Virus record (IMG/VR): IMGVR_UViG_3300009134_000002
Location: 1 to 41,591 of that record
Direction: 5' to 3' (one strand)
Origin: a virus
Length of the DNA stretch: 41,591 nt
A program made the position numbers and the translations under genes. Shown here one piece after another: positions 1 through 41,591 of this stretch. The stretch's first letter is position 1, and each line of letters starts with the position of its first letter. The notes below the pieces were generated by a model. That model worked only from the letters and a program-made list of their open reading frames with translations. It did not search any database and had not been told where the DNA came from.

Positions 1-26
1 GTTATCCGGGTTTTTTGGGTATTTTT

Positions 27-43
27 GTTATATAATATATAAC
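27..43. promoter_or_regulatory. AT-rich near-palindrome upstream of first gene
   Basis: The stretch GTTATATAATATATAAC is a near-perfect palindrome in an AT-rich 123-bp leader before the first gene. It contains a TATAAT, but I see no good -35 element 16-18 bp upstream, so it may be an operator or simply AT-rich DNA. The rest of the leader holds no gene; an AAAGG ribosome site precedes the start at 124. Confidence 0.25.
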
Positions 44-123
44 ATGTTACCTAGTACAAACCCGCCCCTATTTCCCTGTTTATCATATAGTTATTATTAA
101 TATTTCAGTTCGAAAGGTTAAGT

Positions 124-438
124 ATGCCTATTTCAAATAGTACAGTAAAAGCACGTAATGACATGATTGATTTCCTGATCAGTGAAGGTGAAGGCGGGGC
201 ATATGTCAATAATAAATGGGTGCCGGTGTTTGAATTATCGGATCCCGAGCTAGTTCAATTATATGATATCGTGAGGGACAATAATGGTGGTCGTATTGAC
301 AAACAATTCAAAGAAGGAATTCTTCCTGCAGGCAGAATCCGAGGAGGATGCCATCCGCAAAATAAACGAAATGGGAAAAAAATATCCCAAACACGTGCTA
401 AAATATGTCTCACTGGGATTGAAATTAATCCCGGCTAA
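124..438 (+). CDS. hypothetical early phage protein, possibly frameshifted into the next gene
   Basis: This 104-residue ORF starts with ATG behind AAAGG. I do not recognise a family. Residues 1 to about 62 look like normal protein (acidic and hydrophobic mix). The last 35 residues are rich in Arg, Lys, Gly and Cys and look like out-of-frame translation. The overlapping ORF from 284 in the +1 frame looks natural over that same stretch. Either two genes overlap by 155 bp, or one gene of about 130 codons has been broken by an indel near 280-310. A GAGGG 7 bp before the ATG at 284 would support a separate second gene. Function unknown. Confidence 0.5.
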   Translation: MPISNSTVKARNDMIDFLISEGEGGAYVNNKWVPVFELSDPELVQLYDIVRDNNGGRIDKQFKEGILPAGRIRGGCHPQNKRNGKKISQTRAKICLTGIEINPG

Positions 439-514
439 TTCTATTGCCGAGGCGAAGAAAAAATTTGATCAATTTAATGTTTTAGAACCTGACGGACAGC
501 TTAGTTTTATATAG
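284..514 (+). CDS. hypothetical small early protein
   Basis: This ORF encodes 76 residues, starting at ATG 284 with GAGGG at 272-276. It has a short beta stretch (VVVLT), then a likely helical stretch rich in Glu, Lys and Asp, then a hydrophobic segment and the tail NVLEPDGQLSFI. No family is recognised. It overlaps the previous ORF by 155 bp in another frame, and the overlap region looks coding here rather than there. It may be the true C-terminal half of the gene that starts at 124. Confidence 0.5.
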   Translation: MVVVLTNNSKKEFFLQAESEEDAIRKINEMGKKYPKHVLKYVSLGLKLIPANSIAEAKKKFDQFNVLEPDGQLSFI

Positions 515-523
515 GACAGCGCT

Positions 524-616
524 ATGAAATTAATGTTATTTGCAATGGGACTAGGGATAACTATCTTATTAATTACGGCATTCCTGGTATGCTGGATGGC
601 GGGGAAATCTGGATAG
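524..616 (+). CDS. 30-residue single-pass membrane protein
   Basis: A short ORF, 30 residues, begins at ATG 524 ten bases after the previous stop. It is almost entirely one hydrophobic helix (LMLFAMGLGITILLITAFLV) followed by a short MAGKSG tail. That is the profile of a tiny inner-membrane phage protein. It has no clear ribosome site of its own (GGACAGCGCT precedes it), so translation may be coupled to the upstream gene. Function unknown; composition is the main evidence. Confidence 0.4.
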   Translation: MKLMLFAMGLGITILLITAFLVCWMAGKSG

Positions 617-677
617 GGAATGGATGAAATAATTGAGAGGGAAACGGGAGGCTGGAAGCCGAAGACCGGAGAAGATT

Positions 678-896
678 ATGACTAAACGAATTATCCGGAT
701 ACAAATGGAAGGTAGTAAAAAAAATTTTGCCATCGGGCTGGATGCTTACCTGCAGGTATTAAAAGAACGGCAATTTAATACTATGCAAGCCGACTGTGCC
801 TCTGAAAATAAGAGATTGCTGGATGATATGGAAAAAGAAGCTGAGGCTACACTGTATAATAGTCACGATCAATATGATGTGGAGTATGATATATGA
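678..896 (+). CDS. hypothetical small early protein
   Basis: I place the start at ATG 678, behind GGAGAAG, rather than 45 bp upstream, because the upstream codons translate a dispersed GC-rich repeat. The product is 72 residues. It opens with a basic beta stretch (MTKRIIRIQMEG), followed by a helical region and an acidic tail (HDQYDVEYDI). No family is recognised. A 21-codon ORF at 620-685 overlaps the start but has no good ribosome site. The stop overlaps the next start as ATGA, which points to translational coupling in an early operon. Confidence 0.6.
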   Translation: MTKRIIRIQMEGSKKNFAIGLDAYLQVLKERQFNTMQADCASENKRLLDDMEKEAEATLYNSHDQYDVEYDI

Positions 897-1072
897 ATTT
901 AGATAAAATTGAGCAGGATCTCCTGAAAGCCAGAAAAAAATATGACCGCACAGAGCAAGATTTAATATGTATAAAAAAACGGTTGTACAGGCGCAGTAAT
1001 AAATTATTGACTCTGGAATCTAAGCGTCGTCAATTATTAAAAACCGGAGACCGGAAACCGGAGACTCTATAA
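893..1072 (+). CDS. small basic coiled-coil-like protein
   Basis: The product is 59 residues, starting at ATG 893 in an ATGA overlap with the previous gene and ending in a TAATG overlap with the next. The sequence is very rich in Lys, Arg, Glu and Leu in a heptad-like pattern, so a single long helix or coiled coil is likely. The last dozen codons read through a GACCGGAAACCGGAGAC repeat, which thus codes for the C-terminus and also supplies GGAG ahead of the next start. Function unknown. Confidence 0.5.
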   Translation: MNLDKIEQDLLKARKKYDRTEQDLICIKKRLYRRSNKLLTLESKRRQLLKTGDRKPETL

Positions 1073-1332
1073 TGGATGCCGAAATATTGAATAGACAGAA
1101 TAATTATTTAAAAACCAAATGTGCTATTTTAATTGATGACAATGAGCGGCTGATAAGACAAATTAAAAAAACTCATATAGGGCGGGGTCCTGTATTCTAT
1201 TTGGTTACCTCATTGCGCCGTGACCATTGGAATTCTATTGCTCAGTTGCTGGATTTACCTGTACCAAAAAGCGATAGTGATAAACGCAGATTGTTAAAAT
1301 TGATCAGAAAATCAGTTAATAATGAGGCTTAA
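1072..1332 (+). CDS. hypothetical small early protein
   Basis: An 86-residue protein starts at ATG 1072, overlapping the previous stop as TAATG with GGAG eight bases upstream. The N-terminal third is helical and charged. The middle (GRGPVFYLVTSLRRDHWNSI) may be a small globular core, and the C-terminus is basic. I do not recognise a family. Its place in a tightly coupled run of tiny genes fits the usual phage early region. Confidence 0.55.
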   Translation: MDAEILNRQNNYLKTKCAILIDDNERLIRQIKKTHIGRGPVFYLVTSLRRDHWNSIAQLLDLPVPKSDSDKRRLLKLIRKSVNNEA

Positions 1333-1335
1333 ATA

Positions 1336-2109
1336 ATGGGACTTAAAAAGCAGTCCGGTAATATGTATTCATTTGTGACGCATACCTGGAATCCGATCAA
1401 AGGCAGGTGCGCTCATGGTTGTGATTATTGTTACATGCTTGAAATCTGGAAACGAATGAAGGATGCCACTTTAAGGTTAGACGAGAAGGAATTAAAAACT
1501 AACCTGGGCAGTGGCAATTTTATTTTTATCGGATCCGGAACAGATATGTGGGCAAACAATGTGCCGGGCGAATGGCTGGCAGAGGTTATGGGAGTTTGTT
1601 ATCAATACCCGGATAATACCTATTTATTCCAGAGTAAAAATCCGGCGCGATTTGTAACGGCAAATAGCTGGTTTCCCGATAACATGATTCTGGGAACTAC
1701 GATTGAATCCAACCGGGTCTATCATCAATCCTCTCCGATGCCCTTTAAACGTGTGGTTGAAATGGAGAAACTGGCAAATGCAGGATTTAAAACGATGGTA
1801 ACCATAGAATCCAACAGGGTCTATCATCAATCCTCTCCGATGCCCTTTGAACGTGTGGTTGAAATGGAGAAACTGGCAAATGCAGGATTTAAAACGATGT
1901 TGACAATTGAACCGATTATGGATTTTTGCACGAAAATATTAATTAAATATATTAAAATGTGTCAGCCACTGTGGGTGAATATTGGGGCAGATTCGAAGGG
2001 GCATAATTTACCGGAGCCGTCTTCTGAAAAAATTCAATTATTGATTTACGCCTTAAAAATTTTTACCGAAGTGAAATTGAAGAAAAACCTAAAAAGATTG
2101 ATGGTATAG
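1336..2109 (+). CDS. Gp37/Gp68-type (DUF5131) radical SAM protein with internal duplication
   Basis: The product is 257 residues. The N-terminus has WNPIKGRCAHGCDYCY, the CX3CX2C iron-sulfur motif (Cys25, Cys29, Cys32) of radical SAM enzymes. THTWNP and the later TIESNR and TIEP strings match the phage Gp37/Gp68 (DUF5131) family, whose substrate is unknown. Residues 122-155 are repeated as 156-189 with few changes, so one beta-alpha unit of the barrel is present twice. The C-terminus ends in a short basic tail directly at an attC-like half site, so the natural end may have been replaced when the cassette array joined. The family call is firm; activity is uncertain because of the duplication. 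Confidence 0.8.
   Translation: MGLKKQSGNMYSFVTHTWNPIKGRCAHGCDYCYMLEIWKRMKDATLRLDEKELKTNLGSGNFIFIGSGTDMWANNVPGEWLAEVMGVCYQYPDNTYLFQSKNPARFVTANSWFPDNMILGTTIESNRVYHQSSPMPFKRVVEMEKLANAGFKTMVTIESNRVYHQSSPMPFERVVEMEKLANAGFKTMLTIEPIMDFCTKILIKYIKMCQPLWVNIGADSKGHNLPEPSSEKIQLLIYALKIFTEVKLKKNLKRLMV
1699..1902 (+). repeat. tandem 102-bp in-frame duplication
   Basis: Two adjacent 102-bp units, 1699-1800 and 1801-1902, differ at six positions and keep the reading frame. Each encodes 34 residues starting TIESNRVYHQSSP. The differences include CGG/AGG, AAA/GAA and GTA/TTG. The divergence suggests the duplication is not a fresh assembly artefact. Confidence 0.9.
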
Positions 2110-2130
2110 TCAGCTTGATGCGATGGTTAT
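2109..2130 (+). repeat. attC-like right half site (left edge of array 1)
   Basis: GTCAGCTTGATGCGATG followed by GTTAT matches the L'-R' half of the full site at 3210-3263 (TTTGATGCGATGTTAT). No matching R''-L'' half is present upstream; the radical SAM stop codon lies right against it. It marks where the cassette array meets phage sequence. Confidence 0.6.
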
Positions 2131-2150
2131 ATTTAAGGAGAAGCGAAAAG

Positions 2151-2438
2151 ATGAAACGTAAATTTGGAGAGGAATTTATTACAGAGTTGGAGATAAAAGG
2201 CAAAATTTGTAGTTATTGTGCGGAGGATAGCGCCTATATTGAATGGCTGGAAACTAAGTTGATGGAAGCGCGAGAAGCGACAAGTAATAGCAAGTCTGCT
2301 ATTGATGAATCAAAAAAGTTTTACGGAAAAGTTATGAAATTAGACATTGCAAAAAACACAATAACGATTGAATCAAGCCGAGATATAAAGGGACTTAGAA
2401 TTTTAGATACTTTTGAAATGAATTTATTGGGAATTTAA
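2151..2438 (+). CDS. cassette-borne hypothetical protein
   Basis: The start at ATG 2151 is chosen because AAGGAG lies 11 bp upstream; the ORF extends further up only through the attC half site. The product is 95 residues with a CSYC pair near residue 20, a helical middle and a beta-rich end (NTITIESSRDIKGLRILDTF). No family is recognised. The cassette runs 2126-2457, and its ends are inverted (GTTATATTT and AAATATAAC). The 20 bp after the stop nearly match those after the gene at 2958, suggesting past recombination between cassette ends. Confidence 0.6.
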   Translation: MKRKFGEEFITELEIKGKICSYCAEDSAYIEWLETKLMEAREATSNSKSAIDESKKFYGKVMKLDIAKNTITIESSRDIKGLRILDTFEMNLLGI

Positions 2439-2452
2439 GGCTTGCGTAAAAT

Positions 2453-2483
2453 ATAACAGGCGAAACTAAGCCGCCGAGAAAGG
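2453..2483 (+). repeat. attC-like left half site, truncated
   Basis: ATAAC is followed by AGGCGAAACTAAGCCGCCGAG, like the R''-L'' half of an attC. No R' box (GTTRN) follows before the next gene, so the right half seems to have been lost. Confidence 0.4.
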
Positions 2484-2491
2484 AAAAATAA

Positions 2492-2788
2492 ATGAGCGAC
2501 AAAAGAATGAATTTAGAAAGAGCCGACAGCCCTTCGGTCGGCTTGAGTGAATTGTTAGTAGCCGTAAAGGAATTGACAATAGAAGGATATTGCAAACTAA
2601 GTAAAAAGCGATACTATAAAATACTTGAATTATTAGAACGGGCTGAACGGATTGCACAACAATGCACGACAGACGAGTCAAAATGTGATACAATGGCTGA
2701 CTACGGGAAATGCAGTTATGGACATGCTAAACATTTGGAAACAAGGATTAGCCCAGCTTACAGTAAACCCTGGAACCCAGGCTACTAA
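2492..2788 (+). CDS. cassette-borne hypothetical protein
   Basis: This gene encodes 98 residues from ATG 2492, with AAAGGA ten bases upstream. It has a predicted helical region (residues 16-60, ELLVAVKELTIEGY, RYYKILELLERAERIAQQC) and a C-terminus with two Cys and Tyr-Pro-Gly residues. The stop TAA lies inside the CTAAC box of the following repeat, as expected for an integron cassette. An ORF in another frame at 2652-2942 overlaps the end and runs through the palindromic element, and I regard that one as a shadow. Function unknown. Confidence 0.5.
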   Translation: MSDKRMNLERADSPSVGLSELLVAVKELTIEGYCKLSKKRYYKILELLERAERIAQQCTTDESKCDTMADYGKCSYGHAKHLETRISPAYSKPWNPGY

Positions 2789-2941
2789 CGGCGTGTTTCA
2801 GTGGAGCCGTAGGCTTCCATTGCAAACTATGGTTGTTCCTCACTGGCTGATTTTGGGAGCAAGAATGAAGTTTAGGTTAGCAGAGTTTATCATAAATGAA
2901 ACACGCCGTTGCCCGTTACACGGGCTTTGGCAGATTTTTTA
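2785..2941 (+). repeat. long palindromic attC-like element, copy 1
   Basis: CTAAC opens a 124-bp element (2787-2910) whose ends are perfect 14-bp inverted repeats, AACGGCGTGTTTCA and its complement ending ...CCGTT. Some 30 bp beyond it (including the GCCCG/CGGGC hairpin) are also shared with copy 2 at 3652-3810. The 124-bp cores differ by one base. The placement (stop codon in the left box, next cassette after GTTGC) fits an attC of the long, Vibrio-repeat type. Its outer arms lack the usual unpaired spacer, so a MITE-like element is an alternative. Confidence 0.7.
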
Positions 2942-2957
2942 GAATTTTGGAGGTAGT

Positions 2958-3206
2958 ATGAAATTGATTGATACAATGAATGAATATATAAAAAAAACAG
3001 GTAATTTTCCAGGCAATGAATATTGGGCAAAAAAATGGGAGAAGGCATATAACGCTGACTTATCGAAAAACAACAGCAAGCCGATAGATTATAAAACAGC
3101 ATTTAATGAATTGGCTACGTGTATAAGATTTGGAATGACAGTAGAAAATACCAAAAAACAATTTGATGAGATTTTAATTAAACATAAGATTAAAAGGCTT
3201 GCGTGA
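2958..3206 (+). CDS. cassette-borne hypothetical protein
   Basis: Eighty-two residues, starting at ATG 2958 behind a strong TTGGAGG. The protein is basic and mostly helical. It has one Cys and the motif KPIDYKTAFNELATCIRFGM, which may be a small helical domain. I do not recognise a family. The stop lies four bases before the ATAAC box of the attC at 3210. The start of this cassette (GTTGCCCG...TTTTTTAGAAT) is the inverted match of the end of the cassette at 3775-4012 rather than of its own end, so it looks recombined. Confidence 0.6.
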   Translation: MKLIDTMNEYIKKTGNFPGNEYWAKKWEKAYNADLSKNNSKPIDYKTAFNELATCIRFGMTVENTKKQFDEILIKHKIKRLA

Positions 3207-3209
3207 AAT

Positions 3210-3263
3210 ATAACGGACTTGCATAAGGCGTGAGTCCTTACCATCGGTTTGATGCGATGTTAT
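3210..3263 (+). repeat. attC-like recombination site
   Basis: R'' is ATAAC (3210-3214) and R' is GTTAT (3259-3263). Inside, L'' GCATAA pairs with L' TTGATGC leaving one extra G, the extrahelical base expected in attC. A GGACT/AGTCC stem forms the central part. Length is 54 bp, within the normal attC range. Confidence 0.75.
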
Positions 3264-3396
3264 GCTGAAGGGTGCATGCCCCAGGCGGCGGCATGAATAA
3301 TTAGTACCGCCAACCCAGACCTGATTAGATTACGTACGGAATATAGTCGGGTGAAAACGTTCGAAACGGGGAAATAACGCAGCCCTCCAGTATAAC
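3259..3396 (+). other. non-coding cassette with structured sequence
   Basis: The unit from GTTATGCTGAAGGG to CCCTCCAGTATAAC has no convincing ORF on the plus strand. Its two ends are inverted matches at 12 of 14 positions. Inside are a CATGCC/GGCATG hairpin and a GGCGG/CCGCC stem. A reverse-strand ORF crosses it but also covers the neighbouring gene and looks spurious. It may encode a structured RNA or carry a promoter; neither is shown. Confidence 0.5.
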
Positions 3397-3418
3397 GGTG
3401 AGCGTGAGTTGCGCTCGC
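3392..3418 (+). repeat. attC-like left half site, truncated
   Basis: ATAAC is followed by GGTGAGCG and a GAGCG/CGCTC hairpin. No R' box follows before the next gene, so the site appears incomplete. Confidence 0.4.
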
Positions 3419-3439
3419 AATAAAAATAAAGGAATAATT

Positions 3440-3655
3440 ATGACAAAAAAAGAAGAAAACACCGTACTCCTTAGCGTCAACTCGACGCAATTGTTAAATG
3501 CCAATAAGATACGAAGGGATGAACGTAAAAGAATTTGGGATGAACTAAATAAACATATAAAAACTGGTCATTTAAAAGGAAATGGCTTAGATAAAATGGC
3601 AGAAAGAAATGGATTAATTTTAGCAACTAACATAATTTTTAAATTAGGCATTTAA
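3440..3655 (+). CDS. cassette-borne hypothetical protein
   Basis: I start this gene at ATG 3440 (AAAGGA eight bases upstream) rather than 42 bp earlier inside the attC-like hairpin. The product is 71 residues, charged and helical (KIRRDERKRIWDELNKHIK), with a hydrophobic end (LILATNIIFKLGI). No family is recognised. The stop TAA lies within the TTAAC box of the second copy of the long palindromic element, as in a classical cassette. Confidence 0.55.
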   Translation: MTKKEENTVLLSVNSTQLLNANKIRRDERKRIWDELNKHIKTGHLKGNGLDKMAERNGLILATNIIFKLGI

Positions 3656-3810
3656 CGGCGTGTTTCAGTGGAGCTGTAGGCTTCCATTGCAAACTATGGT
3701 TGTTCCTCACTGGCTGATTTTGGGAGCAAGAATGAAGTTTAGGTTAGCAGAGTTTATCATAAATGAAACACGCCGTTGCCCGCTACACGGGCTTTGGCAG
3801 ATTGTTTAGA
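3652..3810 (+). repeat. long palindromic attC-like element, copy 2
   Basis: Copy 2 of the 124-bp palindromic element (core 3654-3777) with perfect 14-bp inverted ends. It differs from copy 1 at one base in the core and at two bases in the following 33-bp shared cassette-start sequence. Near identity of attC sites within one array is typical of chromosomal integrons. Confidence 0.7.
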
Positions 3811-3821
3811 ATGGAGATAAT

Positions 3822-4004
3822 ATGACGGTTTTGATAAAATTTTCCACTTCAGATTTAAACTATTTTCTGGAATTAGGTGCCTTTACAGAAAGATGGTGTA
3901 AAAAAAACGGATACAGGAAACCAATAATTAAGAATAATTAAAAAGATTATGAAATAATTACGGAACCCAATGAGGGCGGTGATTCTAAAAATCTGCCAGT
4001 GTAG
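3822..4004 (+). pseudogene. cassette ORF interrupted by an in-frame stop
   Basis: ATG 3822 follows TGGAGA and opens a 39-residue ORF (MTVLIKFSTSDLNYFLEL...) ending at TAA 3939. In the same frame, a further 20 sense codons (KDYEIITEPNEGGDSKNLPV) follow up to a TAG at 4002, just before the cassette end. The extension reads like protein, so the TAA is probably a nonsense mutation. The original product would be about 60 residues. Readthrough or a genuine 39-residue protein are alternatives. The cassette 3775-4012 has long imperfect inverted ends (GTTGCCC...TTTAGAAT with ATTCTAAA...GGGCAAC). Confidence 0.5.
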
Positions 4005-4007
4005 GGG

Positions 4008-4071
4008 GCAACGTCGAGCATAACCGGCAAAAAACCGGACGTTTTTTAGTCAGGTTGATGCGTATTGTTAA
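4008..4071 (+). repeat. attC-like recombination site
   Basis: The left box is GCAAC and the right box GTTAA (4067-4071). L'' GCATAACC and L' GGTTGATGC pair perfectly except for one extra G, the textbook attC feature. A CCGG/CCGG and A-run/T-run stem fills the centre. It is nearly identical to the site at 4745-4810. Confidence 0.8.
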
Positions 4072-4091
4072 GTGGCTGGCGAAAGGAGACT

Positions 4092-4748
4092 ATGGCAGTA
4101 CATTTTGGGGATTGCAGAGAATTAGCAAAGGATATAATTCAAAATGAAAGTGTTGATTTGATATTTACAGATCCACCATATTCAAAGGGATATCATCCAC
4201 TTTACAAATGGCTTGCAGAAGAAGCGGAAAGGGTGTTAAAACCAACTGGTTTTTTAATTTCTTTTGTTGGTCCATATTGGAAAGATGTAATTATGGGATA
4301 TTTTGAAAATCATCTGCAATATTTTTATGATTTTATACTTAAGCACAATGGCAATACTTCAATGTTGTGGCCACGTAAAATAATATCAGGGTACAAATCA
4401 ATTTTGTGTTATCATAAAAAAGGTGTAAAACCACTTCCGAATACAAATGTACTTGGAATTTGGGATGGAACTGGCGGAGATAAACGCTACCACAAATGGG
4501 GGCAAGATGAAACCACGAGCAGATATTACATTGACTGTTTTTCAAAACCAGGTGATCTTGTGGTAGATTATTTTCTTGGTACCGGTACGAATGGTTTAGT
4601 TTGCAAAAAGTTAAAACGAGAATTTAAGGGGATTGAAATAGAAAAAGATGTTTATGAATTGGCTGTGCAACGAATTAAGGAAGGCAGGATGCCGACGGAC
4701 ATAGAACAGTTAAAACTAAAATTAAGCGATGAAATGCCAGCCACTTAA
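4092..4748 (+). CDS. DNA adenine/cytosine-N4-type methyltransferase (cassette-borne)
   Basis: Product of 218 residues; the start at ATG 4092 has AAAGGAG upstream. Motif IV DPPY is at residues 27-30 and the SAM-binding motif I (DYFLGTGTNG) follows at about 159-168. This order is that of beta-class amino-methyltransferases (N6-adenine or N4-cytosine). DPPY favours N6-adenine. No restriction enzyme is next to it, so a role in protecting phage DNA from host restriction is likely (inference). The cassette ends GTTAAGTGGCTGGC and GCCAGCCACTTAAC are perfect 14-bp inverted repeats, and the stop TAA lies in R''. Confidence 0.8.
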   Translation: MAVHFGDCRELAKDIIQNESVDLIFTDPPYSKGYHPLYKWLAEEAERVLKPTGFLISFVGPYWKDVIMGYFENHLQYFYDFILKHNGNTSMLWPRKIISGYKSILCYHKKGVKPLPNTNVLGIWDGTGGDKRYHKWGQDETTSRYYIDCFSKPGDLVVDYFLGTGTNGLVCKKLKREFKGIEIEKDVYELAVQRIKEGRMPTDIEQLKLKLSDEMPAT

Positions 4749-4810
4749 CGGCGAGCATAACCGGCAAAAAACCAGGACGTTTTTTAGTCCGAGTTGATAC
4801 AAATGGTTAA
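4745..4810 (+). repeat. attC-like recombination site
   Basis: R'' TTAAC (4745-4749, containing the methyltransferase stop) and R' GTTAA (4806-4810) bracket a 66-bp palindrome. L'' GCATAAC pairs with L' GTTGATAC with an extra G and one mismatch. The centre has an AAAAAAC/GTTTTTT stem. It closely matches the site at 4008-4071. Confidence 0.8.
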
Positions 4811-4839
4811 AATACGAGCAAATAAAGAGGGTTAGTAGA

Positions 4840-5055
4840 ATGTCTGAAATAAAAAAACTAATTGAGAAAGTCGCCCGTAAAATGGATTTGCCAGATTGGG
4901 TAAATGATAAATTGAAAGAGAAAAATATAAAATTGTGTGATGAATGTAAGTTGATGATAAAAGAAAAAACGTGGGTTGAAATAAATAATATATATCTTCA
5001 TTGTGAATGTTTTTATAAAAATTATACACCCTTAGAAAAACAACAGGAGGCATAA
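4840..5055 (+). CDS. small Cys-rich, probably zinc-binding protein
   Basis: Seventy-one residues starting at ATG 4840, with an AGAGGGTTAGT ribosome site. A helical N-terminal half (KKLIEKVARKMDLPDWV) is followed by LCDEC and HCEC, two CX2C-like or CXC pairs spaced about 20 residues apart. They could hold one zinc ion. No family is named. It shares a cassette (4806-5239) with the next gene. Confidence 0.6.
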   Translation: MSEIKKLIEKVARKMDLPDWVNDKLKEKNIKLCDECKLMIKEKTWVEINNIYLHCECFYKNYTPLEKQQEA

Positions 5056-5056
5056 A

Positions 5057-5221
5057 ATGAGTTGGGGAGAAAGAAGTTGTAAATATTCTGGAGAATGTCC
5101 AATTGTGGAAGAATGTAATATGGTTACTTGTAATGTTAATTGCAGAAAATATGAATGGGATGGAAAAACAAGCCCAGATTCTCAAAAAAGCGAACAGGAT
5201 GTGAGCGAAAGTAAAGGGTAA
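5057..5221 (+). CDS. small Cys-rich protein
   Basis: This 54-residue ORF starts at ATG 5057, directly after the previous stop, with AGGAGG nine bases upstream. Five Cys lie in its first half (CKYSGECPIVEECNMVTCNV, then NC), and the tail is polar and Ser/Lys/Asp-rich. Such a spacing suggests metal binding or disulfides, but no family is recognised. The stop lies in a GTAAC string ten bases before the cassette end. Confidence 0.55.
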   Translation: MSWGERSCKYSGECPIVEECNMVTCNVNCRKYEWDGKTSPDSQKSEQDVSESKG

Positions 5222-5229
5222 CAAGGCGA

Positions 5230-5239
5230 GTATTTTAAC
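5230..5239 (+). repeat. right end of last cassette of array 1
   Basis: GTATTTTAAC is the exact inverted repeat of the start of the same cassette, GTTAAAATAC at 4806-4815. After it the sequence does not continue as an attC, so the array ends here with only the R'' box kept. Confidence 0.5.
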
Positions 5240-5298
5240 ATAGTATTAGACGGATTGAAGATAAAAAGCCTTATATATCAATAACTTTGGAGAATGTA

Positions 5299-5568
5299 AT
5301 GACACAGTTGTCACTACAAAGTCATGACAAAAACCAACATATTCAATTCAGGATTGAAGATGATTTGAAATATGTATGGCAGTTATTCTGTAAAAAGCAC
5401 CGCTATAATCAAAGTGAATTGTTTAGAAAATGGATGATCGCTTTTATGAAAAAACATGGGGATATCCGGGAAATTAAAGAATCTGTATTTAACCCGGATT
5501 TAATTGATGATATTGAGGATATGCCGTTGGAAATAAAAACAGTGTCTAAAATTGAGGTATTATTATAA
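5299..5568 (+). CDS. hypothetical early protein, possible ribbon-helix-helix-like
   Basis: Start at ATG 5299 behind TTGGAG; product 89 residues. The segment HIQFRIEDDLKYVWQLFCKK, followed by a helix (QSELFRKWMIAFMKK), resembles the beta-strand plus two helices of small ribbon-helix-helix DNA-binding proteins. The C-terminus is acidic. That fold call is a guess from pattern only. It is the first phage-type gene after the cassette array and overlaps the next start as TAATG. Confidence 0.6.
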   Translation: MTQLSLQSHDKNQHIQFRIEDDLKYVWQLFCKKHRYNQSELFRKWMIAFMKKHGDIREIKESVFNPDLIDDIEDMPLEIKTVSKIEVLL

Positions 5569-5765
5569 TGGATATTAAGGACCTAAAAAAGCTAGATACG
5601 GCGGGGTTTATTATTATTCGACCTCATATTAACGATTATCTTATTGAGCGCCTAAATCCGAAAACCGGAAAATGGGAAGATTTTGAAACGGATTTTAAGG
5701 ATAATATTGCGATGGTTAACAGGCTCGATCAGTTATTAAAAAACAGCAAGTTTATTCAGTTATAA
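5568..5765 (+). CDS. hypothetical small early protein
   Basis: Sixty-five residues, ATG in a TAATG overlap with the gene before. It has two beta-type stretches (GFIIIRPHINDYLIERLNPKTGKW), then acidic and helical parts. No family is recognised. Tight coupling on both sides puts it in the early operon. Confidence 0.6.
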   Translation: MDIKDLKKLDTAGFIIIRPHINDYLIERLNPKTGKWEDFETDFKDNIAMVNRLDQLLKNSKFIQL

Positions 5766-6119
5766 ATGAAGGTAAATATGAGCAAGTTAATTGAAAATCC
5801 GAATGCCAGGCAAAGGGTTTTACTTAAATTAATCGAGGCTAAAACTAAAGGAATGGCTTATTTTGCTCACAGGGAACGGATCCCTATGGGTTGGGTGCCT
5901 TTGCATATATTATGTCAGCCTGGCGTCGGTGGGCTGGCAGGTGACGTCCGTTTACGAGAGCTGCGGCGTGACCCCTACAATCTACCCATATTATGGCAAT
6001 TTTTTAAAACCAGTGACGGTAAATCCACCAATACAACTATCTATTTTTTGATGTGTAATCCGGATAAAATCGATATTGAAACGTGTTCACTAACTGCGGA
6101 CCTGCAGGAGGCTATCTAG
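5766..6119 (+). CDS. hypothetical early protein, possible winged helix
   Basis: Product of 117 residues if ATG 5766 is used. ATG 5778 has a better placed GAAGG and is as likely. The core (GWVPLHILCQPGVGGLAGDVRLRELRRD) resembles the helix-turn-helix plus wing arrangement of small winged-helix domains in phage replication regions. That is a pattern-based guess. It directly precedes the replication-type gene. Confidence 0.6.
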   Translation: MKVNMSKLIENPNARQRVLLKLIEAKTKGMAYFAHRERIPMGWVPLHILCQPGVGGLAGDVRLRELRRDPYNLPILWQFFKTSDGKSTNTTIYFLMCNPDKIDIETCSLTADLQEAI

Positions 6120-7034
6120 GTGGAATGGTTTAAACATAGTACAAGATCTCATGATGATCCGGATATTTCTGAGGCGATGGATGAATTTGGTGATAAGGCT
6201 TATTCAATTTTTTTCATGGTTTTGGAAATTTACGGGGAAGAATTTAATCGATTAAAAAATGGAAATTTAACGCTATCTAAAAAAACATGGATGAGGAAAC
6301 TGCGTAAGAAATGGAAACTAATTGAGAACATTCTCAGTTTCTACGCAGAATGTAATCGTTTGGAGTTCACTTGTAATGAGAAAGTGGCGACTATTAAAAT
6401 CCCAAAATTCATTGAAATATCAAGCAATTGGACAGTTCGGATTAATCCATCACCTACAGAGGCACCTACAGAGGTACCTACCGCTAAAGAAGAAGAATCA
6501 GAAGAAGAACTATATAATAATATATCTTCTTCTAATAGTGTATATAATAAAGAAGCTAAAAAATCATCTAATAATGGCAAACTGACTGATAATGATTTTA
6601 AAATTAATTTTTCTAAAGGCAATGAGGTTTTAGCACTAATTAAAAAGATTGTTAATAAACCCTATAGTGACGGAGACGGCACCAAGATTAAGGGGTTGTT
6701 AAAAAACATGAACCCGGTTATTATTAAATCGATTATTGGGATTGCACACAAAAGCAAAAAACCTATCGGTTCATATCTCTGGTTTATTAAGTCTTTTTCA
6801 AATCCGCAAATCAGTATTCCGTTTAAGGCATCGGGTTCGGCTGCCTGGCTGCATAATTGCGGCACAAAGGACAGGGAAATACGGATAAGCGCTGACCGGA
6901 TTTTTAAGTGTATGGGTTGCGGGGAAATGTGGTATTCGGTTAAGGAGTTTGAACAAAAAACAGGCAATAAAATATTAACCAAAACACAGTTGAAAGAAAA
7001 TAATACGGCTGATGTTGCTGCTGCTTATTCGTAA
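6120..7034 (+). CDS. replication-type protein (Lin1244/Lin1753-like, DUF4373 N-terminus)
   Basis: GTG at 6120 follows AGGAGG and gives 304 residues. The N-terminal 100 residues (WFKHSTRSHDDPDISEAMDE, then GDKAYSIFFMVLEIYG) match the Lin1244/Lin1753-type domain (DUF4373) of phage replication-region proteins. A Thr/Pro/Glu linker (TEAPTEVPT, then acidic and Ser/Asn-rich residues) leads to a C-terminal domain with a possible zinc site (CGTKD...CMGCGEMW). It probably binds the phage origin or loads helicase; no helicase is seen in the window, so it likely recruits a host one. Confidence 0.7.
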   Translation: MEWFKHSTRSHDDPDISEAMDEFGDKAYSIFFMVLEIYGEEFNRLKNGNLTLSKKTWMRKLRKKWKLIENILSFYAECNRLEFTCNEKVATIKIPKFIEISSNWTVRINPSPTEAPTEVPTAKEEESEEELYNNISSSNSVYNKEAKKSSNNGKLTDNDFKINFSKGNEVLALIKKIVNKPYSDGDGTKIKGLLKNMNPVIIKSIIGIAHKSKKPIGSYLWFIKSFSNPQISIPFKASGSAAWLHNCGTKDREIRISADRIFKCMGCGEMWYSVKEFEQKTGNKILTKTQLKENNTADVAAAYS

Positions 7035-7036
7035 AA

Positions 7037-7528
7037 ATGCAGACAGAAAACCGGGAAAATATTAATATGCCTAATTTTGATTGGGAAACACCAAAAGATT
7101 TTTTTAATACACTAAATGAAGAATTTAACTTTGATATTGATGTAGCTGCCACAAAGGAGAATGCTAAATTGCCGGTTTATTTTACTCCAGAAATAAATGG
7201 ACTTGGACAATCGTGGAAGGGCGTTTGTTGGATGAACCCACCCTATAACAGAGATATTGGATTGTGGATGAAAAAGGCCTATGAGGAATCTCAAAAAGGT
7301 AATAGGATTGTAGCGTTGATTCAGGGTAGATCTACGGATACTATATGGTGGCATAATTATGTAATGAAATCTGATGAAATTAGATTTATTAAAAATAGAT
7401 TACATTTTAGTTTAAATGGAAACTTTGCAAGGGCAAATATTTCAAATGTAATTATCGTTTTTAGACCCTATTGCATAGGACCGCCACATGTATCATCAAT
7501 TGATGTTTATGGGAAAAAACTATATTAA
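7037..7528 (+). CDS. phage Dam-like N6-adenine DNA methyltransferase
   Basis: The protein has 163 residues. WETPKDFFNTLNEEFNFDID near the N-terminus and the catalytic NPPY near residue 69 match the phage DNA N-6-adenine-methyltransferase family (PF05869 type, as in phage T1 Dam). It would methylate adenine in phage DNA, protecting it from restriction or setting timing of expression. ATG 7037 is used, though ATG 7067 is an alternative. It follows the replication gene by two bases. Confidence 0.85.
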   Translation: MQTENRENINMPNFDWETPKDFFNTLNEEFNFDIDVAATKENAKLPVYFTPEINGLGQSWKGVCWMNPPYNRDIGLWMKKAYEESQKGNRIVALIQGRSTDTIWWHNYVMKSDEIRFIKNRLHFSLNGNFARANISNVIIVFRPYCIGPPHVSSIDVYGKKLY

Positions 7529-7599
7529 TAAATAACAAGAGGCCGGTTTTCGGTCTCCCTATAATTAAGCACGTAAAACGTGCCAAGCCGGAGGTCTAA

Positions 7600-8295
7600 A
7601 TGGATTCTTTAAAACATGATCTAATGAAGGTCATTAAAAAACACAGACCGACCAGGAAAGAATTCGAAAATTCACTGCGGGAATGTCGCCGCGACAAAAT
7701 AATCGGGGAAATTATTGGTCCGTCTGAGAAAATACCGCCAAGGAAATTGCCTAAATTACCGTCTATGCAGCAGGTACAAAAATTACTAGATACCATGGAA
7801 ACGGATGGCAATATAAAATTTCGCCTAATGGCAAAGATGTTCTTATATTCAGGATTGCGAAATGCGGAGCTGTCCCATATTAAAACATCGGATATTAATC
7901 TGTCAGATAACAGGATATTCATAAACCAGGGCAAAGGCAGTAAGGATCGTTATATGATCATTTTTAAGGATTTTCGTGATTTGCTGGTGATGTACATGAA
8001 CAATAATCTGCGTAATATTTACCTGTTTGAAAATCGATATTGCAAACACTATTCAGACAGATATGTGCGGAAGGTTTTTCAGGATTATTGCAAGAAGGCA
8101 GACCTTCCCCGGATTCATCCTCACATGTTTAGACATATATTTATTACATTTTTAAGGAAAAAAGGTTGGAAAATTGAAGATATTATGTTATTATCCGGTC
8201 ATTCGGATCCTAAAAGTGTGAAGTTTTACGATCAAATGGCGCTTCCGGATATTGAGGAAAAATTTCAGAATGATATGCGGGGGATGGGAGTATAA
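7600..8295 (+). CDS. short tyrosine recombinase
   Basis: ATG 7600 follows GGAGG; 231 residues. All catalytic residues are visible: Arg87 (SGLRNAEL), Lys115 (GKGSKDR), His175 and Arg178 (HMFRH), His201 (SGHSD) and Tyr210. Only about 75 residues precede the catalytic domain, less than the usual core-binding domain, so the N-terminus is reduced. I see no extra segment like that of integron integrases. The stop codon sits in an ATAAC box at the start of the second cassette array. It may be the phage integrase or excision partner, or help move cassettes; the last is speculation. Confidence 0.85.
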   Translation: MDSLKHDLMKVIKKHRPTRKEFENSLRECRRDKIIGEIIGPSEKIPPRKLPKLPSMQQVQKLLDTMETDGNIKFRLMAKMFLYSGLRNAELSHIKTSDINLSDNRIFINQGKGSKDRYMIIFKDFRDLLVMYMNNNLRNIYLFENRYCKHYSDRYVRKVFQDYCKKADLPRIHPHMFRHIFITFLRKKGWKIEDIMLLSGHSDPKSVKFYDQMALPDIEEKFQNDMRGMGV

Positions 8296-8312
8296 CGGCA
8301 AACATAAGGAGT
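8292..8312 (+). repeat. attC-like left half site
   Basis: ATAACGGCAAACATAAGGAG has the R'' box and an L''-like ACATAAGG, but no R' follows. It contains the stop codon of the recombinase gene, and its AAGGAG also serves as ribosome site for the next gene. Confidence 0.45.
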
Positions 8313-8320
8313 GCGACAAA

Positions 8321-8695
8321 ATGAAAACAAAATCTAAAATCACCACAGCCTTAAGCATCTGCTTAATGTTATTGTTAGTTGCGGTTGGATGCAGCAAAGA
8401 CGTAGAATATACAAAAGGCTTTCCGTTTTGGAAATATGACTGGAAGCAAGGCGAATTAATGGCAACATACAAAGGAATTGGCGGCGGATATGAATGGAAA
8501 TATTTACGATACTTATCCATTCCAGATACAGTTTTAAATTTGAATACTAATGAAAAATATGCCGCACCATTTCAAACATTAGAACGAAAATTCATAACTG
8601 ATAAATTTAGCGGTATAGTTTATGATTATAGCACAATAAAAGTAAATGATGATATATTATATTTTCCAGGCGTTGAAAAAGAATGGAGCAACTAA
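8321..8695 (+). CDS. cassette-borne lipoprotein
   Basis: Product of 124 residues from ATG 8321. A basic start, a hydrophobic stretch (ALSICLMLLLVAVG) and Cys24 in VAVGC form a type II signal peptide and lipobox. The mature part (SKDVEYTKGFPFWKYDWKQG...) is rich in aromatic residues and likely beta. It would sit as a lipid-anchored protein in the cell envelope. No family is recognised. The stop TAA lies in the CTAAC box of the attC at 8692. Confidence 0.7.
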   Translation: MKTKSKITTALSICLMLLLVAVGCSKDVEYTKGFPFWKYDWKQGELMATYKGIGGGYEWKYLRYLSIPDTVLNLNTNEKYAAPFQTLERKFITDKFSGIVYDYSTIKVNDDILYFPGVEKEWSN

Positions 8696-8776
8696 CGGTT
8701 GTGGCTAAGGCGAGCCGATAACCAAATAATCATAAATCATGCCACCGTTTCGGCTTCGCTTTAAGCCGATGGTTAG
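8692..8776 (+). repeat. attC-like recombination site
   Basis: R'' CTAAC (8692-8696) and R' GTTAG (8772-8776) bracket 85 bp. GGCTAAGGC on the left faces GCTTTAAGCC on the right, and a TCGGCTT/AAGCCGA stem lies near the right arm. The stop codon of the lipoprotein gene is in R''. Confidence 0.7.
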
Positions 8777-8793
8777 GTGGCGATTGGAGCAAA

Positions 8794-9033
8794 TTGGAAT
8801 TCAAAACAGGACAAACTTATCATATGCTTATTAGTGGAGCAAGATCATATAAAATTCACATACGTGCAATTGTAGATGATAATATGATTGTTTATAAATG
8901 GTTTGGACGACATCAACAATGGTGGCATTATGAAATTGAATGTGCAGAGATACTTGAAATAAAAATAGAAAAATATAGTAAATACAATAAAGCCAACTTA
9001 ACGGCTATTGCTAAACAGACGAAAGGAGCGTAG
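8794..9033 (+). CDS. cassette-borne hypothetical protein
   Basis: The start is TTG 8794 with TTGGAG five bases before it; 79 residues. The sequence (GQTYHMLISGARSYKIHIRA, then DDNMIVYKWFGRHQQWWHYE) suggests a small beta-barrel-like domain with many aromatics. The last residues run past an internal CCAACTTAACGGC that resembles a lost cassette end, so the C-terminus may be an extension into foreign sequence. Function unknown. Confidence 0.55.
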   Translation: MEFKTGQTYHMLISGARSYKIHIRAIVDDNMIVYKWFGRHQQWWHYEIECAEILEIKIEKYSKYNKANLTAIAKQTKGA

Positions 9034-9036
9034 CGA

Positions 9037-9228
9037 ATGAGTTCAGATTTAAGCAAATTGTTAAACTGTTATTGTAATACAAAACCAAAACTTGATAAAG
9101 CGCCAGACCGTGAATTGTATAGTTATGTTTGCCCTAATTGTAGCATGTGTTGTGATGAATATTTTGATAACAAAGAAACAGCTAAAGCAAATTGGAATGA
9201 CTGGATTAAAAACCCAAAATCAGTTTAA
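9037..9228 (+). CDS. Lar-like (restriction alleviation) zinc protein
   Basis: Sixty-three residues; ATG 9037 with AAAGGAG upstream. The layout CYCNTKPKL...YVCPNCSMCCDEYFDNKETAKANWNDW matches the Lar family pattern: a first Cys pair, a second CXXC, then a short helix ending in A..NWN.W. Lar proteins counter host type I restriction by promoting modification. The assignment is by pattern only. The stop lies in the TTAAC box of the next attC. Confidence 0.65.
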   Translation: MSSDLSKLLNCYCNTKPKLDKAPDRELYSYVCPNCSMCCDEYFDNKETAKANWNDWIKNPKSV

Positions 9229-9282
9229 CGGTTGGTGATAACGCGCTGACCGCAGGGAAGTCGAAGTTAATTACATGGTTAT
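9225..9282 (+). repeat. attC-like recombination site
   Basis: R'' TTAAC (9225-9229, containing the stop of the Lar-like gene) and R' GTTAT (9278-9282) enclose 58 bp. GTGATAAC on the left faces GTTAATTAC on the right with one extra base. Confidence 0.65.
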
Positions 9283-9428
9283 ATTTATTAAGGGCAAAAC
9301 ATATAAAATGTGTTGACTATTTAACCGATAGTATTGGTGCGGGTTCGATCCCCGTCGCCCTGTGCCGAGATTGGTTATCTCAAATGGTACGGGGTGCAAG
9401 TGGCTACCTTGCCCTTAATAAATATAAC
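9278..9428 (+). ncRNA. non-coding cassette with tRNA-like fold
   Basis: The unit begins GTTATATTTATTAAGGGCAA and ends in its exact 20-bp reverse complement. It has no credible ORF. From 9290 to 9362 (73 nt, tRNA length) lie a T-arm (GCGGG, TTCGATC, CCCGT), an anticodon-type arm (ACTAT, 7-nt loop TTAACCG, ATAGT) and 5 bp of an acceptor stem (AGGGC/GCCCT). The D-arm is degenerate and lacks GG. Downstream come GAGAT/ATCTC and GGTA/TACC hairpins. It may be a tRNA-like RNA. Alternatively the 3' part may be a phage attachment core copied from a host tRNA gene, which would explain the poor 5' half. Confidence 0.5.
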
Positions 9429-9476
9429 GGCGAAGTTAACTGGTTGCGTAGCAATCCATGTTCAACGGATTGTTAT
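9424..9476 (+). repeat. attC-like recombination site
   Basis: This is the cleanest attC in the window. It has R'' ATAAC, a 6-nt spacer, L'' GTTAACTGG, a TTGC/GCAA tip hairpin, L' CCATGTTCAAC (two extra bases), a 5-nt spacer and R' GTTAT. Length 53 bp. Confidence 0.8.
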
Positions 9477-9584
9477 ACTTACCTGCATTGCCGAGCGTGA
9501 GTAGAATTATGATAGTAAGACTAAACATAGGAGTTAAGTTCGCCATTATACCGCCTGCGGTATATAGCCGACTTTTTTGAGATA
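9477..9584 (+). other. spacer with palindrome and possible mini-ORF
   Basis: A perfect TATACCGC/GCGGTATA inverted repeat lies at 9547-9564, followed by a T6 run 8 bp later, which may be a weak terminator. A 23-codon ORF (9509-9580) has no good ribosome site. The expected inverted end of a cassette starting GTTATACTTACC was not found, so the right edge of array 2 is unclear. Confidence 0.3.
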
Positions 9585-10079
9585 TTGAAAATAGAGCATG
9601 AATTAATACATAGTATAATTTCAAATTATTATTTAGGTATAATTCCTAATTTTTATATTGATGCATTTGAATGTGATCTATTCACATTAAATAAAAATCT
9701 TTACACAACAGAATATGAAATTAAATGTAGTAAATCAGATTTTAATAATGATTTTAAAAAATCAAACACAAAGTGGAAAAATAGAAATGCTATGCATAGT
9801 AATAAGCATGAAACAATAAAAAGAGGGGGAAGAACAAATAGGTTTTATTTTGTTATTGAAAGTGGAATTGATGTAGATATTCCTGATTATGCAGGATTAA
9901 TTGAGTATGAAAAACATAAAGATAGAGTAAGGTTTCGCACAAAAAAAAGAGCACCAATGTTACACAAAAATAAATCTAATAATGAATTAATTGTTCGATG
10001 TTTAGATACATTGACTTGGAGATATTATGCGACTACGCGGAATTTTAATGGCGAAGCCGGGTGCAATATGTATGGTTAG
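9585..10079 (+). CDS. PD-(D/E)XK-type nuclease-like protein (MmcB-like)
   Basis: 164 residues from a TTG start at 9585; the frame opens only at 9531, so TTG is the best choice. The core TEYEIKCSKSDFNNDF, with Glu45-X-Lys47, followed by a basic region and RFYFVIESGI, resembles the MmcB/Holliday-type PD-(D/E)XK nucleases (E(V/I)K.S.(A/S)DF..D....R.YF). The long insert between these motifs is unusual. Role could be DNA repair or genome processing. The family is inferred by pattern only. Confidence 0.65.
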   Translation: MKIEHELIHSIISNYYLGIIPNFYIDAFECDLFTLNKNLYTTEYEIKCSKSDFNNDFKKSNTKWKNRNAMHSNKHETIKRGGRTNRFYFVIESGIDVDIPDYAGLIEYEKHKDRVRFRTKKRAPMLHKNKSNNELIVRCLDTLTWRYYATTRNFNGEAGCNMYG

Positions 10080-10081
10080 AA

Positions 10082-10336
10082 ATGAAAATAAGTGATACTA
10101 GTGGATATTATTTTTATTTCAGTCTGGATGATGATGATTTTAAGAAGGATTATCTCTCATGTAAACGATTTCTCAATGTTTTTCAGAAGGAATTTACGGG
10201 CGGTAAAAACGGTGACCGATACTGGTTAAAAAAAATGAATTCCTGGGCAATTAAAAAAAACTGCCGGCAGCGGTTTCAAAAACTATTACAAAAGTATTTT
10301 GACATTAGCAATCAAAAGGATATTTTTAGTGACTGA
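10082..10336 (+). CDS. hypothetical protein
   Basis: Start at ATG 10082 directly after the previous stop; 84 residues. Aromatic N-terminus (SGYYFYFSLDDDDF), then a basic helical C-terminal half with repeated Lys and Phe. No family is recognised. The next gene overlaps it by 8 bp. Confidence 0.55.
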   Translation: MKISDTSGYYFYFSLDDDDFKKDYLSCKRFLNVFQKEFTGGKNGDRYWLKKMNSWAIKKNCRQRFQKLLQKYFDISNQKDIFSD

Positions 10337-10538
10337 AAAAGAGTGGTTCGAAAAATATTATACTCCGGAGAATAAAAAAATAATAGATATTATTCGATTG
10401 GTAAAATATGGAGAAATGAATATAGAGATAAGTAATAGAAAACCAGTAAATATTTATCCTTCGGTTAAAATCAGACTACAAAGGGACAAAACAAATGCAA
10501 CAAATTTTACAGAGCTTCAAGTTATATCTGAAGAATGA
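10329..10538 (+). CDS. hypothetical protein
   Basis: I choose GTG 10329 (AAAGGA eight bases upstream) rather than TTG 30 bp earlier. The product is 69 residues: a charged helix (TEKEWFEKYYTPENKKIIDI) then short strands. Its end overlaps the recombinase start by 44 bp, so the two are probably co-translated. Function unknown; its position before an integrase could suit a directionality factor, but nothing in the sequence proves it. Confidence 0.5.
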   Translation: MTEKEWFEKYYTPENKKIIDIIRLVKYGEMNIEISNRKPVNIYPSVKIRLQRDKTNATNFTELQVISEE

Positions 10539-11523
10539 CAGAGGATTTTCAGAGGAAACGATTGTTAAATATCTCGGAAATCTCCATATACTTTTTAAAA
10601 AAATGAAGATATATGATATATCACAATTGAAATCGATCGTGATTAATAAGCGCTTACTGGATGATTTTTGGAGTGATTTTGCCGGTGGGAAAAAGATCGC
10701 CTCAGATTCAACCCGGGCAAACTATATGGCCACTCTAAAATCCTTCTTCAAATTCTGTTATTTAAGCGAATATATTACCGAGGATATATCACAGAAAATC
10801 GTAATGCCCAAAAAGAGATTGCTGTTTTTAGAGGGGGGAATGAATCATAAAGAACAAAAGGTCTTACGGGATTACATTGCCAGTCATTTAAAAACGGAAA
10901 AAGATTTGAGGGATGCTGCCTTGATGATGTTTTTATGGTCCACTGCAACCCGTGTAAGTGAAGCGTTAAATCTAAGATGTCACAAGGAATCATATATTTA
11001 TTTTCACAGTGAAACCGTCCGGAGTGGTGATTTCCATTTGGATGAAGGTAATATATATGTCCACATTATGGGTAAGGATAAACGCGATAGAGTCGTTGCG
11101 GTAAGCAACGATGCGTTGCATTATTTAAATTTGTACCTAGATAGCAGAAAAGTTAAAAATGAGATTCTATTCCATAATGTCAGGAATAATAGATCTGAAA
11201 CATTAAAATTAAGCCGGAATGCAGCAGGTGTAATTATAGAAAAGATATTAAAAATATGCGATATAAGGAAACCAAAAAATTTACGAACACATATATTTAG
11301 GCATACTGCTATTAATACATGGCTAGAAATGGGTTATACACGTGAAGAAATAATTACAATTACTGGTCACGCTGAGCTGGGAGGTTTGGATCCTTATGTG
11401 TTTAGAAACAAAAGACTTACTCTTCCATTTGCCCACGAAGGTAAATCAGTGGTGGATATAACCAACTCAGATCTAAAACAAATAGATAATATAAATAAAC
11501 TCAGGCACTCACCACAGTTTTAA
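10495..11523 (+). CDS. tyrosine recombinase / phage integrase
   Basis: 342 residues. An N-terminal SAM-like core-binding domain (FKLYLKNDRGFSEETIVKYL) is followed by the catalytic domain with Arg153 (ATRVSEAL), Lys196 (GKDKRDR), His266 and Arg269 (THIFRH), His292 (TGHAEL) and Tyr301. The full domain set fits an integrase or Xer-like enzyme. An insertion around residues 162-182 (HKESYIYFHSETVRSGD) sits between the Arg motif and the beta-hairpin, whereas the integron integrase insert lies elsewhere. The 400-bp AT-rich stretch after it could hold attP (inference). Confidence 0.85.
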   Translation: MQQILQSFKLYLKNDRGFSEETIVKYLGNLHILFKKMKIYDISQLKSIVINKRLLDDFWSDFAGGKKIASDSTRANYMATLKSFFKFCYLSEYITEDISQKIVMPKKRLLFLEGGMNHKEQKVLRDYIASHLKTEKDLRDAALMMFLWSTATRVSEALNLRCHKESYIYFHSETVRSGDFHLDEGNIYVHIMGKDKRDRVVAVSNDALHYLNLYLDSRKVKNEILFHNVRNNRSETLKLSRNAAGVIIEKILKICDIRKPKNLRTHIFRHTAINTWLEMGYTREEIITITGHAELGGLDPYVFRNKRLTLPFAHEGKSVVDITNSDLKQIDNINKLRHSPQF

Positions 11524-11931
11524 TATTAACTCCCAAGTATATATAATAATTCAAAAGCCCTTCTTTATTATATTTATAAGATTTTGAGAAATATATTATG
11601 TTAATTAAAATAAATTAGAAGTACATTAAAATACCTATCTTTATCTTGCCTCTCTATCAATCCACTTATACCAGATATCGTACCCAAATTAAAGTTCCGA
11701 TAATAGGTAAATACGGAACATAATATATTAATAACCTCTCATTACTATAATATATTCTTACGTTATTATAAAAAATAATAAATAAGACAACACACAAATA
11801 TAATAAACGGAATATATATAAACCCATACCGCACGAACAATTAAAACCAGAATCCAACCCGGTACGATTTATCCTGTGAAATTTTTTAGAAGGGCAAAAA
11901 CCAAGAACAAAGCGAAAATATATAATTTTTC
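11524..11931. other. AT-rich non-coding stretch after integrase
   Basis: About 400 bp with low GC and no credible gene. A reverse-strand ORF of 90 codons has no ribosome site. A GTTCCG/CGGAAC inverted repeat lies at 11694-11719. Position next to an integrase suits an attachment site or origin, but I see no tRNA-like or iterated motif that proves it. Confidence 0.4.
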
Positions 11932-11960
11932 TTGACATTTGGCATTCTTATTACTATAAT
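11932..11960 (+). promoter_or_regulatory. strong sigma70-type promoter for packaging genes
   Basis: TTGACA (11932-11937), exactly 17 bp, then TATAAT (11955-11960): both boxes are full consensus. Transcription would start near 11967. It stands at the head of the packaging operon. Confidence 0.8.
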
Positions 11961-11966
11961 TTCAAT

Positions 11967-12030
11967 TCAAAAAGGTATCAACCAGTCTTAAGGGCGGAGA
12001 TATTGCTATTGCAGTGTTTCCGCCTTTTTT
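11967..12030 (+). terminator. short leader with intrinsic terminator before terminase operon
   Basis: The predicted transcript carries GTATCAACCAG at 11975-11985, then a GGCGGA/TCCGCC stem (11993-12024) and T6. The terminator lies only 15 bp before the first packaging gene, so it would stop most transcripts unless read through. The same motif and a related stem occur in the leader at 19187-19306. Antitermination or attenuation control is inferred. Confidence 0.7.
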
Positions 12031-12045
12031 ATTTTGGGGAATATT

Positions 12046-12828
12046 ATGCACAAAAAAACAATGACAGACGCAGCTATAGAAGCGAATAGAAAAAATGCTC
12101 AATTAAGTACAGGACCTCAAACTGAAGAGGGCAAGCAGATATCTTCTATGAATGCACTGAAAACGGGATATAATGCAAAACATTTTTGGAAGATAAGGGG
12201 AAAATCTGTTGGTGAATTAAAAATTTGCCCAAATTGTGGTGATGAACAAATAGAATTATGTAAAAGTTTCCCTCTGGAGGATCGCACCTGCTTATTATAC
12301 GACAATTTACTTTTAAAATATACTAAAACCCATCAAACCGGTGAAACTAAATACATTGAAGAAATTAACATGGCGCAACTAGCAAGTATGGATTTACTTT
12401 TTAGCCAAAACCTGCGTTACGCACAAATAAACATGGGTGAATTTAATGAATACACGGATGATGATGGTAATAAGATTAAAAAGCCCAAAATCGGTAATGA
12501 TTATATTTACATGTTAATAACTTTCATGAAAGCCCTATCCAAAACACTGCCGGATATGCAGCTTACTAAACAGACTCAGGAAAATATTGATGCTGCCTGG
12601 GCTGAATTAGCCAGGGCTGAAATATATCCGCAAAAAGCAGCAGAGCATAGAAATAAAATCATGAATGAAATGGCTGCTTTCCGTAAGGCGCAGGCTACAG
12701 CAAATGCAATGGAGAAAAAGGACGAGGCAATCACACATTTTAGAAAAAATGAAGATTTGGCAAATGAGGATATTGATAACGTTAATATTGGTGATGCTGG
12801 GGACAACCCTTTTGAGCAAAACAAGTAG
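12046..12828 (+). CDS. terminase-adjacent protein, candidate small terminase
   Basis: ATG 12046 follows GGGGA; 260 residues. The N-terminus, ANRKNAQLSTGPQTEEGK then NALKTG, matches the widespread NRRNA.KSTGP.T.EGK...NALKHG motif. A possible zinc motif (CPNCGDE...C) follows, then long helical regions rich in Ala, Glu and Lys. Immediately upstream of the large terminase and overlapping it by 35 bp, it may be the DNA-recognition subunit. The gene at 18830 is a competing candidate for that role. Confidence 0.65.
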   Translation: MHKKTMTDAAIEANRKNAQLSTGPQTEEGKQISSMNALKTGYNAKHFWKIRGKSVGELKICPNCGDEQIELCKSFPLEDRTCLLYDNLLLKYTKTHQTGETKYIEEINMAQLASMDLLFSQNLRYAQINMGEFNEYTDDDGNKIKKPKIGNDYIYMLITFMKALSKTLPDMQLTKQTQENIDAAWAELARAEIYPQKAAEHRNKIMNEMAAFRKAQATANAMEKKDEAITHFRKNEDLANEDIDNVNIGDAGDNPFEQNK

Positions 12829-14440
12829 TATTCAGATCTCCAATGTTGCTGAACAGGTAATTGCTAGATATAAGGACGATCCGTTTGAGCGGGTGCGCGT
12901 AATTTATGGTATGGATTTGCGGGCGTTCCAGTGGGAGTGGTGGTTCCTTATGGACCAGTACCCGGACATATTGGGAAACACCTGTATGCGCGCCGGGAAG
13001 ACTGTTGATGTGCAATTAAAGAATCTCGATGAAAAACTGATCACACCCTATGAAGAAGAAATGATATTTGCCCCGAAACATGACCAGGCAGTAAAAACAT
13101 TCCAAACTCAATATGACATTATAGATCAACAGCCGGTTGTGGCGGCCATGGTGGCAAAAAATGCCGCCGGTAAACCAGAATTCGGGCAGGGTTTCGTCAA
13201 ATTTGTAAACAAATCAGGCGCAAAAACTTTTGGGGTTACTTCCAATTTTGAGGGTGAGAATGCTACAATCCAGCATGTAGATGAGTTAGATGATATCCCG
13301 GCAGATACCTTAAAACGTATAAAAGGTAGATCCACAGGTAAAAACCGCAACGGATTGCCCACGCGCCACAGGTTCACCGGTGTGATTTGGGGCAAGCTGA
13401 ATATATTCAAAATAGAACAGGCATTTTTAAACGGTGAAGAAGGCGCTTATTATGTGCTGCCAAAAGTAAACGTATATATGGGGCTGGCTGCGAGCTGGTT
13501 AGAAAAAAAGGACGTTTTAGATCAGCGCCGGGACATGACCGATGATGAATGGCTGCGGACTCAATGTTTGATGTATGTTGAATCGCGGAATTTTATCTGG
13601 TCGGCACGATTGCGGTTAAGCCAGTTTATTGGATTGAAATGGGGACTCTCTCCCGTGCCTCCAGAAATGATGCAGATATTCCACAAGCGCCCCGGTGATA
13701 TTATAGCCTTTGGTTTGGATATGGGAGCGCAGGGTTCCGGTGAGGATGCCAGTGATTATTCTCTGCAGGTGACCATGAGCAATGGACCATTCCGGCGCTG
13801 GCTGTGGGCTAAGACATGGCCGGGAACGGAGGATCCCGAAGTAATTATTTCCGAAGTCTGCCAGTATTGGGCATTCTTTAAACCGAACGGCGGATTTGGC
13901 GACAGCCTGCAGGCTAATCTTATCGCGCAAATTAACGACAGGTTATATGAATCCGGATTGATTTCGGTTAACTGGCGCAAGTGGGGCGGCAATGAAATGG
14001 ATAACTGGAAGAAGTGGGCAAAGCGCGGATTGTTGACGCCGCTGAATAATTCCGGCAGAACCAAACACCATTTTTATACATCGCTGAAAATGGTCGTCCA
14101 CAGTTGTACGCAAATCTCAAACATGAATATCCCCAGGGCAAATTTACTTATTTTTCCACAGGTAGATCGTTTTAAAGCCAAACATTTAGATCATTGGAAG
14201 GAATTACAGATTTTACTGCGTGAACTTGAAAACCTGCAATCGGAAAAAACGCAGGGTGGATATTATAAGATCTCACGCATTGTGAAAAAAATCGAGGATA
14301 AGGAATTACAGTATAAAGATCATTCCAAACTGGGTGATGACCGCGCCGATGGATTGGCAATGAGTAATTATTTTCTTGATTATTTGGAGCGCAAAAATAT
14401 AAGCAGAAATTATGAAGCAGGATATATTCCTGGCGTATGA
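12794..14440 (+). CDS. terL: terminase large subunit
   Basis: From ATG 12794 the protein has 548 residues; TTG 12812 is an alternative start, and the ORF is open further up inside the previous gene. ATPase motifs are NTCMRAGKT (Walker A, about 62-70) and IQHVDELD (Walker B with Asp163-Glu164). The RNase H-like nuclease has GLDMG (Asp309), FGDS (Asp370) and GDDRADGLAM (Asp515/516/519). It packages and cuts phage DNA at the portal. Walker A departs from GXXXXGKT in its first position, as in many phage terminases. Confidence 0.9.
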   Translation: MLGTTLLSKTSSIQISNVAEQVIARYKDDPFERVRVIYGMDLRAFQWEWWFLMDQYPDILGNTCMRAGKTVDVQLKNLDEKLITPYEEEMIFAPKHDQAVKTFQTQYDIIDQQPVVAAMVAKNAAGKPEFGQGFVKFVNKSGAKTFGVTSNFEGENATIQHVDELDDIPADTLKRIKGRSTGKNRNGLPTRHRFTGVIWGKLNIFKIEQAFLNGEEGAYYVLPKVNVYMGLAASWLEKKDVLDQRRDMTDDEWLRTQCLMYVESRNFIWSARLRLSQFIGLKWGLSPVPPEMMQIFHKRPGDIIAFGLDMGAQGSGEDASDYSLQVTMSNGPFRRWLWAKTWPGTEDPEVIISEVCQYWAFFKPNGGFGDSLQANLIAQINDRLYESGLISVNWRKWGGNEMDNWKKWAKRGLLTPLNNSGRTKHHFYTSLKMVVHSCTQISNMNIPRANLLIFPQVDRFKAKHLDHWKELQILLRELENLQSEKTQGGYYKISRIVKKIEDKELQYKDHSKLGDDRADGLAMSNYFLDYLERKNISRNYEAGYIPGV

Positions 14441-14466
14441 GCGAAGAGCGAGGAGCGAAAAGCGAT

Positions 14467-14709
14467 ATGATATATAAACTACAAAAAATCAGAATGTCTG
14501 GGAATGAGCACGGGAAACTAAAAGCAAATACTATATATGCCGAATTAATTGATTCTGACAAGAAGTTAATAATATCAGCAACACTAGAGCATATATTATG
14601 TGTGATTAGAGATAAAAATTTAGCCGTTGAGGGTGTTACGGTTTATAAAAAGGTACAACGCGGATTCCATTGTTCATCTGTTGCTCTTGATTTATATGGG
14701 GGCAAATAA
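14467..14709 (+). CDS. hypothetical small protein
   Basis: I start at ATG 14467, after the GAGCGA-rich repeat, rather than at ATG 14437, because codons in between translate that repeat. The product has 80 residues with alternating strands and helices (KLKANTIYAELIDSDKKLIISATLEHIL). No family is recognised. It lies between terminase and portal, where small accessory genes are common. Confidence 0.5.
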   Translation: MIYKLQKIRMSGNEHGKLKANTIYAELIDSDKKLIISATLEHILCVIRDKNLAVEGVTVYKKVQRGFHCSSVALDLYGGK

Positions 14710-14710
14710 T

Positions 14711-14782
14711 ATGGAATTGATGATCAACAAAATGCTGGATAATCGAAAAGATGGAGGCTGCAGATCAGAAACCGGAAAATGA
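14711..14782 (+). CDS. possible 23-residue peptide
   Basis: ATG 14711 opens 23 codons ending in an ATGA overlap with the next gene. The end of the ORF lies over an ACCGGAAA repeat. It may be a leader peptide that couples translation of the following gene. Support is only position and overlap. Confidence 0.25.
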   Translation: MELMINKMLDNRKDGGCRSETGK

Positions 14783-15045
14783 AATTAATATATATTGAAT
14801 GGAATGATGCTTTTTGTAATACAGGCTGGTTGTCAAAGGCAGAGTTAAAAAAATTATCAGATGAAGAAGAGTTTATAATAAAAGAAGTTGGCTGGGTTTT
14901 CAAAGAATCAAAAAAACAAATTGTTTTGGTCAGCAGATATAAACCGGAAGATGTTCGACACGGTGAAGAATTTGGCTTAGTACAAAAAATACCAAAAACA
15001 TGGATACGTAAACGAATTGATTTAACCAAACATATTAAGAAGTAA
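14779..15045 (+). CDS. hypothetical small protein
   Basis: 88 residues from ATG 14779. The N-terminus KLIYIEWNDAFCNTGWLSKAE and the phrases GWVFKESKKQIVLVSRY and IPKTWIRKRIDL suggest a small beta-barrel fold of the kind found as single genes in many phages. The family is not certain. Function unknown. Confidence 0.6.
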   Translation: MKLIYIEWNDAFCNTGWLSKAELKKLSDEEEFIIKEVGWVFKESKKQIVLVSRYKPEDVRHGEEFGLVQKIPKTWIRKRIDLTKHIKK

Positions 15046-15080
15046 CCCCGGTCTCCGGTCTCCCCCCGGTTTCCGTTTTA
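15046..15080 (+). repeat. CCGGTCTCC-type dispersed repeat
   Basis: CCCCGGTCTCCGGTCTCC and CCCCCGGTTTCCG lie between two genes. Related strings (GACCGGAAACCGGAGAC or its complement) occur near 650, 1045, 7537, 17585, 23015, 23085 and 40890. Confidence 0.6.
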
Positions 15081-15097
15081 ACTGAGAGGATATTATA

Positions 15098-16660
15098 GTG
15101 CTAAATGACATAATTAAAAATTTTAAAGCATACAGCAAAGAATACGAGTGGAAGTCCATAGTTGACGCCGCATGTACTAAAAATATGGATGCTTATTCCG
15201 CTAATGTATTTAGCGAAACCTACCTGCCGCGATATTCTGCCCGTGAACCGAGCCTGGATTATACCGATAGATTAGCCAGGGCGGCAAACGGTTATATGAA
15301 CTTCCCCGAAAAGATACTGGAGATTTATCAGAATTCAATTTACAGATCCGGTGAGCCGACCCGCGAAGGCAACTCAGAGGAATTTAAAAGATTCATAAAA
15401 AATGCCGACGGTGCTGATACCTCAATCGGGCAGTTTGTTAAAGAGCAGGTATTTGTATATAATGAAATTCACGGCGGCTGTTTTATCGTAATAGATAAAC
15501 CCAAAAAAGCCGATAATGATACTCTCACAAAATATCAGCAGGAACAACTTAATTTTTATCCTTACGCATATATTTATACCTGGCAACATGTTGCCAATTT
15601 CGGCATCGACCGTAATAAAAACCTGGACTGGATATTATTCAAAGAACAAATATCGGATGCCGGAGAGCAAAAAGATCAGTACCGCTATTTTGATAAAAAC
15701 GACTGGGCAGTGTTTGGTCCGCAAGGTGGGAAAAAAGACAGCGGAACACATGGACTGGGTACAGTGCCGGTAATCCGTTCATTTGGCAAACGCAATGCAG
15801 CCCATTATTTTTTGACTCCCAAATCACCCCTTGACGATGTGGTGCGGTTAAGCCTTAAAATATTCGAATACCAATCACAATTAGAACAGATGATCGTATC
15901 CCACGTTTTCATGAAACTGGCAATGCCTGAAGGTATGTGGAAGCTGATCAAACAGGAAGGTATAGGCAATAAGAATGTCTTTCCGTTCGAAGATGGCACG
16001 GAATCAAAAGCCTACTATATCGAATCGCAAATGAGTGAAATCGATAAAATGATTGAACTTGTATATACGCAGATGCCCAATAAAATTCTTTACTTTGCAA
16101 CTTTGCGCGATAAGACAGATCAACCACGGGAAGAATCCGGCATTGCCAAGTTTGTTGATTCCAGCGACGAGATATCCAACCTGCTCGGTAAAGCCAATCA
16201 AATGGAATGGATTGAAAACCAGATGGTGGCGCTGGCGCTGAAATGGGAAAAACAAAAAGATCCCGAGTTGAAAATTGTCTATGAAAAAGTGTTTGACGTA
16301 AAAGGCACATTCCAGCAAATCGAAGAAGTGGTTAAAATATTTAAAGAAGATTTGGGCAGCCCGACATTCAACAAAGCAATTGTAAAACGCCTGATGTTTA
16401 ACATGCTGGGTTTTGTCACTGAAAAGCAGAAAAAGGAAATAGAAAAGGATCTGGAATACTCAATCGATCCGAGTTTGAATATTGACGATATAGATAAACT
16501 GGCAAATGCCGGAATATTAATGGCACGGAATTTGACACGCAAATACAACCCCGATATGCGCGACCTGGAAGATACCGAGATTGATAAAATTATTGCTGAA
16601 AATCTAAAATCAATCGTAGGAGTTAACCAGTTTGAAAGCGATCAGCAAAACATAGAGTAA
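15098..16660 (+). CDS. portal protein
   Basis: GTG 15098 behind GAGAGGA; 520 residues. Position after the terminase, size and sequence character fit a phage portal: an N-terminal region with RYSAREPSLDYTDRLARAANGY, a mid-region beta-rich wing, then long helices toward the C-terminus (FQQIEEVVKIFKED; EKQKKEIEKDLEYS). It would form the 12-subunit ring at the head vertex through which DNA is packaged. Family assignment is by context and general resemblance. Confidence 0.75.
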   Translation: MLNDIIKNFKAYSKEYEWKSIVDAACTKNMDAYSANVFSETYLPRYSAREPSLDYTDRLARAANGYMNFPEKILEIYQNSIYRSGEPTREGNSEEFKRFIKNADGADTSIGQFVKEQVFVYNEIHGGCFIVIDKPKKADNDTLTKYQQEQLNFYPYAYIYTWQHVANFGIDRNKNLDWILFKEQISDAGEQKDQYRYFDKNDWAVFGPQGGKKDSGTHGLGTVPVIRSFGKRNAAHYFLTPKSPLDDVVRLSLKIFEYQSQLEQMIVSHVFMKLAMPEGMWKLIKQEGIGNKNVFPFEDGTESKAYYIESQMSEIDKMIELVYTQMPNKILYFATLRDKTDQPREESGIAKFVDSSDEISNLLGKANQMEWIENQMVALALKWEKQKDPELKIVYEKVFDVKGTFQQIEEVVKIFKEDLGSPTFNKAIVKRLMFNMLGFVTEKQKKEIEKDLEYSIDPSLNIDDIDKLANAGILMARNLTRKYNPDMRDLEDTEIDKIIAENLKSIVGVNQFESDQQNIE

Positions 16661-16663
16661 AAG

Positions 16664-16714
16664 TTCATTGAGCTTGTCGAAATGAGCGACACTTCGGCAG
16701 GCTCAGCGTCCCGG
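16664..16714 (+). repeat. GAGCTTGTCGAA-type dispersed palindrome
   Basis: TTCATTGAGCTTGTCGAAATG followed by ACTTCGGCAGGCTCAGCG lies between portal and head genes. Similar palindromes recur at 21220, 32225, 33671, 35645, 37300 and 39687. In frame, it would add 13 residues to the next gene if the upstream ATG were used. Confidence 0.7.
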
Positions 16715-16720
16715 ATAACT

Positions 16721-17584
16721 ATGCCAAAGAGCAAAAACAAATTTCTAAATATTATTAAAGAGCGGGAAGACCTGGTCTCCAGCGCGCCGCAATATTTTGT
16801 AAACCAACTGGAAAAAGTCCAGAACCGAACCTATAATGATCTGTTGGCTTTCATCAAAGAACTGGATAGTAAAAAGGGGAAGACCTTAGAAGCCAGCAGC
16901 TTCAATATTAAAAGGGCTCACAGTCTCCGTATAGACATACGCAAATGGTTAAAGAAAAACGGCTATTATGAATCCCTTACCGAATTCGGCAATAAGTATA
17001 ACGATGTAATATTAAAATCCCGGCAATATTATGATTCAATGGGATTGGATGGAGCCTTTACCGCCCGCGACCTGGGCACTTTGGCAAAACTCAAAATGGA
17101 CGATCTTAATTTTTTAGTGGCACGGGATAAAGATGTAATCAATCTCACTTATAAGGAAGTAATTAATTCAATTTATTCAAAATCAGACTGGCGGGGGTTA
17201 GCTGATCGGCTTAAGAGCCTGCACACCGATACCGTATTAAGCAGCGGCGCTAAACTTAATGGATTGTTAAAAAAATATAATTCCACCTATGCATTCACTG
17301 CTTTTAGCGGATTTGACCGCCGCATACAGACTATTAAAGCCGAACAGTATGGTATGGATTTGTTTTATTATTCCGGATCACTGTTAATGGACAGCCGTGA
17401 ATTCTGCGTAAACCGGGTGGGCAAAGTATTCACAAAAAAAGAAATAGATTCATGGAATCAAATGGGTCCGTGGAATGGCAAAGCTGAAGGCAGGGATGTA
17501 TGGACATTTTTAGGCGGCTGGAATTGCGGACATATTTTGTCCCCGGTTACCGAAGAATTTGCAGAATATTTAAAAGCGGCATAA
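16721..17584 (+). CDS. head morphogenesis protein (Mu gpF / SPP1 gp7-like)
   Basis: I use ATG 16721, just after the palindromic repeat, giving 287 residues. The long helical N-terminal part and the C-terminal signature DSREFCVNRVGKVF followed by GGWNCGHILSP match the Cys/His pattern of phage head morphogenesis proteins (PF04233 type). These minor capsid proteins ride on the portal. The upstream ATG at 16682 would read through repeat DNA. Confidence 0.75.
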   Translation: MPKSKNKFLNIIKEREDLVSSAPQYFVNQLEKVQNRTYNDLLAFIKELDSKKGKTLEASSFNIKRAHSLRIDIRKWLKKNGYYESLTEFGNKYNDVILKSRQYYDSMGLDGAFTARDLGTLAKLKMDDLNFLVARDKDVINLTYKEVINSIYSKSDWRGLADRLKSLHTDTVLSSGAKLNGLLKKYNSTYAFTAFSGFDRRIQTIKAEQYGMDLFYYSGSLLMDSREFCVNRVGKVFTKKEIDSWNQMGPWNGKAEGRDVWTFLGGWNCGHILSPVTEEFAEYLKAA

Positions 17585-17605
17585 ACGGAGACCGCAGACC
17601 GAATT

Positions 17606-17634
17606 CCCCTCCTGGGAGGGGTTAGGGGTGGGTT
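17606..17634 (+). repeat. CCCCTCC/GGAGGGG repeat next to a start codon
   Basis: CCCCTCC and GGAGGGG form a hairpin, followed by TTAGGGGTGGGTT ending 2 bp before the ATG at 17637. The same 20-base string GGAGGGGTTAGGGGTGGGTT occurs at 32247-32266 just before another start. It supplies the only ribosome-site-like sequence here. Confidence 0.75.
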
Positions 17635-17636
17635 AG

Positions 17637-18854
17637 ATGCCCAAAAAATTAGAATGGAAAACAGAAAAACGCAAAGTAAACGACCTGGTTGAACTGGAAA
17701 TTAATCCCCGTAAAATCAGTGAAGAAAAAAAACAGAAATTGATAGAGTCACTGGATAAATTTAACCTGGCAGAAATACCGGCTATAAATGTTGATAATAA
17801 AATAATAGGCGGTAACCAGAGAATAATTGCATTAAAAACAGTGGGGCGCGGCGAAGAATTAATTGACGTGCGCATACCCAATAGACCGCTTACCGAAGAA
17901 GAATTTAAAGAATACTGTATAATTAGTAACACCCATGCCGGAGAATTTGACTGGGAAATATTTGATTTGCATTTTGACGGCGTGGATTTAGATGAAATAG
18001 GATTTAATGTTCCGGATTTAGATACAAGGCCCGTGCCAATTGACGAAGAAGCCGTGGAGGACGATTACGAAATCCCCGATGAGATAGAAACCGACATAGT
18101 GATAGGGGATCTGTTCGAAATAGGCACACACCGCCTGCTGTGCGGCGACAGTACCGATTCTGACCAGGTTGCAAGGTTAATGGCCGGTCAAAAGAGTGAT
18201 ATTGTATTCACAGACCCTCCATACAATGTAAACATGGCAACAATTAAGCATAAAAAATTTAAGCAACGAGCAATTTTAAATGATAATATGTCCAAAAAAG
18301 AATTTAAAGAATTTTGTATCGGCTTTATTTCAAATATTGTACTTTTTAATAAGGGTTGTGTATATATGACTGGTTATCCCAGCCCAGATGGAAGAATAAT
18401 GTTTGTTGAATGCGACAATGTTATGCACTGTTCAACTGTAATTATTTGGAATAAGGATCAATTCACATTGGGACGCGGGAAATATCAAAGCAAATATGAA
18501 CCAATATGGTTTGGTTGGGTGCACTCTGGAATAAATTTTTATGGTGATAGAAAACAAGTAAATGTATGGGATATACCAAGGCCTAAAAAATCCATTGAAC
18601 ATCCTACTATAAAACCATTAGCATTAATTGAACGAGCATTAAATCATGCAAGCAGGATGTATGACATTGTTTTAGATTTATTTTTAGGGTCCGGCTCTAC
18701 CATGGTGACAGCACACCAACTAAAACGTAAATGTTACGGTATGGAGTTGGATCCAAAATACTGTCAGGTAATAATCGACAGAATGTTAAAATTTGATCCG
18801 TTTTTGACTATAAAAAGAAATGGTGAAATATGGAATACACAGAAGATTTCATAA
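17637..18854 (+). CDS. ParB-like nuclease domain fused to DNA methyltransferase
   Basis: 405 residues. Residues 10-110 form a ParB/Srx-like domain (EINPRK; GGNQRIIALK). After an acidic linker, the beta-class methyltransferase begins: DPPY at 193-196 and motif I DLFLGSGST at 347-355. Such fusions are common in phages and plasmids. The enzyme likely methylates adenine or N4-cytosine in phage DNA. Codons in the methyltransferase half look more AT-rich than those of the ParB part, suggesting a domain swap. It is odd to find it inside the head gene block. Confidence 0.85.
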   Translation: MPKKLEWKTEKRKVNDLVELEINPRKISEEKKQKLIESLDKFNLAEIPAINVDNKIIGGNQRIIALKTVGRGEELIDVRIPNRPLTEEEFKEYCIISNTHAGEFDWEIFDLHFDGVDLDEIGFNVPDLDTRPVPIDEEAVEDDYEIPDEIETDIVIGDLFEIGTHRLLCGDSTDSDQVARLMAGQKSDIVFTDPPYNVNMATIKHKKFKQRAILNDNMSKKEFKEFCIGFISNIVLFNKGCVYMTGYPSPDGRIMFVECDNVMHCSTVIIWNKDQFTLGRGKYQSKYEPIWFGWVHSGINFYGDRKQVNVWDIPRPKKSIEHPTIKPLALIERALNHASRMYDIVLDLFLGSGSTMVTAHQLKRKCYGMELDPKYCQVIIDRMLKFDPFLTIKRNGEIWNTQKIS

Positions 18855-19162
18855 AAAAGATAGTGGGTGTCGGAACGCTGGGATATTCGCTGCAGAAAAC
18901 AATTAATGTCCTGGATATCGAAGATAAAGATGTTGAACAATTTACAAAAGACTTTGATGATGAAAAAAGTAAAATAGCCAAAGCATACCAGCGCGGAATT
19001 GACAAAGCCGATTACGCGGTGGATATGAAATTATTCGAACTGGCAAAAAATGGCAACCTGGCAGCACTAAAAAAATATGAAATCAGGAAAAGGGTGAGGC
19101 TGGAAGATTTAATAAAAGATAAAGAGGATCGAGAGAAAAACAAAATAAATATTGACAATTGA
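18830..19162 (+). CDS. small terminase-like helical protein
   Basis: 110 residues, overlapping the previous gene by 25 bp. The segment YQRGIDKADYAVDMKLFELA followed by KNGNLAALKKYEIRKR resembles the common small-terminase pattern (Y.RG...A......L...A..GN..A...WL..R). It may be the small terminase subunit, displaced from the large one, or a related DNA-binding protein. The -35 box of the next promoter lies inside its 3' end. Confidence 0.6.
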   Translation: MEYTEDFIKKIVGVGTLGYSLQKTINVLDIEDKDVEQFTKDFDDEKSKIAKAYQRGIDKADYAVDMKLFELAKNGNLAALKKYEIRKRVRLEDLIKDKEDREKNKINIDN

Positions 19163-19180
19163 AGTTATAATTATTACAAT
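19152..19180 (+). promoter_or_regulatory. sigma70-type promoter for capsid operon
   Basis: TTGACA (19152-19157), 17 bp, then TACAAT (19175-19180). Transcription would start near 19187. It lies partly in the 3' end of the preceding gene and drives scaffold, capsid and downstream genes. Confidence 0.75.
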
Positions 19181-19186
19181 ATAGCA

Positions 19187-19306
19187 AATTTAAGTATCGA
19201 CCAGCTGAGCGAACCATATAGGTGAGCGAAGTCCCGTTCTACGGGACATAAATTTAAGCGGAGGTATATCCTGATTTATTTCGGGACGTATCTCCGCTTT
19301 TTTTTT
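19187..19306 (+). terminator. leader with intrinsic terminator before scaffold and capsid genes
   Basis: The predicted transcript carries GTATCGACCAG at 19194-19204, only some eight bases from its start. A palindrome-containing insert follows (GTCCCG/CGGGAC), then an 11-bp stem (AAGCGGAGGTA with TATCTCCGCTT) and T9 (19298-19306). The motif and the GCGGAG terminator stem match the leader at 11967-12030. Two operons thus start with a promoter, shared tag and terminator. Confidence 0.75.
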
Positions 19307-19340
19307 AGTTTAAATGGTCCGGCGGGACTCAAAATAAAAC

Positions 19341-19390
19341 GTCTGCGGCTGGCAAGCCGTTAAATAAATGTCTGTGGCTGGTAAGCCATT
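19341..19390 (+). repeat. two tandem short hairpins in leader
   Basis: GTCTGCGGCTGGCAAGCCGTT at 19341 recurs with changes as GTCTGTGGCTGGTAAGCCATT at 19370. Each forms a small hairpin, with compensating changes in the stem (CGGCT/AGCCG and TGGCT/AGCCA), so the structure is conserved. Confidence 0.6.
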
Positions 19391-19458
19391 CAAAACATAT
19401 CACTTGTAGGGGAGTATTGCATACGCCCGTCGTATTGAATACACCCGGAGGTCATAAA

Positions 19459-20214
19459 ATGAAATGGAATGAAGATAAAACAGAAGTAACATTAACCAAA
19501 GCCGAATTTGATGAACAGGAAACCAAAGGCAAAGGTGCTGCGGATCAGTTTAACAAGGGGTATGGAAAAGGCGCCGAATCCGGGCGTGAAGAAATATTAA
19601 AAAAAATTGAACCGTTCGGAATAGATATAAAAAATCTCGAAGGCAGCCTCAAAGCCAAAATGCAATTAGTTACCGACATCGAATCCGGAAAATACCCTAA
19701 AGAATTCACTGATAAATTTAAAGAGACAGAAGTTTTTAAGGATCTTCAAACCAAACTGCAAAATACAAGCACTCAACTTGAAACCACTAAAACAGATTTC
19801 GCCAATTTTCAAAAATCCACATTAATAGATTCCAGACTAAAAGCGCTGGCAACCGACAGCAAAGCAGTAAATGCCGATGTAGTTGCTAACCTGGTCAAAA
19901 TGGAATACGGTATTGAGATAGGTGAAAACAATAAGATCACCATAAAAAACGCCGCAGGTACACCGATGTTTAACGACAAAGGTGAAGAACTCGCCCTGGA
20001 AGATGTATTTAAAACATTTTCCGAAAAAAATAAATACCTGTTTGAAGCCAATGGTTCAGGCGGCAGCGGTGGTGGTGGTGGCAGTGACTTTAGCGGTGTA
20101 ACATTAAAAGACCTCCAAAAAGATTCAGAAAAACGATCAAAATTTATTAAGGAACATGGTGAAAAAGCATATATGGAACTGGTCGATAAACACGATTTCA
20201 TAAAAAAAGAATAA
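19459..20214 (+). CDS. scaffolding-type protein
   Basis: ATG 19459 has a perfect GGAGG seven bases upstream; the longer TTG-started ORF is rejected. 251 residues. The middle (about residues 60-120) is strongly helical and Gln/Lys/Thr-rich, a likely coiled coil. A Gly/Ser linker (GSGGSGGGGGS) precedes a short charged C-terminal domain, as in scaffold proteins of the phage GP20 type. It lies right before the capsid gene. It would guide capsid assembly and then leave. Confidence 0.75.
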   Translation: MKWNEDKTEVTLTKAEFDEQETKGKGAADQFNKGYGKGAESGREEILKKIEPFGIDIKNLEGSLKAKMQLVTDIESGKYPKEFTDKFKETEVFKDLQTKLQNTSTQLETTKTDFANFQKSTLIDSRLKALATDSKAVNADVVANLVKMEYGIEIGENNKITIKNAAGTPMFNDKGEELALEDVFKTFSEKNKYLFEANGSGGSGGGGGSDFSGVTLKDLQKDSEKRSKFIKEHGEKAYMELVDKHDFIKKE

Positions 20215-20232
20215 GATTAACGGAGGTACAAA

Positions 20233-21216
20233 ATGGCAGTATCATTAACATCAGATTTTAAAATATATAATGCCGAATTCAATTCCGGGGCTTATGAAGC
20301 CTTAGCGGAGAATACCCAAATATTTAACGGGGCATCACGCGGCGCAATTATAATGACCGCAGAGGAACATCGCGGTGTGTATAAAAAAGAAGCGGCATTC
20401 AAAATAATAGCAGACCTGGTTTCACGTCAGGATCTGACTTCAACATCAGCATTAACCCCAAAGAAATTGGAACAGGTAGAGGAGGCCTCTGTAAAACTGC
20501 ACAGAAAAATCCATCCTGTGGATATGACCTTTAACGCCTTCGAGGAAGCCGGGTTGGAAACTCCCGATGGTTCTTACAGATTGGGCAGGATGGTCTCCGA
20601 TGCTATGGCCAAGGATATGGCAAATATTGGCATAATTTCTTTAGTTGCAGCAGTTGGAGCACAGACAGATTTAATTCAGGATATTACCGCCGAAACGGTT
20701 AAAACCGCTAACCTGTTATCGTTGATCGATACCCGTGGTAAATGGGGCGACAACATGAACAAAATTGGCTGCTGGTTATCACACTCCAAACCACATATTA
20801 ATTTAATAAAAGACGGTCTGGAAAATTACCAGATGGATTCGGTTGCCGGTGTATTATTTTCACAGGGCATAGCTAACACCTTAGCCGGGGCGCCGTTTGT
20901 GGTTTCCGATAACAGTAATCTTTATAACTTGGGCTCACCCAGAACATATAATTTACTCGGTTTGGCGGGCGGTGCCTGTTTAGTACAACAGTCACAGATA
21001 ACCCGCATAGTTATTCAGATCGTTACCATAAACGAACAATTAATTATTCGCTTACAGGGTGAATATGCTGCCACGGTCGGAATAGACGGTGTAACATGGG
21101 ATGTTACAAGCGGCGGAGCAAATCCGACAGACGCTACTTTGGGAACGACTACAAACTGGGATTCTATTAGAACTGCCACGGTTTCTTTACCATTTGTAAA
21201 ATTGCTCTGTCAATAA
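20233..21216 (+). CDS. major capsid protein (HK97-fold inferred)
   Basis: 327 residues, ATG 20233 with CGGAGG upstream. It follows the scaffold gene, has capsid size and includes a spine-helix-like region (SYRLGRMVSDAMAKDMANIG) and the phrases GVLFSQGIANTLAGAPFVVS. These resemble coat proteins of siphoviruses. The HK97 fold is inferred from context and size. It forms the icosahedral shell. Confidence 0.75.
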   Translation: MAVSLTSDFKIYNAEFNSGAYEALAENTQIFNGASRGAIIMTAEEHRGVYKKEAAFKIIADLVSRQDLTSTSALTPKKLEQVEEASVKLHRKIHPVDMTFNAFEEAGLETPDGSYRLGRMVSDAMAKDMANIGIISLVAAVGAQTDLIQDITAETVKTANLLSLIDTRGKWGDNMNKIGCWLSHSKPHINLIKDGLENYQMDSVAGVLFSQGIANTLAGAPFVVSDNSNLYNLGSPRTYNLLGLAGGACLVQQSQITRIVIQIVTINEQLIIRLQGEYAATVGIDGVTWDVTSGGANPTDATLGTTTNWDSIRTATVSLPFVKLLCQ

Positions 21217-21219
21217 TTA

Positions 21220-21290
21220 CCCTTCGACAGGCTCAGGGTCCGGCTAACTGAGCGGGTTGCTGAGCGGAGTCGAAGCATAGCGAAGTATTA
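21220..21290 (+). repeat. TTCGACAGGCTCAGGGTCC-type dispersed palindrome
   Basis: CCTTCGACAGGCTCAGGG and CTGAGCGGAGTCGAAG form an imperfect palindrome between capsid gene and the next. It is the same family as the repeats at 16664 and 35645. Confidence 0.7.
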
Positions 21291-21315
21291 ACAATTAAAA
21301 GATGGAGAAAATGTA

Positions 21316-21930
21316 ATGGCAGCAAAAAAAGTAAAACCAATCGTAATTATATACGAAGTGCCGCATATCCCAAAAATACAGCAGGCGCTTTTGAAATTGC
21401 GGGAGGAATTAAAAAAAGCCGGCTGGCAGGTATTTTTTAATAATCCACAGCTCTACAGGTCTGATCAGATATTTAAAAAAGCCGAACTCTGTATTTTCTA
21501 TGACAAAGTTTCCACTGCTAACGCTGAAAAGATTGTGGCGGATTACCTGGCCGCTAAGATTGATGTGATGGATTATAAAGAATGGCAGGCAGTGGCAGGT
21601 GCAGTGGCAGATAAAAAGAAGAAGGCGGATGCAAAAGCCAAAGCGGATGCAAAAGCCGAAACGGATGCCGGAGGCGGGGCACCGGAGAAATTTAATATTG
21701 AGACGGCAAAAGCAGCGGTAATTGTGGCGGAGTTAGCAAAACTCGAAGTTATAGAAACGGCTGACGGCAAACAGATTAAGCCGCAAATGGGACGGGAAAA
21801 ACTTGCTGAATTGTATAAAGCTATAATTGCTGAAAAGCAGACAGCGGATAGCAAACAGCCATCAGCCGAAAGCGGGGCACCGGAAACCGGAGATCATAGA
21901 GAGTCAGCCGGAGGTAAAGCGGGTAATTAA
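21316..21930 (+). CDS. hypothetical virion-region protein with Ala/Lys-rich linker
   Basis: 204 residues from ATG 21316 with GGAGAAAATGTA upstream. The first 95 residues form an alpha/beta region with alternating strands (PIVIIYEVPHIPKIQQ). An Ala/Lys/Asp-rich linker (about 98-120) leads to a second small helical domain (about 121-175). The tail is low complexity, read partly through repeat-like DNA (GGGGCACCGG). It might aid head completion, but I recognise no family. Confidence 0.6.
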   Translation: MAAKKVKPIVIIYEVPHIPKIQQALLKLREELKKAGWQVFFNNPQLYRSDQIFKKAELCIFYDKVSTANAEKIVADYLAAKIDVMDYKEWQAVAGAVADKKKKADAKAKADAKAETDAGGGAPEKFNIETAKAAVIVAELAKLEVIETADGKQIKPQMGREKLAELYKAIIAEKQTADSKQPSAESGAPETGDHRESAGGKAGN

Positions 21931-21963
21931 ACAAAGTGCAATAATTTTAGGAGAAATAAACCG

Positions 21964-22503
21964 ATGAAATATAAATTTTTATTCATGATAGTCGCCATTT
22001 TTATAATGGCATTTGGTTCGTTGTTCGCAGCGGACACAACCGATACTGCCGTCAACTGGGTGGAAGGTGATACATATATCATCTATTATGGACCCGCCAC
22101 ATTTGGCGTAGCCGGTGGTGAGGATTACTGTTACACCCAGGCATTTTATATAGCCGATTGTAATTATGAATACGGCGGGATTTATTGCTACGCTACAGAA
22201 GCAGGCACCGAGGATGTAAATGCCATACTAGAATATTCAGCAGCATCTACAGCAGCAAACGCAACTTTTGGATGGGCAACAACCTATGCCGACCTGGATG
22301 CTATAGCGACAACCATAAAATCCGATACGCTCGGCATTAATGCAGGTGCACTCGATGGATTTAAATATTCAAAATGGGCAAGAATAAAATTTGACGGACA
22401 GACAGGAAATCCACATAGCCTTGTGATGAACTGGTATGTATATGTTTCTAAAAAACCGGGAGCACCTAAAAGAGATGTGGCCGGAGCCAAATCCGCTAAC
22501 TAA
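21964..22503 (+). CDS. secreted protein in head gene block
   Basis: 179 residues, start ATG 21964 after AGGAGAAATAAACCG. Residues 1-23 are a clear Sec signal peptide (FLFMIVAIFIMAFGSLFA, cut near AAD). The mature part is beta-rich with many Tyr, Ala and Gly, and ends in a basic tail (KKPGAPKRDVAG). By position it would be a head decoration or connector protein, but the signal peptide points to export. It is not assigned to a family. The combination is odd. Confidence 0.65.
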   Translation: MKYKFLFMIVAIFIMAFGSLFAADTTDTAVNWVEGDTYIIYYGPATFGVAGGEDYCYTQAFYIADCNYEYGGIYCYATEAGTEDVNAILEYSAASTAANATFGWATTYADLDAIATTIKSDTLGINAGALDGFKYSKWARIKFDGQTGNPHSLVMNWYVYVSKKPGAPKRDVAGAKSAN

Positions 22504-22534
22504 ACCCGTAAAACGGATCAGAAAGGAATGATTA

Positions 22535-23005
22535 ATGTCTGTAGGTGATTGGTCGGTAGCGGCCCTGTGCACATATACCGATGTCCTAAACCGGTATTCG
22601 CGGGTGGGTGAACTCACCAATGAATCGGTAGCGGCTGATCAAAATACGGAGATTACCGCCGTAATTGCTCTGGCAAAAATTGACATCGGTAAATTACTGG
22701 ACGGTGATCTGCGCAAATATAAAGCGCACGTGGATTACGAGGCAAGCGATCTTAAGAATTTGATTAACAATATAGAAGTAATGAAGGAAGCCTGCGTTGC
22801 CCGGACACTGGAACGTCTTTTCGAAGATAATGCCATCGAGCCGGATGATTACAATGCAGTAATGGAAAGAAAATTTCATAAAGAGTTTAAAGAATTCTAC
22901 GATGCAGGTTTCCAGTTAATAGAATTTGATATTGATGAAAGCGGGGAAATAGAACAGGAAGAGGAGGGCATACCGCCGGGCAAGTACCATTTTGACAGGG
23001 TATAA
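22535..23005 (+). CDS. head-tail connector-type protein
   Basis: 156 residues from ATG 22535 (AGAAAGGA upstream). The helical layout (LCTYTDVLNRY...TAVIALAKIDIGKLLDGDLRK) and the acidic tail resemble gp6-like head completion proteins, which also follow the capsid gene. It likely forms a ring under the portal. The call rests on gene order and pattern. Confidence 0.6.
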   Translation: MSVGDWSVAALCTYTDVLNRYSRVGELTNESVAADQNTEITAVIALAKIDIGKLLDGDLRKYKAHVDYEASDLKNLINNIEVMKEACVARTLERLFEDNAIEPDDYNAVMERKFHKEFKEFYDAGFQLIEFDIDESGEIEQEEEGIPPGKYHFDRV

Positions 23006-23009
23006 AATG

Positions 23010-23105
23010 GAACGGAAAACGGAAACCGCAGAACGCCGCGCCTGCCGTCGGGCAGGCAGACCGGAAAAGAATCTTATTTTTGCCTCCGGTTTTCAGTCTC
23101 CGTCT
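23010..23105 (+). repeat. intergenic cluster of dispersed repeats
   Basis: Contains ACGGAAAACGGAAACCGCAG, a CCTGCCGTCGGGCAGGC hairpin, and CCGGTTTTCAGTCTCCG as an inverted match of the first. The whole 110-bp gap is repeat-made, and no gene is seen in it. Confidence 0.65.
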
Positions 23106-23118
23106 ATGAGAGGTTTAA

Positions 23119-23685
23119 ATGGCTGATAATGTACAGTTTGATTTTTCCGAATTAACCAAATTCGGAGTTAAACTGGGTAAGTTTCGCAAGATATTAGCCG
23201 AAGAGCACCTCGCAGCAAAATTGGCAAGTGATGCCAGGGTACTTATCCAAAAACGAACAAAGGAAGGCAAAAAAGTAACAGGCGGGGTTTTCCCCAGGTA
23301 TTCAACAGATCCTTATTACCGCAGTAAAAAGACACGTCCCATCGGCAAGGGTGGACGCAGGGTCCATAAAAAAACAGGACAGTCACTACAAACTATCGCT
23401 TATGACGGCGGATATGCAGATTTTGCCGCCGCTACCAAAAAGTCCGGTTCAACCGTTACATTACATGCCTCCGGAAAAATGTTTCAGGCATTCCAGGCGC
23501 ATGAGTTACGACCGACAAAAGCAATCATCAGTTTCACCCGGGCAAAAGAAGCGGCAAAAGCAAAATTATTAACCGGGCAAAAAGGAAAATTTATCGGGAT
23601 CAATGTCAGGGAACAGGCAATCTTAAATAAAACCGGATCACAACTAGTGGCAAAAGTAATAACAAAAGCAGGAATAAAAAAATAG
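23119..23685 (+). CDS. virion morphogenesis / tail completion protein
   Basis: 188 residues. LASDARVLIQKRTKEGKKVT and GVFPRYSTDPYY match the I..RT..G....G..F..Y core of phage virion morphogenesis (tail completion, PF05069-like or HK97 gp10-like) proteins. The C-terminus is basic. It would join head and tail. Position after the connector gene agrees. Confidence 0.7.
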   Translation: MADNVQFDFSELTKFGVKLGKFRKILAEEHLAAKLASDARVLIQKRTKEGKKVTGGVFPRYSTDPYYRSKKTRPIGKGGRRVHKKTGQSLQTIAYDGGYADFAAATKKSGSTVTLHASGKMFQAFQAHELRPTKAIISFTRAKEAAKAKLLTGQKGKFIGINVREQAILNKTGSQLVAKVITKAGIKK

Positions 23686-23750
23686 CCATCAGCAATCAGC
23701 CATCAGCGTTTTGCTGACAGCCGAGAGCAGATAGCCAATCGCTAAAGGCT
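23686..23750 (+). repeat. CAGCCATCAG-type dispersed repeat
   Basis: CCATCAGCAATCAGCCATCAG and GCTGACAGCCGAGAGCAG lie in the gap before the next gene; a related CAGCCATCAGCCG occurs inside the gene at 21316. Confidence 0.5.
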
Positions 23751-23754
23751 AATA

Positions 23755-24192
23755 ATGATATATATAAGATTACAGGAAATTCAGACAATCCTGCAAGCCC
23801 TACAGGACGGCGACAGCAATTATGTTTTCGGCGCCGATGGGACTAATGTGCATATAGGCACTGATTTTCCCATCAATGCCGCGCGCCTGCCGCTTGGTTT
23901 TATTTATATGGTCGATGGCGATCTGAAAAACAAAGCCCTGGTTGACAGTATTTTGCGTATCGGCGGGGTGGTGTATAACGAAGCCGGGGAGGTCTATCAA
24001 ACCAAACTGGACACCATGGAACTGCTAATGAAAGACACGGATCTGCTGGCATTAGGCTGGTTAAGCGGTCCGGTAAGTTTTAGTCTGGATCCGGATATCC
24101 TGCTAAAAGCAGATGATAAATATTTTGAGTTACAACCGCCCTATGGCGGATTTGAATTAGAATATCGATTAAATCGAGGACTATACACATGA
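23755..24192 (+). CDS. tail terminator-like protein
   Basis: 145 residues. The pattern of a short N-terminal helix (LQEIQTILQALQDG), strands and a late acidic end fits small tail-terminator or head-tail joining proteins. Gene order (after tail completion) agrees; direct sequence similarity is weak. The stop overlaps the next start as ATGA. Confidence 0.55.
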   Translation: MIYIRLQEIQTILQALQDGDSNYVFGADGTNVHIGTDFPINAARLPLGFIYMVDGDLKNKALVDSILRIGGVVYNEAGEVYQTKLDTMELLMKDTDLLALGWLSGPVSFSLDPDILLKADDKYFELQPPYGGFELEYRLNRGLYT

Positions 24193-24722
24193 AAAAATTA
24201 ATTTTATTTATTTGGCTCTTGGTTCTTTGCTCTTGGAGTTTGCTTCAAGCCCAAACCGAGTGGACATTAAACGAAGATATACTGACATCCAACGGTAATT
24301 ATTACAGGTTTTCCGACAGCGATTCCGTATTTGCCAGCTCCGATGGTGATTCGTTATATATCGTTGGCAATGATACTCTGGAAATATATGTGAATATTGG
24401 CAGAACGTTGGGAATGATCCGCTTTTATGGATATGCCCAGGGTGTTGCCATGTTGGGTCACAGCGCCACAACCTGCACACTATATTTTGATATGTCAATC
24501 CATAAAGGTGACGGATCTACCATGAATGCCAATATAACCGAAACCTTTTATGCTATTGATACTATTCTGGTGATCGCTGATTCGGTAGGTTATTTTGATG
24601 TATACCCTTTAGGTAATTCTAATCTCAATCAGCGAACAGCTTATTATACATTGCGCATTTATGGGGTCACAGCCCAGGTGGCAAAGTTTTGGTTAAAAGA
24701 AGAACGCATTAATGCGTATTAG
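24189..24722 (+). CDS. secreted beta-rich protein
   Basis: 177 residues. Residues 1-22 form a Sec signal peptide (KLILFIWLLVLCSWSLLQAQ, cut after AQ). The mature part is beta-rich with many Tyr, Ser and Thr (RFSDSDSVFASSDGDSLYIV). It is the first of a block of secreted-type proteins placed between head-tail and tail tube genes. It could be a surface adhesin or virion appendage. No family recognised. Confidence 0.65.
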   Translation: MKKLILFIWLLVLCSWSLLQAQTEWTLNEDILTSNGNYYRFSDSDSVFASSDGDSLYIVGNDTLEIYVNIGRTLGMIRFYGYAQGVAMLGHSATTCTLYFDMSIHKGDGSTMNANITETFYAIDTILVIADSVGYFDVYPLGNSNLNQRTAYYTLRIYGVTAQVAKFWLKEERINAY

Positions 24723-24731
24723 GAGGATATT

Positions 24732-25100
24732 ATGCCAGGTTTATTTGATGGCGAATTGTTTACCGATATATTAGAAGATGGTTCGGATGAACTTGAAGGC
24801 AATGCCTTTACTTTAAATAAACCGATAAAAGACGGTGTTATTTATCTCGATTCCGCCGGAGGTACATCCAACTGGAAATTGCAGATTGCCTTTTGGAACG
24901 GCACATCATTTATGAAATATCACACCCTTAAAGAAGACGATCTTAATGAGAATATGGCAGCGGGAGATTCCGCCGAATTCGGGATTAAAGTACAGGAATT
25001 CTGGAAAGAACCTGTTTTTGGACTCAAATTAAAAGCAGTCCGCATTGATGGCAGCGGTGATATAACATTTACAAACGCACAGGTGGATTATTTACAATGA
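24732..25100 (+). CDS. hypothetical beta-rich protein
   Basis: 122 residues from ATG 24732, TAGGAGGATATT upstream. Acidic N-terminus, then strands (KLQIAFWNGTSFMKYHTLKE; PVFGLKLKAVRIDGSGDITF). It has no signal peptide, unlike its neighbours. It may be a small virion or fibre-attachment protein. The stop overlaps the next start (ATGA). Confidence 0.6.
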   Translation: MPGLFDGELFTDILEDGSDELEGNAFTLNKPIKDGVIYLDSAGGTSNWKLQIAFWNGTSFMKYHTLKEDDLNENMAAGDSAEFGIKVQEFWKEPVFGLKLKAVRIDGSGDITFTNAQVDYLQ

Positions 25101-27058
25101 AAAACATAATAAAATATATATTTTGGCTCTTTTTTCTTGGCTTTTTTTTCTTATTGACGGCTCAGAGTAAAATCAAATACAGCGATTTTACCCCGCAATT
25201 AAAATCCGACCTGAAAGATACAACTAAATCAATAGTAAGCGATACCGCAACTGTGCATGATGCAACACTAAGGTCTGATATAGGTGACACTGCTACTGTT
25301 TTGCGTGCGGAAATACCTGCCAGTGGAAGCGCTTATGCTGATTCAGTTACAATAGACAGCAGGCATGTTCCTGGAGATAGTCTTATTACAAAAACCCTTG
25401 TTAGAGGTGGATTTATAAGTATTTCAGTGGGCGAAGATGCCGGAGGAGATACTACAAGTGGAAATGCTATTTTAGGATCTCATGCAGCGCAGATGATGAC
25501 ACTCGGTTGCTATAATACAGCAGTAGGTTATCATAGTATAAACGAAATTACAACAGGTAGCTATAATGTAATATTTGGCAAAGGATCAGGTTCTGGAATT
25601 ATCACCGGGATTCGCAATACTATAATTGGAACTGAAGTAGCAAGTTCAGCAGGAGATATAAGCAATAAACTTTATATTGATAATTCCAATACAAATTCGC
25701 CTTTGATATATGGTGATTTTGATAAGGATAGTCTTGTTATTAACGGTGATTTGACTGTAACCGGAAATGCTTCATTAAACGCATTAATTTTTAACGAAAG
25801 TGCAGAGAAGTATATAGAAGACATAGCAGATAATATATCATTTATCAATGGATTAGGATCAATAGGTATTTACGGTCGTGATGGTCTTTTTCTTAATTCT
25901 TCAATTGGGATGGTTTCCTTAGAACCTTATACTACATCGAGTGATTTAAGGTTAGAGTTAACAGGGACAGGAATTACTATATTTGAATCAACGAATGATG
26001 GAAATCCGAATTTCAGTATTGGATCGTCTGCGGGAGAATCTTTTATGCTCGAACCAAATTATAATTCAGGTGGACAAGGATTAGACTATATTCTTTTTAA
26101 TACTCTTACAGCAAGTGAAACCGCAAACAAAGGTCTTTTTAAATTCAAGGTTGATGATAGTGAAGTTTTAAATATCACAGATAGCGGTTTAGATTTAGTT
26201 ACAGGAAAAACAATTTCAGTTGAAGTATTGGCTGCCGATACATTAGACGATAATGGAAACGGTGTTATTTTAGTGAATGAGAATGTTATTTTTGATAGTA
26301 CAGTCACAGCTATTGGAACTATTACTGCTGATGGATTAACCCTCGGTCTGGATGAAAATATTACTCTTAATAATGCGACATTACACCATAATGAAACATT
26401 TATTTTCAGCGATGATGTAACTATACCTGCTGATGTTTATGATTCTGGTTGGGATGGAGTACAAGAGGCAGCACCAAAAGATGCGATATATGATAAAATC
26501 GAAACAATTGATGGGGCGTCTGCGGATTCAGATTTTTATAGAATAACAATTGATACATTGGCTGCAAAAACTGGTAATACGATTTTTGTAGAAGATACAT
26601 TAAGCGGAATTAGTAGTATAACTGGATTAACCGTAGTTGAAAGTGATTCAATTAATGTTGATTCATTGGTTATCGTTGATTGGCTTTCCATTAATGAAGC
26701 AGCGGTAGATAGTATTGTATATCACATGCCGATACTTCCAGCCTTTGGAACAAGTCTTGATTCATCGGTTTTAATTGCAGTCGATACAGTAGGATTGGGT
26801 TATACTTCACATGCTTTTACTATTGATTCGTGTATAGTAACAACTTACGGTTCGACTCCGAATTTTACATTTATGATAGTACAGGGATCAACTGATATAT
26901 TTTCCGGCAATCAAACTAAATCTGCTTTAGGAACAACAAAGTATAGTACATTTTCAGATGCTACAGTTCCAATGGGAACAGCATTATATATACATTTTCC
27001 AGCAGTAACAACTAAACCAAAAAGTGTACAGGTGGTATTATGTGGAAGATGGCGTTAA
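25097..27058 (+). CDS. large fibre-like protein with YadA-like repeats and signal peptide
   Basis: 653 residues. Residues 1-23 look like a signal peptide (KYIFWLFFLGFFFLLTAQSK). Around residue 135, NTAVGYHSINEITTGSYN and LYIDNSNTNSPLIYG resemble the collagen-free head repeats of YadA-type trimeric adhesins, which also appear in phage tail fibres. The rest is long and beta-rich, with Asp/Thr-rich repeats (LTVTGNASLN; TIDTLAAKTGNT). It probably forms a trimer that binds receptors. The signal peptide is unexpected in a virion protein. Overlaps the neighbours on both sides. Confidence 0.75.
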   Translation: MKNIIKYIFWLFFLGFFFLLTAQSKIKYSDFTPQLKSDLKDTTKSIVSDTATVHDATLRSDIGDTATVLRAEIPASGSAYADSVTIDSRHVPGDSLITKTLVRGGFISISVGEDAGGDTTSGNAILGSHAAQMMTLGCYNTAVGYHSINEITTGSYNVIFGKGSGSGIITGIRNTIIGTEVASSAGDISNKLYIDNSNTNSPLIYGDFDKDSLVINGDLTVTGNASLNALIFNESAEKYIEDIADNISFINGLGSIGIYGRDGLFLNSSIGMVSLEPYTTSSDLRLELTGTGITIFESTNDGNPNFSIGSSAGESFMLEPNYNSGGQGLDYILFNTLTASETANKGLFKFKVDDSEVLNITDSGLDLVTGKTISVEVLAADTLDDNGNGVILVNENVIFDSTVTAIGTITADGLTLGLDENITLNNATLHHNETFIFSDDVTIPADVYDSGWDGVQEAAPKDAIYDKIETIDGASADSDFYRITIDTLAAKTGNTIFVEDTLSGISSITGLTVVESDSINVDSLVIVDWLSINEAAVDSIVYHMPILPAFGTSLDSSVLIAVDTVGLGYTSHAFTIDSCIVTTYGSTPNFTFMIVQGSTDIFSGNQTKSALGTTKYSTFSDATVPMGTALYIHFPAVTTKPKSVQVVLCGRWR

Positions 27059-27420
27059 TTATATTATTTGCTTTTACTGTTTCTGCTCAGGTTTTTTCGG
27101 ATTTATATATTTATGAGCAAGGGGGTTCTTTAGGAAAGGTGATTACAGATTCAATTATTTGGAAAATAGTTAAAATTGATTCAGATAACTTAGGATCAAA
27201 AAATTGTAATCATAAGTGGAAATATTCTAAGGAATGGAAAGCAGATTACTCTTTTTGTGATGTATTGCATTATGGTGAACATTGTTCTTATGATGACAAA
27301 ATTAGAAATCGAATTTGTGAGAAATGCTTAAGACACGAAACACAAAAAGAGCAATGGTATCAACATAGAGAAGAAAAACCACTATCAGAATATGATAAGT
27401 TGGAGAAAAAATTAAAATGA
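27040..27420 (+). CDS. secreted Cys-rich protein
   Basis: 126 residues. Residues 1-18 (MALIILFAFTVSAQVFS region) look like a signal peptide. The mature part holds CNHKWKYS, C...HYGEHC and CEKCLRHE, a set of Cys and His that could bind zinc. Function unknown. Overlaps the fibre gene by 19 bp and the next by 4 bp, so it belongs to the same transcript. Confidence 0.6.
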   Translation: MWKMALIILFAFTVSAQVFSDLYIYEQGGSLGKVITDSIIWKIVKIDSDNLGSKNCNHKWKYSKEWKADYSFCDVLHYGEHCSYDDKIRNRICEKCLRHETQKEQWYQHREEKPLSEYDKLEKKLK

Positions 27421-28112
27421 AATATATTACAAGTTTTATTATTGCTATATTAATATTATTTATTCTTGTTTGGAGTGCTGAATGTCAAATAATGGCACAT
27501 CAGTCACGTCCTACAACGGCTGCCGACGGTGTAACGTATTTACTTGATGAACAATTTGAAGGTGCTGGATCAGAAGAAACATGGACATATACGACCAGTG
27601 TAGCAGATTATGATTATACTACTTCACCAGCTCCATTACAAGGGGATCAGTCATGCCAAATTGATGTTGGTGGTAATGAAGATGCAATAGGAGCTTTTAC
27701 TCCAAGTTCTGAAATATGGGTTACTTTTATATGGCATCACAATGCTGTGGCTGCTAATTCTACCGTAATTACAATTAGAGACACTGATGATAATACTTTG
27801 GTTTTCTTACAGGTTAGAATCGATAATACTGTTCGTCTTTATATTACAGGAGGAACAACAGACTCTGGGGTTACGCCTTTAGTTGATGCAACTACTTATT
27901 GGTTTAAGGTTAGGGCAAAGGCAGGAACGGGAGCAAACGCTGAGGCTGAAGTATGGATTTCTACTAATGGAACGTGGGGGGAAAGTGACGGTAGTACAAC
28001 AGATGGGACATGGACAGCTGATTGTGAAAATATAAGACTTTACGGTAAAATAGATACAGATAATATTTTTGATGATATTAGGGTAGATGATGAAAATATA
28101 GGAGATTATTAA
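27417..28112 (+). CDS. secreted lectin-like (concanavalin/LamG fold) protein
   Basis: 231 residues with a Sec signal (ITSFIIAILILFILVWSAEC region). Mature sequence DEQFEGAGSEETWTY, EIWVTFIWHHNA, TYWFKVRAKAG and FDDIRVDDE is the layout of a beta-sandwich lectin domain of the LamG/concanavalin A type, as found in many secreted proteins. It could bind host surface sugars. The fold is inferred from pattern. Confidence 0.65.
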   Translation: MKYITSFIIAILILFILVWSAECQIMAHQSRPTTAADGVTYLLDEQFEGAGSEETWTYTTSVADYDYTTSPAPLQGDQSCQIDVGGNEDAIGAFTPSSEIWVTFIWHHNAVAANSTVITIRDTDDNTLVFLQVRIDNTVRLYITGGTTDSGVTPLVDATTYWFKVRAKAGTGANAEAEVWISTNGTWGESDGSTTDGTWTADCENIRLYGKIDTDNIFDDIRVDDENIGDY

Positions 28113-28113
28113 T

Positions 28114-29679
28114 ATGAATAAAATTATATTGTTTTTGCTTATTCCACTCTTTTTATTTTCAGGTGTGTATGTTCGTGATGGAGGTACTGGTGATGGTTCA
28201 GCATGGAACAATGCTCTTGATCAAATACCAAGTCCAATATCAAGAGATGATACGGTTTACATAGCAGATGGGTCATATACAGGATATACTTTTGATGATG
28301 CTCTATCTGGTGGAACTTACATATATGTTCGTAAAGCAACAGCCACAGCACATGGTTCATCTATCGGATGGGATGCAGGTTATGGCGATGGTGTATCTGT
28401 TTTCACTACACGATGGAATTTTACTACAGGGTATTATGATATAGATGGTTTAGTTGGAAGTGATACAAGTGGTCATGGTTTTAGAATAGATATAGACTCA
28501 GGGAGTGATGTTAAGCATATTTATTCTACATCAGGTGGAGATAATGTAAAAATTAGGCATCTTGAATGTGAAGGTGTTGGAATGGATAGGTCGGACAGTC
28601 GTGATGATATTGTCTATGTACTTGGTTCATCTACTGGGTGGGAATTTTCATACTGCTGGTTTCATGATACAAATAGAACTTGTATGCTTACTGTAAGCGT
28701 TAGTCAATGTACTCTTGAATATAGTGTATTCCAAGAAAGACATACAAATGGTTCTACTCATGGTGAATTAGTATCAATTAATAGTTCAGGAGAAAATTCT
28801 GGATGGGTAATTAGACATAATAAATTTATTGATAATGCGGGAACGGGTTTTCTTGTAATTAAAGATGCTGTTCAGGGTGGTTTTGAAATTTATGGCAATT
28901 TATTTTATAATACTTCATCAAGTTACGGTGTTTCAAATGGTGCAATTTGCAATACAACGAATGATACTAATAATGATATGGAAATTTATAATAATACTTT
29001 TGTAGATATTGAAACTTTTGCTGCTGGTGGTATCTGGTTTCATAATGGTTCAGACAATTATGCTTATAATAATTTATTTTATAATATAGAAAATTGTGGA
29101 TTTAATAGCACTACTCACGATTATAATTGGTTTTATACTTCGGGCAGTCAATCAGAAACGAATATTCAAAATGGCGAAAGTGATATTTTTACGAATTATG
29201 GAACGGATGATTTTACTCTTGCCTATGCCACAAATGATGGTATTGATTTAGGGTTTCCCTATAATGTTGATTTACTTGGTAATACTCGTGGTGAAGATGA
29301 TATTTGGGATAGAGGAGTTTTTGAATTTACGGGAGAGGATGTTACGCCTCCGACTGCAACCGGTAATCTAACAGCTAACGGCTATGACTCAATGAATATT
29401 GTTATCATGAGTATATCAGCAGATTGTGACACATTGATTGCTTATTATCCAGACAGCACAACAGTTTTAGATACATTACTTACAACGGCAAATTGGGACA
29501 CAACAGTCGCAGCAAGTGGTACAGATAGTCTTTACTATTGGGCGATTGACGATAGTTCAAATGTAACATCAAAGACTTTTATGGATGCTGAAACCGTACC
29601 GAATCAACCAGGAGGTGCGATAATGACACCTGGTGGCGTTGGTATATTAGTAAACACAGGAACAGGAAAAATAAAGTGA
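28114..29679 (+). CDS. secreted beta-helix (tailspike-like) protein
   Basis: 521 residues. A signal peptide (IILFLLIPLFLFSG) precedes YVRDGGTGDGSAWNNAL, a typical start of a right-handed parallel beta-helix. Repeated short strands follow with N-turn residues (IRHNKFIDNAGTGFLV; EIYGNLFYNT; EIYNNTFVDI; YAYNNLFYNI). From about 410 a Thr-Pro-Pro-rich linker leads to a fibronectin-like C-terminal domain. It may be a polysaccharide-binding or degrading spike. No catalytic residues could be identified. Confidence 0.7.
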   Translation: MNKIILFLLIPLFLFSGVYVRDGGTGDGSAWNNALDQIPSPISRDDTVYIADGSYTGYTFDDALSGGTYIYVRKATATAHGSSIGWDAGYGDGVSVFTTRWNFTTGYYDIDGLVGSDTSGHGFRIDIDSGSDVKHIYSTSGGDNVKIRHLECEGVGMDRSDSRDDIVYVLGSSTGWEFSYCWFHDTNRTCMLTVSVSQCTLEYSVFQERHTNGSTHGELVSINSSGENSGWVIRHNKFIDNAGTGFLVIKDAVQGGFEIYGNLFYNTSSSYGVSNGAICNTTNDTNNDMEIYNNTFVDIETFAAGGIWFHNGSDNYAYNNLFYNIENCGFNSTTHDYNWFYTSGSQSETNIQNGESDIFTNYGTDDFTLAYATNDGIDLGFPYNVDLLGNTRGEDDIWDRGVFEFTGEDVTPPTATGNLTANGYDSMNIVIMSISADCDTLIAYYPDSTTVLDTLLTTANWDTTVAASGTDSLYYWAIDDSSNVTSKTFMDAETVPNQPGGAIMTPGGVGILVNTGTGKIK

Positions 29680-29849
29680 ATTTCTTAAAAAAAATGACAA
29701 CTGGTAATGTATGGCTTTGGTTTCATATTTTAGGTGGTGGAATCATTGCAAAGATATTATTGATGTGGTTTCCAGCACAATTGGCTTTTACCTTTACTTT
29801 AGTAATTGCCGTGTTTCCACATTGGTTTATTTTACATTATTTATTTTAA
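29676..29849 (+). CDS. small membrane protein (possible holin)
   Basis: GTG 29676 overlaps the previous stop. 57 residues with two hydrophobic stretches (WLWFHILGGGIIAKILLMWF and LAFTFTLVIAVF) and a basic start. This size and topology would suit a small holin, yet there is no direct family evidence. Confidence 0.5.
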   Translation: MNFLKKMTTGNVWLWFHILGGGIIAKILLMWFPAQLAFTFTLVIAVFPHWFILHYLF

Positions 29850-29865
29850 CTAAGGAGAATTAAAA

Positions 29866-30174
29866 ATGGGTATTGAAGAATTGAAAGACGTAGTAAAATC
29901 CGGGCTTGATATTGGACAGGCATTGTCGGACGGAGTTCAAATTGGTGATTTAACGGCGCTGTTATCTTTGCCGGCAGCAATAACCGGCATCAGCGATGTG
30001 CCGGCTGAAATAGAGGACATGGATGCAGATGAGAAAGTAGAGCTGTTTGAATTTGTCCAGGCAAATTTTGATATTCCGAATGACAGACTTGAGGAGGTCA
30101 TTGAAAAAGCTATCATCGTTGTCCTGGATATTTATAAAATCTTTTTAATTTTTAAAGAAATCAAAGCGGCGTAG
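29866..30174 (+). CDS. conserved-type phage protein of unknown function
   Basis: 102 residues from ATG 29866 with AAGGAG upstream. All-helical: ELKDVVKSGLDIGQALSDGV, then DLTALLSLPAAI, then an acidic segment and a hydrophobic helix (AIIVVLDIYKIFLIF). Proteins with this layout occur near holin genes in other phages. Role unknown. The next gene overlaps its stop by one base. Confidence 0.6.
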   Translation: MGIEELKDVVKSGLDIGQALSDGVQIGDLTALLSLPAAITGISDVPAEIEDMDADEKVELFEFVQANFDIPNDRLEEVIEKAIIVVLDIYKIFLIFKEIKAA

Positions 30175-30302
30175 TGAACAATCTGTTAAAAGAAATATTA
30201 AGCATGCTTTTGATATCATTAATATTGGCAGTTCTGTTCTTTGGTGTTGATTATTTACTAGGCTGGAAAATGAGTTTTTTTATAATTGGATATATCAAAT
30301 GA
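30174..30302 (+). CDS. small membrane protein
   Basis: GTG 30174 overlaps the previous stop; 42 residues. One strong membrane helix (MLLISLILAVLFFGVDYLLG) and a second weak hydrophobic stretch (SFFIIGYI). The end overlaps the next start as ATGA. It may work with the next two membrane proteins. Confidence 0.45.
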   Translation: MNNLLKEILSMLLISLILAVLFFGVDYLLGWKMSFFIIGYIK

Positions 30303-30616
30303 ATGTCAATAAAGAAATAGTGATTCAACACTCGAAACCCATTCTCTTTGTATATAATTATATGCTGTATGCCTTTGTTGTTGGGTTGATTTTATTCTAC
30401 ATATATATCAATGAATACGGCGGTAAAATGCCAGCAACCGGTACATTGTGGGTTTTCGTAAAAGATACATGGAATTATATACTTGGTTTCGCCGGAGCTC
30501 CTATTCTTATAAAAGCGGCAACTAAATATTTAGAGATTAAAAAACAAAAGAAAATTGCTGAAGAATTAACCCGGACCCAAAAAAGAAGGATAGGGGATGG
30601 CAAAAGAAGAATATGA
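30299..30616 (+). CDS. membrane protein (holin candidate)
   Basis: 105 residues. Two hydrophobic segments, YMLYAFVVGLILFYIYI and YILGFAGAPILIKAA, and a strongly basic tail (KKQKKIAEELTRTQKRRIGD) match the usual holin outline. It lies in a run of four small membrane genes, just before the tail tube genes. Confidence 0.6.
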   Translation: MNVNKEIVIQHSKPILFVYNYMLYAFVVGLILFYIYINEYGGKMPATGTLWVFVKDTWNYILGFAGAPILIKAATKYLEIKKQKKIAEELTRTQKRRIGDGKRRI

Positions 30617-30785
30617 TCCTAAACAATGTATTAAACATGAAGAAGCGTTGTTTGGTAATGGAAAAGAAGGGTTAATTGTTGACGTAGCAGTCATAAAAAA
30701 GTTGCTTAAAGTAGTTATTCTGCCACTAACAACAGCAATCTTTATTGGAATACTTGGAATGCTTTTTAAAATATTTAGTCAATAA
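30597..30785 (+). CDS. XhlA-like small membrane protein
   Basis: 62 residues from ATG 30597, overlapping the gene before by 20 bp. A polar N-terminal part with KHEEALFGNGKEG and a C-terminal membrane helix (VVILPLTTAIFIGILGMLF) resemble the XhlA/hemolysin-like accessory lysis proteins. The pattern is weak, so the call is tentative. Confidence 0.5.
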   Translation: MAKEEYDPKQCIKHEEALFGNGKEGLIVDVAVIKKLLKVVILPLTTAIFIGILGMLFKIFSQ

Positions 30786-30834
30786 AAATAACTTTAATTT
30801 AACGTCCCGATAAATCGGGAAAGGAGAAATAACA

Positions 30835-31281
30835 ATGGGTGACGCAACAAAAATTTACAGCGGACCGATTACTGCGCTGGGAGTCGCAGACGCGGAAACC
30901 GCAGACGCCGGATCGTTTACGGATTTGGGTCTCCTGGATGAAGAATCCGGAGCGGAAATAAACTTTAACCCATATAATGCCGGGCTCTCGGACGGTAACA
31001 AGATTGATAAAAAAGGACTGGGTGTGGGTAAGTTTGTCCTTGTACAAACAGATCCGGCAGGCACACTTTTAGCACTGGAAACCTACGAAACAACCCTGGC
31101 AAAATTAAAGGTCAGTACAGGCACTGCAGCCGAATTTTATTTTATCGATAATGTTTTTGTGCATGGTGTAAATGTAACTCGTCCGTTTAAACCGGGTGAA
31201 GTGCACAAATTTGAGTTCGAGGTAAGCAGAATAGCTGATCACGCAGACGACTTCTGTGACGGTCCTAAAGCAATAGCATAA
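30835..31281 (+). CDS. tail tube-like protein 1
   Basis: 148 residues. The start lies after an ATCGGGA hairpin and AAGGAGAAATAAC. The sequence (TKIYSGPITALGVADAE; SDGNKIDKKGLGVGKFVLVQ) is the beta-barrel pattern of a siphovirus major tail protein. Two larger paralogues follow. It would stack in hexamers to form the tail tube. Confidence 0.65.
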   Translation: MGDATKIYSGPITALGVADAETADAGSFTDLGLLDEESGAEINFNPYNAGLSDGNKIDKKGLGVGKFVLVQTDPAGTLLALETYETTLAKLKVSTGTAAEFYFIDNVFVHGVNVTRPFKPGEVHKFEFEVSRIADHADDFCDGPKAIA

Positions 31282-31310
31282 GGTCCCAATACGGGATAGA
31301 AAGGTAAATT

Positions 31311-32204
31311 ATGGGCGACCTTCTTAATATATTCAGCGGGCCGGCGCAGGTTTCGCTGTACGATTCGACCAACGGTCTTTTGTTTACCGGTTACCTGGGA
31401 GAAGATATTGAGATTGAATCGGAATCCCCGGTAACGGGCGTCAGCGACGGTAACAAAGTAAGCCTTGGCAAGATTATAAAATTTGCCTGTCCTTTAATGC
31501 AGACGGATTTAACATTTTTAGCCAGTCTAAAAACCCGCAGAACCTATAAGCAGACTATTTATGTTGTGGCCGGTGAAATGCTGGTCAAACTTTCCAATAT
31601 GTTTGTATCGGTGGCAATGAACCGCCAGTTTAAATCGGGTGAAACACACAAGTTTGCATTGACGGCACAAACCAAAGTGCCGGCAGATATGGAATCGATA
31701 ATTAATCTGCTGGGCAGTGACGGTAATTGTAATACGGAAGTCGGCACAACCGGACTGGCAACCGGCTGGGCGCAAACCAATATCGCTGAAAAAGATGTTG
31801 AAGCTTCACATTTAGGCGAACGTGGCAATCAGCAATATATTGTGCTGGATGGTGCAGATGAAGTTCTGTATTATGACTTTATTTGTCCGATTGAATTTCC
31901 TGTCAAAATCAACGTTTCTGCTTATGTTGCTGAACGTTTTACGGCAGCGGCGGATTTTCTATTTGGTATTAAAACTAAGGATTCTTTGGATGTGGTGGTG
32001 GATGAACAGGTAGCGCAGAAAACACTAATAGCCGACCAGGAGACCAGAATATCACATGAAATTTCATTTACTCCCGGACCTGATGTCAAAACCATCTCAG
32101 TTTATTTTGAGGATAATGGCGGGGCGGCGGCAGACATTGGCATTGATGATGTGCAATTAGAGTTTGGCGAGTTAACCAATTTCACCGACAATACAACAGA
32201 GTAA
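31311..32204 (+). CDS. tail tube-like protein 2 with C-terminal beta-sandwich domain
   Basis: 297 residues. Residues 1-135 (NIFSGPAQVSLYDSTNGLLF; DGNKVSLGKIIKFACPLM; RQFKSGETHKFALTA) parallel the tube-like gene upstream. The C-terminal part, SDGNCNTEVGTTGLATGWAQ and SFTPGPDVKTISVYFED, looks like a carbohydrate-binding jelly-roll of the CBM4/9 type. It may decorate the tail surface. Confidence 0.65.
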   Translation: MGDLLNIFSGPAQVSLYDSTNGLLFTGYLGEDIEIESESPVTGVSDGNKVSLGKIIKFACPLMQTDLTFLASLKTRRTYKQTIYVVAGEMLVKLSNMFVSVAMNRQFKSGETHKFALTAQTKVPADMESIINLLGSDGNCNTEVGTTGLATGWAQTNIAEKDVEASHLGERGNQQYIVLDGADEVLYYDFICPIEFPVKINVSAYVAERFTAAADFLFGIKTKDSLDVVVDEQVAQKTLIADQETRISHEISFTPGPDVKTISVYFEDNGGAAADIGIDDVQLEFGELTNFTDNTTE

Positions 32205-32216
32205 TTAAAATTAATT

Positions 32217-32266
32217 CCCCTCCGGACGCTGAGCTTGTCGAAGCGTGGAGGGGTTAGGGGTGGGTT
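32217..32266 (+). repeat. CCCCTCC/GGAGGGG repeat with inserted palindrome
   Basis: The same unit as at 17606, but with GACGCTGAGCTTGTCGAAG inserted in the hairpin loop. It ends with the 20-base string GGAGGGGTTAGGGGTGGGTT four bases before the ATG at 32271. Two repeat families are nested here. Confidence 0.75.
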
Positions 32267-32270
32267 GTAA

Positions 32271-33134
32271 ATGGCAAATGCGGCAAACATATTCAGCGGA
32301 CCGGCACAGGTTTCGCTGTACGATGCAACCAATAAAGAACTGTTTCTCGGCTATCATGAGCAGGTTAAGGTAACCGAGAATAACCTGGCACACAATTTGA
32401 TCGACAATAACAACCTGCAGTACGGCGCACTGACTAAGGTGGAAATTCCTTTATTTCAAAGCGATCCGACATTGCTGGCTGCTATCAAAGCGCGGCGCAC
32501 AACAAAACAATCGATATATATTGTTGGTATGGATCACCTGCTGCAGATAGATAATGTATATGTTAGTGTGGTTAGAAACCGTATTTATCTGGGCGGTGAG
32601 ATTCATACTTTATTACTTAAAGCCCAGACCGAGGTAGAAGCCGATGTGGGGGAATTGATTAACATGCTGGGCGAAGAGGGCGCTTGTGACACTGATACCA
32701 ATACAGACGGCGTCGCTGATGGCTGGACAGATGCAACTGGTAACACCGTACAGGTAATAGGGGGTCAACAGCAATTTAAATTTGACGGTGCCAGCCAGAC
32801 GTTCTATTATGATTTTATTTGTCCGCTAGATCAACCGGTAAAAATAACCGTCAGCTCCACAGTAGAAAACCGTGAAGCAGTAATCAGGTCTTTTGAGTTT
32901 GGGTTTAAAACAAAGAACAATGCCGGAACAGTAGTAGACACTAAGACACACCAGGTAATAATTGGAGAGAGCGATACAGTCCGCGAATCATATACGGTGA
33001 GTTTTACGCCCGGAGCAGCCGTTGCTAAAATTTCGGTTTATTTTGAAGATTATAACAGCACCGTTGCACAATTAAGCATCGAGGATGTACAACTTCAATT
33101 TGGGCCATTAACTGATTACACGGAGAATATTTGA
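32271..33134 (+). CDS. tail tube-like protein 3 with C-terminal beta-sandwich domain
   Basis: 287 residues. N-terminal NIFSGPAQVSLYDATNKELF nearly repeats that of the preceding gene, and the C-terminal part includes DTDTNTDGVADGWTDATGN and SFTPGAAVAKISVYFEDYN. The two are clear paralogues. The gene ends in an ATG overlap with the next gene. Confidence 0.65.
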   Translation: MANAANIFSGPAQVSLYDATNKELFLGYHEQVKVTENNLAHNLIDNNNLQYGALTKVEIPLFQSDPTLLAAIKARRTTKQSIYIVGMDHLLQIDNVYVSVVRNRIYLGGEIHTLLLKAQTEVEADVGELINMLGEEGACDTDTNTDGVADGWTDATGNTVQVIGGQQQFKFDGASQTFYYDFICPLDQPVKITVSSTVENREAVIRSFEFGFKTKNNAGTVVDTKTHQVIIGESDTVRESYTVSFTPGAAVAKISVYFEDYNSTVAQLSIEDVQLQFGPLTDYTENI

Positions 33135-33532
33135 TGGAAGAACTTAAATATGAAATAATTATCCAGGATAAGAATTTACTTATTCAGGAATTAACCATAG
33201 GGCAGGGCGGCGATTTTATGGGGTTTGTATTGTCCGCTTTTAAAGATTTAGATCTGATTAACCTGGAAGATCCAATCGAACTTATAAAAAAAGCGGTAAA
33301 GATTGCCACAGAAAACTTTGCCGATTTTGCCCATGCTATTTTTAAAGGGCAGGATACTAAAAACATCGACTGGCAAAAGGTTAAAATGGCGGAAGGCATA
33401 AAGATTATTAATTTTTTTTTCAGGTGCAACAAAGAGAGCGTCAAAGGATTGCAGGAATTGTGGCAGAGTTCAGCCTCAAAGGAAATGCTGGAAGAGGTAA
33501 CAAAATCCAAAGAAAATATGGAACAGAAATAA
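33134..33532 (+). CDS. tail assembly chaperone G
   Basis: 132 residues from ATG 33134. Position between tail tube and tape measure, small acidic helical make-up, and an overlapping -1 ORF fit the G part of the G/GT tail chaperone pair. It would hold the tape measure protein soluble during tail assembly. The T9 run at codon 93-96 is the likely slip site. Confidence 0.7.
   Translation: MEELKYEIIIQDKNLLIQELTIGQGGDFMGFVLSAFKDLDLINLEDPIELIKKAVKIATENFADFAHAIFKGQDTKNIDWQKVKMAEGIKIINFFFRCNKESVKGLQELWQSSASKEMLEEVTKSKENMEQK
33412..33421 (+). other. slippery T9 run, probable -1 frameshift site
   Basis: Codons AAT TTT TTT TTC (33410-33421) give T TTT TTC as a -1 slip heptamer. Slipping here joins the G frame to the open -1 frame that ends at 33669, giving a fused product of about 178 residues. 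The T9 run could also let RNA polymerase slip. Confidence 0.7.
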
Positions 33533-33669
33533 GTCTGTTTAATTTAGCGGGCGGTAATTTACAGCAGGTTGATTATATAAAAAAGAATTTTACGTATTGT
33601 GAATTTTATAAATGGATCGGCATTAATAATTACCTAATAAAAAAGGCGGAAGAAAAAGCGGGCAAATAA
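33421..33669 (+). CDS. T part of tail assembly chaperone (frameshift product)
   Basis: About 82 codons in the -1 frame, read as an extension of G. The late part (LFNLAGGNLQQVDYIKKNFT; YCEFYKWIGINNYLIKKAEE) has the look of a gpT domain that binds the tape measure. Upstream of the slip site, the frame has no ribosome site and no good start codon, so expression by frameshift is the simplest reading. Confidence 0.65.
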   Translation, partial: QVQQRERQRIAGIVAEFSLKGNAGRGNKIQRKYGTEISLFNLAGGNLQQVDYIKKNFTYCEFYKWIGINNYLIKKAEEKAGK

Positions 33670-33670
33670 T

Positions 33671-33733
33671 GGACGCTGAGCTTGCCGAAGCGTCAGGTCA
33701 GGACATTTCGACAAGCTTAATGCCCGATGGAGT
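33671..33733 (+). repeat. dispersed palindrome upstream of tape measure gene
   Basis: GGACGCTGAGCTTGCCGAAG and ACATTTCGACAAGCTTAATG lie between chaperone and tape measure genes, ending six bases before the start. Confidence 0.7.
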
Positions 33734-33738
33734 TGTAA

Positions 33739-35637
33739 ATGGCAAGTCTAAATGACATAGCAATAAAAATTCTCGTTGACGGCAAACAACTTGACGGGGT
33801 GATAAAAGGATCCACAAAGGATTTAAGAAAGCTCGAGGATACCGGAGATAAAACCGGTAAAGGTGTTAAAAAATCTTTTATGGATATGAGGATGGGAATT
33901 CTGGCAGCTGCCGGCGCCATTGCCGGAATTGTCATAGGATTAAATAAAGCCATAGATGCCGCCAGTAATCTGCAGGAAGCAAACAGTAAGTTTAGTGTTG
34001 TTTTTAAAGGTGTAGAAAAAAAAGCACAGGATATGCGTGACGAGTTGGTTGCTGCTTATGCCATGTCAACGCGTGAGGCTTCCCAGTTCCTGTCTTCTGT
34101 ACAGGATCTGTTAGTACCTATGGGTATGAATAAAAATGCTGCTGCAGACATGTCCGGAGAAGTGGTGAAGTTAGCTGCTGATTTAGGTTCCTTTAATAAT
34201 CTGCCCACCGAACAGGTAATGCTGGATATGCAATCAGCTTTGGTGGGTAACTTCGAAACCATGAAAAAATATGGTGTGATTCTGAATGAAACAGTCATTA
34301 AAAACGAAGCAATGAACCAGGGGTTGTGGGATGGCAAGGGTATGTTAGACGCCAACACCAAAGCACAGATAGCATTTGAATTAATTACAAAGAGTTCGAC
34401 GGCTGCCGTGGGTGACATGGCACGAACAAATATGGATTATGCAAATGTAAAAAAACAAGTTACGGCGGCGGTGGAAAATGCTGCGGCTAAAATCGGCAAT
34501 TTATTAATTCCGGCGGCCGGTAAATTATTACAACTATTTAAATCCACCGTTGAATTTCTAACCAGCGATGCGGCAGTTAATATATTAAAAGGTATGGCAT
34601 TTACCGGGTTGGTGGCTGTGCTTATAAAATTGCCGGTATTACTGGCAGCCGTAAAAACAGCATTAATGACCCAGGTAATTCCGGCCCTGGTAGCATTGAA
34701 AGTTAAAATAATGGCGCTGTACGCGGCTATGGGACCGGCAGGCTGGATTATTCTTGGTGTTACGGCAATTATCGCAGCATATATTGCCTGGCAGATTGAG
34801 ATTAATAAAACAGAGCGTGCTTTAGATAACCTGCAAAGAAAACACAGTGATAAATATAACCAAATGCGGCAAAACCTGGTTGATTATGCTGCAAAACAGC
34901 AGGAATTAAGGGAACAGAGAATACGACAAGAAGAAGAGGATGCTGTAAAAGCAGCCGAAGAGCGTGAGTTTAAAGCAATATTAGATGCGGCAGAAACCCA
35001 GGCTCTAACCACCAAAATACAGGCAAGTATTGACCTGGGACATAATAAAGAACAACAGCTCATTAAAAGTGAAAAAAACATCACAAAAGAAACGGAAGAG
35101 CAATATAAAAGACGGAAACAATATGAAAATCAATATGCACTGGGTTCTGTCAGTAATGCCCTCGGCGCTCTGGCGGCAATAGCCGGGCTTAATAAAAAAC
35201 ATGCCGGAATTGCAAAGGGCATAATGAAAGTCAGGGCAACGGTTGATGCTTATGCAGGAGCTAATAGGGCGCTGGCAACCGGTATTCCGCCCTGGAGTTG
35301 GGCAACGGCTATTTTCACCCTTTTAAGGGGTCTGGCGAATGTGGCTATGATCAGCGCCCAGAAGTTTGCCAGGGGTGGTTTAGTTACCTCTCCGACCCTG
35401 GGCTTGGTTGGTGAAGCCGGGGCAGAGGTAATAGCACCTAAACAAACCTATATAGACGTGCATAATAAAATGATCCAGTCCGGGCAGATTGGCGGCAATA
35501 ATCTGGAATTGGTGAGCGCTATGAATGGAATGCGGGAAGATTTATCCGCGTTAGAATTAAGGGTTGAAGTTACCTCAGATGAATTGGCAATAATTTTGGA
35601 AAAAGGAAACGCCAATATAGCACTAAGGACATATTAA
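33739..35637 (+). CDS. tail tape measure protein
   Basis: 632 residues. A helical N-terminal region (SLNDIAIKILVDGKQLDGVI) leads to a central domain with the TP901-like tape measure motif (STREASQFLSSVQDLLVPMG, LVGNFETMKKYGV). A long hydrophobic stretch lies around 280-355 (AVLIKLPVLLAAVKTALMTQ; GWIILGVTAIIAAYIAW), then helices rich in Glu/Gln/Lys. The end GLVTSPTLGLVGEAGAEVIAP is typical of tape measures. At roughly 0.15 nm per residue, a tail near 95 nm would result (inference). Confidence 0.85.
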   Translation: MASLNDIAIKILVDGKQLDGVIKGSTKDLRKLEDTGDKTGKGVKKSFMDMRMGILAAAGAIAGIVIGLNKAIDAASNLQEANSKFSVVFKGVEKKAQDMRDELVAAYAMSTREASQFLSSVQDLLVPMGMNKNAAADMSGEVVKLAADLGSFNNLPTEQVMLDMQSALVGNFETMKKYGVILNETVIKNEAMNQGLWDGKGMLDANTKAQIAFELITKSSTAAVGDMARTNMDYANVKKQVTAAVENAAAKIGNLLIPAAGKLLQLFKSTVEFLTSDAAVNILKGMAFTGLVAVLIKLPVLLAAVKTALMTQVIPALVALKVKIMALYAAMGPAGWIILGVTAIIAAYIAWQIEINKTERALDNLQRKHSDKYNQMRQNLVDYAAKQQELREQRIRQEEEDAVKAAEEREFKAILDAAETQALTTKIQASIDLGHNKEQQLIKSEKNITKETEEQYKRRKQYENQYALGSVSNALGALAAIAGLNKKHAGIAKGIMKVRATVDAYAGANRALATGIPPWSWATAIFTLLRGLANVAMISAQKFARGGLVTSPTLGLVGEAGAEVIAPKQTYIDVHNKMIQSGQIGGNNLELVSAMNGMREDLSALELRVEVTSDELAIILEKGNANIALRTY

Positions 35638-35644
35638 AATATGC

Positions 35645-35758
35645 GGACACTGAGCCTAAAAGGGATATTGAGCCTGTCGAAATATCCACACCAGACACTT
35701 CGACGGCTTCGACAAGACTTCGGCGTGAGCTCAGTCGAACGCTCAGCTCCCATAAGGG
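35645..35758 (+). repeat. cluster of dispersed palindromes
   Basis: At least three imperfect copies of the CTGAG...GTCGAA type (GGACACTGAGCC, ATTGAGCCTGTCGAAATA, CTTCGACAAGACTTCGG, GTGAGCTCAGTCGAACGC) fill the 120-bp gap before the tail hub gene. No gene is seen. Confidence 0.75.
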
Positions 35759-35764
35759 AATTTC

Positions 35765-37249
35765 ATGGCTGATCAGAATTTTTGGTTTCCTTCACAGACC
35801 GGCAGTATTTATACACCAGCCGGTGATATGCGTATTAAAATATTTTATGACGACGGTACGGCAGCAGACAATACGGATGTTGGCGCCGATATATCAAAAC
35901 TATCGCCGTTAGATATACCGTTTGAGGTATCGCCTTCCAGCCAGTCTTACCGTTTCCCATCGCTGCAAATTACTTTTAATAATCCTGTTTATGATTCCAC
36001 AAATAATGTCTGGGAACAGTATCCCATTTTAAACAGCACCTACAAATCTCAAACATTCATAAAAATATATTTAGACGGCAGTGAAAAATGGCATGGTATT
36101 CTCAATTTTAGTCAAATCAAAAAAAAGGCTTATTATTTAGATGGCAGTGATCTGAAATACAGGCAGATTAGCCTTAAATGTTATGATGCTATTGCCTATT
36201 TCTGGATGAATGATTATACGCTGGCAGATGCTAATTATGCCAATGGAATTTCAATTAAAACCATGATGGATAATATTCTGTTGTATATTGGAATCGCTAC
36301 CGGCAATGTGGATTTTGACTCCACTTTTGGTATCAGTGAGGAATGCAGTAACAGTTATGATGCTACCACTTTACTGTTTTATGATCTGGACGATACAGTA
36401 CAATGCCGCACTTTTTTAAAAAATTTTATGACTGCCTTTGGTGTATTTATTTATAATTATGGCGGTACATTTTATATAAATTTCCGTACAGGTGGATCCA
36501 CAAAAAGCATTACATCAGCATTTATAAAATCATTAGAGAAGATTGAAAACGGTAATCCGATTGAATATGTGAAATTTAAAACAGACATTAATTGGAACGA
36601 TGTTATTCTTCATGTTGATGTTAGTCTTTATACTGACTATGAACATTTATTGGAGTATGGCGATGCTACGGCAGAATCGAATCAACAGGTAATTATTGAT
36701 GCAACAGGAATCCTGGATAAAATATATATTGATTATGGAGTTGCTGCCCAATATCCAACAATGAACACCCGCCTTCCAACCGATTCTTCAGAAACATACT
36801 TAGAGGATGCTGGGTTAACATCACCACCTAACGATTTTTATGAAGAAAATGTTGAAAGTGGTATGGCTCTACGATTTAGAACAGAAGGTGATGAAAAATG
36901 GTCTGTTATTCAAAATGTGATTTCTGAAATCAGAGTAAATTTTATTGATATAGACGCAATTCCCGGTACCAGTGCTACCGAATGGTACTGGGTGGTAAGA
37001 AACCCAGGTGAATCTGGAAGAGAAGATTACATATACAAGGTACAAAAATTAATAGAGCTTGTTGGTCCTGTTTATAATTCTTTTTTTCTTACCAGTCCGG
37101 ACATTCATAAAATCACATTACGCAATATTTCGGAGTTTGATAATTTCACACAAAGATTTGTATTGTTCTCTAATAATCACCGCGCAAAAGATATAAAGAT
37201 TTATTTTAATAAAGATGAATTGACAATGGAGTTGGTGCAGGTTGCCTAA
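35765..37249 (+). CDS. tail hub / distal tail-type protein
   Basis: 494 residues. A beta-rich protein right after the tape measure gene, the usual place of distal tail or hub proteins. The N-terminus is Tyr/Phe/Pro-rich with strands (FPSLQITFNNPVYDSTNNVW; FIKIYLDGSEKWHGILNFS). I see no peptidase motif. It would close the tail tip and hold receptor-binding proteins. The call rests on context. Confidence 0.65.
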   Translation: MADQNFWFPSQTGSIYTPAGDMRIKIFYDDGTAADNTDVGADISKLSPLDIPFEVSPSSQSYRFPSLQITFNNPVYDSTNNVWEQYPILNSTYKSQTFIKIYLDGSEKWHGILNFSQIKKKAYYLDGSDLKYRQISLKCYDAIAYFWMNDYTLADANYANGISIKTMMDNILLYIGIATGNVDFDSTFGISEECSNSYDATTLLFYDLDDTVQCRTFLKNFMTAFGVFIYNYGGTFYINFRTGGSTKSITSAFIKSLEKIENGNPIEYVKFKTDINWNDVILHVDVSLYTDYEHLLEYGDATAESNQQVIIDATGILDKIYIDYGVAAQYPTMNTRLPTDSSETYLEDAGLTSPPNDFYEENVESGMALRFRTEGDEKWSVIQNVISEIRVNFIDIDAIPGTSATEWYWVVRNPGESGREDYIYKVQKLIELVGPVYNSFFLTSPDIHKITLRNISEFDNFTQRFVLFSNNHRAKDIKIYFNKDELTMELVQVA

Positions 37250-37263
37250 GCGGGCACCGGAGA

Positions 37264-37330
37264 AGGGCAGACCGAATCCCCCCGTAGAAAAGGGGGAGGA
37301 CCCTGAGCGTAGTCGAAGGGTTGGGGGGAT
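37264..37330 (+). repeat. dispersed repeat after tail hub gene
   Basis: CCCCCCGTAGAAAAGGGGGAGG, with ACCCTGAGCGTAGTCGAAGG nested inside, then TTGGGGGGATG. It is the same nested arrangement as at 32217. Confidence 0.65.
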
Positions 37331-37370
37331 GTTAAAAACGGATTTCTCATAGATGTCCTATTAAATGACA

Positions 37371-37421
37371 AAGGCTACAAAAAAAACTTTGCAGCCTTGC
37401 GCTTAAGGTCGAAACCTTAAG
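37371..37421. terminator. paired hairpins between convergent operons
   Basis: AAGGCTACAAA pairs with TTTGCAGCCTT (37371-37398), and CTTAAGGT with ACCTTAAG around a CGAA tetraloop (37402-37421). They lie between the end of the tail operon and the leftward lipoprotein gene. Neither has a clean T run on the plus strand, so terminator function is probable but not certain. Confidence 0.45.
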
Positions 37422-37475
37422 GTGTGTAATATGCTTGTGACATGCTAAATTGGGTGTCTTGTTTTGATGGATCTC

Positions 37476-37904
37476 TCATTTTAAATTATTTACATATATC
37501 TTAAGTGTTTTACTTTCCGCATCTGAATCTGTTGCATTTGCTTTTGTTTTTGAACTTAAAGGATATGGTGTATATGCAGATGCAATATCGCTCACCGATT
37601 GTATCATTCCTGGATTATTTTTATCCCCGGAAATTAACCAGATTCCATAATCAAACTTCACATTTTTTAAACCATTTATTTTGGCAATTACATAATACGC
37701 ATTTTTGTGTTCAGTTGATTTTATGCAATAAACATTCGATGCAAAATAATTATTATCTGTAAATCCCTCATTTATGTATAATATTTGTTTTTCGGATGCA
37801 CTTTCTATTTTTGATAAAAGATCTATATCTTGATTTGCACCACAGGTAAAAAATATTATACAAATAAAAATAGAGATTATTATTCTTTTAATTGTTGCCT
37901 CCAA
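37476..37904 (-). CDS. leftward lipoprotein
   Basis: Up to 142 residues from TTG 37904. However, GGAGG five bases before an ATT codon (37892) suggests initiation there, giving KRIIISIFICIIFFTCGANQ, a perfect lipoprotein signal with lipobox FFTC. The mature part has about 115 residues with no known family. Adjacent to repressor and restriction-like genes, it may be a lysogenic conversion gene, for instance for exclusion of other phages (speculation). Confidence 0.6.
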   Translation of the reverse strand: MEATIKRIIISIFICIIFFTCGANQDIDLLSKIESASEKQILYINEGFTDNNYFASNVYCIKSTEHKNAYYVIAKINGLKNVKFDYGIWLISGDKNNPGMIQSVSDIASAYTPYPLSSKTKANATDSDAESKTLKIYVNNLK

Positions 37905-38639
37905 TTACTTACTAGTTCTTTTTAACTGACGTTGGATTTGTTTCATTTTTTCAGGATCCATTGCATCCCGTTTGATTACATCGTTTTTTAGGGTGGTTTC
38001 TATGTCTTCGGGTAATATTTTTACGTTTTTGTTCATCTTTTTTATTTCTCTACAAAGCGATTTAATAAATGTTTCTGATAACAAAAGGGTGGCTACGGTA
38101 AATTTATTTGTGGCTTGCAATGTGTCATGATATACACTAAGTGCTGTTTTTGTGATTCCTTCTTTGCTTAACAAATATAGATGTTCAATTATTTTTTTGT
38201 CTCGATGGTTTGCTTCTAACATATCTATTTCAAAAATTTCTTCAGTAGTTATGGGTTTCTCGAATGATACATGATGTGCTTTCCACACAACACCATTTGT
38301 TAAAACAATCCACTCCACACCATCGGTCGTGGCATAACCGAGTGCCTGGCGTAAATGTTGATCTTTTAATTTAATTCCAATTGCTTTTGCTTCGATAACA
38401 TAAAATGGTTTATCATCAATTTTTACTGCAAGATCACAAAATCCACCCTTTATTTCATATTCAGCTGTTACTTCACAATGCTTATCAAAACCGAATATAT
38501 CTTGTAGAATATCAGATATTATAATTACGGTATCAGATTCATTAATGTCACGATCTACTGCATTTGCTAATATTTTCTGATATTTTTTAAGACCTTGTGA
38601 TATACGATCATATATTGTTTTGGGCACAACATTAGACAT
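37905..38639 (-). CDS. HsdR_N-like PD-(D/E)XK nuclease-domain protein
   Basis: 244 residues; GGAGG is seven to eight bases before the start. Residues 69-85 include CDLAVKIDD and FYVIEAKA, giving Asp69 and Glu83-X-Lys85 of the type I restriction HSDR_N domain. RQALGYATTDGVEWIVLTNG follows as expected. No helicase domain and no HsdM/HsdS partner are near. Free HSDR_N proteins are common near phage repressor genes. A defence or maintenance role is possible. The stop codon adjoins the lipoprotein start. Confidence 0.7.
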   Translation of the reverse strand: MSNVVPKTIYDRISQGLKKYQKILANAVDRDINESDTVIIISDILQDIFGFDKHCEVTAEYEIKGGFCDLAVKIDDKPFYVIEAKAIGIKLKDQHLRQALGYATTDGVEWIVLTNGVVWKAHHVSFEKPITTEEIFEIDMLEANHRDKKIIEHLYLLSKEGITKTALSVYHDTLQATNKFTVATLLLSETFIKSLCREIKKMNKNVKILPEDIETTLKNDVIKRDAMDPEKMKQIQRQLKRTSK

Positions 38640-38679
38640 TATACCTCCGGTGCTGGTTTTTAATAATTTATATGTTTAA

Positions 38680-38708
38680 CCGTATAATTTATACGGATAA
38701 CCGTATTT
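38680..38708. promoter_or_regulatory. operator-like palindrome upstream of HsdR_N-like gene
   Basis: CCGTATAATTTATACGG (38680-38696) is a 7-bp arm palindrome with a 3-bp centre. A third half site, AACCGTAT, follows at 38699-38706. It lies in the 67-bp gap upstream of the leftward gene, just where a repressor could control it. Confidence 0.5.
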
Positions 38709-39126
38709 ATTCAAAGTCATTAAGTAATTTTTTGATGGTGTCTTTTTTATGATTTTCAAGATGTCGGTATTTCTCTATAATTTGTTTTTCATCTTCTGTA
38801 AGATAATCACTTTTTGACTCTTTTACAACTAAAGCGGCAATTTCAATACTATTATTTATAATATTTTCAAGGCTGATATTTAATGCCAGGTTTTTATTAA
38901 AATAATCGATAAGTAATTGTAAATTAGATTTATTAGGATATTTTTTATTTTGAATCCAGGTAGTAACCGTATTCTGATTTATGCCACTTTTACGGCAAAA
39001 ATCAATAATTTTTAAATTATTTTTTTCTTTGTTTAACTTAAACAAATACTTTAGGTTATATGATAGCATATTATTGTTATTAGTAATAAAAATATTGTTA
39101 GTTAGATTTTTTACTTGATTTTTCAT
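38707..39126 (-). CDS. phage repressor (XRE-type HTH, CI-like)
   Basis: Up to 139 residues from ATG 39126. ATG 39069 (MLSYNLKYLFKLNKEKNN) is as likely and would leave the divergent promoter free of coding sequence. The HTH (IIDFCRKSGINQNTVTTWIQ, KKYPNKSNLQLLIDYF) is of the XRE type. A short helical C-terminus (TEDEKQIIEKYRHLENHKKD) resembles that of repressors without the peptidase domain. It is divergent from a Cro-like gene, so it is the best candidate for the lysogeny repressor. Confidence 0.75.
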   Translation of the reverse strand: MKNQVKNLTNNIFITNNNNMLSYNLKYLFKLNKEKNNLKIIDFCRKSGINQNTVTTWIQNKKYPNKSNLQLLIDYFNKNLALNISLENIINNSIEIAALVVKESKSDYLTEDEKQIIEKYRHLENHKKDTIKKLLNDFE

Positions 39127-39159
39127 ATTTCTATATTTATATTGACAGTGTTAATTAAC
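39115..39159 (+). promoter_or_regulatory. rightward early promoter with operator-like palindrome
   Basis: TTGATT (39115-39120), 17 bp, then TATATT (39138-39143) form a reasonable sigma70 promoter. GTTAATTAAC (39150-39159), a perfect palindrome, sits at the expected start point, where a repressor could block it. A TTGACA at 39142 has no -10 partner. Confidence 0.45.
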
Positions 39160-39174
39160 TCAGGAAAATTTAAA

Positions 39175-39387
39175 ATGTACGAGATTGAAATGAATAGAAG
39201 AAAACAATTCAGGATTGCGCTGGAGATGGCGGGTATGAATGCTACTGAATTTGCCGCTAATATTGGTGTAAGTAAGCAGCTGGTAACACAGGTAATACAA
39301 AATCCGCAGGTGTCGCGTCCTGTCAACGATAAAATAAATGAATTCATAGCACAATATATGAATGAACTAAAGGAATGTTTTAATTAA
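39175..39387 (+). CDS. Cro-like HTH protein
   Basis: 70 residues if ATG 39175 is used (CAGGAAA upstream); ATG 39190 is also possible. The HTH (ATEFAANIGVSKQLVTQVIQ) is followed by a helix (RPVNDKINEFIAQYMNELKE). Small size and divergence from the repressor gene suit a Cro-type regulator. Confidence 0.7.
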   Translation: MYEIEMNRRKQFRIALEMAGMNATEFAANIGVSKQLVTQVIQNPQVSRPVNDKINEFIAQYMNELKECFN

Positions 39388-39474
39388 ACAGGGCGGGGTG
39401 GTTACCGTGGTCGGTCTCCCCTAAGAGAAACCTCCCGGTTTGCACCCCATCCCCGAAACGTATGTCACGCTGCA

Positions 39475-39502
39475 GGCAGAGACCCGCGAAGTCTAATCTG
39501 CC
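39475..39502. other. hairpin in the Cro-CII intergenic region
   Basis: GGCAGA, GAC, a loop, GTC and TCTGCC fold into an interrupted stem between the Cro-like gene and the downstream small membrane gene. The region 39388-39628 has no gene. It may correspond to a transcript pause site, but it lacks a T run. Confidence 0.35.
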
Positions 39503-39511
39503 GGCGGCATA

Positions 39512-39540
39512 AGTTTAAGGATTCACCTTTACTATGTCAA
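39512..39540 (-). promoter_or_regulatory. possible leftward promoter facing the repressor gene
   Basis: On the minus strand, TTGACA (39540-39535), 17 bp, then TAAACT (39517-39512). Transcripts would run antisense across the Cro-like gene into the repressor gene, the same layout as lambda PRE. A CII-like gene lies downstream on the other strand. Confidence 0.4.
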
Positions 39541-39628
39541 GTTACTTTTCTTTAATACTGAACCTCACCTGTATAAAATTAATCACCGTTAAACAATTAT
39601 CAATAATAAACTAAAGGGAGATTTATAT

Positions 39629-39895
39629 ATGAAAAGAGAAATCCGTCAGCAGATACCCATTAACCAAAGAGACAACCCAAAAGGAACCCTGAGTATGTCG
39701 AAGGGTGGTGTACCGGTTTCGACAGGCTCAACCTCCGAGAATTCAGATCCTTATGAACAGATTTATAAGGAAATGAAGGAGCAGGAAGGTAGGCAAAAAC
39801 GATTTTTCTGGACGGTATTAACTGTGGGGCTTATCGCTTTGACCTGGTTAATTTATGAACTTAATAACTCCGGAGGTTTTAGTGGACTATTCTGA
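39629..39895 (+). CDS. small membrane protein with repeat-derived segment
   Basis: 88 residues, start ATG 39629 with AAAGGGAG upstream. Polar N-terminus, one membrane helix (FFWTVLTVGLIALTWLIYEL) near the end. Residues around 20-35 (TLSMSKGGVPVSTGST) are translated from a dispersed ACCCTGAG...TCGAAGG palindrome, so a host-type repeat has become coding. The function is unknown. Confidence 0.6.
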   Translation: MKREIRQQIPINQRDNPKGTLSMSKGGVPVSTGSTSENSDPYEQIYKEMKEQEGRQKRFFWTVLTVGLIALTWLIYELNNSGGFSGLF

Positions 39896-40349
39896 AAAAG
39901 CACGTTTTGAAATTTTACGTATGATGTTTGATTTTAATCCTGCCGGCAGAACGCCAAAGATGATTGCTAATTTCTTAAACCTCGCCGTAAGTACGGTTCT
40001 AAAATGGGGTGAAGATCCGGAAGGTTCCGGCTCTGATATCCCAAGTAAATATGAAATTCTGATAATGTTATATTGCCAGGATTTCCGTTATGTGGAATGG
40101 ATGGCGCAGCAGGTGGGTCGCCGAACGGTTTTAATAGGGCAGGGTCACACTGACGGTAAGCTGGCGGACCAGTTTTTTAATATTGATATGCTGAAAGGCA
40201 AATTAGCTGAAACGCTAAAAAAATCAATAGCCGATGGTAATCTTGATCGCTTTGAACGCAATGATTTGACCGGCACTCTTCTGGATATTATCAGCCAATG
40301 CGAGACGGGCATCGCCGAGTTAAAAAAGAAGGGAGTGAAATTCTCGTGA
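39882..40349 (+). CDS. CII-like phage regulatory protein
   Basis: I start at GTG 39882, behind CGGAGG; 155 residues. The helix-turn-helix layout (GRTPKMIANFLNLAVSTVLK; DIPSKYEILIMLYCQDFRYV) resembles the CII-like phage regulators (PF06892 type). In that family the protein helps choose between lysis and lysogeny. Position two genes after the Cro-like gene suits this. Overlaps the previous gene by 14 bp. Confidence 0.6.
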   Translation: MDYSEKARFEILRMMFDFNPAGRTPKMIANFLNLAVSTVLKWGEDPEGSGSDIPSKYEILIMLYCQDFRYVEWMAQQVGRRTVLIGQGHTDGKLADQFFNIDMLKGKLAETLKKSIADGNLDRFERNDLTGTLLDIISQCETGIAELKKKGVKFS

Positions 40350-40507
40350 GAAGAACTGTTGCAAAAAGGCTATCTATAGAAGCATCAAAAATAGCGGATC
40401 CGGAAGGAAAATTGGTACGCCGAAGTTCTACCTGGGCATGGAGTGAGGGCTCTTATCGGAACATATATAAAAAATTAAAAAAACAATATTATAGGCGGCA
40501 AAATTAG
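40346..40507 (+). CDS. small basic protein
   Basis: GTG 40346 overlaps the previous stop; 53 residues with GGGAG upstream. It is strongly basic (RRTVAKRLSIEASK; YKKLKKQYYRRQN), and so probably binds nucleic acid. No family recognised. Confidence 0.5.
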   Translation: MRRTVAKRLSIEASKIADPEGKLVRRSSTWAWSEGSYRNIYKKLKKQYYRRQN

Positions 40508-40516
40508 GAGATTTTA

Positions 40517-40708
40517 ATGAACGGCAGAAATGCACGCAAACGAATGATCAATAAAATAAAAACTACTATCTGGAAAAAGCAGCGGAAGGTGGCAATTAGA
40601 ATGGCGTCTGTGCTAGTGATGAAAAAAGTATGCTGCTTAAATTTCATTGATAGGTTTAAATTTTTATTCAGCGAAAGATCAAGAAATGAATTTAGTCAGA
40701 GTCTGTAA
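40517..40708 (+). CDS. small basic hypothetical protein
   Basis: 63 residues, ATG 40517 after TAGGAG. Very basic throughout the first 40 residues (RNARKRMINKIKTTIWKKQR), with a Cys pair. The end overlaps the next gene by 23 bp. Function unknown; coding status is moderate. Confidence 0.45.
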   Translation: MNGRNARKRMINKIKTTIWKKQRKVAIRMASVLVMKKVCCLNFIDRFKFLFSERSRNEFSQSL

Positions 40709-40964
40709 TGACTGCGGCGGGGATATGTTCCCCTGTAATCAGTATCTCTTTCACCGTATCGAGTTTGCCTATACTTGTACTACTTGCGGTTTGCATTTGC
40801 CGATTAAGATTCTCACCAGGACGCGCACAAAATATGCGTTTATCACTGATTATATAAGACTCGAACCTCTTCCGAGGTGGAAAGATGGAGACAGGAGACA
40901 GGAGACCGCAGGCCGGTTTTCGGTTTCCGGTGCCCGGTCTGCGAATGAAAGAAGGGTGGCATGA
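40686..40964 (+). CDS. small zinc-ribbon-like protein with repeat-encoded tail
   Basis: 92 residues from ATG 40686. CNDCGGDMFPC and CTTCGLH give two Cys pairs about 24 residues apart, a likely zinc ribbon. Residues from about 68 on (GDRRQETAGRFSVSGARSAN) are translated from the GGAGACAGGAGACCGCAGG type repeat. That tail is probably not part of a folded domain. Confidence 0.6.
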   Translation: MNLVRVCNDCGGDMFPCNQYLFHRIEFAYTCTTCGLHLPIKILTRTRTKYAFITDYIRLEPLPRWKDGDRRQETAGRFSVSGARSANERRVA

Positions 40965-41521
40965 AATACAGGTTTACTATTGATGATATAATCCGGAAGT
41001 ATTCGATTACTGAGGCGCAGCTCATGGAATACGTTCGCCTTGGCCGCTTAATTCCAGAGTCCTGGGAAAACATGGATGAGAAACAGCGCAAACTTAACAT
41101 GGCTAGCCGCACCCTAGTATTCACCAGTGATAAGATGAATAGTTTTTTCAGTATGATCCTGGTTGAGAATCTGCGCTATTTACAGATCCTCGAAACTCTC
41201 GACGCCCAATCATTTAAGTTTGATCAGTTGTCAGAACAGATCGCCCGAATCGATGAAATGTTTGTGCAGTCTAATACCCAAATGTCACTTATGGCTTTTG
41301 CAAAAGTTACGGGTTATAAAATTTCTTATCTGCGCAAGTCTATAAAAAGGGTTTCGGATTTCGCCGGTATTCTAAAAGTCGCGGGTTTTAGTCTGCCAAT
41401 TATTAAGCAGGGTAAATCCTGGACTCTGAATTATCTGGATTATTCGACTCAGCGCAAGAAATTATCTTATGAGATTTTAAAACAATTTACCGACGAGGTG
41501 AACGGGCGTACAGTCCAATGA
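40961..41521 (+). CDS. hypothetical early protein, possible DNA-binding
   Basis: 186 residues; ATGA overlap with the gene before. The N-terminus (FTIDDIIRKYSITEAQLMEY, VRLGRLIPE) looks like a MerR-like or excisionase-like helix-turn-helix. A second similar element (LMAFAKVTGYKISYLRKSIK) occurs later, and a coiled middle (LEQ-type helices) lies between. It could act as a replication or excision regulator. No family is certain. The 70 bp after it hold no gene. Confidence 0.55.
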   Translation: MKYRFTIDDIIRKYSITEAQLMEYVRLGRLIPESWENMDEKQRKLNMASRTLVFTSDKMNSFFSMILVENLRYLQILETLDAQSFKFDQLSEQIARIDEMFVQSNTQMSLMAFAKVTGYKISYLRKSIKRVSDFAGILKVAGFSLPIIKQGKSWTLNYLDYSTQRKKLSYEILKQFTDEVNGRTVQ

Positions 41522-41591
41522 AAGACAATATAAATGTTTTTTTAATAGGTTGTTAAATTTAATTTATGTGTATGATAAACATGGATTTAAG

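Follow-up and report, generated by a model that had tools for sequence, protein, structure and literature searches.

Integrase-less attC cassette arrays in an uncultivated phage contig, with genes oriented against their attC sites

The viral record IMGVR_UViG_3300009134_000002 raises the question of whether the palindromic repeats that separate small rightward genes in two parts of a phage contig are true attC sites, and if so, in which direction they point and what could move them. The window analyzed here is the whole stretch of 41,591 nucleotides (a 41.6-kb record of 38% GC), in which a terminal repeat was not found. A preliminary description had called the flanking genes plainly phage genes, and this holds: genes for a portal protein (PHROG 145) and a major head protein (PHROG 247) lie on the same contig as the arrays, a contiguity that is based on one metagenome assembly. 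The terminase is homologous to the packaging protein of a Microcystis phage, and comparisons of capsid, portal, and terminase yielded no assignable host. Searches of IMG/VR with the recombinase, a Lin1244-like protein, and the capsid returned no close relative, the methyltransferase found one relative at 38%, and none of these searches recovered a relative showing gain or loss of cassettes at these very loci. Comparing the array region at the DNA level with plasmids and phages gave nothing useful. The features on which the argument rests are the following, with bit scores from the covariance model described below.

2109..2131, minus: truncated attC, R''-L'' half only, where array 1 begins on the left, directly adjoining the stop of a DUF5131 gene (sequence)
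2151..2438, plus: cassette ORF, 95 aa, no assigned function, Shine-Dalgarno AAGGAG
2451..2560, minus: attC, loop holds the start of ORF 2492 (structure scan, closure 10 nt)
2492..2788, plus: cassette ORF, 98 aa, stop TAA within the R' box of the next attC
2783..2838, minus: attC inside the first long palindrome (28.5 bits)
2958..3206, plus: cassette ORF, 82 aa, Shine-Dalgarno GGAGG
3208..3265, minus: attC (23.1 bits)
3266..3389, no strand: ORF-less cassette stretch, no Rfam match
3390..3499, minus: attC, loop holds the start of ORF 3440 (structure scan 18.0, closure 10 nt)
3440..3655, plus: cassette ORF, 71 aa, stop TAA in R' box
3650..3705, minus: attC inside the second long palindrome (21.8 bits)
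4006..4073, minus: attC (19.0 bits, closure 14 nt)
4092..4748, plus: cassette N6/N4 DNA methyltransferase (PF01555 8e-21, PHROG 67), stop TAA in R' box
4743..4812, minus: attC (21.2 bits)
4840..5221, plus: two small cassette ORFs, 71 and 54 aa
5237..5243, minus: lone R'-type box TTTTAAC, right edge of array 1 (sequence)
5299..7528, plus: phage genes between the arrays, Lin1244_N-like protein and Dam methylase (similarity)
7600..8295, plus: tyrosine recombinase, 231 aa, without core-binding domain or IntI insertion (profile match, alignment)
8290..8380, minus: attC, loop holds the start of ORF 8321 (21.0 bits, closure 9 nt)
8321..8695, plus: cassette ORF, 124 aa, lipoprotein-like N-terminus, stop TAA in R' box
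8690..8778, minus: attC (21.7 bits)
8794..9033, plus: weak cassette ORF, 79 aa
8996..9066, minus: attC, loop holds the start of ORF 9037 (20.2 bits, closure 9 nt)
9037..9228, plus: cassette ORF, 63 aa, Lar-like by weak match (PHROG 6795 E=0.014, PF14354 E=0.1), stop TAA in R' box
9223..9284, minus: attC, weak in the model (10.7 bits, E=2), R and L boxes paired, closures 9 nt and 20 nt (the latter with the 9422 site)
9285..9421, no strand: ORF-less cassette stretch, no Rfam gene
9422..9478, minus: attC, right edge of array 2 (30.2 bits)
10495..11523, plus: second tyrosine recombinase, 342 aa, SAM-like N-terminus, without IntI insertion (profile match, alignment)

The sites are real attC sites, and they form two arrays. 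To avoid circularity, we restricted the training set of our covariance model, R1, to arrays linked to an integron integrase (TIGR02249) in genomes from the class to which a Vibrio belongs and from the phyla that include a Bacteroidales genome and a Planctomycetaceae genome, from which 37 diverse bacterial attC sites adjoining the integrase genes were picked by structure alone. Run over the whole window with filters off, R1 gave nine matches whose E values span 1.7e-5 to 0.013, with E=1 for the one after; all nine are on the minus strand and confined to the arrays (2783-4812 or 8293-9478). All six sites originally listed are present, five of them matched by R1 at E<=0.013 (3208-3265, 4010-4069, 4743-4812, 8692-8776, and 9422-9478) and the weak sixth, 9223-9284, recovered by a structural rule together with cassette closure, as were two sites with long loops, 2451-2560 and 3390-3499. 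That list was incomplete, lacking 2451-2560, 2783-2838, 3390-3499, 3650-3705, 8290-8380, and 8996-9066. The total is 12 sites, seven in array 1 and five in array 2, 9 of the 12 being matched by R1 at E<=0.013, and the half sites reported alongside come down to one truncated half site at about 2115-2131, whose R'' box (GTTATATTT) agrees with the closing box that ends at 2457, and one lone box, GTATTTTAAC, the reverse complement of GTTAAAATAC at the 4806 box. At one end of each of the two long palindromic variants lies an ordinary 56-nt attC (2783-2838 and 3650-3705), and the notion that such palindromes are a separate kind of attC was dropped. An attC-plus-leader block is duplicated, at 2787-2945 and 3654-3812.

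When folded, the 12 sites pair R'' with R' (RYYYAAC...GTTRRRY) and, read on the minus strand, form an L''/L' stem with an extrahelical base in L''. Applied to the minus strand of the array region, the structural rule finds nine sites, whereas 200 dinucleotide shuffles gave 0.46 on average and at most 3. In an integron cassette, the first bases after the G|TT cleavage point are complementary to the bases before the core of the cassette's own R'' box. Such closure measures 10, 3, 5, 10, 4, 14, 9, 4, 9, and 20 nt between own pairs (mean 8.8) and averages 4.2 nt between non-own pairs, and in 20,000 re-pairings the observed sum was never attained (permutation p<5e-5). Closure is symmetric, and it thus proves that these are cassettes and not which way they point. 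Neither a tRNA nor an Rfam gene was found in the ORF-less cassettes. A CALIN is a cluster of two or more attC sites lacking an integron integrase, and clusters of seven and five sites without such an enzyme bear out the earlier reading of two CALIN-like arrays in a temperate-type phage contig.

The window cassettes are reversed: their attC sites point left and their genes point right. Polarity was read from the side of the unpaired base, a marker calibrated on IntI-linked arrays, where the integrase sets the direction of the array and where the base lies in L'' at 72 sites and on the other side at 6. By this marker the window sites are leftward, and the R1 strand calls agree independently. The R''/R' and L''/L' labels first given to the sites were therefore swapped, since, judged by where the extra base lies, all the sites are minus-strand attC; stop codons said to lie inside R'' do exist in the sequence, in a box that is R'. 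The genes are rightward as had been described, and the ordinary rightward orientation assumed for whole cassettes gives way to leftward attC sites. If cassettes are delimited at the left boxes, which read AA|C on the plus strand, no main ORF is interrupted, and the weak ORF 8794-9033 alone extends across a boundary. ORFs 2492, 3440, 8321, and 9037 have their start codons within the loop of their own attC, nearly all plus-strand cassette genes have a Shine-Dalgarno-like AGGA(G) before the start, and six ORF stops are the TAA of an R' box, those of five cassette ORFs (2788, 3655, 4748, 8695, and 9228) and of the 231-aa recombinase (8295). Such stops are not peculiar to antisense cassettes, occurring in 14 of 51 bacterial sense and 26 of 60 viral antisense cassettes. 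A canonical cassette gene is oriented as its attC and lies upstream of R''; here, 5 of 5 unambiguous cassettes are antisense.

We consider it very improbable that the arrays are instead an ordinary CALIN from a bacterial chromosome, with each gene followed by its attC and both rightward. Palindromic sites do lie between rightward genes, stop codons do fall at the left box, and phage TJE1 does have such an array. However, R1 places all nine matches on the minus strand, the scanned sites carry the extra base on the reversed side, and ORFs 2492, 3440, 8321, and 9037, whole under reversed boundaries, would be cut by the boundaries of the preliminary description so that each straddled two cassettes; a block exchanged between two other viral contigs (below) also has its attC before the gene and not after it. 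Boundaries with G|TT at the right boxes were rejected by the extra-base calibration on IntI-linked arrays. The original observation is thus partly confirmed, and the interpretation built on it partly supported.

The absence of an integron integrase claimed at the outset stands for this record, which may be incomplete. A complete integron has intI, attI, and a Pc promoter, and the record lacks IntI: TIGR02249 scores the 231-aa recombinase at 63.8 bits against a cut-off of 265, and the 342-aa recombinase has no TIGR02249 match among the matches listed. One or the other of these tyrosine recombinases might mobilize the cassettes itself, catalytic residues being visible in the alignment and the stop codon of 7600-8295 being the R' box of the attC that ends array 2 at its edge. 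We regard this as quite improbable because an alignment with nine IntI proteins shows in neither recombinase the long insertion, specific to IntI and needed for attC, that precedes the C-terminal catalytic motifs, both are far below the integron-integrase cut-off, and the 231-aa protein has no core-binding domain. The protein encoded at 10495-11523 is likely the phage integrase.

Inverted polarity recurs in other phages. We scored each cassette by its longest ORF, requiring a minimum of 60 aa and of 1.3 times the length of the best ORF on the opposite strand. By this rule, bacterial IntI-linked arrays contain 51 sense and 2 antisense cassettes. A scan of IMG/VR with one attC motif gave 80 loci and 262 model hits, from which redundant contigs and one contig with IntI were removed before the tally; the viral cassettes are 35 sense, 60 antisense, and 44 ambiguous, and the loci 12 sense, 26 antisense, and 3 ties, so that about a third of viral arrays are sense. 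The difference from bacteria is significant by cassette (Fisher p = 7e-14) and by locus (p = 9e-5), the latter being the safer value because cassettes within one locus are not independent. A second motif scan of viral records found nothing, and a search of genome contigs for the window-type attC pattern gave 21 matches, about chance level, with IntI in none of the eight genomes checked. Antisense loci are flanked by genes for RecT, Bet, ERF, RecE, primase, portal, and tail proteins, which makes many of them plainly phage, although the pooled scan does not bear this out at every locus. In a pooled scan of cassette cargo, 64 antisense cassette ORFs included four N6/N4 methyltransferases, one Dam, one Lar, one NinX, one Mom-family member (2e-37), and other phage accessory families; the sense viral set, which is smaller, held fewer phage families.

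One pair of viral contigs, L145 and L154, points to movement of a single antisense cassette. They have in common a 651-bp block at 94.5% identity and nothing else at this sensitivity; it starts in an R' box, CTAACGC, ends in the next, GCATAACGC, includes the attC in front of the gene, and excludes the attC behind it. The cargo ORF, recognized by its sequence, we take to be Mom; the surroundings are a DUF2800-type gene in L145 and, in L154, genes that presumably encode a large terminase and a primase. Judged from sequence, this is one precise antisense cassette exchange with breakpoints at R' boxes, and it lends comparative support to recombination by IntI at G|TT of R'. The same case bears on the suggestion that the sites are immobile relics, shuffled by homologous or RecT/Bet-type annealing at similar attC sites and not by IntI. 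Arrays in other phages do lie near RecT, Bet, ERF, and RecE genes, the window arrays have truncated sites at their edges, and the duplicated blocks of array 1 would fit annealing as well. Nevertheless, the L145/L154 breakpoints fall in R' boxes with almost no common sequence outside, and long closure complementarity is retained in the window, and we consider the relic explanation unlikely.

We think it probable that the window holds two CALINs in the phage early region whose reversed cassettes are moved by host IntI in trans and form a phage-specific pool. The attC sites are canonical substrates, and the cassettes therefore most likely enter and leave through IntI cleavage. The phage itself would supply no IntI; most likely, the integrase of the host cell would act in trans on folded single-stranded attC, cleaving at G|TT in the R' box, and the attC bottom strand, the folded IntI target, would here be the coding strand of the phage. 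Each cassette is built, unlike bacterial ones, as attC, ribosome site, gene, and TAA, the gene reading away from its own attC, often starting inside it, and often borrowing its stop from the R' box at the next boundary. With such a build, the genes would be expressed from rightward phage transcription and not from an integron Pc promoter. Insertion of attC into attC preserves attC polarity, so a reversed array would express only those incoming cassettes that are themselves reversed. The outcome may be the upkeep of a phage-specific pool of small genes, including antirestriction methyltransferases and probably Lar-like and Mom-like genes. One idea for why phages should prefer the reversed arrangement is that the non-template strand, the recombinogenic one in these arrays, becomes exposed during transcription.

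Qi et al. 2023 (PMC9892861) have already published phage cassette arrays that lack an integrase, 17 CALINs with methyltransferase cargo, TJE1, P12002L, H101 (printed as PH101), and MW202573 being among the phages. There, IntI1 recombined five of six tested phage attC sites, one of them from P12002L, and the structure of TJE1 and H101 was called typical of bacterial arrays; in the part available, the paper does not report gene polarity relative to attC. By our own scoring, TJE1 is sense, H101 and MW202573 are antisense, and P12002L has one site with antisense flanking genes. P12002L, which has an IntI1-recombined site, is thus antisense by this measure. The window resembles the phages of that paper in having attC arrays without IntI and DNA methyltransferase cargo, and H101, MW202573, and P12002L in antisense polarity; unlike them, it has more sites (12, in two arrays) and belongs to an uncultivated phage known from sequence, and unlike TJE1, it is not sense. 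With bacterial CALINs and chromosomal integron arrays it has in common attC architecture, cassette closure, small unknown ORFs, and ORF-less cassettes, whereas genes there run with attC (51:2) and the unambiguous cassettes of the window all run against it. The "reverse" integrons of Treponema, in which intI is flipped relative to the cassettes (PMC3607928), are also of unusual polarity; the window flips genes relative to attC and has no intI. In the literature searched, mostly outside subscription papers and without supplements, we found no report of inverted polarity, and its recurrence together with phage-type antirestriction cargo appears to be undescribed.

These arrangements change what such arrays may mean for cassette traffic. 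The proposal that a phage array would be a vehicle for cassette spread needs a caveat, in that once an antisense cassette is captured at a bacterial attI, its gene would run counter to the Pc promoter; as such a cassette is silent behind Pc, a systematic reversal in phages would restrict how freely they exchange cassettes with chromosomal integrons. Annotation pipelines built on the order gene-then-attC would misplace cassette boundaries in such phages. The reversed polarity also predicts that in these arrays the coding (non-template) strand is the recombinogenic one, and transcription could expose this strand as single-stranded DNA. It is possible, though we hold this more tentatively, that phages share an exchange system isolated by polarity, an antirestriction-rich pool of cassettes with genes inverted with respect to attC, movable by host integron integrases yet unreadable from a bacterial Pc. 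Reversal may keep the phage and bacterial cassette pools apart, and if polarity is systematically reversed in phages, they would have a separate cassette economy run on bacterial integron machinery.

Several features lie in or beside the two attC cassette arrays, whose sites are on the minus strand and whose genes are on the plus strand:
1706-1900, tandem duplication (ESNRVYHQSSPMPF.RVVEMEKLANAGFKTM, two copies) inside the DUF5131 gene (1336-2109) left of array 1
2787-2945 and 3654-3812, attC plus leader of about 107 nt, in two array 1 cassettes
7600-8295, tyrosine recombinase gene
9229-9427, array 2 cassette without an ORF

The two attC-plus-leader blocks share 96% identity, which begins at the recombination boundary, and the genes of their cassettes differ. 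The tyrosine recombinase gene encodes the catalytic domain and lacks the N-terminal core-binding domain; its end coincides exactly with the edge of array 2. The ORF-less cassette has perfectly complementary 20-nt ends and contains a T-arm-like fragment, GGTTCGATCCCC, with a weak resemblance (E=0.12) to the 3′ part of tmRNA; a tRNA search of this cassette called none.

Among other viral contigs, L144 and L197, two loci from our attC motif scan of IMG/VR, are near-identical but show an abrupt divergence (L144 1317-1656, L197 1095-1434) 114 nt upstream of their common attC, at an AAAC-AAT sequence that is not a clear R′ box. Phage cassette arrays often have genes for ssDNA-annealing and RecE-type recombination nearby (flanks of loci L125-L195).

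A single attC motif matched about 90 stretches in IMG/VR (loci L123-L202), and cassette arrays in viral contigs therefore look far commoner than is implied by the 17 phage CALINs published so far (Qi et al. 2023, PMC9892861).
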